Shown here: one piece after another, positions 1-64,000 of the stretch
Layout: each line of letters opens with the position of its first letter
Position numbering within the stretch: the stretch's first letter is position 1
DNA from: Bacteroidota bacterium
Lineage (GTDB): Bacteria > Bacteroidota > Bacteroidia > NS11-12g > UBA955
Assembly: GCA_027488835.1 (NCBI GenBank)
Contig: JAIYAW010000009.1
Coordinates: 310,001 to 374,000 of the forward strand
Reading direction: 5' to 3'
DNA length: 64,000 bases
Position numbers and translations under genes: made by a program
The notes under the pieces: model-generated
Seen by the model: only the letters and a program-made list of their open reading frames with translations
What the model was told of the DNA's origin: nothing
Databases searched by the model: none

Positions 1-39
1 TCACAAACAAATGGAAGTGAAATGCCATTGATGTGGTAA
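1..39 (+). CDS. C-terminal end of an unidentified gene (partial)
   Basis: Frame 1 is open from the window edge to a TAA at 37-39 and encodes only 12 residues (ending EMPLMW). The other two forward frames stop sooner. A strong hairpin terminator follows at 61-88, which is what one expects after a plus-strand gene. Too little is present to name a product, and the stretch could be non-coding. Confidence 0.35.
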   Translation, partial: SQTNGSEMPLMW

Positions 40-60
40 AATAATCAAACATAACTAACG

Positions 61-88
61 AAAAAGGCTCTAGTTATAGAGCCTTTTT
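61..88. terminator. Bidirectional intrinsic terminator
   Basis: Perfect 12-bp inverted repeat (61-72 and 77-88, loop GTTA) with an A-run on the left and a T-run on the right, so it can stop transcription from both sides: the gene entering from the left edge and the minus-strand gene ending at 89. Confidence 0.85.
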
Positions 89-796
89 TTAATTCAATTG
101 AATTTGAGGGATATTAATTCCCAACTGCCAAAGTCGTTCTTTGTCTCTTTCAAGAGTAGTTTTAATTTGAAACAACTTTTCCTTAATTTTCTTTTTAAAA
201 TTTTGCTTGGTGTATCGAATATGCAAAACATTTGGTGTAAATCCGGATATTTTACTCGTCATTAAATTATAGCCATAATTCACGCTAAGTCCGCCAAAAA
301 AAGTCAATCCGAATTCTGGTCGCAAAATCAAACTTCGTTGATTGTTAAAATCGGTTACATATTGCAGTTCAATTGCTTTGTTGAACAGCGCACCTGATTT
401 AGATATTCCCAATGAAATACCAGTTAATTTGTCAAATCTATTTCTCAAAAACAATGCATTTAAATGAATTTCTTGAAATTTGGTAACTGAAAATAAATCT
501 CTTTTGCCTTTGGAAACACCAATTTCAAATGTGTTAAATCCTTGTTTGGTATATCCTATATTTAGATAATTGCCTTTTAATTCAAACAATGATTGGTGAT
601 CAACTTTAATTGCTTCATATAATCCATGTATTTCTTTAATTTTATAAATAAGTTTTATGGTAGATTGAATTGCTTTTTCGGAATTGAATTTAAACGTATC
701 TCTTTGTTTATTCAATGTATCATTTTGAGCTTTTAAATTTACAAGAGCACAAATCAATAAAACAAAGAGGAGCGAAGCAGCTTTAATTATTTTCAT
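89..796 (-). CDS. Predicted outer-membrane beta-barrel-like protein, function unknown
   Basis: A 235-residue protein that I do not recognise. The start is set at the ATG at 796 because it opens a clear Sec signal peptide (MKII, a hydrophobic core, then LKAQ at about residue 24). The longer reading frame upstream runs through a terminator and into the neighbouring gene. After the signal, the middle and C-terminal parts alternate short amphipathic strands rich in F, Y, L and G, including the run GLTFFGGLSVNYGYNL, as in small Bacteroidota outer-membrane barrels. The last 40 residues are basic and less strand-like. It is separated from the pyrophosphatase gene by a terminator and has its own TATCTTTG element five bases before the start, so it is probably transcribed alone. 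An outer-membrane location is inferred from composition only. Confidence 0.65.
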   Translation of the reverse strand: MKIIKAASLLFVLLICALVNLKAQNDTLNKQRDTFKFNSEKAIQSTIKLIYKIKEIHGLYEAIKVDHQSLFELKGNYLNIGYTKQGFNTFEIGVSKGKRDLFSVTKFQEIHLNALFLRNRFDKLTGISLGISKSGALFNKAIELQYVTDFNNQRSLILRPEFGLTFFGGLSVNYGYNLMTSKISGFTPNVLHIRYTKQNFKKKIKEKLFQIKTTLERDKERLWQLGINIPQIQLN

Positions 797-801
797 TAAA
801 A

Positions 802-809
802 CAAAGATA
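802..809 (-). promoter_or_regulatory. Bacteroidota -7 element TATCTTTG
   Basis: The minus strand reads TATCTTTG, a perfect match to TAnnTTTG, only 5 bases before the ATG at 796. A TTTG lies 14 bp upstream, shorter than the usual ~19 bp. If used, the transcript would be nearly or fully leaderless. Confidence 0.5.
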
Positions 810-832
810 GGATGGTTAGATAGCAAAAAAAA

Positions 833-852
833 GAGGCTGCAATTGCAGCCTC
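833..852 (-). terminator. Intrinsic terminator of the pyrophosphatase gene
   Basis: Perfect 10-bp self-complementary stem (GAGGCTGCAA/TTGCAGCCTC) with a run of eight T on the minus strand immediately after it (825-832 on the plus strand are A). It lies 26 bp downstream of the pyrophosphatase stop codon. Confidence 0.85.
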
Positions 853-878
853 TTTTTAAGGTATTATATAATTTGAAA

Positions 879-3326
879 TTATTTATTTTTGTTTTTGCAA
901 CAAGCATCACCTTTAGAACAAGGTTTGTCATTGTCTTCATTGCAAACCGCATCACCGGAACAACCTTCTTTTTTTGTAGTTTTTCCTTTGCAGCAATCTC
1001 TTTCACATTTGCCCGTCATAAATTTACCATCGACACCATAATGAGACATGCAAATTGCTTTTTCAGTTGAATCACAACCCATGCTATCGCACATTGCAGC
1101 ACATTGATCTTTAGTCATTGTTGAACATTTGCTCATATCGCATTTACTCATTTTTTGACAATTATCAGCAGACATTTCAGTGCATTTGTTTTGCTTTGCA
1201 ACCGGTTCACCAAAAGTTTTACCTGCAATAAATGGAGCAATAACCAAAGAAACGATAGACATTAATTTAATTAAGATATTCATTGAAGGACCAGAAGTGT
1301 CTTTGAATGGATCACCAACAGTATCACCAGTAACTGATGCTTTGTGTGGCTCAGATTTTTTGTAATAAGTTTCACCATCAATAACTACACCTTTTTCAAA
1401 TGATTTTTTTGCATTGTCCCAAGCTCCACCTGCGTTTGATTGGAAAATACCCATCAATACACCTGAAACTGTAACACCAGCCAAGAGACCACCTAAAACT
1501 TCAGGTCCGAAAATGAAACCAACAATTACAGGAGTAATCAATGCAATAGCACCTGGCAACATCATTTCACGGATAGATGCTTTGGTAGAAATAGCCACAC
1601 ACTTTTCATATTCTGGCTGTGCTGTGTATTCCATGATTCCAGGAATTTCGCGGAATTGGCGACGAACTTCGTTTACCATATCCATGGCAGCTTTACCTAC
1701 TGCTTGAATACACAATGCAGAGAAAATAAAAGGAATCATTCCACCTACAAATAAACCAGCCAAAACAGGAGCTTTGTAAATATCAATATGTTCAATTCCA
1801 GCAATACCAACGAATGCAGCAAATAAAGCCAAAGAAGTTAATGCCGCCGAGGCAATAGCAAATCCTTTACCAGTTGCAGCAGTTGTATTTCCAACAGCAT
1901 CTAAATTATCAGTACGCTCGCGAACTTCAGGAGGCAATTGGCTCATTTCAGCTATACCACCTGCGTTATCAGCAATAGGGCCAAACGCATCGATTGCCAA
2001 CTGCATGGCAGTTGTTGCCATCATGCCGGCAGCTGCAATTGCAACACCATATAATCCCGCAAAATAATAAGAAGCCATGATACCACCAGCCAATGTTAAA
2101 ATTGGAATTACTGTAGATTTCATACCTACCGACAAACCAGCAATAATGTTTGTAGCATGTCCAGTAGAAGATTGTTGAATGATTGAATTTACAGGTGCTT
2201 TACCCATCGCTGTGTAATATTCTGTTACAATACTCATTATTGCACCAACTACTGTTCCTACAGCAATTGCGTAGAATACATTTAATTTGGTGAATTCATA
2301 ACCACGAATAGATAATGTATCAGGTAACATCCAGTTTACGATAAAATAAGAAGCAACAACAGTCAGAATCATGGAAGACCAGTTACCCAAATTCAAAGCA
2401 CTTTGAACGTTTGAATTATCATCTTTGATTGTAACAAACCAAGTTCCTACTATAGAAAATAGAATACCCAAACCACAAATTACCATTGGCAATAGGATAG
2501 GAGACATTCCACCAAAATTATCTACTGAAACAATTTCTTGTCCCAATACCATTGTAGCCAAAATAGTCGCAACATAAGAACCGAATAAATCGGCACCCAT
2601 ACCAGCAACGTCACCTACGTTGTCACCAACGTTATCTGCAATTGTTGCAGGGTTACGAACATCATCTTCAGGAATACCCGCTTCAACTTTACCTACTAAA
2701 TCTGCGCCAACGTCGGCAGCTTTGGTGTAAATACCACCACCAACACGTGCAAATAAAGCGATTGATTCTGCACCTAAAGAAAATCCTGTCAATACTTCGA
2801 TTGAAGTTTTAACAGTATCTTCACCTAAGCCACTGAAAATTGATAAAAATGCTATAAATAAACCTCCAAGACCCAAAACAGCCAAACCAGCAACACCCAA
2901 TCCCATTACAGTACCACCTGTAAATGAAACTTTTAATGCTTGTTTCAAACTTGTTCTAGCAGCTTGGGTAGTTCTTACATTTGCTTTTGTAGCAACTCTC
3001 ATTCCAATGTAACCAGCAGTAGCTGAAAATACAGCACCAATTACAAAGGCAATTGCAATAATCCAACTTGAATGAATTGGTTTGCCGTTTACTTCATGGA
3101 TTGTTCCAGAATAAGCCAACAATACCGATGCGAAAAGAACGAATACACTCAGTACTCTCCATTCTGCTTTTAAGAATGCCATTGCACCTTTGGCAATGTA
3201 GTCAGCTAAGCGTTGCATGTTTTCATCGCCAGCATCTTGTTTGCTAACCCATGCACTTTTAATTGCCATAACTATTAAGCTGACAATTCCAAGAGCGGGA
3301 ATAAGATAAAGAATTATGTCTTTCAT
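879..3326 (-). CDS. hppA: Membrane-bound K+-dependent ion-pumping pyrophosphatase with Cys-rich tail
   Basis: Hydrolyses pyrophosphate and pumps Na+ or H+ across the inner membrane. It is a polytopic protein of 815 residues with the M-PPase signature [11 protein letters not shown] at 205-215 and the acidic site DNVGDNVGD at 231-239. The motif [10 protein letters not shown] (479-488) has Ala483 and Gly486 where K+-independent enzymes have Lys and Thr, so it belongs to the K+-dependent branch; in Bacteroidota such enzymes are often Na+ pumps, but ion choice is not decided here. Members normally end soon after the last membrane helix. This one continues for about 103 residues (713-815) containing 16 cysteines and many Met, Lys and Asp, against only 3 cysteines in the rest. 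A TATTTTTG element precedes it. Identity of the pump is very secure; the tail is unexplained. Confidence 0.97.
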
Positions 3327-3353
3327 ATGTTTTTCTAAATGAATTTAGGGGCG

Positions 3354-3361
3354 CAAAAATA
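3354..3361 (-). promoter_or_regulatory. -7 element TATTTTTG upstream of hppA
   Basis: The minus strand reads TATTTTTG (TAnnTTTG consensus), 27 bases before the hppA ATG. No exact TTTG is present at the -33 distance. Confidence 0.5.
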
Positions 3362-3423
3362 ATTAATCTTTGTTAGTTAATCACACTTTTTTTGTAAAAT
3401 GATAGATTTAAAGTGCGAATGGC

Positions 3424-5436
3424 CTATTTACTATTTATGAAAACCACAGGGATTGCCATTGTGTTGCTCCTATTATTCACTTTAACAAATCCAATACCAT
3501 TGTATAATTGATTGATTGTCAGTTTTAAACAACCAAATTCATCTACATGCATATCTTTATATTTTGTAATTAGTTGGCCCAAATTATTTAACAATTCAAT
3601 ATCAATTACATCACCTTGCCTTAAGCCTGAAATTGAAAATTCATTGGAAATTGGATTTGGGGTAATGGCAACTTTATTTAATTCAATTGCGTTAGTCTGA
3701 TTAATATGGTCAATTGAACCTATATTTAACATGCTTTGATTCATATATGTTCCTGATCCAGTTGTTTCTAATTTCACTGCTGAAACACCGTAAATATAAT
3801 TTCCGCTAGCCCAATTGCAATCATCAGTAAAAAAAGTATCGGTGGTATTTGATAATGTGCCACATTTTGTTCTAGCCAAAGTAATTTCGTATTTTGATGT
3901 GTCAATGCGATATATATTATAAGATTCTGCGTCTGAAGATTTATTCCAATTTAACTGAACCGTACCGTTTGTTGAGGAAATTGTCAAGTTAGTAGGTGGT
4001 TTTACCGTATTCATGGTTAATGTAGGATCACCCATTAAAGCAATAAATACCCCATTCCATGAGCCATTAAACTGCCCATTGAAATATTCAGCAGTGTTAT
4101 TTATCGTAATTTTTGCGCCATAGCCTATATTCATTCCCATGCCCATGTGATGTAAGTACCATTTTGGTATGCCACCCCAACAAGAAGCCAATGAACCTGC
4201 TGCCAGTGCTCCTCTCAATAAATTGTTTTTGGAATCCCAATCACCGAAAAAACTTCCAGCCAACATAGTGAAACCATTAGAAAAACTGGCCTTTGAAGAA
4301 GCAAAAGTTGATGTAGTCCCAATGCCATTGCAAGAGTTATAAGACCCAGCACCACAACCATAACTCCATAAATATGACGTCTTATTTTGTTCAGTAAAAT
4401 AATCTCGGTTATCAAAAACACTGTCTAAACCTACGAAACAAGGTAAATTGTGATATCCTGTAGAAGCCAAGTTTAATCCAGTGAAGTTATTATCAATTAA
4501 AGCATGTTTCGTGAATTTAATTTCACCATTTCTCCAAGCATGAACCCTATTTAAATAATCTCGTACCATTTGTGTATCGTTTGTAGAAAAATTATCCATG
4601 TCATACATATCAACCCTGCCTATTTCTAATTCAATATTGTTAGGAATGGTAGTTTGATCAAATTTACCATCTTTAGGAATATTGTGAAAACGTGCTGAGC
4701 CTCCGGTGGAGCAGTCAACTATGTAATCTGTCCAAAATCCCTCAAAATCACCATAATAACAATCTGCAGGCCAAGCACCTGTATGATTTCCAGAGCCTTC
4801 AACGTGTCCATCAGGAGGTGGTCTATCTCCATTTGAGGAAAAATAACCAGAATAAGGAACTGGAACATGACCTATTATATAAAGTGTCTTTGGACGTAGT
4901 TTTAATGATTCAATTAGTTTTTTTAATTTTGTTTTAACAGCTGACGGTTTTGAAGTTCTATTTACGAACATAATATTAACTTGCCATCCCGTAGCAATTA
5001 GGTCTGATTTTAATTGGGTTATTTCATTGCTTAATGCACTCAGGTAATTACTGTCAATCAACAAAACGATACCACCTTTTTTAATGGGCGCTTCAAATTT
5101 ATTTCCCGCAAAAATATATCCCAAGGCATCTGCTGCAGTTCCATTGTTTTTAATAACTAAGAACTCTTTGTTCGTAACACCCGTTTTATCGTCGTAACTA
5201 TTGATATTGCCCGCAACACTAGATATTTTGTTAAAATTAACATCTCCGAAATTGCGAGAATATATATCAAATGTACCCGAATAGGTTTCTTTTGGCCATT
5301 TGAGGGATATTGTTGACTCCTTGACTGAAGCTTCAAGTTGAACAACTTGCGTCTTGGCAACTTGAGCATTTAATTTAGAAGCACTGTAATTCAAGGATAA
5401 AAGCGTGCAAATTATCAGTTTAAATGGGGCTTTCAT
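3424..5436 (-). CDS. Secreted C25 (gingipain)-fold protein, likely inactive, with FnIII and T9SS sorting domain
   Basis: A 670-residue secreted protein. Signal peptide 1-25; a beta-rich FnIII-like region at about 28-100; a caspase-like/C25 domain from about 120 to 475; an FnIII domain at about 480-565; and a C-terminal T9SS type-A-like sorting domain from about 588 (ITPNPISNEF). C25 hallmarks visible are YIIGH (186-190), AWPADCYYGD (221-230), EIGRVDMYD (271-279) and the closing GDPTLTM (469-475). The usual catalytic GHG reads GCG (360-362), and the usual A-C-x-x-G reads AGSFFGD (393-399). The two positions are 33 residues apart, matching the His-Cys spacing I recall for gingipain RgpB. I infer a surface or secreted protein of gingipain fold without peptidase activity. 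It is divergent from the OmpA/nuo operon. Confidence 0.7.
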   Translation of the reverse strand: MKAPFKLIICTLLSLNYSASKLNAQVAKTQVVQLEASVKESTISLKWPKETYSGTFDIYSRNFGDVNFNKISSVAGNINSYDDKTGVTNKEFLVIKNNGTAADALGYIFAGNKFEAPIKKGGIVLLIDSNYLSALSNEITQLKSDLIATGWQVNIMFVNRTSKPSAVKTKLKKLIESLKLRPKTLYIIGHVPVPYSGYFSSNGDRPPPDGHVEGSGNHTGAWPADCYYGDFEGFWTDYIVDCSTGGSARFHNIPKDGKFDQTTIPNNIELEIGRVDMYDMDNFSTNDTQMVRDYLNRVHAWRNGEIKFTKHALIDNNFTGLNLASTGYHNLPCFVGLDSVFDNRDYFTEQNKTSYLWSYGCGAGSYNSCNGIGTTSTFASSKASFSNGFTMLAGSFFGDWDSKNNLLRGALAAGSLASCWGGIPKWYLHHMGMGMNIGYGAKITINNTAEYFNGQFNGSWNGVFIALMGDPTLTMNTVKPPTNLTISSTNGTVQLNWNKSSDAESYNIYRIDTSKYEITLARTKCGTLSNTTDTFFTDDCNWASGNYIYGVSAVKLETTGSGTYMNQSMLNIGSIDHINQTNAIELNKVAITPNPISNEFSISGLRQGDVIDIELLNNLGQLITKYKDMHVDEFGCLKLTINQLYNGIGFVKVNNRSNTMAIPVVFINSK

Positions 5437-5534
5437 TTTTCTTATTTAAAAGCAATTTAAATGAAAAATTCTGAGAATCTGAAATTTTGTGAGAATATTG
5501 TATAAAAATCTATGGAATAGAGCAATATTTGATT

Positions 5535-5542
5535 TATTTTCG
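5535..5542 (+). promoter_or_regulatory. Probable -7 element of the ompA-nuo operon
   Basis: TATTTTCG, one mismatch from TAnnTTTG, lies 14 bases before the ATG at 5557 in the divergent intergenic region. It is the only candidate promoter I see for the whole co-directional run to 12957. Confidence 0.35.
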
Positions 5543-5556
5543 CAGCAAATTCGCGA

Positions 5557-6810
5557 ATGAAAAAAATATTTTATTTGGTACTGATATTTGGTTTAAATAT
5601 TGTTACCTCACAATTATTGGCTCAAGGAACTAAAACAACAGCAAAGAAAACTGAAGCTAGTGAAGCGGTTGCGCCCCCTAAAGAATTGGCTCCTGCCGTT
5701 CAAATTTACTTTGATAACAATAAATTTGAAATCAAAAAAGAAGAAGCAAAGAAGTTAAGCGTTTTGCTTGACCGCTTAAAATCGATGAAAGAATATCGTT
5801 TGGTTTTAACAGGACATACAGACAGTACTGGTAACGACGATTATAACATGGAACTTTCAAGAAACCGTGTTGATGAAGTTTTTGATTTTTTATCTGAAAA
5901 TGACATTGAAGATGATTTCATGGAGAAAAAATATTTTGGCCGTGCTAAACCGCGCGAAAAAAATGAATCTGATATAAATATGAAGGCTAGAAACCGCCGT
6001 GTTGAAATTACCATCATAGAAAAACCAAAACCAATTGTTAAGCCTGTAGTTAAAGGTGATACTTGTGTAAGAGACACCACAGTTCCAATGGGATTAGGTA
6101 TTTCTGTCACGATGAATAAGTGTGATTATATCAGAATGTGCAAAAGTAATCCTGGCAAATGTGTAAGTATCCGCAAAACTAATGACATTATGGAAATCAT
6201 TAAAAGCGGACATCCATTATCTTTAAAAGGGAATGAAGGTTTAATGTGGGCCGGTTTGATGGAATTCAAATTCCCTGGTGATACGTGTTTAACAAAGCCA
6301 TTCACAGCAACAGTTAAAGTTGACTACGAAGCATACAAAAGAGCGAAAATCAGATTACTTGTGAAAGATGACAAAACTGGTAAACTTAAAAGTTCAAGCG
6401 ATAGAGAGAAAAAAGTGACTCTTGACAAATCCGACAAAAAGAAAGAAAATATCAAAATTGGAGTTACGGTAAAATGTCCCACAAGTAAAGACAAAGAAGG
6501 AACTATTTTTGTTGCGGGTGGTGCAGGTAAAGGTAAAGAGTGTATTATCAAGGACAAAACGAATCAGATTGATAGAATGTTCATTGTGCAAGAAGGATCT
6601 GCAGATTTGCCATTGGTAATTATTGAAGCAGACAAGAAAGATAATGTTTTCACTGCCAAATATAGCAAATTGACTGACGCACAATTTATTTTCCAATTAA
6701 ACGATGGGACTTATTCATCAATGTTACCTACCAGTTCTGTAAGGCCAACAAAAGTTAAAACAGAATTGCGTAAGAAATACAAAATCAAAACAAAACACTT
6801 AAAAGATTAA
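5557..6810 (+). CDS. OmpA-domain envelope protein with unknown C-terminal region
   Basis: A 417-residue exported protein. Signal peptide 1-23 (ending LLAQ), a short Ala/Lys/Pro linker, then an OmpA C-terminal-like peptidoglycan-binding domain at about 47-155. That domain shows the IYFDNNKFEI start, the GHTDSTGNDDYNMELSRNR core and the closing RNRRVEI motif. Unusually, the OmpA domain is at the N-terminus and is followed by about 260 residues with seven cysteines and a very basic end (KTELRKKYKIKTKHLKD) that I do not recognise. It probably anchors this unknown part to peptidoglycan in the periplasm. The stop is only 10 bases before nuoI and no terminator lies between, so it seems to head the nuo operon. 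The domain call is firm; the role is unknown. Confidence 0.85.
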   Translation: MKKIFYLVLIFGLNIVTSQLLAQGTKTTAKKTEASEAVAPPKELAPAVQIYFDNNKFEIKKEEAKKLSVLLDRLKSMKEYRLVLTGHTDSTGNDDYNMELSRNRVDEVFDFLSENDIEDDFMEKKYFGRAKPREKNESDINMKARNRRVEITIIEKPKPIVKPVVKGDTCVRDTTVPMGLGISVTMNKCDYIRMCKSNPGKCVSIRKTNDIMEIIKSGHPLSLKGNEGLMWAGLMEFKFPGDTCLTKPFTATVKVDYEAYKRAKIRLLVKDDKTGKLKSSSDREKKVTLDKSDKKKENIKIGVTVKCPTSKDKEGTIFVAGGAGKGKECIIKDKTNQIDRMFIVQEGSADLPLVIIEADKKDNVFTAKYSKLTDAQFIFQLNDGTYSSMLPTSSVRPTKVKTELRKKYKIKTKHLKD

Positions 6811-6820
6811 TTATAAAGCC

Positions 6821-7357
6821 ATGGAGCGTTTGACGTCGAGGTCGAAAGATGTTGTAAATAAAAAGATGAACTTTTGGGAGAGAATATATCTTCCAGCGGT
6901 TTTTGGTGGAATGTGGATTACACTGAAACACTTCTTTAAAAAGAGTAGTACCATATCCTATCCAGAAGTTAAACGTCCAATGAGCAAAATTTACCGTGGT
7001 CAGCATGTTTTAAAGCGTGATGAACAAGGGAGAGAACGTTGTACTGCTTGTGGTTTGTGCGCCGTTGCATGTCCTGCTGAGGCAATTACTATGGTTGCCG
7101 CAGAACGTACAAAAGAAGAATCTAAACTATACCGTGAAGAAAAATTTGCGTCAACCTATGAGATAGATATGTTGCGTTGTATTTTTTGTGGATTGTGCGA
7201 AGAAGCTTGTCCTAAAGAGGCTATTTTTCTTACCGATAGGATTGTTGATGCTAATTTTGGCAGAAATGAATTCATATTTGGTAAAGATAAACTGGTTGAA
7301 CCTTTAGATCATAGAATTGATGTTTCTAAGCGTCAAATATGGGATTATCAAAATTAA
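6821..7357 (+). CDS. nuoI: NADH-quinone oxidoreductase subunit I
   Basis: The 178-residue subunit that carries two [4Fe-4S] clusters (N6a/N6b) and passes electrons toward quinone at the junction of the peripheral and membrane arms of complex I. Both CxxCxxCxxxCP motifs are present: CTACGLCAVACP and CIFCGLCEEACP. The start at 6821 gives the N-terminus MERLTSRSKDVVNKK followed by WERIYLPAVFGG, which matches the usual start of Bacteroidota NuoI. It follows the OmpA gene by 10 bases and precedes nuoJ by 3. The operon here begins at nuoI; subunits A-H are not in the window. Confidence 0.97.
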   Translation: MERLTSRSKDVVNKKMNFWERIYLPAVFGGMWITLKHFFKKSSTISYPEVKRPMSKIYRGQHVLKRDEQGRERCTACGLCAVACPAEAITMVAAERTKEESKLYREEKFASTYEIDMLRCIFCGLCEEACPKEAIFLTDRIVDANFGRNEFIFGKDKLVEPLDHRIDVSKRQIWDYQN

Positions 7358-7360
7358 AAC

Positions 7361-7915
7361 ATGGGAAACATTTCAAATTTGCCTATTCCTTTTCTTGTAT
7401 TATCCTTTATTACCATTTTATGTGCGTTGTATGTGGTAACAAGCAAGAATCCAGTTCATAGTGTTTTGGCACTAATTTTAACTTTCTTTAGTATTTCGGC
7501 GCACTATGTATTGCTGAATGCTCAATTTTTGGCAATTGTAAACTTAATGGTTTATGCGGGTGCTATCATGGTATTATTCCTATTTGTATTGATGCTTTTG
7601 AATTTAAGTAAAGATTCCGAACCAGTAAAGTCAAATTTATGGGGAGTTGCAGCAGCAATTTCGGCTGGTTTGTTACTGGTAATTATTACTGCTTCGTTCC
7701 AAAAAACGGGCATCGCGATAGTACAAGGAAATGCACCAGAAATTGGATTGGTAAAAAACTTAGGTAGGGTACTGATGACAGAATATTTGGTTCCATTTGA
7801 ACTTTCTGGAATTTTATTTATTGCTGCAATGGTGGGTGCTGTTTTGCTTGGAAAAAGAGATGGTGCTACTGTGCAAGAAATTATGGATTTAAACAACGAC
7901 ACAAACAATGCTTAA
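7361..7915 (+). CDS. nuoJ: NADH-quinone oxidoreductase subunit J
   Basis: A 184-residue membrane subunit of complex I with five predicted helices. It has the typical motifs [11 protein letters not shown] near residue 29 and [24 protein letters not shown], which in known structures includes the helix with a pi-bulge involved in coupling. It overlaps nuoK by 8 bases. Size, helix pattern and position between nuoI and nuoK make the call secure. Confidence 0.95.
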
Positions 7916-8234
7916 TATTTTTCAAAGTTTGGAAATTAGCCATTATATTTATTTAAGCTGCGTGCTTTTTTGTATTGGTCTGTTTGGAGTGCTATTCCGT
8001 AGAAATGCAATTATTCTTTTGATGTGTATCGAACTTATGTTGAATGCTGTAAATTTATTATTCGCAGCTTTCTCCGAATATATGGGAGATAAAGATGCGA
8101 ATGGTCAAATGTTCGTGTTTTTCATTATGGTAGTTGCTGCGGCAGAAGCAGCTGTAGGTTTGGCAATTTTGGTAATGGTTTATCGCAACACGCGTAAAAC
8201 CGATGTGAGTTTCTTAGATAGTTTAAAAGATTAA
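7908..8234 (+). CDS. nuoK: NADH-quinone oxidoreductase subunit K
   Basis: A 108-residue, three-helix membrane subunit of complex I, homologous to MrpC. The conserved membrane glutamate region is visible as [16 protein letters not shown], and the second acidic site as [18 protein letters not shown], both needed for proton transfer in studied homologues. Its start overlaps the end of nuoJ by 8 bases and its stop overlaps the nuoL start by one, indicating translational coupling. Confidence 0.96.
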
Positions 8235-10135
8235 TGAATAGTATTGGTTTGATATTAGGACTTCCATTAGCTGGATTTCTAATAAACGGAATATTTGGTA
8301 AGAACTTACCAAAATCAATCGTAGGTTGGCTGGGTACATTCACTGTTTTGGCTTCTTTTGTAATTGCACTAGGTGTGTTTAATGATCTTCGACATGCGGC
8401 TATTCCTACAGAAGGATTTCATCTAAAGTTATTTACATTTTTAAATATTGATAACTTCAATGTAGATATTTCATTTACATTAGATAGGCTTTCAGTAATG
8501 ATGACATTAATCATAACTGGAATTGGGTCGTTGATTCATTTATATTCAATTGCCTATATGCATGAAGATGAGGGATTTTATAAGTTCTTCGCTTATTTAA
8601 ATTTTTTCATATTTAACATGTTGATGCTCGTTTTGGGTGCAAACTTTTTAATGTTATTCTTTGGTTGGGAAGGTGTTGGATTATGTTCTTATCTGTTAAT
8701 TGGATTTTGGTACAAAAATGCTGAATATGGCAAGGCCGCTAGAAAAGCATTTATTATGAATAGAATTGGCGATTTAGGATTGTTGATGGGATTATTTTTG
8801 ATCTTCCACCAATACCAATCACTAGATTATAGTATTGTATTGCCTAAAATGGCAGATGGATCAACCTCACAAACAATGTTAACCGCAATAAGCATGTGTT
8901 TATTTGTAGGTGCCATGGGTAAAAGTGCTCAAATTCCACTTTACACTTGGTTGCCAGATGCTATGGCTGGTCCAACTCCAGTTTCAGCTTTAATTCACGC
9001 AGCGACGATGGTTACTGCTGGTGTTTATTTAGTTGTGAGATGTGAAGCTTTATTTTATTTATCGCCAATTACCAATAATGTAATTATGTGGGTTGGTTTG
9101 GCTACCTCGATAATGGCGGCTTTAATCGGATTAAAGCAAAACGACATTAAAAAAGTGTTGGCTTATAGTACAGTGAGTCAATTAGGACTTATGTTCGTTG
9201 CTTTGGGGTGTGGTGCTTACACAGCTGCTATGTTTCATTTGGCTACTCATGCATTCTTTAAAGCCCTGTTGTTTTTGGGATCAGGTTCTGTAATTCATGC
9301 AATGCACCACGAACAAGATATTCGCCAAATGGGTGGATTGAAATCAAAAATGCCAATAACATACATTACTTTTTTAATTGGAACATTGGCAATTAGTGGT
9401 TTCCCATTTTTATCGGGTTTCTTTTCTAAAGATGAAATTCTTATTGCAGCATTTCAGCACAATAAAATAGTTTATGTTTTGTCTGTAATCAGTGCGACTA
9501 TTACTGGTCTATACATGTTTAGAATGTTCTTTGTTACCTTTCATGGAACATACAGAAACCACCACCATTCATTTGATAAAGTACACGAAAGTCCTTGGCA
9601 AATGTCTTTGCCATTGATGTTGCTAGCTGTTTTATCAGTCCTTGGCGGGTTGTTGAATTTGCCATCTTATTTGGGACACAATGTTTCCATGAAACTCTCT
9701 CATTGGTTGGCGCCAATTTTACCAATGGCCGAATCACATGAAGAAATGAGTCACAACACAGAATTTATGTTGGTTGGATTGGTTGTGTTGCTATTTGCTT
9801 TGGTTGTATTGTATACTAGAAATAAATATGTGTCTAAAAATGCAGTTCCTGAGGAAGATGCTTTAACACCGTCAACAGGCAAATTATTGGCAAACAAATT
9901 TTACATAGATGAACTTTACGATATTGTTTTTGTAAAACCATTAGAAATGTTATCTTCATTGGTTGACAATATTATTGATTCAAAATTAATTGGTGGAATA
10001 ATTTCAGGTATTTCAAAAATCTTGGTATTTGTTTCTGGTTTGAACAAAAAGATTCAAAATGGAAATATTGAATATTATTTGACGTTCATGGTGCTTGCAT
10101 TGGCATTGTTTTTAGGCTTTAATTTATTTTTCTAA
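8234..10135 (+). CDS. nuoL: NADH-quinone oxidoreductase subunit L
   Basis: A 633-residue antiporter-like subunit at the far end of the complex I membrane arm, with a long lateral helix at its C-terminus. The Proton_antipo_N start (YMHEDEGFYKFFAYLNFFIFNM), the conserved WEGVGLCSYLLIGFW, the broken-helix region with KSAQIPLYTWLPDAMAGPTP and the histidine-rich segment after GLMFVALG are all visible. The length is normal for the family. It overlaps nuoK by one base and abuts nuoM directly. Confidence 0.97.
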   Translation: MNSIGLILGLPLAGFLINGIFGKNLPKSIVGWLGTFTVLASFVIALGVFNDLRHAAIPTEGFHLKLFTFLNIDNFNVDISFTLDRLSVMMTLIITGIGSLIHLYSIAYMHEDEGFYKFFAYLNFFIFNMLMLVLGANFLMLFFGWEGVGLCSYLLIGFWYKNAEYGKAARKAFIMNRIGDLGLLMGLFLIFHQYQSLDYSIVLPKMADGSTSQTMLTAISMCLFVGAMGKSAQIPLYTWLPDAMAGPTPVSALIHAATMVTAGVYLVVRCEALFYLSPITNNVIMWVGLATSIMAALIGLKQNDIKKVLAYSTVSQLGLMFVALGCGAYTAAMFHLATHAFFKALLFLGSGSVIHAMHHEQDIRQMGGLKSKMPITYITFLIGTLAISGFPFLSGFFSKDEILIAAFQHNKIVYVLSVISATITGLYMFRMFFVTFHGTYRNHHHSFDKVHESPWQMSLPLMLLAVLSVLGGLLNLPSYLGHNVSMKLSHWLAPILPMAESHEEMSHNTEFMLVGLVVLLFALVVLYTRNKYVSKNAVPEEDALTPSTGKLLANKFYIDELYDIVFVKPLEMLSSLVDNIIDSKLIGGIISGISKILVFVSGLNKKIQNGNIEYYLTFMVLALALFLGFNLFF

Positions 10136-11575
10136 GTGGAAATTATCATTTTACCTCTAATTTTATCTTTGCTCGCCGCTTTTACTGGTAGCAAAATAAA
10201 TAAAACGGTTTGGGGACTTTTGTCTTTTGTATCGTTGTTTGCCATGATTTACATGAAACAACATTATGCTATCCATAATGATGGTATTTGGCACAATACA
10301 TTTGATGTACCTTGGTTTTCAAATGGAATTCACTTTACATTAGGCATTGATGGGCTAACTGGATTGATGATTTTATTAACCAATCTGCTTGTTCCAATCA
10401 TTATATTATCTATCCAAACAAATAATCAGAAATCTCTAATTCCCTTAATCCTTTTCATGCAAGCTGCACTAAACGGTGTATTTATGGCAAAAGATGGATT
10501 GATGTTTTATATTTTCTGGGAGTTGGCTTTGATCCCTATTTATTTTATTTGCCTACTTTATTCTTCGAAAGACGCATTCAAAACTACAATTAAATTCTTT
10601 ATCTACACTTTTGTTGGTAGTTTGGCAATGTTGGCTTCATTGATTTATTTGTATTTAAAAACAGAAAACCACTCATTTGCATACGATGAATTATTGTCAG
10701 TTCAGTTAAATTATACAGAATCTATTTGGGTTGGAGCTGGATTTTTATTTGCTTTCGCTGTTAAAATTCCAATTTTCCCATTCCATTCTTGGCAGGCAAA
10801 TACTTACACCAATGCACCGGCACAAGGTTCCATGTTACTTTCTGGTATCATGCTGAAAATGGGATTGTATGGATTATTGCGTTGGTTTATGCCAATGGCG
10901 GGAGAAAGCATTGCTTTCTACCAACCAATTGTAGTATTACTCGCGGTAATTGGAATTATCTATGGTGCTGTGATCGCGATTAAGCAAAACGATTTAAAGC
11001 GATTAATCGCATTTAGTTCGTTGTCGCACGTTGGTTTAATTGCGGCTGGATTTATGACATTGTCAGCGGTTGGTATTCAAGGTGGTGTTCTACAAATGTT
11101 TGTTCACGGTATTAACGTGGTCGCTTTGTTCTATATTGTAGAAATAATTGAAACACATGCTGGATCAAGAGAATTATCAAAATTGGGTGGATTGGCTAAA
11201 TTCAATAGGCTATTTGCTGCGATTTATTTGATTATAGTTCTTGGTACTGCTGCAGTTCCATTAACAAATGGTTTCCCGGGTGAATTATTATTATTAAAAA
11301 GTATTTTCGATTACAATACAATAACCGGTGTGTTTGCAGGATTAACTATTATTTTATGTGCTGTCTATATGTTGAGAATGTATCAGTTTTCTATGTTAGG
11401 TGAAAATAAAACCTCGTTGAACGAAATTGGTTTAATGAAAATGATTCCATTGATAATATTGGTTGCATTGGTTATATTTATTGGTGTTTGTCCTCAATTG
11501 GTAATTGACCAAATTAGTCCTTCAATTCAAAAAATTATGTTAGAAATTTCAAATTCAAAAGGAGTGTTGTCATGA
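10136..11575 (+). CDS. nuoM: NADH-quinone oxidoreductase subunit M
   Basis: A 479-residue antiporter-like, proton-translocating subunit of complex I. Diagnostic segments are GIDGLTGLMILLTNLL, FYIFWELALIPIYF (with the membrane Glu) and KIPIFPFHSWQANTYTNAPAQGS. The start is the GTG at 10136, immediately after the nuoL TAA; no ATG gives a better N-terminus, and MEIIILPLILSLLAAF begins the first helix. It overlaps nuoN by four bases (ATGA). Confidence 0.96.
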   Translation: MEIIILPLILSLLAAFTGSKINKTVWGLLSFVSLFAMIYMKQHYAIHNDGIWHNTFDVPWFSNGIHFTLGIDGLTGLMILLTNLLVPIIILSIQTNNQKSLIPLILFMQAALNGVFMAKDGLMFYIFWELALIPIYFICLLYSSKDAFKTTIKFFIYTFVGSLAMLASLIYLYLKTENHSFAYDELLSVQLNYTESIWVGAGFLFAFAVKIPIFPFHSWQANTYTNAPAQGSMLLSGIMLKMGLYGLLRWFMPMAGESIAFYQPIVVLLAVIGIIYGAVIAIKQNDLKRLIAFSSLSHVGLIAAGFMTLSAVGIQGGVLQMFVHGINVVALFYIVEIIETHAGSRELSKLGGLAKFNRLFAAIYLIIVLGTAAVPLTNGFPGELLLLKSIFDYNTITGVFAGLTIILCAVYMLRMYQFSMLGENKTSLNEIGLMKMIPLIILVALVIFIGVCPQLVIDQISPSIQKIMLEISNSKGVLS

Positions 11576-12957
11576 TAGGTATACTCATCGTATTTATTGG
11601 CGCTGTTTTGGTTCTGTTTTTAGGTTTAAATAAACCTGAAGGTGGAATGAAAACGTTATCTTCTTTGGTCTTATTTCTGGCTGGAATGATGTCTTTGTTA
11701 GAATCGCTTTCAATTTTAAATTTTGAAAAACTATCTAATTGGGCTCCTAAAAACATGATAGATTTCTCTAAAGGAGATTTAATGTTTGTTTCTTTGCTTG
11801 CTTTTGTAACTGCTGCAATTATTGCTATTTTCCCAACTATTGAAGAAAAAGGAAGTGATAGATTGGGCTTGATGATGTTAAGCTTAACAGGTGCCTTCAT
11901 GATGATTGGTGCTGATCACTTGGTTATGTTGTTTTTAGGGATAGAAGTTCTTTCAATTCCTTTGTATGTGCTTGCTGGGAGCGATAAACACAATCTCAGA
12001 AGTAACGAAGCCGCAATTAAATATTTCTTAATGGGCGCATTTTCAACCGCAATATTTTTACTGGGTTGTGCATTTATATATGGTGGATCAGGTTCATTGT
12101 CGTTAAGTGAAATTTCTTTAAGAATGTCTATTGTGGGACATTTGTCGGAATTTCCGGCATTGATAAAAGTAGGTGTCATTTTAATGTCTACTGGGTTGCT
12201 ATTTAAAGTTTCTGCTTTTCCTTTCCATTTTTGGGCTCCTGATGTTTACGAAGGAAGTCCGAATAAAGTAACTACGTTCATGGCGGTTGTTGTTAAAATC
12301 GCAGGATTTGTTGCTTTTGCCAATTATTTACAAGCATTTGAGGCATTGGCTTCTTGGTATAGTAAATGGTTAATCATTTTGGCAGTTTGCACTATTGTTT
12401 TTGGTAATATTGCAGCTATATCTCAAAAAACTGTAAAAAGAACTTTGGCATATAGTAGTATTGCTCATGCAGGTTATTTATTGTTATTCTTAATTACTCC
12501 AATGAAAGCAAATATGTGGATTCTATTTGCATATTCTGTCGCTTATGCACTAAGTACCGTTGTTTTATTCTATTTTAACGATAAATATTCAACTAAGAGA
12601 GATTATGGATTTGGAATGTTCTCGGGTTTATTGAAAAACAATCAGTCAGCAACAATATTAATGGTTGTTTCATTATTCTCTATTGCAGGAATTCCTGTGA
12701 CTGTTGGATTTACGGCAAAATATTATTTATTTACAAGTGCTTTTGAAGTTTCTCCATTGGCAGTGTGTATTGCATTATTAGGATCAGCGATAAGCATCAT
12801 GTATTACTTTAAAGCATTTAAGCCAATGTTTGAATCAGCAAATGAAACGAATACAAATGAAGCGCATTCAGGCAAAATACATTTTGTAGTTTATTTGATG
12901 GTTGCTGCCTCTATCGTTTTTGGTATGTTCCCATACTTATTTGAGCGTTGTTTTTAA
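11572..12957 (+). CDS. nuoN: NADH-quinone oxidoreductase subunit N
   Basis: The 461-residue third antiporter-like subunit of complex I. Recognisable are the LGIEVLSIPLYVLAG segment, the loop KVSAFPFHFWAPDVYEGSP (typical of NuoN, which has VYEG where NuoL and NuoM differ), and the KRTLAYSSIAHAGYLL helix. It is the last gene of the operon; a perfect hairpin terminator follows 24 bases after the stop. Confidence 0.96.
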   Translation: MIGILIVFIGAVLVLFLGLNKPEGGMKTLSSLVLFLAGMMSLLESLSILNFEKLSNWAPKNMIDFSKGDLMFVSLLAFVTAAIIAIFPTIEEKGSDRLGLMMLSLTGAFMMIGADHLVMLFLGIEVLSIPLYVLAGSDKHNLRSNEAAIKYFLMGAFSTAIFLLGCAFIYGGSGSLSLSEISLRMSIVGHLSEFPALIKVGVILMSTGLLFKVSAFPFHFWAPDVYEGSPNKVTTFMAVVVKIAGFVAFANYLQAFEALASWYSKWLIILAVCTIVFGNIAAISQKTVKRTLAYSSIAHAGYLLLFLITPMKANMWILFAYSVAYALSTVVLFYFNDKYSTKRDYGFGMFSGLLKNNQSATILMVVSLFSIAGIPVTVGFTAKYYLFTSAFEVSPLAVCIALLGSAISIMYYFKAFKPMFESANETNTNEAHSGKIHFVVYLMVAASIVFGMFPYLFERCF

Positions 12958-12980
12958 TTTAAATTAAACAATATAAACAA

Positions 12981-13011
12981 AAAAGACTGTTTCATTGCGA
13001 AACAGTCTTTT
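12981..13011. terminator. Bidirectional intrinsic terminator after nuoN
   Basis: Perfect 13-bp arms (12981-12993 and 12999-13011, loop ATTGC) flanked by A-run and T-run. It serves nuoN on the plus strand and the convergent gene ending at 13035 on the minus strand. Confidence 0.9.
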
Positions 13012-13034
13012 TTGTTTAAAAATGAAATACAAAT

Positions 13035-13592
13035 TCAAAAATAGAATCCTACTCTATAAACAAATTTCCCTAATGGACTAGAAATAGCAAATTCGTCACT
13101 AAGTGCAATGCCAATTAAAACATAAGCACTTTCATCTTTTTGGTAGCCAAGTCCAAAAATTGGCAACCCATACATTCCATATTCTCTTGGCATAAACTCA
13201 TTGCTAATTTGACCGTACTGCAATCGATACTCGGTATGTAAAAAAATCTGGTTAAAAACCAATCTACCAGTTACATTAATGCCTGAGGTGAAATATGTAT
13301 CATAAAAAGACCAAACAGATGCAAATGCTCCTCCAGATAAATAAATGCGATCTTTTATATTTATTCCAACAAATGGATTTGCTTCAAAAAATAGGGAATT
13401 AGAAATTGGACTTACCATAAAGTCCAAGCCTACGAATTTGTCAGTAATTAATGGGGTTTTCTCAGCAAAACTATCTACAAAAGATTGATTTTCATACACT
13501 TGTTTCCTGGTTGAATCAAGTCCCTCATACTGCCCAAACAAAGTGATGGAACATATGCACATTAAAAGTGTATAATATTGTTTTAAGTTCAT
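13035..13592 (-). CDS. Small predicted outer-membrane beta-barrel protein
   Basis: A 185-residue protein with a signal peptide of about 21 residues (MNLKQYYTLLMCICSITLFGQ). From residue about 50 it is built of alternating polar/hydrophobic strands rich in aromatic residues and glycine, and it ends in VYRVGFYF. A C-terminal aromatic residue is the usual signal for Bam-dependent outer-membrane insertion. I do not recognise a named family. It is convergent with nuoN and divergent from serC, and the two start codons are 51 bases apart. The barrel call is from composition only. Confidence 0.7.
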   Translation of the reverse strand: MNLKQYYTLLMCICSITLFGQYEGLDSTRKQVYENQSFVDSFAEKTPLITDKFVGLDFMVSPISNSLFFEANPFVGINIKDRIYLSGGAFASVWSFYDTYFTSGINVTGRLVFNQIFLHTEYRLQYGQISNEFMPREYGMYGLPIFGLGYQKDESAYVLIGIALSDEFAISSPLGKFVYRVGFYF

Positions 13593-13643
13593 ACTGTATT
13601 ATTTGTTTACCCGCAATTATACGCTTAAAATTGTAGTAGTTTT

Positions 13644-14717
13644 ATGTCGAACACGATAAAGATTCACAATTTTTCGGCTGGACCATCAATCCTTGCTGAA
13701 AGTGCCCTTGAAAAAAGTATTGCTGATATTAAGAATTTCGCAAATACTGGCCTATCAATTTTAGAAATTTCTCACAGAAGTAAGCAATTTGAAGCAGTAA
13801 TGGACGATACGCGTTCTCTAATCAAAGATCTTCTCGGATTAAGTGACGAATATGATATTCTGTTTTTGGGTGGTGGAGCATCCTCTCAGTTTTATCAAAT
13901 CCCTATGAACTTCTTGAGAACAAAAGCCGCCTATACCAAAACTGGAACTTGGGCTTCTAATGCCATTAAGCAAGCAAAAGGGTATGGTGAAACATTGGTA
14001 ATCGCTTCATCTGAGGAATCGAACTTTAGTTACATTCCAACTGATTATGAAGTACCAACCGATGTAGATTATTTTCATTGTACTTCAAACAATACAATTT
14101 TTGGAACACAAATGAAGTCATTTCCAAAATGTGAAGTTCCTATGTTTTGCGACATGAGTTCTGATATTTTCTCAAGAAATATCAATTCATTAGATTTTGA
14201 TTTGATCTATGCAGGTGCTCAGAAAAACATGGGTCCAGCCGGTGTTACCATGATTGTTGTAAAGAAAGATCTATACAATAAAAAATCGGATCGCCATATT
14301 CCTACTATGTTAGACTACAAAACCCATGCAGATGGTGGTAGTATGTACAATACGCCTCCAGTTTTTCCTATTCTAGTTTCTAAATACAACCTAGAATGGG
14401 TAAAAGAAATGGGTGGGTTAAATGGCATGGAAATTAGAAACAATGAAAAAGCAAACTTGCTTTATAATGCAATTGACAATAGTCCATATTTCAAAGGTAC
14501 CACGGCAATAGATTCAAGAAGTCACATGAATGCTTGTTTTGTATTTGAAGAAGCGCACATAGGACTTGAAGCTAAATTTGAAGCAGCTTGCAAAGAAGCA
14601 GCTATAAGCGGAATAAAAGGACATAGAAGTGTTGGTGGATACAGAGCGTCTATGTATAATGCTTTGCCATTGGAAAGTGTTCAAGCTTTAGTTAATGTAA
14701 TTCAAACTTTTGCATAA
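13644..14717 (+). CDS. serC: Phosphoserine aminotransferase
   Basis: A PLP enzyme that converts 3-phosphohydroxypyruvate and glutamate to phosphoserine, the second step of serine synthesis; it may also act in pyridoxal phosphate synthesis. The 357-residue protein begins with the family motif NFSAGPSILAESALE and carries the PLP-binding lysine at 194 in YAGAQKNMGPAG. The HRS substrate motif (EISHRSKQF, 41-49) and the late GHRSVGGYRASMYNALP are present. The stop codon shares one base with the start of serA, so the two are translationally coupled. Confidence 0.97.
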   Translation: MSNTIKIHNFSAGPSILAESALEKSIADIKNFANTGLSILEISHRSKQFEAVMDDTRSLIKDLLGLSDEYDILFLGGGASSQFYQIPMNFLRTKAAYTKTGTWASNAIKQAKGYGETLVIASSEESNFSYIPTDYEVPTDVDYFHCTSNNTIFGTQMKSFPKCEVPMFCDMSSDIFSRNINSLDFDLIYAGAQKNMGPAGVTMIVVKKDLYNKKSDRHIPTMLDYKTHADGGSMYNTPPVFPILVSKYNLEWVKEMGGLNGMEIRNNEKANLLYNAIDNSPYFKGTTAIDSRSHMNACFVFEEAHIGLEAKFEAACKEAAISGIKGHRSVGGYRASMYNALPLESVQALVNVIQTFA

Positions 14718-15664
14718 TGAGAATCTTAGCGAATGACGGTATTGACACTGCAGGTAAGGTAATTCTTGAGGCAGCTGGTTTTGAAGTAATCACTGAAAAA
14801 ATCCCTCAAAATGAATTGGCTTCAAAAATTGCCGAGTATGATGTAATTATTGTACGTAGTGCTACAAAAGTAACTTCTGAAATAATTGATGCGGGCAAAT
14901 TGAAATTAATTGCAAGGGCAGGAGTTGGCTTGGATAATATCGATATGAAACATGCTGGTTTAAATAATATTCCGGTTGTAAATACGCCAAATGCATCTTC
15001 TCGTTCTGTAGCAGAATTGGTGTTTGCTCATTTATTTAGTGTTTCTAGATTTCTTCATTTGTCTAATCGGGAAATGCCACAAAATGGCATTGAGCAATTT
15101 AATGCTTTAAAGAAAGTTGGATCATCAGGATTTGAATTAAAAGACAAGAAAATAGGAATTATTGGATTTGGGAGAATTGGACAAGAAGTTGCGAAAATGG
15201 CAATAGGATTGGGAATGGAAGTTTTGGTTTATGATTACAAGCAACGAGAATTTGATTTGACCGTTTCATTTAACACCAAATACCAAGTGAATAATTTTAA
15301 AGTTACTTTGAAAGGAATGAATCTGAATGAGATTCTTCAAAATAGCGATATAGTTACATTGCACACACCAGGGAGTGTTGAAGTTATTTCAGAAAATGAA
15401 ATTGCACAAATGAAAAAAGGTGCTGTTTTGGTAAATTGTGCCAGGGGTGGAGTTGTGAATGAAATTGCACTTAAAAATGCATTAGATTCTGGTCATTTGT
15501 CTTTTGCTGGAGTTGATGTTTTCGAAAACGAACCACCAACAAATACCAACATGCTTTCTCTTAAAAATGCTTCTCTTTCACCTCATATTGGTGCAAGTAC
15601 AGCGGAAGCACAAGAAAGAGTGGGAATTGAGCTAGCTGATCGTATTTGTCAATTCTTTAAATAA
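14717..15664 (+). CDS. serA: D-3-phosphoglycerate dehydrogenase (short form)
   Basis: An NAD-dependent oxidoreductase of the first step of serine synthesis. The 315-residue chain is the catalytic and NAD-binding core only: the nucleotide motif GFGRIG is at 150-155, the catalytic Arg is in NCARGG (243), the Glu region DVFENEP follows and the catalytic His is at 290 in SPHIGAS. There is no C-terminal ACT domain, so serine feedback of the E. coli type is not expected. It sits between serC (1-base overlap) and a DUF1015 gene (10-base gap), which supports PGDH rather than another 2-hydroxyacid dehydrogenase. Confidence 0.93.
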   Translation: MRILANDGIDTAGKVILEAAGFEVITEKIPQNELASKIAEYDVIIVRSATKVTSEIIDAGKLKLIARAGVGLDNIDMKHAGLNNIPVVNTPNASSRSVAELVFAHLFSVSRFLHLSNREMPQNGIEQFNALKKVGSSGFELKDKKIGIIGFGRIGQEVAKMAIGLGMEVLVYDYKQREFDLTVSFNTKYQVNNFKVTLKGMNLNEILQNSDIVTLHTPGSVEVISENEIAQMKKGAVLVNCARGGVVNEIALKNALDSGHLSFAGVDVFENEPPTNTNMLSLKNASLSPHIGASTAEAQERVGIELADRICQFFK

Positions 15665-15674
15665 CTTTTATACC

Positions 15675-16883
15675 GTGATTCGTATTTTACCATTTAAGGC
15701 TTTAATGCCGGCAGTTGAATTTGAAAAAACATTGCCTTCATTGGGTTCTGGTAAAATTTCCGAGTCAATTCTTCGTGATAAAGCACTTCAAATACCTGAA
15801 AGCTATATTCGTGTAGTAAAACCTCAATATCTTAATGAGGCTATTGAACAAGGCAGTGATTTGTTTTATAGTTCTTCTTTAAATAACTACAATCAATTAA
15901 TTGAAAAGCATATTCTTGAGACTCAAGAATATGCTTTTTATTATTATACTCAAAAACACCATTCTGGGGTTGACCTTTCTGGCTGGATTGTAGGTGTAGA
16001 TGCATATAATTACCTGGAAGGTGCAGTAAAAAAACATGAAAATACCCTAATAGGCAAAGAAAACAGACTTATTGAACATATTCGGGTTCTTGAATCAATG
16101 GGAGAACCAGTTTTATTGTCTCAAAAGTTGCCTAAGGAATTAAGATCTATTGCCGAGGAAATTTCTAAAAATCCATTATCCGAAATAACAGATGAATATA
16201 ACAATGTTCATCAATTGTGGCAGGTAACAGACATTGAAACAATTCACAAAGTAATTGCTATTTTTAATCAATTTGATTCTCTTTATATTGCCGATGGACA
16301 CCATAGGGTAGCATCTGCATCGAGGTATTTGATAGAAAACAAACCATTGGAATCAGAAAAAGGTTTCATGGCATTGGTCATGGATGAAGATGAATTGTTA
16401 ATCAATTCTTTCTATCGGTTACTTAAAGATGTTGATGAAGCAAAGTTATTTGATTTCTTGAAACATCATGAAATTTCATACACTTTAATTGATTCAAATT
16501 CGGAGATTCAGTTAACTCAAGGAAATGTACTTTGTATGGCAAGTGATTTTTCTTTGATAATACATTTGGATTTGCCTCATGATGATTTAGATGCCAAAGA
16601 GAAATTGGATGTTTCTAGAATTGAGCATCTGATTTTTAAAGAATTATTCAAAATAAACGACACAAGCAACGATAGTAGAATTTCGTTTTTACGCGGTGAT
16701 AACTCAGTAAATAGTGTTTTGAATCAATTAAAAAACAAAGAAATTAGCCTTGCTTTTCAATTTGCACCTAATACCATGCAGGAAATCAAGGATGTTGCCG
16801 ATGCCGGTTTAATAATGCCTCCCAAAAGCACATTTATTGAACCTAAGCTATTAACTGGAATGTTAATCGAGGATTATAGATAA
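15675..16883 (+). CDS. DUF1015 family protein linked to serine biosynthesis genes
   Basis: A 402-residue, soluble, uncharacterised DUF1015-family protein. The start is the GTG at 15675, giving MIRILPFKALMP, the usual opening of the family. The family motif YIADGHHR is at about residue 210, and GVDLSGWIVGVDAYNY is at about 96-111. DUF1015 genes recur beside serA/serC in Bacteroidota, as here, so a role in serine metabolism is likely; the activity is not established, and I see no phosphoserine phosphatase (serB) in the window. The coding sequence contains a striking perfect 17-bp inverted repeat followed by T-rich sequence (15904-15938). The gene is convergent with an ArsR-type gene with only two bases between the stops. 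Confidence 0.85.
   Translation: MIRILPFKALMPAVEFEKTLPSLGSGKISESILRDKALQIPESYIRVVKPQYLNEAIEQGSDLFYSSSLNNYNQLIEKHILETQEYAFYYYTQKHHSGVDLSGWIVGVDAYNYLEGAVKKHENTLIGKENRLIEHIRVLESMGEPVLLSQKLPKELRSIAEEISKNPLSEITDEYNNVHQLWQVTDIETIHKVIAIFNQFDSLYIADGHHRVASASRYLIENKPLESEKGFMALVMDEDELLINSFYRLLKDVDEAKLFDFLKHHEISYTLIDSNSEIQLTQGNVLCMASDFSLIIHLDLPHDDLDAKEKLDVSRIEHLIFKELFKINDTSNDSRISFLRGDNSVNSVLNQLKNKEISLAFQFAPNTMQEIKDVADAGLIMPPKSTFIEPKLLTGMLIEDYR
15904..15938 (+). repeat. Perfect 17-bp inverted repeat inside the DUF1015 gene
   Basis: The arms 15904-15920 and 15922-15938 are exact reverse complements around a single central A, followed by further T and a TTATTATTATA tract. It encodes residues EKHILETQEYAF in frame. 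The structure resembles an intrinsic terminator or attenuator with a long stem, but it is about 77 codons into the gene. Confidence 0.9.
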
Positions 16884-16885
16884 AT

Positions 16886-17215
16886 TTAAAAAAGAGAAAG
16901 CTGCTTTTTCTCTGGTTTCAAACCAAAAACTTCCTGTACCGACTTTTGTAATTCTTTAATTGTATCTAATTGAATAGAATAAATACTTGAAGTTTTATGT
17001 AGCTTAAGGTGGATATAATTATCCTCTTTTAATTTTTGCAAATGCCCTGAAACAGTGCTTTGAGAATAGGGTAGTTTGTTTACAATATCTTGGCAAGAAC
17101 TAGGGCCATTTTCCTTCAAAAACAACAATATAGAAATCCTTGCAGGGTGACCAATTGATTTACAAAGCTTTGATAGGAATTCAATGTCTGCTTCAAATTT
17201 GTTTCTGTTCTTCAT
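16886..17215 (-). CDS. ArsR-family winged-helix transcriptional regulator
   Basis: A 109-residue DNA-binding protein of the ArsR/SmtB type. An N-terminal helix (FLSKLCKSIGHPARISILLFL) leads to a helix-turn-helix at about 38-65 (CQDIVNKLPYSQSTVSGHLQKLKEDNYI) and a wing (LKLHKTSSIYSIQ). The metal-binding ELCVCDL-type motif of ArsR is absent; a single Cys occupies the alpha3 start (SSCQDI), so the signal is unknown. It has its own promoter (TTTG-N18-TATATTTG) and no obvious partner; the neighbouring acyltransferase/peptidase pair is transcribed in the same direction but ends upstream of it. Confidence 0.9.
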   Translation of the reverse strand: MKNRNKFEADIEFLSKLCKSIGHPARISILLFLKENGPSSCQDIVNKLPYSQSTVSGHLQKLKEDNYIHLKLHKTSSIYSIQLDTIKELQKSVQEVFGLKPEKKQLSLF

Positions 17216-17240
17216 ATTTTCAGTTGTTTATCGTAAAATG

Positions 17241-17270
17241 CAAATATAAGCAAGATCAACAGCATTCAAA
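17241..17270 (-). promoter_or_regulatory. Bacteroidota promoter of the ArsR-family gene
   Basis: On the minus strand TTTG (17267-17270), an 18-bp spacer, then TATATTTG (17241-17248), close to the Bacteroidota primary sigma-factor consensus. The -7 element is 25 bases before the ATG at 17215. Confidence 0.7.
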
Positions 17271-17321
17271 AATAAAGTACGATGAATTTTGAATTAATCG
17301 GCAAAATGCAATAAAAAGAAA

Positions 17322-18224
17322 TTAAATCTCCTTCTTATGTTTCCAACGTCGATGACTCCAAAGCCAAATTTCCGGTTGATTTAAAATTTCTTTTTCTGTT
17401 CTCTTTGCAATCATGTCTGTAATTATTCCATCTTCGTAATCCTTTGGGTTCTCAACTAAAATTTCAGATCGGGCTTCATAATAACCCCTCTTTATTTTTG
17501 TAGAAGATAGATAAACAATAGGATAGTTAAACATTTTTGCAATCTTCTCAGGCCCATTCATAAACGGAGTATCTTGATTCAAAAAGGTGGTCCAATGGGC
17601 ATTTTTGCCACTTGAGGGATTTTGATCACCAATAAATGCAGTAGCAGTTACAATTTTTTTATTGGCGGTCATTAATCTCAAGAGTTGTTCCATTGAAACT
17701 GGTATTGCGCCAAAACGACCTCTTATTTTATACATCAACCAATCAAACCCTTTGTTCGATAATGTTTTATAAATACATTGAATTTGTTGTTTACATACAA
17801 CTTGCGACATTTGACAAACCCACTCCCAGTTTCCAGAATGACTCATAACTACAATAAAACTTTGGCCCTTTTTGAAATAATCATCATAAATATGCTGATC
17901 AATATTTTTCATTCGTTTTTTGAGTTGCATACTTGTGGATGTTAATCCTTTCAAGGATTCTAAAAACAAATCGGATAAATGTCGGTAATATCTAATTTCA
18001 ATCTCCTTTAGACGTTCTTCTGATGCTTCAGGGAATGACTTTTTTAAATTATCTCTAACTACATGAACTCTGTATTTAAGTAGTTTATATAAAAAAAGAT
18101 AAATAACATTACCTATGGCATTAGTTAAAAAGAATGGAAGTGAGGATAGTAGATATATTATTGGAAAAACGAACAGTTTAAACAAAACTGGACCTTGGGG
18201 ATGTTCTGTTCGTTTTATGTCCAT
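17322..18224 (-). CDS. LpxL/HtrB-like lysophospholipid acyltransferase
   Basis: A 300-residue acyltransferase of the lipid A biosynthesis family, which adds secondary acyl chains to lipid A at the inner membrane. A hydrophobic N-terminal anchor spans about 14-48 (FKLFVFPIIYLLSSLPFFL). The catalytic HX4E is seen as HSGNWE at 129-134, and the family's closing WLWSHRRWKHK is at the C-terminus. It shares one base with the stop of the upstream M42 peptidase gene, so they are co-transcribed. Whether it acts on lipid A or another lysolipid cannot be told from sequence. Confidence 0.9.
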   Translation of the reverse strand: MDIKRTEHPQGPVLFKLFVFPIIYLLSSLPFFLTNAIGNVIYLFLYKLLKYRVHVVRDNLKKSFPEASEERLKEIEIRYYRHLSDLFLESLKGLTSTSMQLKKRMKNIDQHIYDDYFKKGQSFIVVMSHSGNWEWVCQMSQVVCKQQIQCIYKTLSNKGFDWLMYKIRGRFGAIPVSMEQLLRLMTANKKIVTATAFIGDQNPSSGKNAHWTTFLNQDTPFMNGPEKIAKMFNYPIVYLSSTKIKRGYYEARSEILVENPKDYEDGIITDMIAKRTEKEILNQPEIWLWSHRRWKHKKEI

Positions 18225-19300
18225 TAGAAATAATTCAGGGATTTAGTATGATCTAATTTTGTTACTGATTCGAACATTAATTGAATACAAGCTTCAACAT
18301 CTGATTCTTGAACCATTTCTACGGTTGTGTGCATATATTTCAAGGGCAATGAAATAAGCGCCGAAGGAACTCCTGTTGATGAATAGGCAAAACTATCTGT
18401 ATCTGTGCCGGTTGAGCGACTTACCGCATTTCTTTGAATATCAATATTGGTTTCTTTGGCAGTTTTAATGATGTATTGAAGTAAATTATTCTGCACCGCT
18501 GGACCGTAAGTAACAACGGGACCTTTGCCACACTTGCAGTCGCCTTGCTGCTTTTTATTGTACAATGGGCTACAGGTATCGTGGGTAACATCCGTAACAA
18601 TTGCGACGTCGGGTTGTAACCGACGAGAAATCATTTCTGCACCTCTTAAACCAATTTCTTCTTGAACACTATTTACCAAATATATAGTAAATGGCAATTT
18701 AATTCCTTTTTCAGACAAATGACGGGCAACTTCTGCAATCATAAAACCACCCATTCTGTTGTCTAAAGCACGTCCAATGATATATTTTTCATTTAACCAT
18801 TCGCAATCAGCTTCAAAAACAGCAACAGATCCGACGTGAATCCCAAGTTTTTCTACTTCTTCTTTGGTAGAACATCCCACATCAATAAAAACAGTATCTG
18901 GCTTAGTTTCAGGGTTTTTATCGGTTCTAACGTGGATAGCAGGCCAACCAAAAATACCTTTTACAACATTTCCATTCTCACAATGGATATTGCAACGCAT
19001 ACTCGGTGCAATTTGAAAATCACTCCCTCCGTTTCTAATTACATATATGTAGCCATCTTCAGTAATATAATTTACAAACCATGAAATTTCATCTGCATGG
19101 GCTTCTAAAACTACTTTAAAATCGCAACCGGGATTAATTACACCAACTGCTGTTCCATAAGCGTCAACAATAGTCTCGTCGATATATGGCTTTAAATATT
19201 CTAGCCATATTTTCTGACCACTGCTTTCAAATCCTGTTGGTGAAACGTTATTTAAGTATTTCTCTAAAAAATCTTTTGATGCTTCTCTCATAATGAACAT
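18224..19300 (-). CDS. M42-family glutamyl aminopeptidase-like metallopeptidase
   Basis: A 358-residue cytosolic dinuclear zinc aminopeptidase. Metal and catalytic residues are visible: His68 in EAHADE, Asp180 in ALDNRMGG, the pair Glu214-Glu215 in QEEIG, Asp237 in TDVTHD and His324 in YMHTTVE. The family motif GTDTDSF is also present. The usual function is trimming N-terminal residues from peptides; homologues form dodecamers. The start is ambiguous between 19300 (MFIMREAS) and the ATG at 19291 (MREAS), and the second fits the family length better. It is downstream of the tRNA-Val terminator and followed without a gap by the acyltransferase gene. Confidence 0.93.
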   Translation of the reverse strand: MFIMREASKDFLEKYLNNVSPTGFESSGQKIWLEYLKPYIDETIVDAYGTAVGVINPGCDFKVVLEAHADEISWFVNYITEDGYIYVIRNGGSDFQIAPSMRCNIHCENGNVVKGIFGWPAIHVRTDKNPETKPDTVFIDVGCSTKEEVEKLGIHVGSVAVFEADCEWLNEKYIIGRALDNRMGGFMIAEVARHLSEKGIKLPFTIYLVNSVQEEIGLRGAEMISRRLQPDVAIVTDVTHDTCSPLYNKKQQGDCKCGKGPVVTYGPAVQNNLLQYIIKTAKETNIDIQRNAVSRSTGTDTDSFAYSSTGVPSALISLPLKYMHTTVEMVQESDVEACIQLMFESVTKLDHTKSLNYF

Positions 19301-19345
19301 GCAATTTATTCAATTATTGATTGAAATCAAAATTCAAGCTATAAA

Positions 19346-19372
19346 AAAAAGCCCCATAATGTGAGGCTTTTT
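19346..19372 (-). terminator. Terminator after the downstream tRNA-Val
   Basis: On the minus strand GCCTCA, a 5-base loop, TGGGGC (one G-U pair), flanked by A5 and T8. It lies directly downstream of the tRNA at 19376-19450. Confidence 0.8.
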
Positions 19373-19375
19373 GAG

Positions 19376-19450
19376 TGGGAGATACTGGGTTCGAACCAGT
19401 GACCCCCTGCTTGTAAGGCAGGTGCTCTGAACCAGCTGAGCTAATCTCCC
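19376..19450 (-). tRNA. tRNA-Val (anticodon TAC), downstream copy
   Basis: A 75-nt cloverleaf: acceptor GGGAGAT/ATCTCCC with discriminator A, D-arm GCTC-AGCTGGTTCA-GAGC, anticodon stem CCTGC/GCAGG with loop CTTACAA (anticodon TAC), and T-loop TTCGAAC. CCA is not encoded. Identical over its whole length to the copy at 19536-19610. It has its own promoter (TTTG-N19-TATATTTG) and terminator. Confidence 0.97.
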
Positions 19451-19461
19451 TTTCGGTGGTG

Positions 19462-19492
19462 CAAATATATTGTTAAGTTTTTATTATTCAAA
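19462..19492 (-). promoter_or_regulatory. tRNA-Val promoter, TTTG-N19-TATATTTG
   Basis: On the minus strand TTTG (19489-19492), exactly 19 bases, then TATATTTG (19462-19469); 11 bases separate it from the tRNA 5' end. A perfect match to the Bacteroidota housekeeping promoter consensus. Confidence 0.85.
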
Positions 19493-19500
19493 ATTAATAT

Positions 19501-19529
19501 AAAAAAAAGCCTCAAAATTTGAGGCTTTT
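19501..19529 (-). terminator. Terminator after the upstream tRNA-Val
   Basis: Inverted repeat with 12-bp arms (19505-19516 and 19518-19529) followed by eight T on the minus strand. It overlaps the start of the spacer to the next tRNA promoter. Confidence 0.85.
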
Positions 19530-19535
19530 AAAGGG

Positions 19536-19610
19536 TGGGAGATACTGGGTTCGAACCAGTGACCCCCTGCTTGTAAGGCAGGTGCTCTGAACCAGCTGAG
19601 CTAATCTCCC
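19536..19610 (-). tRNA. tRNA-Val (anticodon TAC), upstream copy
   Basis: A 75-nt tRNA identical to the copy at 19376-19450 (loop CTTACAA, anticodon TAC; acceptor GGGAGAT/ATCTCCC; no encoded CCA). The identity ends at the gene borders, apart from one or two bases, while promoter and terminator sequences differ. Confidence 0.97.
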
Positions 19611-19628
19611 TCGTTCTTAATGAGGGTG

Positions 19629-19659
19629 CAAAGATAGAAAAAAGTTCAATAGTTGCAAA
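19629..19659 (-). promoter_or_regulatory. tRNA-Val promoter, TTTG-N19-TATCTTTG
   Basis: On the minus strand TTTG (19656-19659), exactly 19 bases, TATCTTTG (19629-19636), 18 bases before the tRNA 5' end. A perfect consensus match. Confidence 0.85.
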
Positions 19660-19750
19660 CAAATTCAAACAAAAATTAGTGGTCTTCCGATTTATAGTGA
19701 GTCGAAATATTGTTATTGATTTGAATGTCTATCAGTTATTCGTTATTTGT

Positions 19751-21343
19751 TTACTGAAAATCTTTTGGTTCCACGTCAATAAACGATTCTTGCAATACAT
19801 TTACTTCACCAGGAAGGGCCTTTTTGGGCTTGGAAACATATTTTCTCGGCGTATATATTACCTGAACCAATGTTTGATGCTTCGCTTTTGAATGAAATGC
19901 AGCTAAATTTGCAGCTTTTTCTATAATGGCTTGAGGGAAATCTCTACCTTTCTGCTTGATTATAACATGTGATCCAGAATAATCTCTTACGTGAAGCCAA
20001 AGATCATTTTTGCTAGACAATCTAATTAACTCATCGTTGGAGCGAGCATTCTTACCCACCCAGATTTCATATCCTTCAAAATCATAAAGTTTATAAGGTA
20101 ACGAAGACTGGGTATTTTTTGTACTTGACATAGAAACTGGACCACCTTTCTTTGAAATATCCTTGATATCTTTAAATTGGGAAGCCTGCTTTACTTTTTC
20201 TAGATTTTGAGAATTCAAAAGAAGCCGTGATTCAACCATTTGAATACTCTCGTCGAGTTTCTGAAGTTCTATATACTCATTCTTCGCCTTGCGATAGTAT
20301 TTTTGGGCATTTTCTGGGGCCGATAGCTGAGGATCTAATTTCACTCTAATTCTTTGATTGGTATAGTAATCCATCACCAAGGCATTAGTCACACCCGTGC
20401 CAATACTGTGCGCATGTGCCAATATTAAATCTCCAATTTCACGATAGCTGCGTCGTTCTTTAATTTCTGACGATCTTTTGGTATACCCATTCAAAAGAGA
20501 CTTGTCTTGCTTGATTTTTTTCGTGGTGGAGTCAATGAAATTCTCTTTAAACGTAAAGAAAAAATACCATCGAATGTATTCACCTGTGATGATCTCAATA
20601 TTTTCAAGGCAGTCATCTAGAGTTCTTACAACATTTGAATCAAACACATATTCTACACTGAGTTTCTTCAATTTCTCAACAATAACAAAATGGATGTTAT
20701 TAATCTCTTGAGTCAAAAACATAAAGATTGCCCTACATTGCATTTTATAATCCGCCAATTGAAAAAAATCAGCATTGAATCCATATTCAATTAATTGTTC
20801 AAATGATACTGATTTAACCATTGTATTCCAAAATGTTAAATCAATGATATTTTGATCAGGAACAATAATTCTATTGTTTAAAAACGACAATTTGTAATTA
20901 TCCCATTCTTTGATATTTTGCTCCCAATCTGCCTTTATGTTGAGTCTGAAAATGCTTTCAGCCGTTTCAGCATTCGGATTTTGCAACAATACATTGCCAA
21001 ATCTGCCGAATCCTTTCAACCAAAGCTTCCACCCATTGTTGAATTCAATGTAGATTAATCTATCAAATATCCTGGTTCCAACATCTGCAACAGTTGCGCC
21101 ATCAATGTGCTTAAACTGAAATTGGCCTTTGGTTTTATTATCTGATGCGATTTTATCCGATTGGACCAAGAATAACTCACCTCCAATAAATTTTAACTCC
21201 AATGTAAAGTAATCAGAGCCTGAATAAAAGTAAAGGAATATTGAATCTTTATCGTAACTGAGCGATTGAATTAATTTAAATTTATGTATCCTGTTAAATA
21301 AAATAGAAGCCCACTGCTGATAAATCCAAAAAGAAGAATACAT
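19751..21343 (-). CDS. rqcH: NFACT-family ribosome quality control protein RqcH
   Basis: A 530-residue NFACT protein that binds the obstructed 50S subunit with tRNA and adds C-terminal alanine tails to stalled peptides. The NFACT-N domain carries Asp94-Arg95 in RIFDRLIYIEF, the DR pair needed for tailing in B. subtilis RqcH, and GFGRFGNVLL after it. A coiled-coil middle lies at about 340-410 (PENAQKYYRKAKNEYIELQK). The NFACT-R domain at about 425-515 has the signatures YEIWVGKNARSNDELI, DLWLHVRDYSGSHVII and VQVIYTPRKYVSKPKKALPG. It is the last gene of a tight run, 15 bases after the T9SS protein gene, which is an unexpected neighbour. The function is inferred from family and DR conservation. 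Confidence 0.9.
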   Translation of the reverse strand: MYSSFWIYQQWASILFNRIHKFKLIQSLSYDKDSIFLYFYSGSDYFTLELKFIGGELFLVQSDKIASDNKTKGQFQFKHIDGATVADVGTRIFDRLIYIEFNNGWKLWLKGFGRFGNVLLQNPNAETAESIFRLNIKADWEQNIKEWDNYKLSFLNNRIIVPDQNIIDLTFWNTMVKSVSFEQLIEYGFNADFFQLADYKMQCRAIFMFLTQEINNIHFVIVEKLKKLSVEYVFDSNVVRTLDDCLENIEIITGEYIRWYFFFTFKENFIDSTTKKIKQDKSLLNGYTKRSSEIKERRSYREIGDLILAHAHSIGTGVTNALVMDYYTNQRIRVKLDPQLSAPENAQKYYRKAKNEYIELQKLDESIQMVESRLLLNSQNLEKVKQASQFKDIKDISKKGGPVSMSSTKNTQSSLPYKLYDFEGYEIWVGKNARSNDELIRLSSKNDLWLHVRDYSGSHVIIKQKGRDFPQAIIEKAANLAAFHSKAKHQTLVQVIYTPRKYVSKPKKALPGEVNVLQESFIDVEPKDFQ

Positions 21344-21358
21344 GATTCAAAATTCGGG

Positions 21359-24300
21359 TTATTTATTAACATTTCGCAGCAACATGATCGATTGTGTTAA
21401 AGTTTTTTTGGCGAATCTTAATCCTCTAAATTCAACATGCACCACATAAACTCCTTCTTGACAATCATTTCCGTTTATTTTTCCATCCCAATTTCCATTT
21501 AAATCATTTGATTTGTGAATAATTTCACCCCATCTATTGTAAATAATTATACTAATTTCATTGCATCCGAAGCTTGTCCATTGAAGTACATCGTTTAACC
21601 CATCGTTATTTGGTGTAAATGCAGTTGGTATATAAAGTATGACGGTGTCTTTATAACATATTTTAATTTCAGCAGTATCCTTGCATCCAATAGCATTTTC
21701 AACAGAAAGTTTGATGTTATATTTACTTTGCTTGAAGTCGGCATTAAAAATGGGATTGAATCCAGAAATAAAGGTATCTAACGGATTAGAGTTTACGTAC
21801 CAAGTTCCCTTCGTTGCTCCTGTTGTTGCATTAAAAATAGTTAGGGGAACTTCTTCAGGTGTGTAACAAGGTGGATTTATTGGTTGTTGCATTGCGAATT
21901 GCGCTTTTATAGCTGCAAATCCAGGAATATAAATCGTGGTATCTGAAAAGCACTTGGTTATACTATCTATCAAAAAAACCTTGTAAGAACTGCCGCTTGG
22001 TGCATAAAAAGTATCCTTAGATATCTTTCCGGGATAATTCCATGTTTTCCTCATAGGATTACCATTTCCACTGCTTAAATAGACATATCCATTTTTACCA
22101 TGACAAACGGGAGGATTTACGAAAGCGTTACTCCAAACAACAGGATGTACTAAGATATTAACACGTTGATTTGCAATATTACTACATCCATCACTTGCAT
22201 AACAAGTATATGCAATATTGGTTTTTGGAGAAACGATCGTTTTGTACCCGCTTTGACCATTTGACCACCAATAGGTATAGTTTCCGACTCCTCCTGAAGC
22301 TGTTGATTGTAAAGTCAACATTTCTCCCTTACAAATACTATCGTTATTTGGCGATGATAATAGGTGAATACTATCATTTATAACAATATTGAATGAATCT
22401 TTGGCAAAACAACTTTTGCTATTTACAGAATATATTAGTTTATGATTGCCAACATTCAATTTTCCAGGATTAAATGAGGTATTTAAATTTCCATCAATTT
22501 CATATTTTCCACCCAATGGATTTATAATTAATACAATAGAAGAGTCTTTGAAGCAAAATGTCTTAGTAGGGTAATTGTAACTTATATTTGGCATTGTATC
22601 TACGGTTATGTAGAAAAAATTAGTACAACCAAGAGGGGTTAAGTAATTGATTTTAAATTTTCCAGACATTGAAAGGGAAGGATTGAATTCTTGCTTTGAT
22701 CCATATTGCATACCTGTACCCCAAAACAATGAACCTTTTATAGATGGTATAAGGGCTATTGGGTTTGATTGTATGCAAATACTTGTGTCGTTTGGCACAA
22801 CTGGTTTAGGAAGTATGCGTAAAATGATATTGTCAGAACAACCATTTTTAGAATATGAAACATTGTAATTGCCTGATGATAAGTTTTTAGGAGCAAATTC
22901 AACCCCATTTATAACACCATTGCCCGACCATATGCCTTTTGGAAGGTTGGTTGGGATTTTATTTGATAAAATAAATGTGTCGGCATCATTACATACTTCC
23001 AGCGTATCAGCATAATTTATAGCTGTGCCAATAACTTTTATAATCTTATAATCAATGCATTTTCCGGATTTAAATACCAACGTGTCTATACCATTTTTGC
23101 CATTTGTCCAACTTGCATCATAATTGCTTATTTTGGGGTTCTTAATACCCTTTCCACTCCAACTAAATGTATTTAAGTATCTAATATTTAACAAATTAAA
23201 ATTGTTTGTACTTGGGCAAATTGTATCGTCTTTTCCCGCGTAACAAGGTAAAATTGTTAATTTAGTGGTATCGGTACAGCCACCAAGTGCGGTGAAAATA
23301 ATGTTTTTATTGCCAGGTCCACCCATTAAACTGGGATTATACCATCCAAAATAGGTGTTAATTAGACCTGGGAAATAGTATGGATAAATTCCATATGGTT
23401 TGAATTCTAAAGTATCTAAAGTTTTTGATTCGCAAGTTGTATCAAAATGAGGAACAGTAACATTTTGTACTACTACGTTTTTCTGAGACACGCAGCCTTT
23501 CCAAGTATAAGTTAATATGTACTTTCCAACACTATCAGGCGTAAACATGCCGTTGTTCGTGATTTTTAAACCAGACCATGTTCCTCCAAGAGGACCATAC
23601 CAAACAACCGGCATTGCTGTTTTTCCAGGGCAGAATACATTGTCGTAATTGTATGGATAAGAAACATTGATAATCATGGTATCTGCACAGCCACCAATTT
23701 GATACCATACTTTTACATCTCCCCATTGACCATATGGTTTAAATTCTCCATTTATTGAATTAACAATTCCAGAACCGTACCATTTCCCTCCATTAGGGAA
23801 GCCTTTTAAGTAAAGATTGGAAGAGAAATAGCAGACCTGTGTGTCTTTTGGCGCGATGGGAGGCTGAAGCACTGTTATTTGTATAGAATCAGAGCCTGGA
23901 ATAGCTGCACCATCTGTTACTGTAAGTTTATATTTCGTATTTACAGTTGGGCAAATATTGAATGGCCCTTTGCCTGATAAGGTTTTGGGAGTCCAATTGT
24001 ATGTGTATTTGCTAGAATCCCCACCACTTATATTTGCAGATAGTGAAATGCACTCCCCGAGACAAATAGTGTCTTTGGTGCCTTTAATGTCAACAAATAT
24101 AGGGCAATTGGAAATTGTGAATGCTTGGTTACTCGATAATTGGTAAATACTGTCGCAATAATCACGATAACCGTGTTTGTGCGTAAGTGTATATGTTCCG
24201 TTCGTGTTTAAAGGATTTTTTAATCCTAATTTAAATTTTGAAGCTTTGTTATTTGCACAATTCAGTGGCAATATATATCTAAATGTAATGCCATTTATTT

Positions 24301-24838
24301 TGGTATTGTTTGCATTTAAAGAATCGCAAGGTATTGCAAAATCTAGGGTAATTCCAATTGTAGAATCATAGCAAATGGGTGATGTATTTACAGTTATTTT
24401 TGCAGCAGTTGGGACTTTTATGTTATTTATAATATCGGCTTCCCATCCCGTGCAGGAAACGCTTTTATCTGAAACAAAATACAATGTTATAAAACTATCA
24501 CTGCTAGTAATTGTACCTGGATTTACACTCCCAGAATAGGATCCTTTTAAAGTCGCATTGGTATCTTTGCCGTCATATATTTTTAAAATATCATTATCTT
24601 TCTCTGTGCAAAAACTAATGAAAGATAAAGTAATGTTCTTTGCTCCCGGCATTGCCAACGTCATGATTATTTTTTCGTTATGATCGTAATATCCAGTGGT
24701 TTTGCCCTTTTCAGAATCTTTAATTTTTCCTTTACAAATCCTATAAACTCCATTTTGTTGATTTTGAATATTTTGAGTATATCCATCTATACAAAATATT
24801 GAACATAAAAGGAGTGATATATTTACAACGAATTTCAA
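21359..24838 (-). CDS. Giant secreted protein: CUB domain and T9SS type-B (CHU_C) sorting domain
   Basis: A 1159-residue surface or secreted protein. Signal peptide of about 21 residues, then a CUB-like domain at about 32-140 (ITLSFISFCTEKDNDILKIYDG and a late GWEAD). A long series of beta-sandwich repeats follows, with recurring short motifs of the type GTWSG / GKWYGSG / GIWSGNGVI and many paired cysteines. It ends in the type-B sorting domain that begins IPTAFTPNNDGLNDV (about 1070) and includes IYNRWGEIIH and GNWDGKINGNDCQEGVY. Such proteins are exported by T9SS and anchored to the surface by other means than type-A substrates. It is followed 15 bases later by rqcH and preceded 6 bases earlier by a lipoprotein gene, so it belongs to the seven-gene run. 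The ligand is unknown. Confidence 0.9.
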   Translation of the reverse strand: MKFVVNISLLLCSIFCIDGYTQNIQNQQNGVYRICKGKIKDSEKGKTTGYYDHNEKIIMTLAMPGAKNITLSFISFCTEKDNDILKIYDGKDTNATLKGSYSGSVNPGTITSSDSFITLYFVSDKSVSCTGWEADIINNIKVPTAAKITVNTSPICYDSTIGITLDFAIPCDSLNANNTKINGITFRYILPLNCANNKASKFKLGLKNPLNTNGTYTLTHKHGYRDYCDSIYQLSSNQAFTISNCPIFVDIKGTKDTICLGECISLSANISGGDSSKYTYNWTPKTLSGKGPFNICPTVNTKYKLTVTDGAAIPGSDSIQITVLQPPIAPKDTQVCYFSSNLYLKGFPNGGKWYGSGIVNSINGEFKPYGQWGDVKVWYQIGGCADTMIINVSYPYNYDNVFCPGKTAMPVVWYGPLGGTWSGLKITNNGMFTPDSVGKYILTYTWKGCVSQKNVVVQNVTVPHFDTTCESKTLDTLEFKPYGIYPYYFPGLINTYFGWYNPSLMGGPGNKNIIFTALGGCTDTTKLTILPCYAGKDDTICPSTNNFNLLNIRYLNTFSWSGKGIKNPKISNYDASWTNGKNGIDTLVFKSGKCIDYKIIKVIGTAINYADTLEVCNDADTFILSNKIPTNLPKGIWSGNGVINGVEFAPKNLSSGNYNVSYSKNGCSDNIILRILPKPVVPNDTSICIQSNPIALIPSIKGSLFWGTGMQYGSKQEFNPSLSMSGKFKINYLTPLGCTNFFYITVDTMPNISYNYPTKTFCFKDSSIVLIINPLGGKYEIDGNLNTSFNPGKLNVGNHKLIYSVNSKSCFAKDSFNIVINDSIHLLSSPNNDSICKGEMLTLQSTASGGVGNYTYWWSNGQSGYKTIVSPKTNIAYTCYASDGCSNIANQRVNILVHPVVWSNAFVNPPVCHGKNGYVYLSSGNGNPMRKTWNYPGKISKDTFYAPSGSSYKVFLIDSITKCFSDTTIYIPGFAAIKAQFAMQQPINPPCYTPEEVPLTIFNATTGATKGTWYVNSNPLDTFISGFNPIFNADFKQSKYNIKLSVENAIGCKDTAEIKICYKDTVILYIPTAFTPNNDGLNDVLQWTSFGCNEISIIIYNRWGEIIHKSNDLNGNWDGKINGNDCQEGVYVVHVEFRGLRFAKKTLTQSIMLLRNVNK

Positions 24839-24844
24839 ATTTAA

Positions 24845-25300
24845 CTATGGAATAATTTCAATATTCGGAGTGAAAATAGTATTACTCCAGTTTTTAGCTC
24901 TGTCTTTTAGCTTGATTTCAAATTTTGTTGTTTCTAAGGGACTAGCGGTAAGTAGAAATATGTTTTTTATCTTGATATTCAATATTCCTTCAATGTTTAG
25001 TTTATTGCCGATTGGAGATAAAGGCAATAGATGATAATAGTCTGGCTTTGAAAGTCTAGAATCTCTTACGTAAATTGATAATGTATCCGCTGAAATATCA
25101 CCTAAATCTCCATCACCATCTTTATATTTTACCGAAACCACTAAGCTATCTGTAAATTGCTTTAATTTTGTTTTTGAAATTGATAAAAATTGAATGTTTG
25201 GTTTGGTGTCTCCGGTAGTAACAAGCTTCTCTTTACAAGAATTCATAAACAATAAAATAAATATTGCTATAATTAACATATTATATATTTTAAGTTTCAT
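24845..25300 (-). CDS. Small lipoprotein with Asp-rich YKDGDGDLGD motif
   Basis: A 151-residue predicted lipoprotein: the signal MKLKIYNMLIIAIFILLFMNSC places the lipid-bearing Cys at 22. The mature part is one beta-sandwich-sized domain with the acidic segment KYKDGDGDLGDISADTL, which resembles a calcium-binding loop. It ends with the phrase KLKDRAKNWSNTIFTPNIEIIP. I do not recognise a named family. Its start shares one base with the end of the CX4CH lipoprotein gene and its stop is 6 bases from the CUB/T9SS gene, so it is translationally coupled to its neighbours and probably works at the same envelope site. Confidence 0.75.
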   Translation of the reverse strand: MKLKIYNMLIIAIFILLFMNSCKEKLVTTGDTKPNIQFLSISKTKLKQFTDSLVVSVKYKDGDGDLGDISADTLSIYVRDSRLSKPDYYHLLPLSPIGNKLNIEGILNIKIKNIFLLTASPLETTKFEIKLKDRAKNWSNTIFTPNIEIIP

Positions 25301-26232
25301 TACTTAAATCTTATAGCGAAGTATTTTTTAATAGGAAACATTGAGTTTTCATTCGGCAATCTAACAGTTTGAAAATCATCTGAAACCGTAATTCGAATCC
25401 ATAAAACATCAAGAGAAATTGATGAACTTGTTTCTAAATCGTAATTAAACCAATATTTAATAGACTTACCATTTAAACCAATGATGGTTTTCTCGGGGCC
25501 AGCAAATAAAGGTTTTTCATTGGCTATATTAAATGAATCAGGGTTTGCACTGACATTAATTGTGCAATTTTTTAGTTGACTTTGATCTAGTTTATCATCG
25601 GATATTGAAAAATAGACAGAAGTATTCATGCCCGCTGTTGCATTGGCAGCTTCATATAATCCAGGTCTTGACAATTCAGTGTTTCCTTGAAAAAACACAA
25701 CACCTTGAACATTGGGAGGGAAATTTGGCGAAACGGGCGTATTCCCGGCCAAATCCTTCGCTCCATCATTTATCCACTTGGTGATTCTCTGCAGATATTC
25801 AGACTTATGCTGATTATATGTTGATTTTGGCTCTAATGCAAGAGGCATGATACCTGAATTTCCGTTTAAATCAATTGTCATCCTTTGTAACAACATGCTT
25901 TTTGATGCATCACCGGGTAAAACTCGATAAGGAAATCCACCAGAAATATTTGATTTAATTGGAGCTACATTCACCAATCCAAAATAACTACTTTCAACAG
26001 TTCTGAAATCTGGTTCAAAATTTCCATCATGACAGCCTGAATTGGCACAAGTTGGCTTTAAAATATCTTTATGAATTGAGAAAATCGAAATAGGGTCATA
26101 GTTATTGGTATCCACTACATTGGTATCCGATTGATTTGGGTCAAATGGATTCACAGGCAAGGATTCTTTAGAACAAGATCCTAGATAAATACAAATTGCA
26201 AATAGCGATATGGATTTAATTATGTTTTTCAC
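25300..26232 (-). CDS. Lipoprotein with CX4CH cytochrome-like segment
   Basis: A 310-residue predicted lipoprotein; lipobox LGSC with Cys20. After an Asn/Asp/Pro linker comes a segment like the planctomycete-type cytochrome c domains: IHKDILKPTCANSGCHDG, in which Cys62 and Cys67-His68 form CX4CH rather than the CXXCH of standard c-type haem sites. The downstream pattern SSYFGL, VLPGDASKSMLLQRM and LQRITKWINDGAKD is typical of that family (the Met of MLLQRM may be relevant). The C-terminal 130 residues form a beta domain. It overlaps the DUF1501 gene by 4 bases and the small lipoprotein by 1. Haem binding is possible but unproven with the wider spacing. Confidence 0.75.
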   Translation of the reverse strand: MKNIIKSISLFAICIYLGSCSKESLPVNPFDPNQSDTNVVDTNNYDPISIFSIHKDILKPTCANSGCHDGNFEPDFRTVESSYFGLVNVAPIKSNISGGFPYRVLPGDASKSMLLQRMTIDLNGNSGIMPLALEPKSTYNQHKSEYLQRITKWINDGAKDLAGNTPVSPNFPPNVQGVVFFQGNTELSRPGLYEAANATAGMNTSVYFSISDDKLDQSQLKNCTINVSANPDSFNIANEKPLFAGPEKTIIGLNGKSIKYWFNYDLETSSSISLDVLWIRITVSDDFQTVRLPNENSMFPIKKYFAIRFK

Positions 26233-27569
26233 ACTCTCAAAAATTGACTCATAGCCATAGGGTCAATATATCCCGAATTCATTACATCATCATAAACTCC
26301 AAAAATATCGGCAATGGTTGGAACCAAATCTGTTAATCTTCCAATTGGATTTCCTTCAGAACCTACAGAAACCTTAGGTACGTTTTTACCAACCATTAAA
26401 CTCCATACTCTTAATGAATTGGCATCTGAATGATCGAATGCCATCCAATCATTTTCGTCAAGAATGGGATTTGGATTCAAGTTTCGGCCACACTCTGGAG
26501 CAACTATAAATACCGTATTGTCTTTCATTTCAGGAATATTCGTCTGAATATAATCATAAAGCCACGCAGTGATATGGTCGGCTCTATGCAAACTCCTTAA
26601 ATAGCCTGTAAAGTTTGAATGACAACCATCAACCTCAGATATATTCACCGCGAGCATTTTGGGTTTGAATTCCTTCAATATTTCAGCAGAATAGGCAACA
26701 TTAAATGCATCTGTGGAACCTGCAGCAGGAGGCATAGCAATTTGACCTAAGATTTGTTTTGTGTAGGTAGCCCTCATGAACTCTTTTATTCGGGTTCGCT
26801 CATCATCGGTGTTTTTAATGGTAGTTTGTCGAGAGTTCTCTAAAGCAAAACTATTGTTTAAGAAATTTTTCATCTCATACATTGGCTTTAATTCATTATT
26901 TGAATATGGCTTAGAGTTAGAAAGTATATTTTGTCCATAACTTCCAAAAGTAATTGGTGGGATAAACATATTTGCTCCAAAATTGAGACCATAGTTTTCA
27001 TTTGTACTTGCATTCAAAAGGGGAGTACTATTGCCAATTCCGTTTCCAACAAACCAACAATCAGTGGCTTTAAAACCTCTGTGCTTTCTGAGATATTCAA
27101 ATATAGTGGGAGATGAGGGTCTTGTTTTTAAACCTTGCCCAGTGCTCATACTTCCTGTCAGTAAAGTATTCAAGCCTACATAATGTCCTGCACTTTGCGC
27201 ACGCACTTCATTAAAGGTCATTCCTTTGCTAGCTAATGAATCTGTTAACAATCGTGGAATTGGATCTGAGCCTCTTGTTTGCCCTGGTATGTCTTGTCCA
27301 TAAACAATTTTTTTAGTTGGTGCATTGCCATTAAATAAATTGGGCATAATATTGCCTGCAACACCCGAAACGCCTTGGCTATCTTCCAAGTACCTCCCTA
27401 AAATACTTTCTTGTTGACGAACACCACCAGCAAACATAACCATAACCACATGTTCTGCTTTTTCTATGCCTGATTTAGCAAATAGTCTCCCAGATGGCAA
27501 TATATAAGGTGCAACGATACCTGCACCAACTGTAAGGGTAGATCTTTTTATAAATTCTTTTCTTCTCAT
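26229..27569 (-). CDS. DUF1501 family exported protein
   Basis: A 446-residue protein of the DUF1501 family (alkaline-phosphatase/sulfatase-like fold by family knowledge). The N-terminus MRRKEFIKRSTLTVGAG resembles a Tat signal, though RR is one residue displaced from the usual RRxFLK spacing. Family features visible are VVMVMFAGGVRQQESILGR, the GHYVGLNTLLTGS and HSNFTGYLRSLHRADHITAWL segments, VFIVAPECGRN and the final DLVPTIADIFGV. The function is unknown; in planctomycetes and Bacteroidota DUF1501 genes lie beside cytochrome-like and DUF1800/DUF1549 genes. Here it lies 6 bases after a DUF4214-like lipoprotein gene and overlaps the CX4CH lipoprotein gene by 4 bases, keeping that association. 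Confidence 0.88.
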   Translation of the reverse strand: MRRKEFIKRSTLTVGAGIVAPYILPSGRLFAKSGIEKAEHVVMVMFAGGVRQQESILGRYLEDSQGVSGVAGNIMPNLFNGNAPTKKIVYGQDIPGQTRGSDPIPRLLTDSLASKGMTFNEVRAQSAGHYVGLNTLLTGSMSTGQGLKTRPSSPTIFEYLRKHRGFKATDCWFVGNGIGNSTPLLNASTNENYGLNFGANMFIPPITFGSYGQNILSNSKPYSNNELKPMYEMKNFLNNSFALENSRQTTIKNTDDERTRIKEFMRATYTKQILGQIAMPPAAGSTDAFNVAYSAEILKEFKPKMLAVNISEVDGCHSNFTGYLRSLHRADHITAWLYDYIQTNIPEMKDNTVFIVAPECGRNLNPNPILDENDWMAFDHSDANSLRVWSLMVGKNVPKVSVGSEGNPIGRLTDLVPTIADIFGVYDDVMNSGYIDPMAMSQFLRV

Positions 27570-27575
27570 GTCGTT

Positions 27576-28085
27576 TTAATAAAATGAATATTCATCGCTC
27601 GTTGAAAATGCTGTGTAAATAAGCTCAACAGTGACTTCTGGGTTGTTTTTAATATAATTTGTAAAGTAAACTTTTTCGGCTTCTGAAGGGTATCGTAAAT
27701 AGAATCGTTTATACGTTTCAGTAATAAAAGCAGGGATATCCTTCCTCATGTCTGCATTACTGGGGATGATGATTTTGGGATTGTTAAAGTAACCACTTAG
27801 TAACATTTCTTTGGCAACATTTTGGTCGCCAATACTGTACAACACACTTTGAGCTTGAAATAACTCCATGGGATCAATTGCTTTTTGATAGAGACTTGTA
27901 TATAAAATTGAAATATACTCAGCTTCATTTTTATTTTTGAATTTCTGAGCTTTTGATTCATAAATATAAGCAGAATTCACTTGGTATTGCACATGGATTT
28001 CTTTTGTACAATATATGTTCATAATCAATATATTAAACAAGACTATTTTAATAAAGTATTTATATTTAAAATTGTGCATACTCAT
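27576..28085 (-). CDS. Predicted lipoprotein with one DUF4214-like repeat
   Basis: A 169-residue predicted envelope protein. The N-terminus is basic then hydrophobic and ends IMNIYC, a weak lipobox. The last 55 residues (AFITETYKRFYLRYPSEAEKVYF ... FSTSDEYSFY) follow the pattern of DUF4214 repeats: a Y-x-R-F/L-Y-x-R-x-P helix, an acidic residue, and a closing (S)xEY. Its upstream neighbour contains related repeats and also ends in DEY plus two residues. The start (ATG at 28085) lies 20 bases inside the upstream gene. Family assignment is by eye and tentative. Confidence 0.7.
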   Translation of the reverse strand: MSMHNFKYKYFIKIVLFNILIMNIYCTKEIHVQYQVNSAYIYESKAQKFKNKNEAEYISILYTSLYQKAIDPMELFQAQSVLYSIGDQNVAKEMLLSGYFNNPKIIIPSNADMRKDIPAFITETYKRFYLRYPSEAEKVYFTNYIKNNPEVTVELIYTAFSTSDEYSFY

Positions 28086-28983
28086 CGGTTATTAAAATTC
28101 TGCGTTGCATATTTTCAACGCTGTGATCTTTTAAGTAATTGGTTAAAATAGGGTACAAAATGCTTGGGTTTATTTCTTTCCGTATAAATTGAAAGTACCA
28201 CCATCTAATTTCAGATTCGTAGAATCCATTATTGGAAGTTATGCCTTCGCAATACTCATTTTTGTTAGAAATTACGCGATTAAAAATAAATTGAGGATTG
28301 TTTTTTTCTATAATCTGATAAGCACGATTAAATTCGTCTTTACTTGGCTTCCTGCCGAAAACATTATCATAAGTTGCATTCACAAAATTAAATGAACCCA
28401 TGTTAATCAAGTCATAAATTCCATTATTCAACATGTACTCGCAAAGCTGGTTATAAGTAATTTTATTTCGACTTAACCAATAATTGCTCTTTAAAATGCG
28501 GTCATAGTGTTTTTTCAGGTTTATGTAAGTATACATTGCAACCGAATCTCCATCCAATTGACTTAAATAAATTCCAAATCCCAAGTTCCCGGATTGCTGC
28601 GCTATGTCCATATCTGCAGCACCTTCCAGGAATCTAGATTTGCATATGTTGTAAATTCTTGATGTATAAGCTTTTCGATAACTAGAATCCCCAATTTTAT
28701 ATACTGTATCGAATTGTAGCATTTTGACGATTGAATCTCGAGAGTTTTCACCTAATTTGCCTTTTCTTAGCTTTAAAACAAATTCAGAACGCTCTATATC
28801 TGTTGCTTCACGGCCTAATATATCAATAAATAATCGATTGATATAATTTTCTACCATTAATGTTGAAACTTGAGCATACTTTGGTGGATTATTGTTGTTG
28901 CGCATAACATTTTCTTCTTTGATACACGAAACAAAGAGAAAAGAAATGATTAAAAATCGAAATGCCAATTTTATGTAATTCAT
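28066..28983 (-). CDS. Lipoprotein with about three DUF4214-like repeats
   Basis: A 305-residue predicted lipoprotein; the ATG at 28983 gives MNYIKLAFRFLIISFLFVSC with the lipid Cys at 20 (an upstream TTG in frame adds nothing). Three segments share one plan. The first, ENYINRLFIDILGREATDIERSEF, closely resembles DUF4214 (LYxxxLGRxxDxxG). The second contains TYDNVFGRKPSKDEFNRAY ... NEYCEG. The third is WYFQFIRKEINPSILYP ... TDEYAQF. DUF4214 domains occur in surface-layer and adhesin-type proteins; the binding function here is unknown. It is the first gene of the seven-gene run and has a TACATTTG element upstream. Confidence 0.75.
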   Translation of the reverse strand: MNYIKLAFRFLIISFLFVSCIKEENVMRNNNNPPKYAQVSTLMVENYINRLFIDILGREATDIERSEFVLKLRKGKLGENSRDSIVKMLQFDTVYKIGDSSYRKAYTSRIYNICKSRFLEGAADMDIAQQSGNLGFGIYLSQLDGDSVAMYTYINLKKHYDRILKSNYWLSRNKITYNQLCEYMLNNGIYDLINMGSFNFVNATYDNVFGRKPSKDEFNRAYQIIEKNNPQFIFNRVISNKNEYCEGITSNNGFYESEIRWWYFQFIRKEINPSILYPILTNYLKDHSVENMQRRILITDEYAQF

Positions 28984-29001
28984 TTTTACAATCAATTATA
29001 T

Positions 29002-29009
29002 CAAATGTA
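29002..29009 (-). promoter_or_regulatory. -7 element of the DUF4214/DUF1501 operon
   Basis: The minus strand reads TACATTTG (TAnnTTTG), 18 bases before the ATG at 28983; an ATTG lies 21 bp upstream at the -33 distance. It is the only candidate promoter I see for the run 28983 to 19751. Confidence 0.5.
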
Positions 29010-29129
29010 CAGATTTTAAATTTGATAAAACAATATTTTCGTTTAAATCTAAATTTTACCTAAGACTTTTAGCTTTTGGTTCATTTATTGATAGACAATA
29101 ATTATATTCGTAAATCGATAACATTCTGT

Positions 29130-30287
29130 ATGGCATTTTATTACAAACTGGGAAATATCCCTCCAAAACGACACACTCAATTTAGAAAATCTGATGGGAA
29201 TTTATATTCAGAAGAACTAATTAGCACTGAAGGGTTTAATAGCTTATATTCATTGGTTTATCACTGTCATCCACCAACATTGGTGAAAGAAATCGGCACA
29301 CCATACAGCGTAGAACCTAAAATTGCATTAAAACAAAATATGCAAAGTAGGAGTTTTGTCACATTCAATACGAAACCAGAAGATGACTATTTGAAAAGTA
29401 GAAAAGCTTTATTGACAAATAGCGATTTAACCATTTCTGTAGCAGCTCCAACTAAAGGAAACGTTGATTATTTCTTTAAAAATAGCGACAATGATGAGGT
29501 GATTTTTATTCACGAGGGAACTGGTAAGTTGAAAACCATCTTTGGCGAAATTGCCTTTGAATATGGTGATTACCTTGTAATTCCGAGAGGAACAATCTAC
29601 CAATTCGAATTTGACAATACAAAAAATCGTTTGATGATCATTGAATCTCCAACGCCAATTTATCCCCCAAAAAGATACCAAAACTCTTTTGGTCAATTAC
29701 TTGAACACTCTCCATATTGCGAAAGAGACATTAAAGTACCTCAGAATTTGCAAACACATGATGAATTGGGCGACTTTCATGTTTTGATTAAAAAGCAAAA
29801 TATGATTTATCCTTATACCTATGCCTCACATCCATTTGATGCAGTGGGTTGGGATGGTTATGCTTATCCTTTTGGATTCAGCATTCATGATTTTGAACCA
29901 ATTACGGGTAGATTACATCAACCACCTCCAATTCATCAGACTTTTGAGGGACGTAACTTTGTAATATGTAGTTTTGTTCCGAGGCTTTACGATTATCATC
30001 CGCTTTCAATTCCAGCTCCATACAACCATAGCAATGTAGATAGCGACGAAATATTGTATTATGTAGATGGCGATTTCATGAGCCGCAAACATGTTGAAAA
30101 GGGAATGATTACCCTACATCCTAAAGGAATCCCACATGGTCCACATCCTGGAACCGTTGAAAAAAGTATCGGCAAAAAAGAAACTCAAGAACTCGCAGTA
30201 ATGATAGATCCGTTTTATCCTTTGATGATCACAGAAGAAGCCATGGCTGTTGAAGATCCGAATTATTATAAATCTTGGGTTGAATAA
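29130..30287 (+). CDS. hmgA: Homogentisate 1,2-dioxygenase
   Basis: An Fe(II) ring-cleaving dioxygenase of tyrosine/phenylalanine degradation: homogentisate plus O2 to maleylacetoacetate. The start is set at the ATG at 29130 (MAFYYKLGNIPPKRHTQF), the usual Bacteroidota N-terminus, giving 385 residues; the frame is open 18 codons further upstream. Two cupin halves are visible. The iron ligands sit in the C-terminal half: the His and Glu in PYNHSNVDSDEILYYVDG and the His in IPHGPHPG. The RLHQPPPIHQTFEG stretch is typical. The gene is divergent from the DUF1501 operon and 11 bases before a T9SS protein gene. The rest of the tyrosine pathway is not in the window. Confidence 0.95.
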   Translation: MAFYYKLGNIPPKRHTQFRKSDGNLYSEELISTEGFNSLYSLVYHCHPPTLVKEIGTPYSVEPKIALKQNMQSRSFVTFNTKPEDDYLKSRKALLTNSDLTISVAAPTKGNVDYFFKNSDNDEVIFIHEGTGKLKTIFGEIAFEYGDYLVIPRGTIYQFEFDNTKNRLMIIESPTPIYPPKRYQNSFGQLLEHSPYCERDIKVPQNLQTHDELGDFHVLIKKQNMIYPYTYASHPFDAVGWDGYAYPFGFSIHDFEPITGRLHQPPPIHQTFEGRNFVICSFVPRLYDYHPLSIPAPYNHSNVDSDEILYYVDGDFMSRKHVEKGMITLHPKGIPHGPHPGTVEKSIGKKETQELAVMIDPFYPLMITEEAMAVEDPNYYKSWVE

Positions 30288-30298
30288 TTTTTAAGGAT

Positions 30299-33200
30299 AT
30301 GATAAATAAAACCATACTTTTTGTCTTAATTTCTTGTTTAAGTAACATAACTTATTCTCAAGTAAATGAGACAAATAACGAAATAAGTATTCGAAAATAT
30401 GCGCGAATGCAAATACGTATTTCTAAACAATTTCAGAAAAGCGTATCAAAATTCAAAAGCGAACACAATGTAAAGTTCGCTACTCCAGACAAATATTGGG
30501 AACAGGAGTATCTAACTACAATGAACCCCAAATTAGGCAGACCTACTCCAGAAGTATTGACAGCGGAAATTCAGAAATTACTGAAACAAAATGGAGAGAT
30601 TGCATTGCAACCAGGTACATCAATTTCAAAATGGCAATTGAGAGGTCCTAATAATGTGGGAGGTAGAACTCGCGCGGTTGCTTGGGATCCAAACGACACC
30701 AAAGGAAAGAAAGTGTGGGCTGGCGCTGTAACAGGAGGATTATGGTATAATAATGACATTACTAGTGCATCAAGTTCATGGGTTTCGGTAAGCGATATTT
30801 GGGCGAATGTTACTGTTTCATGTATCGCATTTGATCCAAACGATTCTAAGATAATTTATGTCGGTACTGGTGAGGGATGGGGTTCAAGCACCAGCACTTC
30901 TCGGGGTCAGGGCATTTACAAAAGTACCGATGGGGGAGCTAATTTTAGTTTAATATCTAGCACATCTTCATTTTATTACATCAACGATATTGCTGTTCGA
31001 GATGAATCGGGAACTTCAGTTGTTTATGCGGCTGTTGATGCTTTATATTTTCAAGGTCAATGGAATGGAATATCGAGTTACGGATTAAAGAGGAGTGCGA
31101 ACGGTGGTACAAGTTGGTCATCGGCATTAGGGAATGTAACTAGCAAAACATACACTTATTCCGTTGCTGATATTGAAATTGCTGAAGATAATAGACTTTG
31201 GATAGGCACTAGAAACTGCCCTTATGGTTCTGCTACTTCTGATGGAGGTGGTGGTAGGGTTATGTATTCTGATAATGGAACTACCTGGACAACCAATTAT
31301 TCTCATAAAAATAACTTAGGTAGGGTTGAAATTGCCGTGGCACCAAATGACTTCAATACGGTTTATGCACTGTTTGAATCAAGTGGAAAAGCAGACACCT
31401 TAATAAAAACAAGAAATCAGGGTGTTTCATGGTCATCAATGAAAAAACCAAAAGATGCAGATAACGGAATTCCAGCTACAGATTTTACAAGGGGACAAGC
31501 TTGGTATGATTTAACCATAAGTGTTTCTCCATTGGATTCTAATATTGTGATTGTTGGGGGGATTGATTTATTCTATTCAAGCAACAGTGGATCTTCTTGG
31601 TCGCAAATTAGCAAATGGTCTAACAATCCAGGATTAGGAAGCCTATCTTGTTCTTATGTTCATGCCGACCAACATGTTGCAGTGTTTAAACCTAAAAGTT
31701 TGGGTGAAATTATGTTTGGATGCGATGGGGGTGTGTTTTACTCAGCCAATATTACAAATAGTCCTGCTACAAAAGATATTATTGCTCAAAGAAATTACGG
31801 ATATTTTGCGACACAGTTTTATGCCGGTGATTTGTCTCAAACGGCATCTAAGGATTTGTTTATAGCGGGAGCGCAGGATAACGGCACTCACCAACTGGTT
31901 GGATCAGGGGTTTCAAACACCAATATGGTAACAGGTGGTGATGGAACTTTTTGCTTTATAAGTGCTTCAAATAACCAAACTCAAATAACTGGTTATGTTT
32001 ATAATACATATTATTTTACTACCGACAATTGGGCCTCTAGTGATTATCTTTTAAATGATGGCTCATCAGGTAAGTTTGTAAATCCTGCCATTTGGGATGA
32101 TAATGGATATGGATTGTTTTCTGTGAAAGATGCGTTAACCCTCTACAGAACCAAAATTACCAGTGGTACAGCTGGAACACCAAATACAATTAATATAAAA
32201 ACGAGTGGTTCGCCAGGGAAAGGCAGTTGTTTTTGGATCAATAAAGATCCACTGACTTTAAAGACAGTCCTTTACATAGGAACTGATATTGGAACTGTTT
32301 GGAAAACAAACGATGCCTGGGCCACAACGCCAATTTTTACCCAAATGGGAACCTTAACTAGTGGAAATGCTTCCTCGTTATTTAGACATAAAAATACGGA
32401 TACAATGGCAGCTACCGTTTCTAACTATGGAATCAACAACATTTACATATCAACGAATGGTGGTACAAATTGGACAGCGAAAGATGGTGATTTGCCTGAT
32501 GTACCGGTTTGGTCAATTGTATTAAATCCCTCAAAACTAGGAGAGGCTTTAGTTGCAACGGAGCTTGGTGTATATGGCACTGATAATATATATGCAAGTA
32601 GTCCAACTTGGACGGCCTATAATCTAGGAATGTCAGCTGTTAAAACCTTACAACTCAAATATAGATCATCAGATCAGCTTTTAATGGCTGTAACACATGG
32701 GAGAGGGGTTTACACTTCAAATGCTTGGTCTATTAAGGATCCTATTGCAAAGTTTGGCATTTCAGATACATTGCCTTGTTCAAATCAAGTTGTGAATTTA
32801 ATTGATTCATCATTAAATAGTCCATTGAATTGGAAATGGACAATTAATCCAAACACAGATGTGAAATTCACAATAGGCGACAGTACTTCTAAAAGTCCTA
32901 AAATCAAATTGACCAAAGGCGGTAGGTATTTCATCACACTTACGGTTTCAAACAACTCTGGTGTAAATAGCAGAACAAAGAGTGTAACAGTGGTTGATAC
33001 AATTGCAATGCAAATGAATGCCTTTGCAGATAAACAAACTATTTGCAGAGATGATTCATTAAAATTAACATCTTCCTATGGAGATAGCATGATGAATAGT
33101 TTAAAAATCAAATACAAATGGTATAAAAACGGGGTAATTGGCGCTTCAGATACGAATAGTTTCTTAAAAGTATTACCAAAGCAAAAAGACAGTGTTGCCT

Positions 33201-33748
33201 ACAAAATTTCAGCAACCACAACGTATAAGTGTGCATTTCCGAAAACAGCAATGAGTAATGTTGTGACTGTAAAATTAACATACCGAAACATTGTTATTTA
33301 TTGTAGTAACGACACATTGTTTGTCTTAAATAAACCAGTTGGAGGACAAATTGACTGGTATTTAAATGGCGTTAAGATTGGGACAGGAACTAACAACTTC
33401 ATTCATGCGACTAAAAAAGGGGGGTACAGAGCAATTTACAAAAATGGAAGTTGTTTCAGTGATTCAACAAACAGGTTGCTGTTAATGTCAGTAGGAATCA
33501 AAAACAACCCTCTGAAATACGGCAGTCGTATTTATCCAAATCCGTCAAAAGACTTTGTAAATTTTGATTCCAAAGTGAACGGGCAATTGGAAGTATTGAA
33601 TACTTCAGGTCAATTAGTTATTAAAGAATCTATTCAAACTAATAAGTCATATAAATTAAATATAAGCAATTTGGCATCTGGAGAATACCTAATTATGGTA
33701 AGAACAGATGATTCCTATATTCAAATTGACAAACTGCTTGTGAATTAA
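30299..33748 (+). CDS. Secreted BNR/sortilin-like beta-propeller protein with PKD and T9SS type-A sorting domain
   Basis: A 1149-residue T9SS substrate. Signal peptide 1-21 (ending ITYSQ). From about 110 to 810 there are repeated Asp-box motifs (STDGGANF, SANGGTSW, SDNGTTW, SNSGSSW, STNGGTNW), as in VPS10/sortilin, sialidase and GH74-type propellers, with phrases such as VWAGAVTGGLWYN and IIYVGTGEGWG. A PKD-like domain follows at about 818-905. The last 80 residues form a type-A sorting domain starting RIYPNPSKDFVNF and ending IDKLLVN. No catalytic pair can be assigned with confidence, so binding or hydrolysis of a polymer is equally possible. It follows hmgA by 11 bases, but a functional link is doubtful. 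A hairpin terminator follows. Confidence 0.88.
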   Translation: MINKTILFVLISCLSNITYSQVNETNNEISIRKYARMQIRISKQFQKSVSKFKSEHNVKFATPDKYWEQEYLTTMNPKLGRPTPEVLTAEIQKLLKQNGEIALQPGTSISKWQLRGPNNVGGRTRAVAWDPNDTKGKKVWAGAVTGGLWYNNDITSASSSWVSVSDIWANVTVSCIAFDPNDSKIIYVGTGEGWGSSTSTSRGQGIYKSTDGGANFSLISSTSSFYYINDIAVRDESGTSVVYAAVDALYFQGQWNGISSYGLKRSANGGTSWSSALGNVTSKTYTYSVADIEIAEDNRLWIGTRNCPYGSATSDGGGGRVMYSDNGTTWTTNYSHKNNLGRVEIAVAPNDFNTVYALFESSGKADTLIKTRNQGVSWSSMKKPKDADNGIPATDFTRGQAWYDLTISVSPLDSNIVIVGGIDLFYSSNSGSSWSQISKWSNNPGLGSLSCSYVHADQHVAVFKPKSLGEIMFGCDGGVFYSANITNSPATKDIIAQRNYGYFATQFYAGDLSQTASKDLFIAGAQDNGTHQLVGSGVSNTNMVTGGDGTFCFISASNNQTQITGYVYNTYYFTTDNWASSDYLLNDGSSGKFVNPAIWDDNGYGLFSVKDALTLYRTKITSGTAGTPNTINIKTSGSPGKGSCFWINKDPLTLKTVLYIGTDIGTVWKTNDAWATTPIFTQMGTLTSGNASSLFRHKNTDTMAATVSNYGINNIYISTNGGTNWTAKDGDLPDVPVWSIVLNPSKLGEALVATELGVYGTDNIYASSPTWTAYNLGMSAVKTLQLKYRSSDQLLMAVTHGRGVYTSNAWSIKDPIAKFGISDTLPCSNQVVNLIDSSLNSPLNWKWTINPNTDVKFTIGDSTSKSPKIKLTKGGRYFITLTVSNNSGVNSRTKSVTVVDTIAMQMNAFADKQTICRDDSLKLTSSYGDSMMNSLKIKYKWYKNGVIGASDTNSFLKVLPKQKDSVAYKISATTTYKCAFPKTAMSNVVTVKLTYRNIVIYCSNDTLFVLNKPVGGQIDWYLNGVKIGTGTNNFIHATKKGGYRAIYKNGSCFSDSTNRLLLMSVGIKNNPLKYGSRIYPNPSKDFVNFDSKVNGQLEVLNTSGQLVIKESIQTNKSYKLNISNLASGEYLIMVRTDDSYIQIDKLLVN

Positions 33749-33787
33749 ATCATTGAGCTACAGCAAATCAACTTAAATCACTTATTT

Positions 33788-33809
33788 AAAAGAGCCTGCG
33801 GGCTCTTTT
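33788..33809 (+). terminator. Intrinsic terminator after the BNR/T9SS gene
   Basis: 9-bp arms (33788-33796, 33801-33809), loop TGCG, followed by more T. It overlaps the beginning of the next open frame, whose signal peptide appears to be encoded across the hairpin. Confidence 0.75.
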
Positions 33810-34278
33810 TTTATTTGGTATTTTGTTGATGATATCAGCAACAACTAGTTACGCACAATGTGATTATTCAGTAGTTAAATTCAACTACAAAAACGACGGC
33901 GGTAGAGTAAGTTTTAATTTAGGAAGTGGAGACACATGTTTAATTTACATAACATGGGCAAAAAATTTAAGAACTAAAAACTTTCTTAGATTATCAGATT
34001 ATAGAGTATTTAGTGCTGTATTAGATACTGGACATTATCTATTTAAAGTAGACCTTTTCTGTAAATGTACAGTTGATAACGGTGGCATGATTTATAAAAA
34101 TGCTTATATTGGATGTGACTCAGGGACGGTTTCAATATATAATCTTTCTAAAACAGAACCTAAACTAGTTTCGATTTGTGATTTATTGGGAAGACCGTTA
34201 GAAAAAGTTGAGGACAATATTCCTTACATATTTTTATATGAGAATGGACAACGCAAGAAAATTATCAGAAATAAATAG
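33796..34278 (+). CDS. Small secreted protein without an ATG at the signal peptide start
   Basis: In frame from 33790 to the TAA at 34276-34278. The frame reads KSLRALFLFGILLMISATTSYAQ, a complete-looking Sec signal peptide, but it has no ATG before residue LLM; the preceding in-frame codon is a stop (33787-33789). Possible starts are CTG at 33796 (chosen here because it keeps the whole hydrophobic core), TTG at 33823 or ATG at 33829 (a very short signal). The mature part of about 140 residues has five cysteines. It ends LVSICDLLGRPLEKVEDNIPYIFLYENGQRKKIIRNK, read here as LLGRP... FLYENG...KK, like a short T9SS-type C-terminal tail. The function is unknown. The 5' part coincides with the terminator hairpin of the previous gene; it may be a decayed or atypically started gene. 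Confidence 0.6.
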   Translation: MRALFLFGILLMISATTSYAQCDYSVVKFNYKNDGGRVSFNLGSGDTCLIYITWAKNLRTKNFLRLSDYRVFSAVLDTGHYLFKVDLFCKCTVDNGGMIYKNAYIGCDSGTVSIYNLSKTEPKLVSICDLLGRPLEKVEDNIPYIFLYENGQRKKIIRNK

Positions 34279-34360
34279 TCAATAAAGGTTCTGTTATTCA
34301 TTGAATGATTTCATTCCTAGTTGTTTTATAATTTACATTATGTTAAATAGTATTGTAAAA

Positions 34361-34392
34361 GAATAAGGATTGTACTCCTACAATCCTTATTC
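34361..34392. terminator. Hairpin between convergent genes
   Basis: Perfect 13-bp arms (34361-34373 and 34380-34392) around a 6-base loop, between the small secreted protein gene and the TPR gene ending at 34423. On the minus strand it is followed by TTTT. Confidence 0.75.
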
Positions 34393-34422
34393 TGTATTTG
34401 TGTTAATAATATCTAAGATTTA

Positions 34423-35952
34423 TTAGATTTGAACGGCAACTTGTTTACCAGCTCCTTCTGCTTCCATTTCTTTAACCATAACTCCATCTACAAAGATCTG
34501 AACTTTAACAGTTCCTGACTTACCATTGTTACGGGCACCAACTGAAAGCATATCTGATTTATCGATGTAATCAAATTCTTTTTCCCAATTTCCTTTAACA
34601 TCTGTTAAAACTGAAACGGTGTTCATTTTGTTCGTATAAGAAATATCAAAACTACTCGCAGTACCAGAAACAACATATTTGAATTTAGTTCCTACTCCAA
34701 TTGAAATACCATCAAGTAAACGAATTCTATCTCGTTGGGCATTCATACAAGTTTTGTCACTAACTTCGATACATACATTTTTAATTGCTTTGGCAATATC
34801 CTTCAATTCTTGCACTGAATAATTGGTATTTTCAGCAGCAAATTCCAAATAACCTTTTGCTTCAGTAAAAATAGCTTGTATTTTAGACTCCAATTGTTTT
34901 TTTAAATCTGGAGATGCTTTTCCTTGTTCTTCACGCAATTCTCTAACCTTATATTTATATAAAGCTACACCCAAATTCCAGTTTGCATCATAGTTAAACT
35001 CATCCAATTTTCTAGAATCATAATAATCCGCAATTGCCTCATTGTATTTGCTCTGCTGTTCATTCAGATAACCCCTAATCCAATAGCTTTTTGTTGTTGG
35101 ATTCAATTTAATTTGGTCATTAATGTCTGAAAAAAGTTCCGTTTCCTTGTGTATCGAGATGTAATAGTTTACCAATACTTGAAAAATGTCATTATCACCA
35201 TTTGCTTTTGCCAATGCATCTTTAATTACAACTTTAGCTCCCAAGGTATCGTGTTTTTCGAGATACATGTGTGATAAACTTTCAACTACAGCAGCAATTG
35301 GTTTTTCATTTTTCGACAATTCAGTTAAAATTTTCATTCTCAACGTTTCATCTGAATTTCCCAATGAAAACATAGCCAAGCGCTCAATGAAGAATTTTCT
35401 TTCTACTTGAGAACGTTTGAAATCATTAACCATTCCTGTGTCAAGTTTATCATAAAGACTTAACATTATTTGGTAATATTCTACCAAAGTATCGGCCAAT
35501 TTTGATTTCAATTTGGCATCCGTAGCTTTTGAGTATTTCTCACCAAAGGTTTGAGCCTCATAAAAGGTTGAAACGTAACCATATTTAAGTTCCGTATTTG
35601 CTTCTTCAAGTGATTCTTTTTTCTTAGGATCTGCACTATTGTAAAATTCCAAATACGATTTACCTGCAGCCATTCCCGAAAGATAGGATACTGGTTCAAT
35701 AAGCTCTACTTTTCTTTTGTCGTAAATTCGCGCATAAACTTTGCCTCTAATATACCACATTCTCGCAGAATTCTTGGTTTTTTCATGTTTCGCTGCATTG
35801 TCAATTTCTTCTTTCGCAACTAAGAGTTCGTCAATTTGACCACTTTCTAAGCTAAATTCGGCAGTACTAATTGCTTTGTTTTGAGCTCCACAAGCACAAA
35901 AGAACATTAACGGCAAAGCCAATACCAGTGTTTTTAAGTTGATTTTATTCAT
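34423..35952 (-). CDS. TPR-repeat lipoprotein downstream of gyrA
   Basis: A 509-residue predicted lipoprotein. The ATG at 35952 begins [21 protein letters not shown], giving a signal peptide with the lipid Cys at 19 or 21; the longer upstream frame lies inside gyrA. Helical repeats fill the protein: [13 protein letters not shown] at about 43-56 and [47 protein letters not shown] (read as two TPR units) in the middle. A C-terminal beta domain of about 90 residues follows. It overlaps the end of gyrA by 8 bases, so it is translated from the same transcript. It probably acts as a protein-binding scaffold in the envelope; the partner is unknown. Confidence 0.82.
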
Positions 35953-38569
35953 CGGTTTCTGTGTTTTCGAGGGTTTCATCTGTATCTTCTGTATTATCGG
36001 TATCTTCATCAGAAGTATTTTCAATATCCAATACTTCTAAATCTCCACCTTCAATAATCGTGCCATCGCCTATAAACTCTAGGTTTTCCTCTTCCTCCTC
36101 TTCTTTTGGCGTTTTTGCAATACTCGCAATTGCATCTTTATCTTTGATATTGATCAATTTAACTCCTTGAGCAGCACGACCAATGATTCTCAATTTGTCA
36201 ACAGCCATACGAATTGTCATACCGCTTTTACATATAATCATCAAACCATCTTCATCAGTTACACTCATCAGTCCTACCAAATGACCGGTTTTTTCAGTTA
36301 CGGAGATTGTTTTTACACCTTTCCCGCCTCTACCTGTAATTCTGTAATCTTCCAAGTCGGTACGTTTGCCATATCCTTTTTCACTTACAACCAAAATTGT
36401 TGTATTTTCTTTGGCCGGATTTACGCAAACCATTCCAATTACTTCATCTTCATCATCTTCAAGGGTAACACCTCTTACACCAGAAGCAGTTCTGCCCATC
36501 GGTCTAACTTTTGCTTCAGGGAAACGAATTGCTTTTCCTTTTTTCTTTGCAATGATTACTTCGCTATCACCATCAGTAAGATTGGCTTGTAACAACTCAT
36601 CTCCTTCCCTAACAGTAATTGCATTGATACCATTGGTTCTTGGGCGGCTATAGGCTTCTAATGTAGTTTTTTTAACAGTTCCTTTCTTCGTAACCATAAT
36701 AATAGATTTACTATTAAGGTATTCAGGATCTTTTAAGTTATTTACATTTAAATATGCTTTAATTTTATCGTCTTGAGGGATGCTGATTAGGTTTTGAATT
36801 GGACGTCCTTTGGTTGCTTTTTGACCTTCAGGAATTTCATACACCTTTAACCAGAAACAACGACCTTGCTCGGTGAACAACAACAAATAGTTGTGTGTAG
36901 ATGCAATGAACAAATGTTCAACGAAATCTTCATCTCTGTGTGCAACCCCTCTTAATCCCTTACCGCCTCTATTTTGCTCTTTATATTCAGAAAGCGCGGT
37001 ACGTTTGATATATCCTTTATGAGAAATAGTTATTACAACTTCTTCATTTGGAATTAAATCTTCAATATTTATTTCCTCGGCATTGAACTCAATTCTTGTT
37101 TTGCGTTTGTCACCATATTTTTGAACCATTTCATTGGTTTCATCTTTGATGATTTGCATTCTCAAAGATTCATCGGCCAATATGTTTTCATAGTGTTGAA
37201 TTTCTTTTAAAATTGCATTGTACTCATCACGGATTTTATCAATTTCCAGACCTGTTAAACGTTGTAAACGCATATCCAAGATGGCTTTAGACTGAATTTC
37301 GCTCAATCCAAAGTTCGACATCAATCCTTCTCTTGCTTCATCAGGTGTTTTACTTTGTCTGATTAATTTAATTACTGCATCTAAATTATCTAATGCAATA
37401 ATAAGTCCCTCCAAAATATGAATACGCTTTCTAGCTTCCTCCAATAAATACTTGGTTCTGCGTAAAATGATTTCATGTCTGTGGTTCACGAAATGCTTAA
37501 TCATATCTTTCAGATTTAACATTTCAGGTTTACCTGAAACCAATGCAATATTATTTACTGAAAAACTACTTTGAAGTGGAGTAAATTTATATAATTGATT
37601 TAAAATGATATTCGGAATTGCATCGCGTTTCAAATCGAAAACGATACGCATCCCTTGTCTGCCTGATTCATCGCGAACGGCAGATATACCATCAATGATT
37701 TTCTCATTAATTAAGTCAACTGTTTTTACAATAATTTGTGAAGGAGTTACTTGATAAGGAACTTCAGTAATAACGATCATTTCTTTGCCGGTACTTGATT
37801 GCTCAAATTCGGCTTTACCCCGCATAACAATTCGACCACGGCCAGTTTCAAACGCATCACGAATTCCTTCAACACCATAAATTACAGCACCAGTTGGGAA
37901 ATCTGGTCCTTTTACAACTTCCATTAATTCTTCAATGGTAACGTCATTGTTATCGATATATTTGATAACACCTTCGCAAACCTCAGTCAAATTATGAGGA
38001 GCCATATTTGTTGCCATACCTACAGCAATACCGCTTGCTCCATTGATTAATAAATTAGGCACTTTTGCTGGCAAAACTGTTGGTTCTTGCAAGCTTTCGT
38101 CAAAATTGGGTCTGAAATTCACAGTATCTTTATCGATATCTGTCATCATTTCTTCAGCAATTTTTCTCATTCTGGCTTCGGTATAACGCATTGCAGCCGG
38201 TGGATCACCGTCAATAGAACCGAAATTACCTTGGCCATCTACGAAAGGATAACGCAAGCTCCAATCTTGAGCCATACGAACCATTGTATCGTAAACACTA
38301 CTATCTCCATGTGGATGGTATTTACCCAACACCTCTCCCACAATTCTGGCGGATTTTTTATAAGGTCTATTTGATGCCAAACCTAAGTCGACCATTCCAT
38401 ACAATACCCTTCTGTGTACAGGCTTTAAACCATCTCTAACATCGGGGAGTGCACGCGAAACAATAACAGACATCGAATAATCGATGTATGCCGTTTTCAT
38501 TTCATCTTCAATGTTTATTGGGATGATTCTTTCGTTAATTTCTTCTAGGTTATTGTTATTCTCTTCCAT
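35945..38569 (-). CDS. gyrA: DNA gyrase subunit A
   Basis: The breakage-reunion subunit of gyrase, which introduces negative supercoils with GyrB. The ATG at 38569 (MEENNNN) is preferred over the frame extension at 38590 because it is followed by the standard [37 protein letters not shown] region. The catalytic tyrosine is in [10 protein letters not shown]. The C-terminal beta-pinwheel has the GyrA-box region [10 protein letters not shown], which marks it as GyrA rather than ParC. The quinolone-region residues GDSSVYD (Ser, then Tyr and Asp) are present. The acidic tail of about 60 residues is rich in E, D and T. At 874 residues the length is normal for Bacteroidota. Confidence 0.97.
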
Positions 38570-38665
38570 GTGAAAATATAAGTACTGCAATTTAGTGATA
38601 AACCTTTAATAATATATAGATTCAACGACTATATTGCCCACATTTTTTATACATTCTTTAAATAA

Positions 38666-38696
38666 AAAAAGGGCCGAATAATGTTCGACCCTTTTT
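38666..38696 (-). terminator. Intrinsic terminator of the M16 peptidase gene
   Basis: On the minus strand a stem of GGGTCGAA and TTCGGCCC (one G-U pair), loop of 5, flanked by A5 and a seven-T run. It lies 22 bases after the M16 stop and upstream of gyrA. Confidence 0.85.
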
Positions 38697-38718
38697 CAAT
38701 ATAAAAGTAAGTTAAAGG

Positions 38719-41637
38719 TTAATTGTAATTCTTTTTATGACTGGTTGAACCAGCTTTCATATAGTTTACTTTACCAGTACCATCTCTGTTCAATAATTGC
38801 ATTTTTCCAAAACCTAATTTTTCAAGCTTTGATTTCATTTGTATTACGTCGCCAGAAACCACCAAAACCATTTGATCTGTATTTAAATTCTTTTGCGCCA
38901 AAGCATTCAATTCCGCAAGACTAATATTTTGTAGAATTTCCAATTGTTTTTCAGCATAATCTGTAGGTAAGTTTCTGTTGGCCATTAAAGATATAAATCC
39001 AACTTTTTGACCCAAAGATTCATATTCCAACGCCTCACTCGCCAACAAGGCAGACTTAGTGAAATTAAATTCTTCTTGGGTTAACCCTTTTTCTTTGAAT
39101 TTCTCTACTTCCCATAAAATCTCATGAATGGCACTATCCGTTGCTCTCGCTTTGATACCAGCAGAAATTTGATACATACCAGGCATATCATCATATGAAG
39201 CGCTAAATCCACCTCTAATTCCATATGTCCAAGCTTTTTCTTCTCTTATCTTCAAGTTCATGCGGCTGTTAAAGTTACCAGCCAATGCAAAGTTCATAAT
39301 TGTATTTTTGTAGTATTCACCAGCTGCATCGTAAGGCAAACTTCTAAATCCTAAAATAATATCACTTTGTTCAGCATCGTAGTAGTTAACACCAAACAAT
39401 TGAGATGTTTCAAATTTTTGAGCCATCTCAGGTTTCGGAACCACAACACTTCCTACTTTCCAATCCATTAAGAAAGAAAATTTAGCATTCATTTCATCAT
39501 TTGTAATTGGACCAACTACTACCAATTTTGCGTTATCAGGAGTGAAATATTTGTTGTAATAATTTTGAATATCAGACATTCCGATTTTCATGTAATCATC
39601 AGAACCTATATATCGACCTAAAGGACTTTTTTCACCGTTAACCAATCTTCTCCAAGCGTTAGACATACCAACGCCACGGCTTGATAATTGACTTTTTGCA
39701 CCTTCAATAATACGTTTTTTGTCTTTTTCGAATTCTTTTTTGTCCCAACGGGGTTCGAACATCATTTCTTTAGCCAAAGCCAATGTTGCATCTAATTTGT
39801 CTTTTTCACAACCAATATTCACAACAAATGAAGTTGCACCTGGGTTAAACGAAATACTTGCACCCAATTTTTCAAGCGCATTTTCCAATTGTTCAGGAGT
39901 TTTGTTTTTCGTTCCATTGGACATACTCGTAGCCAACATTTCTGAAGTACCCGGCAAGATATCTTTTCCGTTCTCGAATAACTCGCCACCTTTAATCACA
40001 ATTTGAGCAAACACCCTTGGTGTTTCATCAAAGTTTGATCCCCAAAGTTCTAAGCCATTGTTGAATTTATTCTTGAAAGTTTTAGGAACGGAAACAGGTT
40101 TAACTGCAGAAGGAGTTGGACGAACAGAACGATCAAAATTATCAACCACAGGTTGGTATTTTAGATTTTGATATTCGATATCCAATGCCTCATTCTTATA
40201 ATTAGCATTTGGGTTAAAGCTTACATACTTTACTGGCTTCTCTCCCTCTGGAGTTGGCGCAGGTGTAATTTCAATGGTAGAAGAGAATTTACCTTTCAAG
40301 TATTTTTTGTAAACGCGAATGATATCTTCACGGGTTACATTTTGGTAGCGTTGTGCTTCCTCATCCAAGTTGTACATCTTACCATCAGCACCTTTTAGTC
40401 CTAGATACCAAAATGAAGATAAATAATTTGCTTTTACTGAGTTTGACTCTAATCCTCCGCTATAACGACTTAAAAAGTTTGATTTCGCACGAGATAAATC
40501 TTCATCAGAAAAGTTTTTAAATTCAAAAGAATCAATGGTTGAAAACAACATATCTCTTAATTTGAACATATCAGACCAAGGGTAACCAACCAACGTAAAA
40601 GCAAACTCACCCGCTAGTTCGTGATTAATCGCACTCATTGGGTTGTTTTCTGCAGCTGACTGCAAAGCCCATTCGCCATCGGTAAACTTTTTATACAATA
40701 CTGAACTTTTTGTACCTGCCATTAAATATGACAACATATCCATAGCAGCTTCATCTTCATGATAAACTGGGGCACCAGGATAACTGATATACATCAAAGG
40801 CAATGATGCATTTGGATCTGGATAACTCTTTAATTTATGCTCAGCAAAAACAACAGGTTTCACTCTCTTCTTGGTAACTTCCTTTCCTCTTTTGATTGCA
40901 CCAAAGTATTTCTCACACCATTTTACAACTTCAGACGCATTTACATCACCACTAACAATAACACAAGCATTGTTTGGACCGTACCAACGTAAGAAGAAGT
41001 TTTTCAAATCGTTGCTATCTGCACGATTCAAATCGTCAACAAATCCAATGGTTGACCAACTGTATGGGTGATCTGAAGGATATAATTCTTGGTCTTTTAC
41101 TTCCATAAGGAAACCATAAGGACCATCGAAACGCTCACCTTTTTCATTCTTTACGGTTTCACGTTGAATTTCAAATTTCTTTTGGGTAAATGCTTCCAAG
41201 AAACAACCCATTCTATCTGCTTCCATCCACAATGCTGTTTCTGTGAAATTAGAAGGGAACGTTTCAATGTAAACAGTTCTGTCACGGGTAGTATTTCCGT
41301 TAACGTCTCCCCCATATTGCTTAATGATTTTGAAATGTTCTTCATCGGCAATATGCTTTGAACCTTGGAATAGCATATGTTCAAAGAAATGAGCAAAGCC
41401 TGACTTGCCTGGAGTTTCTCTAGCAGATCCAACATGATAAGAAACATTTAAATGTGCAACAGGATCAGAATGATCTTCTGAAACAATAATAGTTAATCCA
41501 TTTGGAAGAACATATTTCTCATAAGGGATTTTCAAAGACCCCTTTTGAGCTTCTACTTTTTCAATCAAAGTAGCTTGTCCAAATACAGAACAAACGCTCA
41601 AAACTGTTAATGAAGCTAAAAATAGCAGTTTTTTCAT
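38719..41637 (-). CDS. M16 (pitrilysin/insulinase) family zinc peptidase, two-unit form
   Basis: A 972-residue exported peptidase. The start is set at 41637, where MKKLLFLASLTVLSVCSVFGQ is a clear signal peptide. The first M16 unit has the inverted zinc motif HFFEH at 83-87, with the downstream acidic ligand region ETALWMEADRMG. The second unit (from about residue 520, NGLELWGSNFDETPRVFAQIVIKGG) has the fold signature but no HxxEH, the usual active/inactive half arrangement that forms a closing chamber for peptides. It probably degrades peptides in the periplasm. The promoter is an excellent match with the -7 element 5 bases from the ATG, so the mRNA may be leaderless. Confidence 0.93.
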   Translation of the reverse strand: MKKLLFLASLTVLSVCSVFGQATLIEKVEAQKGSLKIPYEKYVLPNGLTIIVSEDHSDPVAHLNVSYHVGSARETPGKSGFAHFFEHMLFQGSKHIADEEHFKIIKQYGGDVNGNTTRDRTVYIETFPSNFTETALWMEADRMGCFLEAFTQKKFEIQRETVKNEKGERFDGPYGFLMEVKDQELYPSDHPYSWSTIGFVDDLNRADSNDLKNFFLRWYGPNNACVIVSGDVNASEVVKWCEKYFGAIKRGKEVTKKRVKPVVFAEHKLKSYPDPNASLPLMYISYPGAPVYHEDEAAMDMLSYLMAGTKSSVLYKKFTDGEWALQSAAENNPMSAINHELAGEFAFTLVGYPWSDMFKLRDMLFSTIDSFEFKNFSDEDLSRAKSNFLSRYSGGLESNSVKANYLSSFWYLGLKGADGKMYNLDEEAQRYQNVTREDIIRVYKKYLKGKFSSTIEITPAPTPEGEKPVKYVSFNPNANYKNEALDIEYQNLKYQPVVDNFDRSVRPTPSAVKPVSVPKTFKNKFNNGLELWGSNFDETPRVFAQIVIKGGELFENGKDILPGTSEMLATSMSNGTKNKTPEQLENALEKLGASISFNPGATSFVVNIGCEKDKLDATLALAKEMMFEPRWDKKEFEKDKKRIIEGAKSQLSSRGVGMSNAWRRLVNGEKSPLGRYIGSDDYMKIGMSDIQNYYNKYFTPDNAKLVVVGPITNDEMNAKFSFLMDWKVGSVVVPKPEMAQKFETSQLFGVNYYDAEQSDIILGFRSLPYDAAGEYYKNTIMNFALAGNFNSRMNLKIREEKAWTYGIRGGFSASYDDMPGMYQISAGIKARATDSAIHEILWEVEKFKEKGLTQEEFNFTKSALLASEALEYESLGQKVGFISLMANRNLPTDYAEKQLEILQNISLAELNALAQKNLNTDQMVLVVSGDVIQMKSKLEKLGFGKMQLLNRDGTGKVNYMKAGSTSHKKNYN

Positions 41638-41642
41638 AGTTT

Positions 41643-41673
41643 CAAAAGTAGACATAAATTCAAATATCTCAAA
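41643..41673 (-). promoter_or_regulatory. Consensus promoter TTTG-N19-TACTTTTG of the M16 gene
   Basis: On the minus strand TTTG (41670-41673), exactly 19 bases, TACTTTTG (41643-41650). Only 5 bases separate the -7 element from the ATG at 41637. Confidence 0.75.
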
Positions 41674-41842
41674 AACATGTTGGACGATTGTTTAAAATCA
41701 TTCTATGAAATTCATTCTTTTGTATATTAAAGATTAACTACAAGAAGCATTTATGTTAAAAAATTGTCATTATTTGCAATTTTGAAATCATATACCTTTA
41801 AACAATATTAATTATGAATTTATTTCATTTATTTTGAAGGAT

Positions 41843-44482
41843 ATGAATTCAAAAATACTGAAAATTGGCATTTTTACAGTGGCTTTATTGGCTCTTTCGG
41901 TGGTAACGATTAAAAGTAAATCAAATGGTTTATCATCGGCATATACCGGAGCGCCTTCAGAAAGTAATTGTACTTCATGTCATGGTACATACTCATTGCA
42001 AACTTCAGGCACAAACCACAATAAAATTAGCCTAAAGGGAAATTTCACAGGAAGTGGCTATATACCTGATTCTACCTATAAAATTACAGTTACATATAAA
42101 GAAACGGGTAAATCTGTTTTTGGATTTCAATTAACCGCTTTACAAGATCAAAATGTAAATTACCCTACACCAGCTGGCACTTTTACGAGTAAAGATTCAA
42201 GAACATCGGCATTTACGCAAGTAGTTGGCTCAACTACCCGAGGTTACATTGAACACACCTCAACGGGTACAAATAAAGTTGCATCGGATTCTGTTTCTTG
42301 GGTGTTTGAATGGAAAGCCCCTTCTTCAAATATGGGTAATATCAAAATGCACTTGGTATTGAATGTCACAAATAACGATGGCAGTGATGACGATGATTAT
42401 ATTTACACCAAAAAGTTTGTAATTACCCCATCAACCTTACTACCTAAGGCAAAAGCAGCAATATCAGATACATTATATTGCTCTAGCAAAGCAATTACGT
42501 TCAACGGAACATCAACAAATAATGCAACTGGTTATTCATGGAAATTCCCTGGTGGATCAATCACTTCTTCCAATTTACAAAACCCAACAGTAACATATTC
42601 AACAACAGGAGCCAAAATAGCTATTTTAGAAACCAATAACGCGAAAGGCAAATCAATTCCTGATACTTTGAAATTTACGGTAATTCAAGGCGCCACAAAT
42701 CCAGTTGTTAGCCCGTCAACTAATACCGCTTCAATTTGCAACGGAGATTCTTTGTTGTTTTCAGTGAAGCAAAGTTCAGGTCATACCTACCAATGGAGTC
42801 CCAATGGAGAAAAAACAACATCAATGTTTGTAAAAAAAGCCGGCTCCTATTTGGTAACCGCAAAATTCTCAAATGGTTGCACTGTATCTTCAATTCCAAC
42901 AACTATTTCATTACTTACCAAACCAGTTTTATCGGTTGCTTTTGATTTGCCAAACGACACAAATTGTTTCAATCAGAAACTTAATATTACTGCCAAAAAC
43001 ATCAATGGCTTTAGTGATTCATTTTCAGTAATTTCTAAATCAGGCCCTTTTTCAAAAGATTCTTCGATTAAATTCAATTTCAAGAAAGGAAATAACATTG
43101 TGAATGTTTGGGCGAAAAGTAAAAATGGTTGTACAAGTATCCCCCAGACTAAAAAATTCTATGGTGCGGATACACAAGCCGCTCCCATTGTTTCTGTCAT
43201 AAATAAAACCACCAATGGATTCAGATTTAGTTGGACAGCCATTCCATTTGCAACTTCTTATTTGATATCTTTAGATAGTGGCAAAAATTGGTCAAATCCA
43301 ACAATCGGAAAACTTGGAACTTATCAAGATGTAACGGTAAGTGAACAAGGACAAAAGAAAACCATCATGATTTATGCAATAACATCAAAATATTGTGAAA
43401 TCACACAAACTGCTACAAATGTTGGCCAAGGACTTGGATGCAATGATGTTGTATTTAATATTGTAAACTCAAAAAACAGACCTTGTATCAATGAAAATTA
43501 CAAACTCGTGATTTTCGGATTGGGGAACTATCCCAAATATGGCTTAAAAGTAAATAATCAAGCTCAAACCGATACAAATTTTTCATACAACATCAACAAA
43601 AATCAAACTTTCAAAATTGATGTTGTTGACTCTAATAATTTGATTTGTGGCTATACTTCTAAATCAATTACCATATCTGTTGATACAGGATTTACACCCT
43701 CATCGAATTTAGACAACTTGGGCAATATCGTTGTTTGCAACGCTCCGAAATCTTATCAAATAAGCGTTACTTTAAATAAAGTAAATAACGGAGACAGTTT
43801 GTTTTATGTAATGAACAACAATAAAACTTATGCTGGAAAATTAGCTAATTTTAATTTTAGCGTGGTAAATGGCGATAGTTTTTACTTGGTAAGAAAAAAC
43901 AACAATGGCTGTTCATCTAGTGGTAATATGGTTCGTGCAGATTTAAGAAATCCTTTAAATGCATCCTTTACCACAAAATACTTAACCAATTTCCAATATC
44001 AGTTTATCCCTACAGATACATTAAATTTTCATTCTTGGTACTTATACGACAATAGTATTTTGGTAGATTCATCTGAATTGATCAAATATTTGGCTGACCT
44101 TAGTGCATATTCTCAGAAGAACTTAAAAATCAAGCATATAATTTCAGATAGAACTGTCAAAACTGGACAAGTAATTTGTGATGCTTCAGACAGTACTAAT
44201 TTTGATGTATTTAACTATTCAGGAATTAAAAAAACGAATAAAGATTTGTTTTTATTGAAACCAAATCCAGTAACAAAAGGTGAAAGTATAAATTTCGGTG
44301 GAGAAATCAACTTCTCTCAGTCAAAAATAATCTTAACAAATATCAACGGTGCTATTCTCGGAAATATCACATTAGATAAAAATAACAATTGGATTGTTCC
44401 TCTGAATATTGCAAATGGTACTTATGTAATTAAGGTAACCTATTCAAATAAAGTAAAAAGTTCCCTCATTATAATTCAATAA
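41843..44482 (+). CDS. Choice-of-anchor V domain protein with CXXCH motif and T9SS type-A sorting domain
   Basis: An 879-residue secreted protein; the ATG at 41843 is preceded by GAAGGAT and begins MNSKILKIGIFTVALLALSVV. Just after the signal anchor comes YTGAPSESNCTSCHGTY, with the CXXCH motif at Cys43-Cys46-His47, the hallmark of the choice-of-anchor V/Reelin-like domain that runs to about 195 (VFEWKAPSSNMGNIKMHLVLN). Then come PKD/Ig-like domains (SWKFPGGSITSSNLQNPTVTYSTTGA, read with a PKD pattern) and finally a type-A sorting domain (LLKPNPVTKGE ... NGTYVIKVTY). The CXXCH may bind c-type haem but is also found in family members with no known haem. A hairpin overlaps the stop codon. Confidence 0.87.
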   Translation: MNSKILKIGIFTVALLALSVVTIKSKSNGLSSAYTGAPSESNCTSCHGTYSLQTSGTNHNKISLKGNFTGSGYIPDSTYKITVTYKETGKSVFGFQLTALQDQNVNYPTPAGTFTSKDSRTSAFTQVVGSTTRGYIEHTSTGTNKVASDSVSWVFEWKAPSSNMGNIKMHLVLNVTNNDGSDDDDYIYTKKFVITPSTLLPKAKAAISDTLYCSSKAITFNGTSTNNATGYSWKFPGGSITSSNLQNPTVTYSTTGAKIAILETNNAKGKSIPDTLKFTVIQGATNPVVSPSTNTASICNGDSLLFSVKQSSGHTYQWSPNGEKTTSMFVKKAGSYLVTAKFSNGCTVSSIPTTISLLTKPVLSVAFDLPNDTNCFNQKLNITAKNINGFSDSFSVISKSGPFSKDSSIKFNFKKGNNIVNVWAKSKNGCTSIPQTKKFYGADTQAAPIVSVINKTTNGFRFSWTAIPFATSYLISLDSGKNWSNPTIGKLGTYQDVTVSEQGQKKTIMIYAITSKYCEITQTATNVGQGLGCNDVVFNIVNSKNRPCINENYKLVIFGLGNYPKYGLKVNNQAQTDTNFSYNINKNQTFKIDVVDSNNLICGYTSKSITISVDTGFTPSSNLDNLGNIVVCNAPKSYQISVTLNKVNNGDSLFYVMNNNKTYAGKLANFNFSVVNGDSFYLVRKNNNGCSSSGNMVRADLRNPLNASFTTKYLTNFQYQFIPTDTLNFHSWYLYDNSILVDSSELIKYLADLSAYSQKNLKIKHIISDRTVKTGQVICDASDSTNFDVFNYSGIKKTNKDLFLLKPNPVTKGESINFGGEINFSQSKIILTNINGAILGNITLDKNNNWIVPLNIANGTYVIKVTYSNKVKSSLIIIQ

Positions 44483-44488
44483 TGAGGG
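44463..44488 (+). terminator. Terminator overlapping the stop codon
   Basis: 10-bp perfect arms (44463-44472 and 44479-44488, loop AATTCA), then GATTTTTC. The TAA stop (44480-44482) is within the right arm, so translating ribosomes could interfere with folding. It also lies just beyond the end of the convergent uvrA. Confidence 0.75.
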
Positions 44489-44495
44489 GATTTTT

Positions 44496-47309
44496 CTATT
44501 TCATTTTTTCTTTCAAATAAGGAGCGGTAACACTGTCCTTACAATCTAACAAACCTTTCGATGGACCTTGATAAACCAAGTTTCCTCCCCTGTCGCCTGC
44601 TTCAGGTCCTAAATCAACAATCCAATCTGCACATTTTACAACGTCTAAATTGTGTTCAATGCAAACTATTGTATTTCCCTTTTCGATCAGTGCATTGAAA
44701 GATTTTAATAACTTTTTAATATCGTGAAAATGCAATCCTGTAGTTGGTTCATCAAAGATGAACATTGCACCACCTTCTTTGAACGGGTTTGCTTTGCTTA
44801 AGTAAAATGCCAATTTAACACGTTGTGCTTCTCCACCGCTCAGGGTATTGCTACCTTGGCCCAATTTAACATAACCCAATCCAACATCTTGTAGTGGTTT
44901 TAATTTGTCAGATATGCTCTTTTCCCTTTGGAAAAACTCAATGGCATCATCAACGGTCAATTCCAAGATATCAAAGATGTTTTTTTCATTGAATTCAACT
45001 TCCAAAACTTCTTTTTTAAATCTCTTCCCACCACATACTTCACAAGGGAGTTTAATGTCGGCCATGAACTGCATTTCAATTACTGTTTCACCATCTCCGG
45101 TGCAATTATCACATCTTCCCCCATCAACATTGAATGAAAAATGCGAAGGTTTAAATCCGTTAAATTTGGATGTCGGCTGATTGGCATATAACTCACGAAT
45201 ATCGTCGTAGGCTTTTACATAGGTAACGGGATTACTTCTTGAGCTTTTTCCAATTGGATTTTGATCAACCAACTCTACCCCTTTTAATAACTTTTTATTC
45301 CCCAACAAAGCCTTATGACTGCCAGTTTTCACAGAAACGAATTGTTGTAATTCCTTGGCTAAAGCGGGATATAAAATTTGTTTAATCAATGTTGTTTTTC
45401 CGGAACCTGAAACACCAGTAACCACGGTAAAAGAATCAATTGGGATTTTTACATCAATATTCTTTAGATTATTAGCCGTAGCGCCAATAATTTCTAAATA
45501 ATTCATTGATATTCTTGGGTTTTGAGGGATTTCAATCTCCTGAATTCCTGACAAGTAATTTCCTGTAAGGCTATGCGCGTTGTTTATTAATCCGTTATAA
45601 TCGCCACTGTAAATCAATTCTCCACCCAAAGTTCCTGCCATAGGACCAATATCAATGATTTGGTCGGCTTGTTTCATAACATCCTCGTCGTGCTCAACCA
45701 CAATTACAGTATTGCCTTCGTTTTGAAGATTTTTCAATACTTGAATCAACTTCTCTGTATCTCTAGAATGAAGTCCAATACTTGGTTCATCGAGAATATA
45801 CATTGAACCAGTAAGGTTAGATCCAAGGTTAGTAGCCAAATTGATCCTTTGGCTTTCTCCACCACTCAAAGTATTACTCAAACGATTTAAACTCAAATAG
45901 CCCAATCCAACATCAAACAGATAATTCAATCTTGTTTTGATTTCGTTGATGATTCTATTTGAAATTTCGATATCCTTAGCACTAAGCGCCAAATTATTAA
46001 AGAAGTTTTGTGCATCTACAACTTGCATTAATAGTATTTCTTGAATATTTGAGAATTGAGAAATCGCGTTTTCAGTTGCAATATTTTCAAGTTTCACATA
46101 TCCCGCTTCCTTGCGCAAACGAGTTCCCATGCAGTCAGTACATGGCGTTTTTCCTCTGTACCTTGCCGCCATTACCCTGTATTGGATTTTGTAAAAATTC
46201 TGTTCTAAGTGATTAAAGAAATCATTCAAACCCAATAAATCTTTTTTGCCTTTCCAAAGTGTATCTTTTTCCTCAGCGTTTAAGTCATGATAAGGACGGT
46301 GAATTGGAAAATCAATTAAAGCGGCCTGCTTCAAAAAATGTGTTTTCCATTCGCCCATGACTTCTCCTTTCCAAGGAGCCACACAACCTTCATAAACACT
46401 GAGAGACTTATCTGGAATAACCAAATCTTCGTCAATTCCTAAAACACTTCCAAATCCCTCACAAGTTTTACAAGCCCCATAAGGATTATTAAAACTTAAA
46501 AAATCTCTTGTTGGAACTTCAAATTGAATCCCATCTAATTCAAAACGGTTATTGAACTCTTTCAGTTCTTTTGTTTTGTCTACGAAAATGGCACAATCGC
46601 CTTCGCCTTCCCAAAAAGCTGTTTCAATCGCATCAAACATCCTTGATTCTGAGTTTTCATCTTCTGAATCTATTTGCAAACGAGCAACAACAATATAAGC
46701 AGGACTTGCAACGATTATATTTTCTTCCAAAACATCTGAAATTCGATAAACTTCGTTGTTAAAGAACAACCTACTAAATCCTTTTTGATTTAATGCTTCA
46801 ACGTCGGTTATCAATACTTTTTCAAGTTTGATGGGCGTTAGAACCAAAATTCTATTGCCATCTTCTAGTGTTTTGACTTCTTTAATTACATCTTGAACAG
46901 AATCACGCTTTACCTCTCTACCTGAAATTGGAGAAATTGTTTTTCCAATTCTTGTAAATAGCAACTTTAAATAATCGTAAATTTCCGTTGAAGTTGCAAC
47001 TGTGCTTCGGGGATTATGGGTATTGACTTTTTGCTCAATGGCTACCGCAGGACAAAGTCCCTCAATGTAATCAACCTTTGGTTTTTTCATTCTACCCATA
47101 AACTGACGGGCATAAGAACTTAAACTTTCTACGTAACGTCTTTGTCCTTCAGCAAATAATGTATCAAATACCAACGAAGATTTACCGCTACCTGAAACCC
47201 CTGTTACTACTGTAAATGTATTGTGTTTTATTGAAACATCAATCCCTTTGAGATTGTGTTGATGCGCATTTTTTACGAAAATATAATGATCTGAATGTTG
47301 CTTTTTCAC
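44496..47309 (-). CDS. uvrA: UvrABC excinuclease ATPase subunit A
   Basis: The damage-recognition ATPase of nucleotide excision repair. The 937-residue chain has two ABC units. The first Walker A, GVSGSGKSS (37-45), leads to YVESLSSYARQF, and the second is GVSGSGKTTL. Signature motifs LSGGESQRINLA and LSGGEAQRVKLA and Walker B sites YILDEPSIGLH and FIFDEPTTGLH are present. The DNA-binding zinc site CDNCTGDGETVIEMQF ... CEVC is intact. Unusually for a repair gene, it begins 7 bases after a DUF4249 lipoprotein gene that in turn follows a TonB receptor gene by 4 bases, so it seems to be the last gene of a nutrient-uptake transcript. Confidence 0.96.
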   Translation of the reverse strand: MKKQHSDHYIFVKNAHQHNLKGIDVSIKHNTFTVVTGVSGSGKSSLVFDTLFAEGQRRYVESLSSYARQFMGRMKKPKVDYIEGLCPAVAIEQKVNTHNPRSTVATSTEIYDYLKLLFTRIGKTISPISGREVKRDSVQDVIKEVKTLEDGNRILVLTPIKLEKVLITDVEALNQKGFSRLFFNNEVYRISDVLEENIIVASPAYIVVARLQIDSEDENSESRMFDAIETAFWEGEGDCAIFVDKTKELKEFNNRFELDGIQFEVPTRDFLSFNNPYGACKTCEGFGSVLGIDEDLVIPDKSLSVYEGCVAPWKGEVMGEWKTHFLKQAALIDFPIHRPYHDLNAEEKDTLWKGKKDLLGLNDFFNHLEQNFYKIQYRVMAARYRGKTPCTDCMGTRLRKEAGYVKLENIATENAISQFSNIQEILLMQVVDAQNFFNNLALSAKDIEISNRIINEIKTRLNYLFDVGLGYLSLNRLSNTLSGGESQRINLATNLGSNLTGSMYILDEPSIGLHSRDTEKLIQVLKNLQNEGNTVIVVEHDEDVMKQADQIIDIGPMAGTLGGELIYSGDYNGLINNAHSLTGNYLSGIQEIEIPQNPRISMNYLEIIGATANNLKNIDVKIPIDSFTVVTGVSGSGKTTLIKQILYPALAKELQQFVSVKTGSHKALLGNKKLLKGVELVDQNPIGKSSRSNPVTYVKAYDDIRELYANQPTSKFNGFKPSHFSFNVDGGRCDNCTGDGETVIEMQFMADIKLPCEVCGGKRFKKEVLEVEFNEKNIFDILELTVDDAIEFFQREKSISDKLKPLQDVGLGYVKLGQGSNTLSGGEAQRVKLAFYLSKANPFKEGGAMFIFDEPTTGLHFHDIKKLLKSFNALIEKGNTIVCIEHNLDVVKCADWIVDLGPEAGDRGGNLVYQGPSKGLLDCKDSVTAPYLKEKMK

Positions 47310-47316
47310 TTGTCTT

Positions 47317-48171
47317 TTATTGTATGGTATCTTTCACAATACTGGCTCCGGCACAAATACCAACGCCACCGCGAATATTGGTAAACACTGGTGACGGTTC
47401 TGAAAATATACCTTGTTGTTGCTTGTAATTGTCTATTGATTTAAAATATCGGTAATATTGTTCGCTCAAATTCTTGATCACTACCAAATATTTATAAGCA
47501 ATACCGGCTGTACCGTATGGAGTGGTGAATTTTAGTAGTTTTGATTGACCGTTAAAACTTCCATCTTGAATGATTAAAGCGCCTTCTTTGTTTTTTACTT
47601 GATTATCAACAAATTCTGGGTTTTCAGCAATAATCGGTAACGGAAGCCAATCTGAAATCACATCGTCATATCTGAATAATCCGATTTCATAATAATTTCG
47701 TTCTGTACCGTTGTCTTTAATTGTAAAATCTATCGTTCCAGTTGGGAAACCTACAGAATCTTTCGATGTATTATCAGTCCATTTTGCCTTATTGCTCAAA
47801 GTTAACTTTGGGATGTTAAATTGACTTAAAGTGGAATTCAAATTTCCAAAATCTACTTGCAATGTATAGTCCATTCCAGTTTTTGGAATCCAAGTTGAAA
47901 TAAACTTTTGACGAACCAAATCAAACTTCAACTGACTAACAACACCATTTGCGTCTGTAACTTTAACTTTTGCTGTTTCTAATAATTTTTCAGCCGTAGA
48001 ATCAAAAAGTGATAAAGATTTCCCAACATGCACTGCCAAAACATCATTGTCATAAGCCAATAAGTTCACCACCAATTTGTCTTTATATTTAATGGTTGAT
48101 GAATCAAGTTCCTTCGTACAGCTCTCAAATAAGAATACAAAAATCAGACTCAAAAAAATAAACTTTTTCAT
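47317..48171 (-). CDS. DUF4249-family lipoprotein, TonB-receptor partner
   Basis: A 284-residue predicted outer-membrane lipoprotein; the ATG at 48171 begins MKKFIFLSLIFVFLFESC with Cys18 as the lipid site (the frame extends 13 codons upstream into the receptor gene). It has the DUF4249 pattern: an early KLVVNLLAYDNDVLAVHVGKSL, a carboxypeptidase-regulatory-like strand region with VTDANG, and a late YRYFKSIDNYKQQQGIFSEPSPVFTNIRGGVGICAGA. DUF4249 genes almost always follow TonB receptors in Bacteroidota, as here, and are thought to help capture substrate at the receptor. Confidence 0.88.
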   Translation of the reverse strand: MKKFIFLSLIFVFLFESCTKELDSSTIKYKDKLVVNLLAYDNDVLAVHVGKSLSLFDSTAEKLLETAKVKVTDANGVVSQLKFDLVRQKFISTWIPKTGMDYTLQVDFGNLNSTLSQFNIPKLTLSNKAKWTDNTSKDSVGFPTGTIDFTIKDNGTERNYYEIGLFRYDDVISDWLPLPIIAENPEFVDNQVKNKEGALIIQDGSFNGQSKLLKFTTPYGTAGIAYKYLVVIKNLSEQYYRYFKSIDNYKQQQGIFSEPSPVFTNIRGGVGICAGASIVKDTIQ

Positions 48172-48175
48172 AGAT

Positions 48176-50503
48176 TTAAAATTGTAAACGATAAAATGCT
48201 GAAGGAACAAATTTAAAATAACTCACTCCCATTAATTTTGTAATTCCTATATCATCTTGTTGAAATCTTGCAATTACCGGATTATCCCATCCAAAGAAAT
48301 TATATAAATAGATGCCATAATATTCATGGTAATCATAATGGAATTCTGGTTTAATCTCTTTGGTAAATCCTATGTCAAGCCTTTTGTAATTAGGCATTCT
48401 GTAATTATTTTTTTGACTATAATCAAAAACCATAGTACCATCAGTAGTGAAATATTTGGAGGTTGGCACAGTAACTGCATTCCCAGACATGAGCACTGCT
48501 GCGAAGTTGAATGTTAAGGTTGGTGAAACCTGATAGACCATTTGTAAATTGAATTTATGTGTTCTATCCCAACGAAAATCAAATGTTTCACCATTGTTCA
48601 AATCATTAAATTTACGATCCGTTGCACTGATTGTATAGGATAAAATACCATTTAATTGACCTGTTTTTTTTGTCACCAAAAATTCAAGACCTTGTGAAGA
48701 ACCAGTACCTTGTAAAATTGTTTGCTCCCAATATGACTTTTGTAGTTGATCTGCCTCAACACCAGTAACTTCGGTAATTCCTTGAAAATCCTTGTAGTAA
48801 TATTCCATAGAAAACTCCAAACTGTTGTTTAACGGCTTTAAGAATCCAATTGTAAATTGTGTGGTTTTTTGAGGGATAAAATTTCCTGTTGTTGGAAACC
48901 AAACATCCTGAGGAAGTATACCGGAAACACTAGACAATTGATGGATTCCCTGATTTGCAATTGAAAAACCAAGTTGAATTCTCTTTTTTCCTTCAAGTTG
49001 TTGACTCAATATAAATCTTGGTTCAAATCTCATATATGTTTTGTCAGCTGATAAATATGTCCATACCCTTCCGCCCAGATTCATACTCATTCCTTCATTG
49101 GGATGAAATTCAATTTCGGCATAATTTGATAATTCCGTTACAAACTTTCTATTAAAGAGACCGTATGCAGTATCTATGATCTTATTGATCTGTGAATTCT
49201 TATAGTAGTACGATTCCGTATTGGGATTCATATCATGAACAATCAATTGCGAACCATATCTCAATTTACTTTCAGGCCCCAACATGTAAAAGAAATCAGT
49301 TTTTAACGAATAATCTGTAATACTACTGAATGAAACATTGTTGATTTGTACGGTACTAAATGTGGTATCGGTTGAGATATTTCCAGTAACTGAATTTGAA
49401 AACTTATATGTATATCTCGAAAAACCTGCGGAAAAATTCACATAGTGTTTTGAATTAATTACATGTGAATAATTCATCCCTGTAAGTGTGTTTTGCCAAA
49501 CAGCCCCAATTCCTAAACTGAAATCAATTCTTCTTCCAATAGAATCTTTGGCATTCAAGTTAAAATTAAGTCCATACTTATCTCTTCCATTATAAAACCA
49601 AAAATCAAAATGATTTTTTATATCTTTTTTATACCCGAGTTTAAAATTAAAATCGTGAACATTTCCTACCAAAAAGCTTTGATCACCCAATATCCAATCC
49701 AAGTAACTTCTTCTGAATGCGAGTGAAGTGGTAACTTTTCCTTGTTTGTCTAAAGGTCCGTTTATGGCCACGTTAAATGTTGCTAAATCGACGTTCACTA
49801 ACCCCGACCAATTTTCTGCACTACCGGCATTTGTTTGGGCATCTAAAACTCCTCCTCCCGCTCTGCCACCATATCTCGCAGGAGCCACACCCCTGTAAAA
49901 ATCACAGCTTTGAATAATTTCCGGATTAAAATTCGACATTAATCCCCAGATATGACCGTTTCCATATAAGGGCAAACCATTCATTAAAATTAAATTTTGA
50001 TCGGAATTGCTACCACGAACATACAATCCTGAAAGGCCTTCTATCCCTCCTGAAACTCCAGGTAAATATTGAATAACTTTAATCGGATCGTTGATGCTGA
50101 AAATAGATGTTCCTTGTTTGATTTGCCTTGGAAGCAACTTGTAAAAGCTAGTTTTATCGTTGAATAGCGATGTGAATTCAGATGATGAATCGTCTTCATC
50201 GAATTCTACCGGTTTTAAAAAAACATTCTTAACAATAGAACCGGTTAAGTCTAAAACTATTTTTTGTGTTTTGTATCCTGGTGCTGCAAAAACTATTTCC
50301 CGTTTTCCTTTTTTAGAAACCAATTGATAGTATCCCTGTTCTGTGGTTTCAGAATAAAAATTACTTTTCCCATCTAAAACAATAGCTCCAGATATTTTCT
50401 CCAAAGAACTAAAATCAAAAACCCAACCGGTTATACCCACGGACTGCGCGAAAACAAGGGATTTTATAGTGATAAAAATAATGAAAAAAAGTGTTTTTCT
50501 CAT
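48176..50503 (-). CDS. TonB-dependent receptor with CarboxypepD-regulatory-like domain
   Basis: A 775-residue outer-membrane transporter. Signal peptide of about 19 residues; a carboxypeptidase-regulatory-like domain at about 22-95 (ITGWVFDFSSLEKISGAIV ... KNVFLK); a plug domain (IKVIQYLPGVSGGIEGLSGLYVRGSN ... MNGLPLYGNGHIWGL, read as the plug core); then a 22-strand-type barrel to the C-terminal FYRLQF ending in aromatic Phe. With the DUF4249 gene 4 bases downstream it forms the usual import pair. The substrate is unknown; no SusD or siderophore genes are near. A TAAATTTG element lies 8 bases before the start. Confidence 0.93.
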   Translation of the reverse strand: MRKTLFFIIFITIKSLVFAQSVGITGWVFDFSSLEKISGAIVLDGKSNFYSETTEQGYYQLVSKKGKREIVFAAPGYKTQKIVLDLTGSIVKNVFLKPVEFDEDDSSSEFTSLFNDKTSFYKLLPRQIKQGTSIFSINDPIKVIQYLPGVSGGIEGLSGLYVRGSNSDQNLILMNGLPLYGNGHIWGLMSNFNPEIIQSCDFYRGVAPARYGGRAGGGVLDAQTNAGSAENWSGLVNVDLATFNVAINGPLDKQGKVTTSLAFRRSYLDWILGDQSFLVGNVHDFNFKLGYKKDIKNHFDFWFYNGRDKYGLNFNLNAKDSIGRRIDFSLGIGAVWQNTLTGMNYSHVINSKHYVNFSAGFSRYTYKFSNSVTGNISTDTTFSTVQINNVSFSSITDYSLKTDFFYMLGPESKLRYGSQLIVHDMNPNTESYYYKNSQINKIIDTAYGLFNRKFVTELSNYAEIEFHPNEGMSMNLGGRVWTYLSADKTYMRFEPRFILSQQLEGKKRIQLGFSIANQGIHQLSSVSGILPQDVWFPTTGNFIPQKTTQFTIGFLKPLNNSLEFSMEYYYKDFQGITEVTGVEADQLQKSYWEQTILQGTGSSQGLEFLVTKKTGQLNGILSYTISATDRKFNDLNNGETFDFRWDRTHKFNLQMVYQVSPTLTFNFAAVLMSGNAVTVPTSKYFTTDGTMVFDYSQKNNYRMPNYKRLDIGFTKEIKPEFHYDYHEYYGIYLYNFFGWDNPVIARFQQDDIGITKLMGVSYFKFVPSAFYRLQF

Positions 50504-50542
50504 GGATCATTCAAATTTAATGATTAGTTATTGAAGAATCAC

Positions 50543-50911
50543 TCAAATGAAAGACTTTTCGATAAATATTCCATGAAAAGCACAATTTGTATGGGAATTG
50601 GCAATATTCATTTTTTTAAATTCAACGGTTATTTTCTGAATGTCCACCTTATCGTGCAGTTCAACATGTAATTTTTTTATCAAAAACTCTCCAGCTGTTT
50701 CCAATAACTTAAAATAATCATTTTTTAGGTTGTTAATTTCATTTGAAATAAATTGATAATCAATTGTTTTACTAAGCTCATCTTCAATAACTGTCTGAAA
50801 ATAAACGATTGAAACACTGATTAATAGTTCCGTTTTTACAGTGATTTCTTCTGGAAACCATCCTATTGGCAATAATGCCCATTGATCTTGCACGCTTACT
50901 GTTATTAACAT
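50543..50911 (-). CDS. folB: Dihydroneopterin aldolase-like protein
   Basis: A 122-residue protein with the FolB/tunnelling fold pattern, by which dihydroneopterin is cleaved in folate synthesis. It opens with a strand (MLITVSVQDQWALLPIGWFPEE); a typical second strand (TVKTELLISVSIVYF), the Tyr-containing IDYQFISNEINNL, the helix FKLLETAGEFLIKKL (Glu equivalent to the conserved LxE) and the late KITVEFKKMN ... CAFHGIFIEK follow in order. I chose the ATG at 50911; the frame also has a GTG at 50935. It is divergent from gcdH. The family call is by pattern only; the usual catalytic Tyr and Lys positions are plausible but not certain. Confidence 0.65.
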   Translation of the reverse strand: MLITVSVQDQWALLPIGWFPEEITVKTELLISVSIVYFQTVIEDELSKTIDYQFISNEINNLKNDYFKLLETAGEFLIKKLHVELHDKVDIQKITVEFKKMNIANSHTNCAFHGIFIEKSFI

Positions 50912-50952
50912 GTCGTTCACTAAAAAGTAATGCACAAAGTAACTAAGATTAT

Positions 50953-50960
50953 TACATTTG
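50953..50960 (+). promoter_or_regulatory. -7 element TACATTTG upstream of gcdH
   Basis: A perfect TAnnTTTG, 13 bases before the ATG at 50974. No exact TTTG at 17-21 bases upstream. Confidence 0.5.
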
Positions 50961-50973
50961 TGTTTATATAATT

Positions 50974-52191
50974 ATGGAAAATTTAGAAATTGAGCATCTA
51001 TATGAAGCGAATCGGGGAAAAGATAGATACACTGCTCCTGATTTTTATGGAATAGATGATTTATTATCTGATGAGCAAAAACTAATTAGACAATCTGTAA
51101 GAGATTGGGTAAAGAAAGATTTAAGTCCTATTGTAGAACATTTTGCGCAAAAGAGTGAATTCCCTCAGCACATCGTTAAACAATTAGGAGATATTGGTGC
51201 ATTTGGACCACAATTGCCTGTAGAATATGGATGTGGTGGAATGGATTACACCACCTATGGAATTATCATGCAAGAACTTGAACGTTGTGATAGCGGAGTT
51301 AGAAGTACCGCTTCTGTTCAAGGATCTTTGGTTATGTATCCCATTTATAAATTTGGTTCAGAAGAACAAAAACAAAAATATTTACCAAAATTAGCCAGCG
51401 GTGAAATGCTTGGTTGCTTTGGTTTGACAGAACCAGATCATGGCTCCAACCCTTCCGGAATGACAACTAAGTTTGAAGACAAAGGCGATCATGTTTTATT
51501 GAATGGAGCAAAGATGTGGATTAGCAATGCGCCTTTTGCCGATATTGCCGTAGTTTGGGCAAAGAATGACCAAGGGAAAATCAAAGGAATTATTGTTGAA
51601 CGTGGCATGGAAGGATTTACAACGCCTGAAACCCATGGCAAGTGGAGTTTGAGAGCAAGCGCTACAGGCGAATTGGTATTCAACAATGTGAAAGTACCGA
51701 AAGAGAATATTCTTCCGGGTGTTGAGGGACTTAAGGGCCCACTTACCTGTTTGAATTCTGCGAGATATGGTATCAGCTGGGGTGCACTTGGTGCCGCAAT
51801 GGATTGCTATGATACTGCAGTACGATATTCAAAAGAGAGAATTCAATTTGATAAACCAATTGGAGCTTTTCAACTTCAGCAAAAGAAATTGGCAGAAATG
51901 CTAACCGAAATTACCAAAGCACAATTGTTGGTTTGGCGTTTGGGACAATTAATGGACAAAGGATTGGCTACTCCCGCTCAAATTTCAATGGCAAAACGCA
52001 ACAATGTTGAAATTGCATTGAACGTTGCTAGAGAAGCGCGACAAATGCTAGGTGGAATGGGAATTACAGGTGAGTTTCCCATCATGCGACACATGATGAA
52101 TTTGGAGTCGGTGGTTACCTATGAAGGAACACACGACATTCATTTGTTGATTTTAGGAATGGAAATAACAGGCGAAAACGCCTTTAATTAA
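50974..52191 (+). CDS. gcdH: Acyl-CoA dehydrogenase, probably glutaryl-CoA dehydrogenase
   Basis: A 405-residue FAD-dependent dehydrogenase that converts glutaryl-CoA to crotonyl-CoA with decarboxylation in lysine/tryptophan breakdown. The acyl-CoA dehydrogenase signature GCFGLTEPDHGSNPSGM and the late RQMLGGMGITGEFPIMRHMMN are present. The catalytic Glu384 is in TYEGTHDIHLLILG, the form typical of the GCDH branch. SLVMYPIYKFGSEEQKQKYLP is also typical of that branch. It starts a plus-strand run with the phosphohexomutase 10 bases downstream. Confidence 0.9.
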   Translation: MENLEIEHLYEANRGKDRYTAPDFYGIDDLLSDEQKLIRQSVRDWVKKDLSPIVEHFAQKSEFPQHIVKQLGDIGAFGPQLPVEYGCGGMDYTTYGIIMQELERCDSGVRSTASVQGSLVMYPIYKFGSEEQKQKYLPKLASGEMLGCFGLTEPDHGSNPSGMTTKFEDKGDHVLLNGAKMWISNAPFADIAVVWAKNDQGKIKGIIVERGMEGFTTPETHGKWSLRASATGELVFNNVKVPKENILPGVEGLKGPLTCLNSARYGISWGALGAAMDCYDTAVRYSKERIQFDKPIGAFQLQQKKLAEMLTEITKAQLLVWRLGQLMDKGLATPAQISMAKRNNVEIALNVAREARQMLGGMGITGEFPIMRHMMNLESVVTYEGTHDIHLLILGMEITGENAFN

Positions 52192-52201
52192 AATATTAAT
52201 A

Positions 52202-53608
52202 ATGTATCAAATTAAATTTGGAACTGACGGTTGGAGAGAAATTATTGGTGATAATTTTACTACCGCAAATGTAAAGAGAGTTGCTTTGGCAACTGCTAAG
52301 TGGTTAAATAATTCAGAGTTAGATAAATCTTGCGCTGTTGGATATGATTGTCGATTTGGTGGCGAAATGTTTGCCAAAGAAACTGCCATTCAATTGGCAT
52401 CTAATGGAATAAAAGTACTATTATCAACAGGGTATGTTTCTACTCCAATGATTTCATTGGCAGCGAACAGATTAAAAATGGGTGCTGGAATCATTTTAAC
52501 TGCTTCTCACAATCCTCCATCGTATAATGGCTATAAAATTAAAGCGAATTATGGTGGACCAGCAATTCCTTCGGAAGTAACAAAGGTTGAAGAACTTATT
52601 TTAAATGAGGAAATCGTGAATCAAGTTACATTCGATGAATTGCTGAATTCGGGAATGATCGTTTATTCTGATTTTGAAGAATTATACTTGAATCATTGCA
52701 AACAATCCTTTGATATGAATGCATTGGAAAAAGAATCTGAGAAATTGATATACGATGCCATGTTTGGTGCTGGTAAAAATCTTGTTAAAAGATTATTGCC
52801 AAAAAGCACAATCTTGCATGGTGACAATAACCCTGGTTTTTTAGGACGTGCTCCAGAGCCTATTCTTAAAAACTTGCCTGAAATTGCTGAAGAAATCAAG
52901 TCATCTGGTAAATATTCATGTGGATTAGCAACTGATGGAGATGCAGATAGAATTGGCTTTTTTGATGAGAAAGGAAATTTTGTTGATAGCCATCACTTGA
53001 TTTTATTATTGATTGAATATTTAACAACTTTCAAAGGATATTCAGGTAAAGTAGTGAAGAGCTTTTCTGTAAGTGATAAAGTTCAAAAACTTTGTGAACT
53101 AAAAGGAATCGAATCAATTACCACTAAAATTGGTTTCAAATACATTTGTGAGTATATGGTAACGGATGATGTGTTGATTGGTGCTGAGGAAAGCGGTGGA
53201 ATTGCTATTAAAGGGCATATTCCTGAAAGAGATGGTGTTTGGATGGGATTGGTATTGATGGAATACATGGCGAAAACTGGAAAATCAATTTCTGAATTGA
53301 TCTCAGAAATTTACGCCAAAGTAGGGACATTTGCTGTGGAACGATACGACTTACACTTAAACAATGAGTTAAAGGAGTTGATAATTTCAAATTGCAAATC
53401 AAATAGTTATACTAATTTTGGTAAGTATAATGTTTTTTCGACAGAAGATACCGATGGATTTAAATTCAGACTTGACAATGGAAGTTGGGTTATGATTCGT
53501 CCGAGTGGAACTGAACCAGTTCTTAGGGTTTATTCCGAATCTAGCAATTCAGAAACAGCATTTGAAATATTAGAAGCAACAAAAAAAGCAATTTTAGAAA
53601 CCAAATGA
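52202..53608 (+). CDS. Phosphoglucomutase/phosphomannomutase family enzyme
   Basis: A 468-residue alpha-D-phosphohexomutase. All four active-site loops are visible: phosphoserine Ser102 in TASHNPP, the Mg2+ loop DGDADR at 245-250, the sugar-binding GAEESGGIAIKGHIPERDG, and the phosphate loop RPSGTEPVLRVY near the C-terminus. The opening FGTDGWREIIGD is of the PgcA/ManB-like type common in Bacteroidota. Specificity for glucose, mannose or glucosamine phosphates cannot be decided. Its stop overlaps the start of the acyltransferase gene by 4 bases. Confidence 0.93.
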   Translation: MYQIKFGTDGWREIIGDNFTTANVKRVALATAKWLNNSELDKSCAVGYDCRFGGEMFAKETAIQLASNGIKVLLSTGYVSTPMISLAANRLKMGAGIILTASHNPPSYNGYKIKANYGGPAIPSEVTKVEELILNEEIVNQVTFDELLNSGMIVYSDFEELYLNHCKQSFDMNALEKESEKLIYDAMFGAGKNLVKRLLPKSTILHGDNNPGFLGRAPEPILKNLPEIAEEIKSSGKYSCGLATDGDADRIGFFDEKGNFVDSHHLILLLIEYLTTFKGYSGKVVKSFSVSDKVQKLCELKGIESITTKIGFKYICEYMVTDDVLIGAEESGGIAIKGHIPERDGVWMGLVLMEYMAKTGKSISELISEIYAKVGTFAVERYDLHLNNELKELIISNCKSNSYTNFGKYNVFSTEDTDGFKFRLDNGSWVMIRPSGTEPVLRVYSESSNSETAFEILEATKKAILETK

Positions 53609-54447
53609 AGGATGTCTTGCAAATAGATATCGATAAAATTTTGCAAGAAAAAAGTCCAAAACTCAAATTTTGGATACCCAAATTTATCGTAAAGTGGTTC
53701 AAGAATTTCATCCATCAAGATGAAATGAACAAAGTACTCAGAGAAGGAAATGACCTAAATGGTGTTGATTTTGCTCAATATGTCATTGATGTTATGGGTT
53801 CTAAAATTAAGTTTGTAGGATTAGAAAATATCCCTAAAACGGGAGGGTGTATTGTAGCTTCTAATCACCCATTGGGGGGATTAGACGGCATGGCGCTTAT
53901 TGTTGGAGTTTCCAAAGTACGAGAAGATTTTAAATTCTTGGCCAACGATATATTAATGCATATACATCCTTTAAAGGATCATTTTATACCGGTTAACAAA
54001 TTAAGCAAAAATAGCAAAAATAATTTATCGTTGATTTCAAATGAATACAAATCAAATAAGGCCATATTGGTATTCCCGGCTGGTTTGTGTTCAAGAAAAA
54101 TAGATGGCAAAATCATGGATCTTCCTTGGCAAAAAAGTGTTATCAGCAAGAGTATTGAGCACGAATTGCCAATTGTGCCTACATTTATAGAGGGAGAAAA
54201 CTCGAAATTATTTTATCGTATTGCCAATATTCGTAAATTTTTATCCGTAAAATTCAATATCGAAATGCTCATGTTGCCTAATGAATTACACAAACAAAAA
54301 GGCAAATCAATCACAGTATACTTTGGAAAACCAATTGATTGCAGTAAATTTTCAAAGAAAAAAATATGGGCGGATGCCCAACAGTTGAAAAATTTTGTTT
54401 ATCAGATTAAAAACAATTTATCCCTAGAATTCGTTTCTAATTCTTAA
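53605..54447 (+). CDS. PlsC-like acyltransferase (GlsA/OlsA-like candidate)
   Basis: A 280-residue lysophospholipid acyltransferase-family protein. The acyltransferase site reads ASNHPLGGLDGM, with His88 and Asp94 one residue further apart (HX5D) than the classical HX4D, as in the hemolysin-linked subgroup of this family. The phosphate-binding-type segment IPVNKLSKN and the later FPAGLCSRK and PTFIEGENSKLFYRI follow. Together with the OlsB-like GNAT protein encoded 21 bases downstream it resembles the glsA-glsB pair that makes glycine lipids in Bacteroides; the O-acylation step would be this enzyme's. The start overlaps the phosphohexomutase gene by 4 bases. An ordinary lysophosphatidate acyltransferase remains possible. 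Confidence 0.82.
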   Translation: MKDVLQIDIDKILQEKSPKLKFWIPKFIVKWFKNFIHQDEMNKVLREGNDLNGVDFAQYVIDVMGSKIKFVGLENIPKTGGCIVASNHPLGGLDGMALIVGVSKVREDFKFLANDILMHIHPLKDHFIPVNKLSKNSKNNLSLISNEYKSNKAILVFPAGLCSRKIDGKIMDLPWQKSVISKSIEHELPIVPTFIEGENSKLFYRIANIRKFLSVKFNIEMLMLPNELHKQKGKSITVYFGKPIDCSKFSKKKIWADAQQLKNFVYQIKNNLSLEFVSNS

Positions 54448-54468
54448 CTTCACGGATTACTTAGGAAA

Positions 54469-55407
54469 ATGGAAAAGATCATTGATAAGATAGATAGGCA
54501 GATTTTAAAAGCTGAACTTACCAAAGATATTTTTATTAGACCAACGAATAATGTTGGTAATCATATTTTTATATTCAACGGAAACGACAAGCCAAATCTA
54601 TTAAGGGAAGTAGGCCGATTGCGAGAAGTTTCATTCAGATTGGCAGGTGGAGGCACCGGTAAATCTATAGATTTGGATGAATTCGATACTGGAGAATACG
54701 CATACAATCAATTAATTGTATGGAATCCCGTTGATGAAGAAATAGTTGGTGGCTACCGATTTATTCTATGCAGAAATGCAATGGATGAATCAGGTAATTA
54801 TCATTTATCTACAACTGAAATATTTAGATTTTCAGAGAAGTTAAAACAAGGGTACTTTCCTTCAACCATTGAATTAGGTAGAAGCTTTGTTCAACCTGAT
54901 TATCAACCAAGTGCAGAAAGCAGAAAAGGTTTGTTTTCATTAGATAATTTATGGGATGGCTTGGGTGCTTTGGTATTGGATAATCCAGAAATGAATTATT
55001 TTTTCGGCAAAATCACCATGTATACCGATTTTCATATTGAGGCAAGAGATACGATTCTAGCATTTATGGAAACCATATTCCCAGATACTGAAGAACTAGC
55101 CCGTCCTTTAAATCCAATAAAAAGACAATTTGAATGTGCTGAATTTATTGAGGAAATAAAAGCACTAACATACAAAGAGGCACATCAGATTCTAAATTTA
55201 AGGGTAAGAACGATGGGAGAAAACATTCCACCCCTTTTTAATTCATACATGAACTTAAGTCCTACCATGAAAACATTTGGAACCGCCATCAACGATCACT
55301 TTGGCGATGTTGAAGAAACAGGAATTATGGTTACTATTTCTGATATTTATGAAAACAAAAAGGCGAGGCATATTCAATCGTACATAGATTGGAAAAACGC
55401 GAATTAA
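54469..55407 (+). CDS. OlsB/GlsB-like N-acyltransferase (GNAT, 'hemolysin' family)
   Basis: A 312-residue acyl-ACP-dependent N-acyltransferase-like protein. Visible family features are EVGRLREVSFRLAGGGTGKSIDLDEFD (the arginine-rich entry and acidic loop of OlsB-like enzymes), LIVWNPVDEEIVGGYRFILC, TIELGRSFVQPDYQ with the ELGRSFV core, and the WDGLGALVL segment. Homologues transfer a 3-hydroxyacyl chain to the amino group of ornithine or glycine, giving the lyso-lipid that a PlsC-like partner completes; that partner is encoded directly upstream. Substrate amino acid unknown. The gene overlaps the convergent protease gene by 4 bases at the stop codons. Confidence 0.82.
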   Translation: MEKIIDKIDRQILKAELTKDIFIRPTNNVGNHIFIFNGNDKPNLLREVGRLREVSFRLAGGGTGKSIDLDEFDTGEYAYNQLIVWNPVDEEIVGGYRFILCRNAMDESGNYHLSTTEIFRFSEKLKQGYFPSTIELGRSFVQPDYQPSAESRKGLFSLDNLWDGLGALVLDNPEMNYFFGKITMYTDFHIEARDTILAFMETIFPDTEELARPLNPIKRQFECAEFIEEIKALTYKEAHQILNLRVRTMGENIPPLFNSYMNLSPTMKTFGTAINDHFGDVEETGIMVTISDIYENKKARHIQSYIDWKNAN

Positions 55408-57677
55408 TTAGATATAATTATTCTGCCTTTGGCGAATCTTGATGCTCCTTGAATTTGATAGTAATAAATACCGTCTGAGAATTTTTCGTTACAAATCCAG
55501 GTGTTGTTTGATGAAATACCTTTATACAATTCCCGCCCTAATGCATCATAAATACTTAAATTAAATATTTCAGTAATTCCATTTAAATCATTCATTTTAA
55601 AATATTTATCTTTTTTAAAAATCACCGGTTTGAATTCCTTTTCAATGGAGCTAACCGAATTTAAATTCAAAACATATTTTAAAGCATTCAAGGCATCTAC
55701 TTTTCCATATCCATAATTATTATTTGAATCTTGCGTTGTGAAACTATCTCGCTGTGAGGTTATTCGGAAAATTTCTGCAACCTCTGCTGAATTTAAAGTA
55801 CTAGAAACTTGAAGTAACATAGCCGCTATTCCATTTACATGAGGAGCAGCCATGCTTGTTCCACTGAATAACGCCCAAACTACATCATTTCCATTATGTT
55901 TTGTTTTATAGATAATTTCATCGTTCATCCAACCTGGAACTTGTCTAAAATTAACAGCCGAGGCAATTAGTTGGCCTGGCGCAGCAACATCGGGCTTTAT
56001 TCTACCATCAATTCTCGGACCACGGCTACTAAACGATGCCAACTCACCTACTTTTAAGTTGTTATCCGACTTAGGTTTTCCCTCAAAATTAACCCACTCT
56101 TTTCTGTTGGTATAAGCTCCAACACTGGTAACCCAATTTCCAGTACCCCCATTTTCACCCATAGATGAATATTCATCGCCTTCAACGAAATTTCTTGGAT
56201 TTAAAGACCCAATGTAACTCCTAAAAGTACCCGATGTCCACTGATATGTTCTGCCTGAATTCCAACCATTCACATAACCAACACCTGTAAATGAAATTTT
56301 AATAAACCTTTTATTTCCGCTGCTTTGCGCTACCAATAAACAATTTGATTTTCCATTGTTTATGTATTCTCCCTGAAAAGACAAGATGTAACTCAAAGTA
56401 TCTTCACCAAAAATCAACTTGTTAATTATAACATTGTTCTGATGAAAATCAACAAACCCAGATGTAATAATCTCTTGATTATTTGAATCAATTAAACTAA
56501 CCTTGATTTGCAAAGCAGAACCTTTTTCTGCCCAGAAATCACAGTAAATATTCTCGTCTTTAAAATTGGTTCTGCTTCTGTCCATTGCCAACGTGTGAAA
56601 CGTATCGTTATTCAACGATAAACCTAAATGCATATTATTTCTACCATCGTTTCCATTGGCACCAACGATTGCCCTTCCGTATGGCTTTGTTCCCCATTTG
56701 CTCTTTTGATTTACAATGTTTTTAACTGCCAAATCAAACATAGAGGTTCCATCATGCGGTCCTGTATGCATTCCCCAACTTAAATTACAAGCAACGGGCA
56801 TCTTTACAGAATCTGCATATTTAATCAAATAATCAAATCCATCTAAAATGGTGGAATTAGCCACCAAATAATCACCTTTGGCACTTCCACCTAGGGTATC
56901 ATTGGCATATTTGATTGCAACAAAAGCTAGATTTGCCTCAGGTGCCATTCCTTGGTACATGTTATTTGGGGATTGAAATCCCGAACCGGCTGAAATTCCA
57001 GCCACATGCGTACCATGTGTGCCATCTTCATCTAATTCTGATAGTATTGCAGTTTGGTTAGATAACAAGCGCCCATAGCCATAGTTTCCGGGGCTTTTAC
57101 CTGAAGTGCCATTTTGTTGCCAAAATCTCAAAACCCGATATTGATTTCCATTTGCATTATAAAAAGTTGGATGGTCTAATTGAAATCCGATATCCACAAT
57201 CCCAACCAAAACCCCCTTCCCTTTTATTACATTGCTTGATTGTGAACCCAATAAAACCTGAGCCTCTGGAACATTTGAATGAATCCGAGATTTGTCATTT
57301 TGAAATTTAGGTGCATTGAATCTGCTGGCAACATCAATATATTGAAACCTTGAATCGTTGGAAATTGATCCTATTTCAAGTTTTGATAGGTTCATGTGAA
57401 GGATATCACCATATACTGAAATTACATTTGAAGACAAATCAGAAATATCGTCAATTTCAATTCCTTCAACAAGTTGTGCAACTACGAAATATTTGCCATT
57501 ATTTGATAATGGGAACAAATTCCGAAAACCTGCCTTGTCGTCAAATATGAGCTTGGCTGATGGAGAAAGAATAGTGGAATTTACAGGGTTGTTATTTATC
57601 TGAATTTGAGCATTCAAATTGAATATACTTAAAAGCATCAAATTGGCTATAAAAATTAGGGATCTCGCGCAAATCAC
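55404..57677 (-). CDS. Subtilisin-like (S8) serine protease with T9SS type-A sorting domain
   Basis: A 757-residue secreted protease. Signal peptide of about 23 residues (ending LNAQ). A propeptide-like region is followed by the S8 domain: catalytic Asp162 in GIVDIGFQLDHP, His221 in GTHGTHVAG and Ser608 in FSGTSMAAPHV, with the oxyanion Asn region GANGNDGRN. There is a long insertion (about 360-500) between His and Ser that looks like a beta domain. The C-terminal 85 residues form a sorting domain (LSIYDALGRELYKG, SDGIYYYQI). The start is a GTG at 57677; no ATG precedes the signal peptide. It is likely active outside the cell on proteins. Confidence 0.92.
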   Translation of the reverse strand: MICARSLIFIANLMLLSIFNLNAQIQINNNPVNSTILSPSAKLIFDDKAGFRNLFPLSNNGKYFVVAQLVEGIEIDDISDLSSNVISVYGDILHMNLSKLEIGSISNDSRFQYIDVASRFNAPKFQNDKSRIHSNVPEAQVLLGSQSSNVIKGKGVLVGIVDIGFQLDHPTFYNANGNQYRVLRFWQQNGTSGKSPGNYGYGRLLSNQTAILSELDEDGTHGTHVAGISAGSGFQSPNNMYQGMAPEANLAFVAIKYANDTLGGSAKGDYLVANSTILDGFDYLIKYADSVKMPVACNLSWGMHTGPHDGTSMFDLAVKNIVNQKSKWGTKPYGRAIVGANGNDGRNNMHLGLSLNNDTFHTLAMDRSRTNFKDENIYCDFWAEKGSALQIKVSLIDSNNQEIITSGFVDFHQNNVIINKLIFGEDTLSYILSFQGEYINNGKSNCLLVAQSSGNKRFIKISFTGVGYVNGWNSGRTYQWTSGTFRSYIGSLNPRNFVEGDEYSSMGENGGTGNWVTSVGAYTNRKEWVNFEGKPKSDNNLKVGELASFSSRGPRIDGRIKPDVAAPGQLIASAVNFRQVPGWMNDEIIYKTKHNGNDVVWALFSGTSMAAPHVNGIAAMLLQVSSTLNSAEVAEIFRITSQRDSFTTQDSNNNYGYGKVDALNALKYVLNLNSVSSIEKEFKPVIFKKDKYFKMNDLNGITEIFNLSIYDALGRELYKGISSNNTWICNEKFSDGIYYYQIQGASRFAKGRIIISN

Positions 57678-57734
57678 AAGTCAATGTTAAGGAAAAAATA
57701 GAATATTATGAACAATATTATGAAAAACTGACAT

Positions 57735-57742
57735 TATTTTTG
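57735..57742 (+). promoter_or_regulatory. -7 element TATTTTTG five bases before tcdA
   Basis: A perfect TAnnTTTG ending 5 bases before the ATG at 57748, implying a nearly leaderless mRNA. No TTTG at -33. Confidence 0.5.
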
Positions 57743-57747
57743 CATTT

Positions 57748-58473
57748 ATGGCAGATTTTTCATGGCTAGAAAGAACTGAACTTCTCTTGGGAGAAGATCA
57801 ATTGGGTAAATTAATTAATTCCAATGTTTTGGTTGTTGGATTGGGTGGTGTTGGTAGCTTTGCTGCAGAATTTATTTGCAGAGCGGGTGTGGGAAAAATG
57901 ACAATCATTGATGGGGATGTAGTAGACAATACGAATAAAAACAGACAATTACCTGCACTTACTTCAACTGTTGGTTTAGGAAAAGCAGAGGTTATGGCTA
58001 AACGATTGTTAGACATCAATCCCAACTTATCCCTAACTGTAATTGATAAGTTTCAACTCCCTGCAGACACAATTGCTTTAATTCGAAATAACAAATTCGA
58101 CTACGTGATGGATTGTATTGATTCTGTTTCGCCAAAACTATTTTTGATAATCACCTGTGTTGAACAAAATCAACGATTTATTAGCAGCATGGGGGCAGGA
58201 GGCAAAACCGATGCCAGTGCTGTTAAGGTAGTTGATATTTCAAAAACTTATAATTGCCCATTCGCCAAAATTGTAAGAAAAAGACTCCATAAACACAAGA
58301 TTTACAGCGGTTTTAAAACTGTATTCAATCACGGTCCACTGCATAAACAAAGCTTAAGACTCACGGATGGTTCCAATTTTAAAAAATCTTTTTATGGAAC
58401 AATATCCTTCATGCCCGCGCTATTTGGCTTACAAATGGCAGCAGAAGTAATTAATGATTTAAGGCAATCGTAA
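57748..58473 (+). CDS. tcdA: tRNA threonylcarbamoyladenosine dehydratase
   Basis: A 241-residue E1-like (ThiF/MoeB superfamily) ATP-dependent enzyme that cyclises t6A37 to ct6A in ANN-decoding tRNAs. The opening FSWLERTELLLGEDQL, the nucleotide loop VLVVGLGGVGSFAAEFICRAG, the GDVVDNTNKNRQLPAL (Arg of the active site) and the CsdL/TcdA-specific SSMGAGGKTDASAVKVVDISKT and CPFAKIVRKRL are all present. There is no C-terminal rhodanese domain and the CxxC zinc pairs of MoeB/ThiF are missing, which supports TcdA. It stands alone between a convergent and a co-directional neighbour. Confidence 0.92.
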   Translation: MADFSWLERTELLLGEDQLGKLINSNVLVVGLGGVGSFAAEFICRAGVGKMTIIDGDVVDNTNKNRQLPALTSTVGLGKAEVMAKRLLDINPNLSLTVIDKFQLPADTIALIRNNKFDYVMDCIDSVSPKLFLIITCVEQNQRFISSMGAGGKTDASAVKVVDISKTYNCPFAKIVRKRLHKHKIYSGFKTVFNHGPLHKQSLRLTDGSNFKKSFYGTISFMPALFGLQMAAEVINDLRQS

Positions 58474-58514
58474 TCATGTTATCCGTGAGAATGGACTAGG
58501 ATTTTTGTACAATC

Positions 58515-58546
58515 TTTGAAATTGATTTAATTATACTATATATTTG
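58515..58546 (+). promoter_or_regulatory. Promoter TTTG-N20-TATATTTG
   Basis: TTTG at 58515-58518, 20-base spacer, TATATTTG at 58539-58546, 11 bases before the ATG at 58558. Confidence 0.75.
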
Positions 58547-58557
58547 AAATTAACAAT

Positions 58558-59031
58558 ATGAGAAAAGTAATTTTAGGATTGGCGCTAGTGGCAGTAGGAT
58601 TTATTGCTTCATGCGGAAAAGACAGCTCATCATCTGCTAACTCAGATGATATAACTGGAAAAACAACACAACAAGTCATGATGATGCGTGCTTGGAAATC
58701 AATTTCGTTTAAAGATAGTTCTGAAAATGGGAATATTGAGACTTATGATGTATGTTCTCGAGATGATACTTATCAATTCACATCTGCAACATCTTACATA
58801 TGGAATGATAATGCTTCAAAATGTGACCCTACTGGTGCTTCAACTGCAAATGGAACATGGTCAATGCCTGATCCTGCTGGTAAAATTGTTTTAATTGACA
58901 ATATTAAATTCCTAGGAAAAACCGTTGAATGGTATGTTGAATCCATGAGTGGCACATCTATCCTATTAAGATTCAGAGGAATTGACAATAGTGGTAAAGG
59001 AATCACTTGGAGAATGACTTTATCTAAATAA
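58558..59031 (+). CDS. Lipocalin-like small lipoprotein
   Basis: A 157-residue predicted lipoprotein: MRKVILGLALVAVGFIASC with Cys19 as lipid site, then a Ser/Asn linker. The mature domain begins with a strand around RAWKSISFKDSS, has CSRDDTYQF and NGTWSMPDPAGKIVLID in the middle and ends WYVESMSGTSILLRFRG ... WRMTLSK, a pattern shared with Bacteroidota lipocalin-like (about 120-residue, eight-strand) domains. Two mature cysteines (DVC and SKC) could pair. The ligand is unknown. It has its own good promoter and a strong terminator, so it is monocistronic. Confidence 0.75.
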   Translation: MRKVILGLALVAVGFIASCGKDSSSSANSDDITGKTTQQVMMMRAWKSISFKDSSENGNIETYDVCSRDDTYQFTSATSYIWNDNASKCDPTGASTANGTWSMPDPAGKIVLIDNIKFLGKTVEWYVESMSGTSILLRFRGIDNSGKGITWRMTLSK

Positions 59032-59044
59032 AATATTCATTTTA

Positions 59045-59081
59045 CATAAAAAAAGCCCGTTAAATACGGGCTTTTTTTATG
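59045..59081. terminator. Bidirectional intrinsic terminator
   Basis: Perfect 16-bp arms (59045-59060 and 59066-59081, loop TAAAT) with A and T tracts within the stem. It serves the lipocalin-like gene and the convergent tRNA-Leu/TPR transcript. Confidence 0.92.
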
Positions 59082-59095
59082 TGCTAAAAATTCAA

Positions 59096-60109
59096 TTATT
59101 TTTTAATCTGATTCAAATACTCTTTTGTTATTGATGAATTGGGATTCAGCTTTAATGCTTTATTGAAATTATCCAATGCATCATTATTATTGCGCTTCAA
59201 CATAAACGCATACCCTCTTAGTGTATAGGCTTTGTCGAACATTGGATTCAATTCTGTACATTTATCGCAGTATTTGATTACATCATCGTAGTTTTCAAAC
59301 AAATTCTCAACCACTGCCCTGTTGTAATAGGCCAACACATGAAACGGATTGATTTTATTAACTTTTTCATAAAGCTTTACTGCATCTTTATAATTGCCCA
59401 TTCGCTGCAACAATAAACCTTTGGTATAGATTGCTTCATCGCTAAATTCATTTAATACAATGGCCTTATCAATATACTTCATTGCCATTTTCGGATCTTT
59501 TTCCAAAATAAACATGGCTTTTTGCATCGTGGCATCAAAGTTATTGGGATTAATTACCAGTACTTTATCAATAATTTGAATGGCTTTAATACTGTCTTTT
59601 TGCTCTTTGAATGCAACAGATTTAAGTATGAGAACTTTTTCATTGTAATCTGGCATATCAATAATGCGATTCAATAATTTCTCAGCTTCGGCATATTGTT
59701 GACGCGCAACATACAATTTAGCCAATAAATAAATGGCTTCATCGTATTTAGGGTTTAATTGAATGGCTTCTTTTAAATGCTTGTTAGCTCCTTCGTAATT
59801 AGCAGAATCTAGCGACAGGTAACTTTCGCCAATTCTCAAGTGATATAATGCGTTTTTAGGAGAAATTGCAATTGCAGTATTCAAATCGACAATGGCATCT
59901 TTGAATTTATTAGAAAAGTAAAATGAATTCCCTCTCAGGTAATAATTTTCGGCATTTCCTGGATCTAGATTGATTTTTGCAGAGATTGAACGAATATCGG
60001 CAGAGAAAGTGGTATCGGTGTCTGATATATACCTCGCACCATCGGGCAAGGACTTCCCACATGCAAAAATTATTAGGGGAATTAATATCGGAAAAAGAGA
60101 TTTCCGCAT
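59096..60109 (-). CDS. TPR-repeat lipoprotein directly downstream of tRNA-Leu
   Basis: A 337-residue predicted lipoprotein made almost wholly of tetratricopeptide repeats. MRKSLFPILIPLIIFAC gives Cys17 as the lipid site, so the ATG at 60109 is well supported. Eight or so TPR units follow from about residue 45 (AENYYLRGNSFYFSNKFKDA, ALYHLRIGESYLSLD, DEAIYLLAKLYVARQQYAEA, and so on to AYTLRGYAFMLKRNNNDALDN). It probably acts as a protein-protein scaffold in the envelope. The start codon is only two bases from the tRNA-Leu discriminator base, with no terminator or separate promoter between, so it must be co-transcribed with the tRNA. Confidence 0.9.
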   Translation of the reverse strand: MRKSLFPILIPLIIFACGKSLPDGARYISDTDTTFSADIRSISAKINLDPGNAENYYLRGNSFYFSNKFKDAIVDLNTAIAISPKNALYHLRIGESYLSLDSANYEGANKHLKEAIQLNPKYDEAIYLLAKLYVARQQYAEAEKLLNRIIDMPDYNEKVLILKSVAFKEQKDSIKAIQIIDKVLVINPNNFDATMQKAMFILEKDPKMAMKYIDKAIVLNEFSDEAIYTKGLLLQRMGNYKDAVKLYEKVNKINPFHVLAYYNRAVVENLFENYDDVIKYCDKCTELNPMFDKAYTLRGYAFMLKRNNNDALDNFNKALKLNPNSSITKEYLNQIKK

Positions 60110-60111
60110 GG

Positions 60112-60197
60112 TGCTCGGGACGGGAATCGAACCCGTACTGGCATTACTGCCAACAGGATTTTAAGTCCTGCGCGTCTACCTATTCCGCCACCCGAGC
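60112..60197 (-). tRNA. tRNA-Leu (anticodon TAA)
   Basis: An 86-nt class II tRNA: acceptor GCTCGGG/CCCGAGC with discriminator A at 60112, anticodon stem around loop CTTAAAA (anticodon TAA), a long variable arm (GTTGGCAGTAATGCCAGT region) and T-loop TTCGATT. The next bases on the transcript are CC then ATG of the TPR gene, so a CCA is formed using the A of the start codon; the two tRNA-Val genes have no encoded CCA, so this may be chance. Confidence 0.97.
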
Positions 60198-60212
60198 GTC
60201 GTTAAGGGAGTG

Positions 60213-60244
60213 CAAAAATAGGAAAAATATTTTTACAATCCAAA
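60213..60244 (-). promoter_or_regulatory. tRNA-Leu promoter TTTG-N20-TATTTTTG
   Basis: On the minus strand TTTG (60241-60244), 20-base spacer, TATTTTTG (60213-60220), 15 bases before the tRNA 5' end. It would drive both the tRNA and the TPR gene. Confidence 0.75.
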
Positions 60245-60249
60245 AACTA

Positions 60250-61473
60250 TCACAACATTTCTTTTACTGTCTTTTCAATAATATCGCAAGCTTGATTGAT
60301 TTGATCTTCATTAATCACCAAAGGAGGTGCGAAGCGAATAATATGGGTATGGGTTTGTTTTGCTAATAATCCATTGTTCTTTAAGGCAATACAAATATCG
60401 TAAGCTGTTTTTCCATTGCCAAAAGGCTTCACCACAACTGCATTTAGCAATCCCTTGCCTCTCACCAATTCAAAAACTGGGATATTCATTTTTTCCAATC
60501 TTTCTCTGAATAACACTCCCATTTTGGTTGAATTTTCAATTAAATTCTCATCTTCAATCACTTTTAATGAGGCCATTGCAACCGCACAAGCAAGTGGATT
60601 TCCACCGAAAGTACTTCCGTGTTGTCCAGGTTTCAATGTTAGCATTACTTCGTCGTTACCCAAAACACAACTAACGGGAAGAACTCCCCCACCAAGAGCT
60701 TTTCCTAATATCAGCAAATCGGGTTTTACATTTTCATGTTGGCAACAAAACAACTTACCCGTTCTTGCTATACCAGTTTGAACTTCATCTGCAATCCAAA
60801 GTACATTGTATTTGTCACACAAGTCCCTCACTCCTTTTAAATATCCATTATCTGGAACTACCACGCCTGCTTCACCTTGAATAGGTTCAACCATGAATGC
60901 ACAGACATTCTTATTTTGGAATTTTTCTTCTAAAGCAGCCAAATCATTATAGGCAACAATAGAAAATCCTGGAACAAATGGTCCAAAGTTGTTGTAACTG
61001 TCACTATCTGTACTTGAGCTAATGGCCGCAATCGTTCTGCCCCAAAAATTTCCCTCAGCAAAAACAATTTCAGCTTGATTTTCTGCAATGCCTTTTACTT
61101 CGTATGCCCATTTACGCGCAAGTTTAATGGCAGTTTCACCACCTTCAACACCCGTATTCATCGGCAATACTCTATCATATCCAAACAATTCGGTGATGTA
61201 CTTTTCATACTCCCCCAATATATTGTTGTGAAAAGCTCTGCTGGTAAGCGTTAATTTCTGAGCTTGATCGTTGAGCGCTTTTATAATACTTGGATGGCAA
61301 TGCCCCTGATTTACAGCAGAATATGCCGATAAAAAATCAAAATATTGTTTTCCTTCTACATCCCAAACAAAAATCCCCTCGCCTTTTTCAATAACAACAG
61401 GAATTGGATGGTAATTGTGAGCGCCAAATTGATCTTCTAAATCAATGTAATATTGTGAATTTTCCATAGACAT
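60250..61473 (-). CDS. rocD: Ornithine--oxo-acid aminotransferase
   Basis: A 407-residue PLP enzyme that transfers the delta-amino group of ornithine to 2-oxoglutarate, giving glutamate semialdehyde. The PLP lysine is Lys258 in [42 protein letters not shown] and the OAT-typical [17 protein letters not shown] are present. The start is at 61473 (MSMENSQYY), with an alternative ATG two codons on. It has a TAATTTTG element 11 bases before the start. No other arginine or proline genes are close by. Confidence 0.95.
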
Positions 61474-61484
61474 ATAAATTCTTA

Positions 61485-61492
61485 CAAAATTA
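61485..61492 (-). promoter_or_regulatory. -7 element TAATTTTG upstream of rocD
   Basis: The minus strand reads TAATTTTG (TAnnTTTG), 11 bases before the rocD ATG. No TTTG at the standard -33 distance. Confidence 0.45.
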
Positions 61493-61575
61493 CAAACAAA
61501 CTATTATAATCACTTGTTATTTTCAATTGAAAATCTAAAATCAATCCATTTTAGTAATTTATAAGAATATAGTGG

Positions 61576-61583
61576 TATTTTTG
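61576..61583 (+). promoter_or_regulatory. -7 element TATTTTTG of the peptidase-MA-like gene
   Basis: A perfect TAnnTTTG, 11 bases before the ATG at 61595, in the region divergent from rocD. Confidence 0.45.
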
Positions 61584-61594
61584 GCCTTGTAGAT

Positions 61595-64000
61595 ATGTCT
61601 GAATTTTTCGGTTTGAATAAGGTTCTATTTGTATTTTGGGGGACATTTTTATGTTCGATAATGACTTATGGACAATCAATAGAAGAAAATTCAAAAATCA
61701 ATACTCAAGGGCAGGTTGAGATTGTAATGTCAAACGAATTATCTAATCGTTTGGATTTGAACCACAAGTTAACGGACAGCATTTTTGCCATTGCACAAAA
61801 TACCATTTTAGAACTAGAAAAAAATTTACTGTATAAAATGTCTGATAAAGTTCATGTGATTTTATTTGATAAACTGGGAGAATATCAAAATTATCAAAAT
61901 ACACATTATTCGGGTAATTTCGAGAATACAGTTGCAGAAAAAGAAGATATCGGCATCTATTTCCCTGTGTTTTTAATGGGGAATATCACAGATATCAAAA
62001 TCCAATTGCGATATGGAATTGCCAAGCAGTTTCTAGATGAATATTTATTCGGTTTAACCTTAAGGGAAAAATCAGACAATGCATATGCAGAAAGAATACC
62101 CGACTGGATGATCTACGGTTTTGTAAATTATTTTGCCAGCAGTATTCAGGTGATGGATTTTCAAAAGTTTGAATTGTACAACAACTTAGGGAAATTTAAA
62201 AACATCAACAATATACCTAAGGCCGAACAACATATTTTTGGCACGGTGTTATGGTATTTGTTTGAAAAAGAAAAAGGCAAAAAATTCAACAGTGCGTTTT
62301 GGAATTTAATCAGATCAGCGAATAGTTTTGATAATTCGTTTGGATATTATTTTGGCATCAGTTTTAAAGATTGGTTAAAAGAAAGAACCAAAGAAATCGA
62401 AAACTTCAAGTCGAACCGACCCTTGAACTACGACTTACAAATAGATATATCTGAAAAACCCGATGGAATAATTACATTGTTACAAAGTGAGCATTTAAAT
62501 TCATGGAAATTAATTCGGGTTGAATATCCTTTATCAGAGAAAATTATCTCGGCAAAAGAAAATGAATTTACATGTATTCATGAAAATAACTTCATTGGTT
62601 TATACCCTTCAATACGTTTAAATCAAACATCGTTTTACAGAGATGATCAAAATAATGCCATGTTGTATTTCGACAACAATGAATGGCATTTCAAATCACC
62701 TAAATTAACTAAAAAACTTGGCAAATCAGGCGTATACAGAAGTTTAAAAATGCTGAACGATAGTTTTTATGCCATTTTTGAAAACTGCGGAATGAGTTAT
62801 TTGGTTAATATACTTGGAGATTCTAAGCCTATCATTTTGAATGCCGGAAACCAAGATAAAATCGAAGATTATCTAATGAACGCCAACCTATCCATTGTAT
62901 TATCGAAAATCAAATACTCAATTAAGTCAGACAAGTTCAAATCTGAAATCGAATCCCTCCAAAATGGAATTTCCACTATCATTTATATCGATGAAGAAGT
63001 TGATTTCCCCGTAAATATCAAAAACTTCATTCAAGAAACACCCAACAGAATTAGCTTTGTACGAAGTTGCGAGTCAAAACAAAAGCTCATTTATTTAGAA
63101 AACAAAAATAGTATTTGGACAATTAAAGCTTTGGATACGAAAGGATTGTTTTACGCTCAAACATTGAGCAATGATAAAAAATCAATTCATGAATTATTTT
63201 ACTCTAACAAACAATTCTACTTAAATGAGTTGGGGTTGGGTGAAGACTTTCTTCTTTCAGATACATTTCAACCAAAATCTTATTCTTTCGATACGTTTAA
63301 AAATGTAGCAGTTGAAAATAAATCAAAATTACTGGATTCGTCATATGGATATTTTTTAAGTAATTTCAAAGTCTCTACCAATCGAAAACGTGCCCATTAT
63401 TTAAAAATTGAGAGCATGAAATCACCTGTTCTATCAACTTACGAAAATTGGTTTTATGCAAAAAAAGCGAATTTCATGTTGAGCAATCAGGAAATAAATT
63501 TGCCGTACAGCATTGATGTACCCATAAAATCGCTATTTAATTCATTTTATACCTTGTACTTTAACGGAAAATTGGCAAGTTCAAACAACAAGCACCAGTT
63601 TGATTTTACTGCGTTTACCAATTTTAACCGACGCAGGTTAGGTTTGTCATTTTTGCATGTTTATTTGTTGAATTCTAGATTAACTTACAGTTCGCAATTT
63701 GATTACCGGTTAAGAGAATACAACACAGAGAACAATTTATCGTCAAACAGGAATAGAACATTTTTGTTTCAACAAAAAATCATAAAAAAGTTTCCTAAAT
63801 TTAACTTGTCGGCAAATGGTACTTATCAATTTCAGCAAATCATCTATTTGAACAACAATCCTGGGTTATCTGAATTCCAAAACAAAAATCAACACTTTAC
63901 AGGATTGGAATTTTGCGCCAACATTGATAGCAAGCAAATTTTACACAGAAATTCTAATTTAAACTTTCAAGCAAACGCTACTTATGTCCCTCAAATCTCA
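61595..64000 (+). CDS. Large peptidase-MA-like/beta-barrel envelope protein, C-terminus cut off
   Basis: The frame is open for 802 codons from the ATG at 61595 to the window edge. Signal peptide of about 26 residues (ending TYGQ). The first 270 residues follow the layout of Bacteroidota 'peptidase MA'/TolB-like proteins: an early strand-helix region with KVHVILFDKLGEYQNY, a segment IQLRYGIAKQFLDEYLFG, and IPDWMIYGFVNYFAS (168-182), which corresponds to the PxWxxEGxAxY helix. The HExxH zinc motif expected in the second segment reads RYGIA (139-143), and Glu of the EG pair reads Tyr-Gly, so it is probably not an active metalloprotease. A middle beta-propeller-like region follows. From about residue 640 aromatic-rich strands suggest an outer-membrane barrel. 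Confidence 0.75.
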   Translation, partial: MSEFFGLNKVLFVFWGTFLCSIMTYGQSIEENSKINTQGQVEIVMSNELSNRLDLNHKLTDSIFAIAQNTILELEKNLLYKMSDKVHVILFDKLGEYQNYQNTHYSGNFENTVAEKEDIGIYFPVFLMGNITDIKIQLRYGIAKQFLDEYLFGLTLREKSDNAYAERIPDWMIYGFVNYFASSIQVMDFQKFELYNNLGKFKNINNIPKAEQHIFGTVLWYLFEKEKGKKFNSAFWNLIRSANSFDNSFGYYFGISFKDWLKERTKEIENFKSNRPLNYDLQIDISEKPDGIITLLQSEHLNSWKLIRVEYPLSEKIISAKENEFTCIHENNFIGLYPSIRLNQTSFYRDDQNNAMLYFDNNEWHFKSPKLTKKLGKSGVYRSLKMLNDSFYAIFENCGMSYLVNILGDSKPIILNAGNQDKIEDYLMNANLSIVLSKIKYSIKSDKFKSEIESLQNGISTIIYIDEEVDFPVNIKNFIQETPNRISFVRSCESKQKLIYLENKNSIWTIKALDTKGLFYAQTLSNDKKSIHELFYSNKQFYLNELGLGEDFLLSDTFQPKSYSFDTFKNVAVENKSKLLDSSYGYFLSNFKVSTNRKRAHYLKIESMKSPVLSTYENWFYAKKANFMLSNQEINLPYSIDVPIKSLFNSFYTLYFNGKLASSNNKHQFDFTAFTNFNRRRLGLSFLHVYLLNSRLTYSSQFDYRLREYNTENNLSSNRNRTFLFQQKIIKKFPKFNLSANGTYQFQQIIYLNNNPGLSEFQNKNQHFTGLEFCANIDSKQILHRNSNLNFQANATYVPQIS

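Follow-up and report, generated by a model that had tools for sequence, protein, structure and literature searches.

A conserved six-gene envelope operon of Bacteroidota resembling a PVC DUF1501 module taken apart and joined to a T9SS substrate

In this study we describe a set of six minus-strand genes, d305-d169-D1501-CYT310-Lp151-giant, whose order is conserved in two families of the order to which the analysed genome belongs and in distant families of Bacteroidia. Its parts resemble the PVC module of DUF1501, PSCyt1, DUF1549 and DUF1553 taken apart, with a T9SS substrate added. We did not recognise the set as described in the literature available on DUF1501, DUF1800, DUF1549/DUF1553/PSCyt and DUF4214, a body of text that mostly lacks the subscription journals, and the six-gene envelope operon (five genes in a second type) is apparently undescribed. 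In the reading that we prefer, the six genes form a single operon that encodes a complex of the cell envelope and is a relative, in Bacteroidota, of the PVC DUF1501 module; with the mechanism set out below included, we consider this reading nearly as probable as its opposite.

The window, i.e. the whole stretch of 64,000 nucleotides that was analysed, holds the six genes followed by rqcH (Table 1). An earlier note on this DNA had listed seven genes with their lengths and spacings, and all of these proved exact when the seven minus-strand open reading frames were verified in the ORF list of the window; calculated from the coordinates, the spacings from d305 to rqcH are −20, +6, −4, −1, +6 and +15 bases. 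The one promoter candidate it had placed at the head of the operon matches the TAnnTTTG type; of 111 related loci, 52 carry this motif ahead of the first gene, where 14.1 would be expected. In the same count of related loci the motif did not exceed chance ahead of d169, D1501 and Lp151 and was in weak excess at the junction to the giant (10/99 vs 4.5); an excess upstream of CYT310 (27/119) lies at a near-constant distance within the D1501 coding sequence. The note had also seen no internal terminator. This holds for strong ones, but a generic scan gave one weak match inside the gene set (27527-27508), which equals the chance level for the region.

Table 1. Features of the operon and its surroundings, in window positions
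Feature	Position	Strand	Remarks
Promoter −7 box TACATTTG	29002..29009	(-)	Bacteroidota TAnnTTTG type, operon head
d305	28066..28983	(-)	305 aa from ATG; first start at 28995 would give 309
d169	27576..28085	(-)	169 aa; 20-base overlap with d305
D1501	26229..27569	(-)	446 aa
CYT310	25300..26232	(-)	310 aa
CYT310 CANSGCH (CX4CH) codons, residues 62-68	26029..26049	(-)	homologue alignment
Lp151	24845..25300	(-)	151 aa
T9SS type-B giant	21359..24838	(-)	1159 aa
Giant, CUB domain, residues 51-134	24437..24688	(-)	Pfam above cut-off
Giant, T9SS type-B sorting domain, residues 1070-1137	21428..21631	(-)	CHU_C, TIGR04131
rqcH (NFACT)	19751..21343	(-)	530 aa
Intrinsic terminator-like hairpin, 3' of rqcH	19505..19529	(-)	11 pairs + T run

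The 446-aa protein was found in 39 of 57 relatives, two families of the order included, and in the 20 neighbourhoods compared the six genes keep their order and strand wherever they occur, with varying genes on either side. The gene-neighbourhood check that the earlier note had proposed came out as a conserved order for six genes, and its seven-gene unit shrinks to these six with rqcH as a local neighbour. When 84,980 named species genomes were scanned, 378 relatives were found. Among the best 80 of these, nearly all of them in assemblies labelled Bacteroidota (two are labelled Sphingomonadales), the order is kept up to the contig ends with one exception, L238, which is without the giant; the junction medians from d305 to the giant are here −20, +9, −4, −4 and +1 bases. 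With the d169 profile the set was traced in 64 of 296 genomes and 43 of 166 genera of Bacteroidia, and 16 genomes hold two copies. Since the same order recurs in dozens of distant loci it is not due to chance, and since the set was lost in several members of the same genus it is dispensable.

Neighbourhoods from the Bacteroidia families fall into two types: type I comprises the six genes with the giant, type II the first five only. In a tree of D1501 type II is monophyletic and split off with 100/100 support. No full-length giant was found in nine genomes that carry type II only, where the best match reached 213 bits compared to 1025 bits in a type I genome. Of 14 type I loci from outside the order, 10 contain all six genes in the conserved arrangement, and in the others one to four genes are absent or went undetected: only d305 and d169 were found in L092, d305 and the giant were not found in L095, Lp151 was missed in L098 and the giant was not found in L100. 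The separability of the giant in type II would suit a reading in which envelope genes are kept together for transcriptional convenience without any physical complex between their products, the complex itself being something that we infer. However, the starts overlap, the order is invariant and the genes are lost as a block over many families, and we hold this reading to be distinctly unlikely; the gene products probably form a surface complex.

Neither PHROGs nor PADLOC gave a match to the set and no relative occurred in viral contigs, and a virus or a defence system was rejected as an explanation. The only plasmid-borne relative was a distant phosphatase-superfamily protein of Pseudoalteromonas sp. 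NC201, whose neighbours are dissimilar.

The identity of the seventh gene was correctly given in the earlier note: its product matches NFACT_N with 80 bits and NFACT-R with 58 bits, both above the cut-offs. Its membership in the conserved set did not stand. The gap of 15 bases between giant and rqcH, and the fact that the sole strong terminator of the generic scan near the operon comes after rqcH and none between the two genes, could be taken to mean a seven-gene unit with a functional link between RqcH quality control and the envelope genes. We regard this as exceedingly improbable. Among the best 80 of the 378 relatives, rqcH follows the giant in 20 loci, all from nearest relatives; among the 20 neighbourhoods compared it does so only in a part of the window's own family. 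In the neighbourhoods from other families it is absent from the gene set, and where the set has been lost it remains in place. These neighbourhoods rule it out as a member of the set. As a strong terminator is found only behind rqcH, the gene may be co-transcribed with the set in this genome, and we take it as adjacent and probably co-transcribed here, outside the conserved set.

The first two genes had been taken for DUF4214-type lipoproteins, and this is borne out for both. Against Pfam DUF4214 (cut-off 23.2 bits) d305 scores 23.8 bits and d169, just below, 21.9 bits. The DUF4214 model matches 30 of 43 d305 members and 16 of 21 d169 members, and the PBS-linker model matches 15 of 43 d305 members (best 1e-8). 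Weak matches of d305 members to DUF1549 (11/43) and DUF1553 (7/43) were seen as well, and four of 21 d169 members weakly match PSD1/DUF1553. Signal peptides common to the profiles inflated their comparison, and all hhalign values quoted here were obtained with signal peptides removed: the profiles of d169 and d305 agree at 50-64%, d305 and DUF1549 show a weak probability of 9-14%, and d169 against DUF1553 stays at background in a deeper profile comparison. DUF1800 was considered as a direct homologue of both proteins and set aside, the profile comparison giving a weak match only.

The AF2 model of d305 (pLDDT 90.7) is almost entirely helical. In Foldseek it found nothing at E <= 0.001, the plausible rows being PBS linkers, and on VIA-align the top 35 rows are all PBS linkers (Z 7.4-10.7, then a fall to 5.7), with residues 90-289 as the stretch aligned to the linker chains. 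Going by its model, d305 is a protein of the PBS-linker/DUF4214-type helical fold, and d169, as judged from sequence, has the DUF4214 domain in common with it. PBS-linker folds serve as assembly modules in phycobilisomes. Unlike phycobilisome linkers, which it resembles in fold and in sequence matches, d305 is a lipoprotein and belongs to heterotrophic Bacteroidota. The earlier proposal that such lipoproteins fill the partner place of DUF1549/DUF1553/DUF1800 is supported.

The third gene had been called a DUF1501 gene. Pfam DUF1501 (PF07394) gave no match to the 446-aa protein of the window and matches two of 25 D1501 homologues, at best with E 0.0032. The AF2 model (pLDDT 78.2, pTM 0.82) retrieved enzymes of the alkaline-phosphatase superfamily in Foldseek (E 2.5e-8) and aligned to PafA on VIA-align with Z 25.6 (298 residues, rmsd 3.8). 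When the D1501 profile was aligned to canonical DUF1501, PECGRN...DHS paired with EFGR...DH. As modelled, D1501 is an alkaline-phosphatase fold with DUF1501-type motifs (E-F/x-G-R, D-H); the name thus stands for fold and motifs, while the protein lies outside the Pfam model.

Its motif set consists of D314, H317, E359-C/H360-G-R and D379-H380. In an alignment of 44 sequences, by which alone the active-site columns were assigned, D314, H317, E359, G361, R362, D379 and H380 are invariant, and position 360 is Cys in 33 sequences, including most type I members, and His in 11. The position of the motif-1 Asp is Gly48 in all 44, and a conserved Ser/Thr nucleophile is missing from this alignment, positions 125-126 before His129 being variable. 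The distant Pseudoalteromonas protein carries Asp at the Gly48 position, and shortened stand-alone D1501 homologues in relatives retain the D-x-C/A-H, G-R and H motifs. D1501 is like PafA, choline sulfatase and NPP in its fold and in the positions of D..H, E/D-H-G and the C-terminal His, but differs from them by Gly in place of the motif-1 Asp, by the lack of a conserved Ser/Thr nucleophile and, in most type I members, by Cys in place of His360. We take the whole for a retained but altered metal-binding site. With Gly in place of the motif-1 Asp and no conserved Ser/Thr nucleophile, the activity of D1501 may be non-canonical, and because the catalytic motifs are altered, hydrolysis may not take place. 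The export signal is Tat-like (RK/RR), and the genome encodes TatC.

An altered site leads to the question whether the system might be purely structural: the linker-fold lipoproteins, Lp151 and a dead phosphatase-fold protein would then form an outer-membrane base that anchors or assembles surface material, with the haem as a sensor or structural element and no substrate processed. Such a base would agree with the fold match of d305 to known assembly modules, with Gly48 and the variable residues before His129, and with the narrow length range of the giant across families, which in type I would be the anchored material. However, the invariance of D314, H317, E359 and H380 in all 44 sequences suggests that the metal site is kept, and even the shortened stand-alone homologues retain their motifs. 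We regard this structural reading as somewhat unlikely.

CYT310 had been described as a CX4CH lipoprotein. Motif and lipoprotein remain, but the protein is itself PSCyt1-like, so that the set does include the cytochrome partner. All CYT310 homologues that cover the region have CX4CH, and a Met-Pro ligand region is conserved downstream. CXXCH, the usual haem motif of PSCyt1, is absent from CYT310, and a Pfam search with the protein returned neither a cytochrome model nor a PSCyt1 model. In Bacteroidota proteins of the PSCyt1-DUF1549-DUF1553 type, the PSCyt1 region agrees with the CYT310 profile at 84-89% (hhalign). The genome also codes for proteins of cytochrome c assembly. We take CYT310 for a c-type cytochrome lipoprotein that is PSCyt1-like and predicted to bind haem. 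Sequence searches found no solved structure for the profile of CYT310 or for that of D1501. The universal CX4CH motif and the assembly genes could also point to surface electron transfer with the haem lipoprotein as main actor and the other proteins merely positioning it, but there is a single haem motif and the operon is without a multihaem protein or porin partner, and we think this very unlikely.

Neither Pfam nor NCBIfam returned anything significant for the 446-, 310- and 151-aa proteins of the window, and Pfam assigned no family to Lp151. A D-x-D-x-D-x-x-G segment is conserved in the homologue alignment of Lp151, which is probably Ig-like. Judged by their signals, d305, d169, CYT310 and Lp151 are all predicted lipoproteins: a lipobox-like Cys occurs in 113 of 118, 121 of 121, 114 of 118 and 106 of 108 homologues, respectively. 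In the homologues of all four, Lys and acidic residues often come after this Cys, a pattern that may resemble the lipoprotein surface-export signals of Bacteroidota.

The last member of the type I set was proposed to be a CUB-domain T9SS substrate tied to the other genes. Both domains were found (TIGR04131 at 47.5 bits, cut-off 35; CHU_C and CUB also above their cut-offs), and the linkage is conserved in type I. Full-length homologues occur across families and within a narrow length range, usually 1152-1199 aa in relatives and, in the type I neighbourhoods from the Bacteroidia families, mostly about 1160-1200 aa. The giant shares the TIGR04131/CHU_C sorting domain, CUB and repeat domains with other T9SS type-B substrates, but differs from them in its conserved place at the end of a fixed operon and in its nearly fixed length. 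The genome holds 27 CHU_C domains. Among PDB sequences the giant best matches GhpA, the grappling hook protein of Aureispira; as the best-scoring stretch is the sorting domain, we draw no functional conclusion from it.

How might the parts work together in the envelope complex that we prefer? We propose that d305 and d169 act as linker-fold scaffold lipoproteins and that D1501, the phosphatase-like protein, and the haem lipoprotein CYT310 would assemble on them; Lp151 would be one more lipoprotein with a structural role. In type I, T9SS would place the CUB- and Ig-rich giant outside the cell, where it would bind a polymer or particle; D1501 would then bind or cleave an ester-linked group of the substrate held by the giant, and the single haem of CYT310 would carry an electron in a redox step coupled to it. 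The giant has to be optional because the five-gene type exists without it, and capture by the giant can therefore not be the core function. The most far-reaching form of this view, a widespread outer-surface machine of Bacteroidota in which D1501 and a CX4CH cytochrome are scaffolded by linker-fold lipoproteins and carry out a redox-coupled step on a substrate held by a T9SS-exported adhesin, we consider unlikely as a whole. If it were true, it would open the DUF1501/PSCyt/DUF1800 group as a whole to functional tests in a compact form. Environmental bacteria commonly carry proteins with DUF1501, PSCyt, DUF1549, DUF1553 and DUF1800. The operon is a compact form of these in which every domain has a protein to itself, and the parts can be expressed and tested individually. 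It further connects the helical partner with a scaffold fold that is already known and one type with export by T9SS, and its phosphatase-like site departs from the usual one.

The PVC module is given as a PSCyt1-DUF1549-DUF1553 protein with an adjacent DUF1501 gene (PMC4452313, citing Kamneva et al. 2012), PSCyt genes are treated in PMC5615132, and the functions of DUF1501, PSCyt, DUF1549, DUF1553 and DUF1800 are stated as not known (PMC5615132, PMC4452313, PMC5122149). The operon is like this module in having a PSCyt1-like cytochrome and a DUF1501-like alkaline-phosphatase-fold protein, which are exported, and it has in d305 and d169 helical proteins with weak matches to DUF1549 and DUF1553. 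Whereas PSCyt1, DUF1549 and DUF1553 are fused in the PVC module, the parts of the operon lie on separate genes in all neighbourhoods that we compared, with four lipoproteins among them. Further differences are CX4CH instead of CXXCH, the additional Ig-like lipoprotein and the T9SS giant, as well as the missing matches of D1501 to Pfam DUF1501 and of the cytochrome to the PSCyt1 model. A gene pair of DUF1800 and DUF1501 is also on record in PMC5122149. Our operon shares with it an exported DUF1501-type protein beside a helical partner gene, but is without DUF1800. Such a DUF1800-DUF1501 pair lies elsewhere in this same genome (G000:C1, L159), hence the two systems coexist.

Nine stretches in the profile of the giant, the 1159-aa CUB-domain T9SS substrate encoded by the operon (window 21359-24838), match GhpA, the grappling hook protein of Aureispira (E 2.7e-56), with the sorting domain scoring best among them. 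Another large secreted protein of 1149 aa, bearing a T9SS Por_Secre_tail sorting domain, is encoded nearby (window 30299-33748), just past a homogentisate-dioxygenase-like gene (window 29076-30287; HgmA_N match) that is transcribed divergently from the operon and, across most of the window's family, is the gene next upstream of it.

A plasmid of Pseudoalteromonas sp. NC201 encodes a phosphatase-superfamily protein (neighbourhood L290, 7431-8570) that resembles the C-terminal half of D1501, the alkaline-phosphatase-fold protein of the operon (E 1.4e-21, with 8 proteins searched). In some relatives a single shortened D1501 homologue of 287-362 aa stands in for the whole six-gene set, with rqcH still following; the main D1501 motifs are retained, those of L110 and L111 carrying some substitutions.

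Shortened D1501 homologues in the gene neighbourhoods of relatives
Feature	Neighbourhood	Coordinates
Shortened D1501 homologue	L108	5384-6427
Shortened D1501 homologue	L109	5075-6091
Shortened D1501 homologue	L110	5574-6662
Shortened D1501 homologue	L111	5053-5916

The window's own genome also holds a canonical DUF1800-DUF1501 pair (G000:C1:12566-15345, L159). Elsewhere in Bacteroidota we noted pairs of PSCyt1-DUF1549-DUF1553 and DUF1501 genes (neighbourhoods L150-L158); downstream of these, additional proteins with signal sequences, either ~340 or 670-720 aa long, are often encoded.

Follow-up and report, generated by a model that had tools for sequence, protein, structure and literature searches.

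The window, that is, the whole stretch of 64,000 nucleotides that was analysed, carries a leucine tRNA gene whose encoded 3' end runs into the start codon of a gene for a TPR-repeat lipoprotein. From upstream to downstream, the locus consists of the following elements:

60250-61473, minus strand: ornithine aminotransferase gene (rocD; TIGR01885, 678 bits), ending upstream of the tRNA promoter
60241-60244, minus strand: TTTG, a possible -33 element (from the sequence)
60213-60220, minus strand: -7 box TATTTTTG of the tRNA/mRNA promoter, 15 nt upstream of the tRNA (from the sequence)
60109-60197, minus strand: tRNA-Leu(UAA) gene, anticodon TAA (ARAGORN, encoded CCA counted in)
60112-60197, minus strand: match of the same tRNA to the Rfam tRNA model, 63.6 bits
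60112 and 60111-60109, minus strand: discriminator A and encoded CCA of this tRNA, whose acceptor stem is GCTCGGG/CCCGAGC (ARAGORN and sequence)
60107-60109, minus strand: ATG of the TPR lipoprotein, its A doubling as the last base of the encoded CCA
59096-60109, minus strand: ORF of the TPR-repeat lipoprotein, 337 aa, with signal peptide MRKSLFPILIPLIIFAC and lipobox Cys17
~59044-59082, minus strand: intrinsic terminator, a 17-bp hairpin with a T run (fold, -23.9 kcal/mol)

On the minus strand the junction reads ...CCCGAGC A CC ATG CGG AAA..., and the tRNA and the ORF overlap by one base. ARAGORN, the sequence and the ORF list agree exactly with the earlier note, which had placed the discriminator at 60112, followed by CC and the ATG at 60109. 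Its claims of a promoter upstream of the tRNA and a terminator behind the TPR gene are borne out as well: TATTTTTG is separated from TTTG by a spacer of 20 nt, no sigma-A box lies inside the tRNA, and the hairpin with its T run follows the lipoprotein gene. TTTG and TAnnTTTG correspond to the promoter type described for Bacteroidota (PMC6847099). The terminator is absent from the list of a simple scanner, probably since its T run pairs into the stem; the hairpin is symmetrical and possibly serves the convergent gene at 58558-59031 too. The tRNA does not lie inside an upstream ORF: the end of rocD, at 60250, precedes both promoter and tRNA.

The encoded protein has a Pfam TPR_1 match (5.6e-32) and, in the profile search, no NCBIfam equivalog above cut-off; the 60 matches listed among solved structures are TPR or TPR-like repeat proteins. 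Orthologue identity drops to ~40%, and Met residue 1 and the lipobox Cys (the column of residue 17) are invariant across 11 aligned orthologues. In the window, the stretch from 60109 to the lipobox Cys contains no further in-frame ATG, GTG or TTG; a wrong start codon was thus rejected, and ATG 60109 stands as the sole plausible start, as had been claimed. Compared with three close relatives, the window gene differs mostly at synonymous codons (88/22, 98/26 and 86/30 synonymous/nonsynonymous), and by these comparisons the ORF is under purifying selection. Matches to the TPR protein occur in 96 of 97 relatives, those in poorly matching genomes including unrelated TPR proteins. A link through leucine codons was rejected, TTA making up 25% of the Leu codons of the TPR gene versus 36% in the background. 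In one genome (G007; L062 / L187), frame changes break both the TPR gene and the adjoining rocD and are probably assembly errors.

The window genome (G000) is 2.49 Mb in size and 99% complete, and its family (f1) is represented by 14 genera in our sample. Those relatives that have names are metagenome assemblies, and isolate names point to lakes or ponds as the source of many. We searched 108 genomes of the order for the 3' end of this tRNA followed by an ATG within 0-6 nt, with the reversed pattern as a control. The pattern is present in 33 of these genomes, in 4 of 24 genera (g1, 14/14; g4, 2/2; g10, 3/3; g5, 14/15; all other genera, 0), and the reversed control gives 0 matches. The sole genome of the four genera that lacks it is G106, where the contig ends inside the gene, so the junction occurs in all 33 genomes of these genera with an assembled gene start. 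Among 395 genomes drawn from the class there are three pattern matches, two in the same family and one (G122) without an ORF at the ATG; wider spread of this junction beyond the family was therefore rejected. Among the 33 tRNAs in the window genome, only the tRNA-Leu has a genuine gene beginning at most 8 nt away. The comparison with relatives that the earlier note had proposed thus shows the junction to be conserved, as a genetic unit that did not come together by coincidence. An assembly artefact was rejected given the 33 separate genome assemblies that contain the junction. So was a tRNA serving as a phage integration site, as no relative was found in viral contigs and the syntenic neighbours are housekeeping genes.

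The junction was read base by base in 30 fused loci (those in which tRNA and ATG adjoin), one per genome. The discriminator lies 2 nt from the ATG in 12, 3 nt in 11 and 4 nt in 7. Nine leader sequences occur: CAA (11 loci), CC (10), CCAA and CAAA (2 each), and CCAC, CG, CTAC, CTAA and CA (1 each). Sequence and exact length have changed several times, yet the distance is always 2-4 nt, even among proteins that share as little as ~40% identity. CCA is encoded at 13 of the junctions and absent from 17. Ten, including the window, share the A (CCATG), and at three CCA is followed by one more base before the ATG. The CCATG type appears in four separate places of the tree (the window group, G005, G002/G011 and g10). 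Overlap of CCA and start codon is thus restricted to 10 of the 30 loci and not common to all members; what has been conserved is a short leader rather than a shared A.

Between the start of the tRNA and the ATG, no TTTG (sigma-A -7 box) was found in any of the 30 loci, and the 2-4 nt junction leaves no terminator or promoter between the co-strand tRNA and ORF. In 26 of them a strict TAnnTTTG precedes the tRNA by at most 60 nt; the exceptions are L014 and the three g10 loci. Precursor folds keep the acceptor stem intact in 27 cases, and the MFE fold breaks it in three. As a control for spacing, the leader from tRNA-Thr(GGT) to tuf was measured in 28 genomes of the same family and ranges from 24-118 nt; the 10 of these that belong to fused genera have 24-39 nt. 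In the window genome it is 37 nt, and tRNA-Trp to secE is 15 nt. An untranslated leader such as that of tuf is therefore not kept at the fused junction (2-4 nt versus 24-118 nt). In g5 species an in-frame ATG lies in the variable arm of the tRNA, 33-36 nt upstream; we treated it as an artefact of the ORF caller because tRNA sequence would then precede the signal peptide. Codons 2-7 of the window gene can form a hairpin, CGGAAATCTCTTTTTCCG (60089-60106), which is also present in the closest relatives. It was considered as an attenuator (60106-60089) and rejected, since the sequence was not found in the g5 junctions.

Phylogenetic analysis of 67 orthologues places the fused genes in one clade (support 99/99) with one change as the fewest required. 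Genera g7 and g8 adjoin this clade and also have tRNA-Leu(TAA) upstream of the TPR gene, 66-129 nt off (8 loci); in the loci read, a separate hairpin with a T run stands behind the tRNA, and the TPR gene has its own -7 box. In g12, which also adjoins the clade, the tRNA-Leu is divergent from the TPR gene, and in more distant genera tRNA-Leu(TAA) is located elsewhere, behind tRNA-Gly(GCC), in 6 of 10 genomes examined. Based on the latter arrangement, a single move of the tRNA to the TPR gene is the simplest assumption. By the most economical scenario it arrived with a terminator, and ~100 nt, including this terminator and the promoter, were then lost. The opposite direction of change is possible, the relevant fork having a support of 90/73. 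Throughout the fused clade rocD is upstream, and the downstream genes, in convergent orientation, encode a TcdA-like ThiF protein and a lipoprotein of small size. The upstream genes of g7 are different, but its downstream neighbours are as in the fused clade.

Promoters of the TPR gene in relatives without the fusion bear on how it is translated. In all 12 non-fused loci of g2, g7, g8, g12 and g14, a strict TAnnTTTG ends 3-6 nt before the ATG. Across the 25 non-fused loci of the family, the strict box has a gap of 3-8 nt in 14, lies 26-27 nt upstream in five and is not found within 40 nt in six, so a box of the leaderless type is not universal outside the fused clade. The -7 box of Flavobacterium psychrophilum is reported to span -12 to -5 (PMC9723704), and a distance of 4-5 nt from box to start site is given in PMC6847099; by the F. 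psychrophilum spacing, a 4-nt gap would place the transcription start at the A of the ATG. Thus, the TPR gene already looks leaderless in sister genera, without the tRNA. The earlier note had held that homologues found away from any tRNA and starting elsewhere would speak against its view. The outcome is mixed: relatives free of the tRNA do exist, but their protein starts at the same place, and the gene mostly looks leaderless again.

Similar promoters occur more widely in the window genome. Among 317 ORFs in 464 kb of sequence (L112-L131 and the window), 28 have a box 3-8 nt before the ATG, compared with a mean of 1.84 and a maximum of 5 in 100 shuffles of the upstream regions. The excess in the 25 non-fused loci over this background has a Fisher p of 3.6e-8 when every locus is counted and of 7e-4 when each genus is given a single vote, p-values that ignore shared ancestry. 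The enrichment of leaderless-type promoters suggests routine translation of leaderless mRNA in this lineage. Published shares are 5.5% of mapped mRNAs for leaderless transcripts in F. psychrophilum (PMC9723704) and 3.7% for 5' UTRs below 10 nt in Bacteroides thetaiotaomicron (PMC7366714).

We propose, with a probability of about three in four, that the tRNA-Leu and the lipoprotein mRNA are made on a shared transcript, and that 3' processing of the tRNA generates a nearly leaderless mRNA. A sigma-A promoter, starting ~10 nt before the tRNA, would drive the tRNA-Leu(UAA)-TPR unit, and the terminator behind the lipoprotein gene would end it. The tRNA would fold within the nascent transcript, RNase P would trim it on the 5' side, and on the 3' side RNase Z, or a different endonuclease, would cut at the discriminator or within or after the CCA. 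This cut is predicted to free an mRNA with a 0-4 nt leader for translation by the leaderless route. The uncut precursor should be poor for initiation because the AUG is only 2-4 nt from the acceptor stem. With a shared transcript and a cut, the lipoprotein would be made in step with an essential, single-copy tRNA. The earlier note had already put forward one transcript for both RNAs and a leaderless mRNA arising from tRNA processing; the 2-4 nt junction in 30 of 30 loci, the lack of an internal sigma-A box and the sister promoters set for a leaderless start support both points well.

The window genome encodes the enzymes that such a route would need:

C2:290980-291870: RNase Z (TIGR02651 matched end to end, 273.7 bits, below the curated cut-off of 292.95)
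C5:426170-426553: PF01743 nucleotidyltransferase (CCA-adding enzyme; profile match)

CCA is encoded in 6 of its 33 tRNAs and absent from 27, and the usual route must therefore be a 3' endonuclease cut at the discriminator followed by CCA addition. At junctions without CCA, RNase Z would release mRNAs beginning CAAAUG and similar. In the presence of magnesium, CCA slows the RNase Z of Bacillus subtilis 1520-fold, whereas in cobalt the enzyme mainly cuts after CCA (PMC7479834); CCA-encoding tRNAs of Streptomyces are reported to be cut between the two Cs (PMC4681348). A cut after CCA in the CCATG species would leave UGCGG..., which has no start codon. This speaks against the proposed processing, as CCA is encoded in the window and a cut after it, as made mainly by the B. 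subtilis enzyme (PMC7479834), would remove the A of the AUG. Keeping the AUG in the window would then take either cleavage at or inside CC or a different nuclease. Further points against the proposal are the four fused loci that have no strict box before the tRNA, the three precursors whose acceptor stem is broken in the MFE fold, and the non-fused relatives in which a leaderless-type box is missing. Since four separate CCATG lineages keep the gene, enough AUG-intact mRNA must arise in them. The earlier note had expected that processing could remove the A of the start codon, and this applies to the 10 of 30 CCATG loci, not to the 17 without CCA or the three with CCA and one further base. Competition between lipoprotein expression and tRNA maturation, which it had also raised, is likewise possible for the CCATG subset and not for the other junctions. 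Two of the CCATG genomes, G011 (L108) and G002 (L109), have an RNase Z that lacks ~40 residues of the middle region relative to the other three aligned members, which also counts against the proposal. Six genomes of the order (G015, G059, G063, G065, G067 and G069) have weak partial matches to the RNase Z model only and may be without a classical RNase Z.

Other readings of the junction must be considered. Ribosomes could initiate on the uncut tRNA-mRNA with the tRNA part acting as a 5' structure, just as viral IRES elements have leaders inside tRNA-like folds. We find this hardly credible with an AUG 2-4 nt from a 7-bp stem that is predicted to be intact in 27 of 30 precursors, and an essential single-copy tRNA needs processing anyway. 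A neutral accident, in which an ancestral deletion joined tRNA and gene and a merely tolerated junction is expressed by read-through, fits the single origin of the fusion in the tree and the conservation of the neighbouring genes as a block; part of the conservation could indeed be inertia, given the tight rocD-tRNA-TPR synteny. It seems unlikely in view of the repeated changes among nine leader sequences that always leave 2-4 nt, and of purifying selection on the TPR ORF. Alternatively, a promoter that departs from the sigma-A consensus could give the lipoprotein gene a separate transcription start, located at the ATG or within the tRNA. The relatives' TPR gene does have its own promoter placed at the ATG, and alternative sigma factors occur in the phylum, 7% of start sites having other motifs in one study (PMC9723704). 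The 85-89 nt before the ATG are strongly constrained tRNA sequence without TTTG in 30 of 30 loci, which makes such a start distinctly improbable.

At CCATG the outcome could also be either/or: a CCA-ended tRNA with a headless mRNA, or an AUG-intact mRNA with a tRNA left for repair by the CCA enzyme, the lipoprotein output reading the state of tRNA processing. The recurrence of the shared A at 10 of 30 junctions in four separate tree places agrees with this, as do the ability of a bacterial RNase Z to cut after CCA (PMC7479834) and the Streptomyces cut between the Cs (PMC4681348). The 17 junctions without CCA and the three with an additional base point instead to the short leader as what is conserved, and we regard the either/or fate as improbable. 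Returning to the shared transcript with a processed 5' end, we tentatively extend it as follows, a possibility that we hold to be doubtful as a whole. The essential tRNA would replace the promoter and 5' UTR of an already leaderless gene, as in tRNA punctuation, and in CCATG species one adenosine would serve as either tRNA end or start codon, so that the output senses the maturation route (RNase Z and the CCA enzyme, or a cut after CCA).

The E. coli thrT-tufB operon is a bacterial tRNA-mRNA operon. Operons of this type, exemplified in the window genome by tRNA-Thr-tuf and tRNA-Trp-secE, are likewise co-oriented and apparently one transcript, from which tRNA processing must free the mRNA. They keep an mRNA leader (37 nt before tuf and 15 nt before secE), unlike the tRNA-Leu/TPR junction with its 2-4 nt and, in some cases, overlap with the tRNA end. 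In animal mitochondria, by tRNA punctuation, a tRNA abuts the ORF, and the 5' end of the mRNA, which has hardly any leader or none, arises when this tRNA is excised. The abutting tRNA-Leu and TPR ORF and the predicted excision-made 5' end resemble this; mitochondrial punctuation acts on a genome-wide polycistron, whereas here a single chromosomal unit has its own promoter and terminator and the cut is predicted. Leaderless mRNAs made by transcription start at the AUG are familiar from Actinobacteria and Deinococcus. The TPR mRNA is similar in that its predicted 5' end is at or at most 4 nt from the AUG, and differs in that this end would come from processing (5' monophosphate or hydroxyl) rather than initiation.

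The nearest published case that we found is a prediction for Alphaproteobacteria, in which selC is nested in or overlaps selB and tRNA processing is predicted to yield a leaderless mRNA of the next ORF (Mukai 2021, PMC8124441). The same type of product is predicted here. In the selB-selC arrangement the tRNA sits within the preceding ORF, and its processing is proposed to be repressive (PMC8124441). At the tRNA-Leu/TPR locus, by contrast, no upstream ORF reaches into the tRNA, which is an essential one, and expression from a leaderless mRNA seems to be productive. In the open-access PMC literature we found no example from bacteria in which a conserved tRNA-ATG junction goes with leaderless expression that is productive. 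If the proposed processing is true, this would be a conserved natural bacterial case in which tRNA maturation sets the 5' end of a productive near-leaderless mRNA, as in mitochondria, where such ends are familiar; in bacteria they are hardly known. The family holds both forms of the gene, one leaderless by transcription start and one by a predicted tRNA cut. Two questions thereby become directly testable: how well the ribosomes of Bacteroidota, which work without Shine-Dalgarno sequences, can start on a leaderless mRNA, and which site the tRNA 3' nuclease chooses where CCA and AUG share a base. It would also offer a clean evolutionary path for the takeover of a promoter by a tRNA.

Close spacing of a tRNA and an ATG was seen at two other loci. 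At L085, an ATG lies 1 nt past the discriminator of a tRNA-Met(CAT), but its frame has only 7 codons. At L230 (G014, genus g2; minus strand, 1490-1586), a tRNA-Leu(TAA) follows tRNA-Gly, and its discriminator is 8 nt before the ATG of a 157-aa GAF-domain protein, an arrangement that is not conserved in G027 of the same genus. This protein presumably resembles free methionine-R-sulfoxide reductase.
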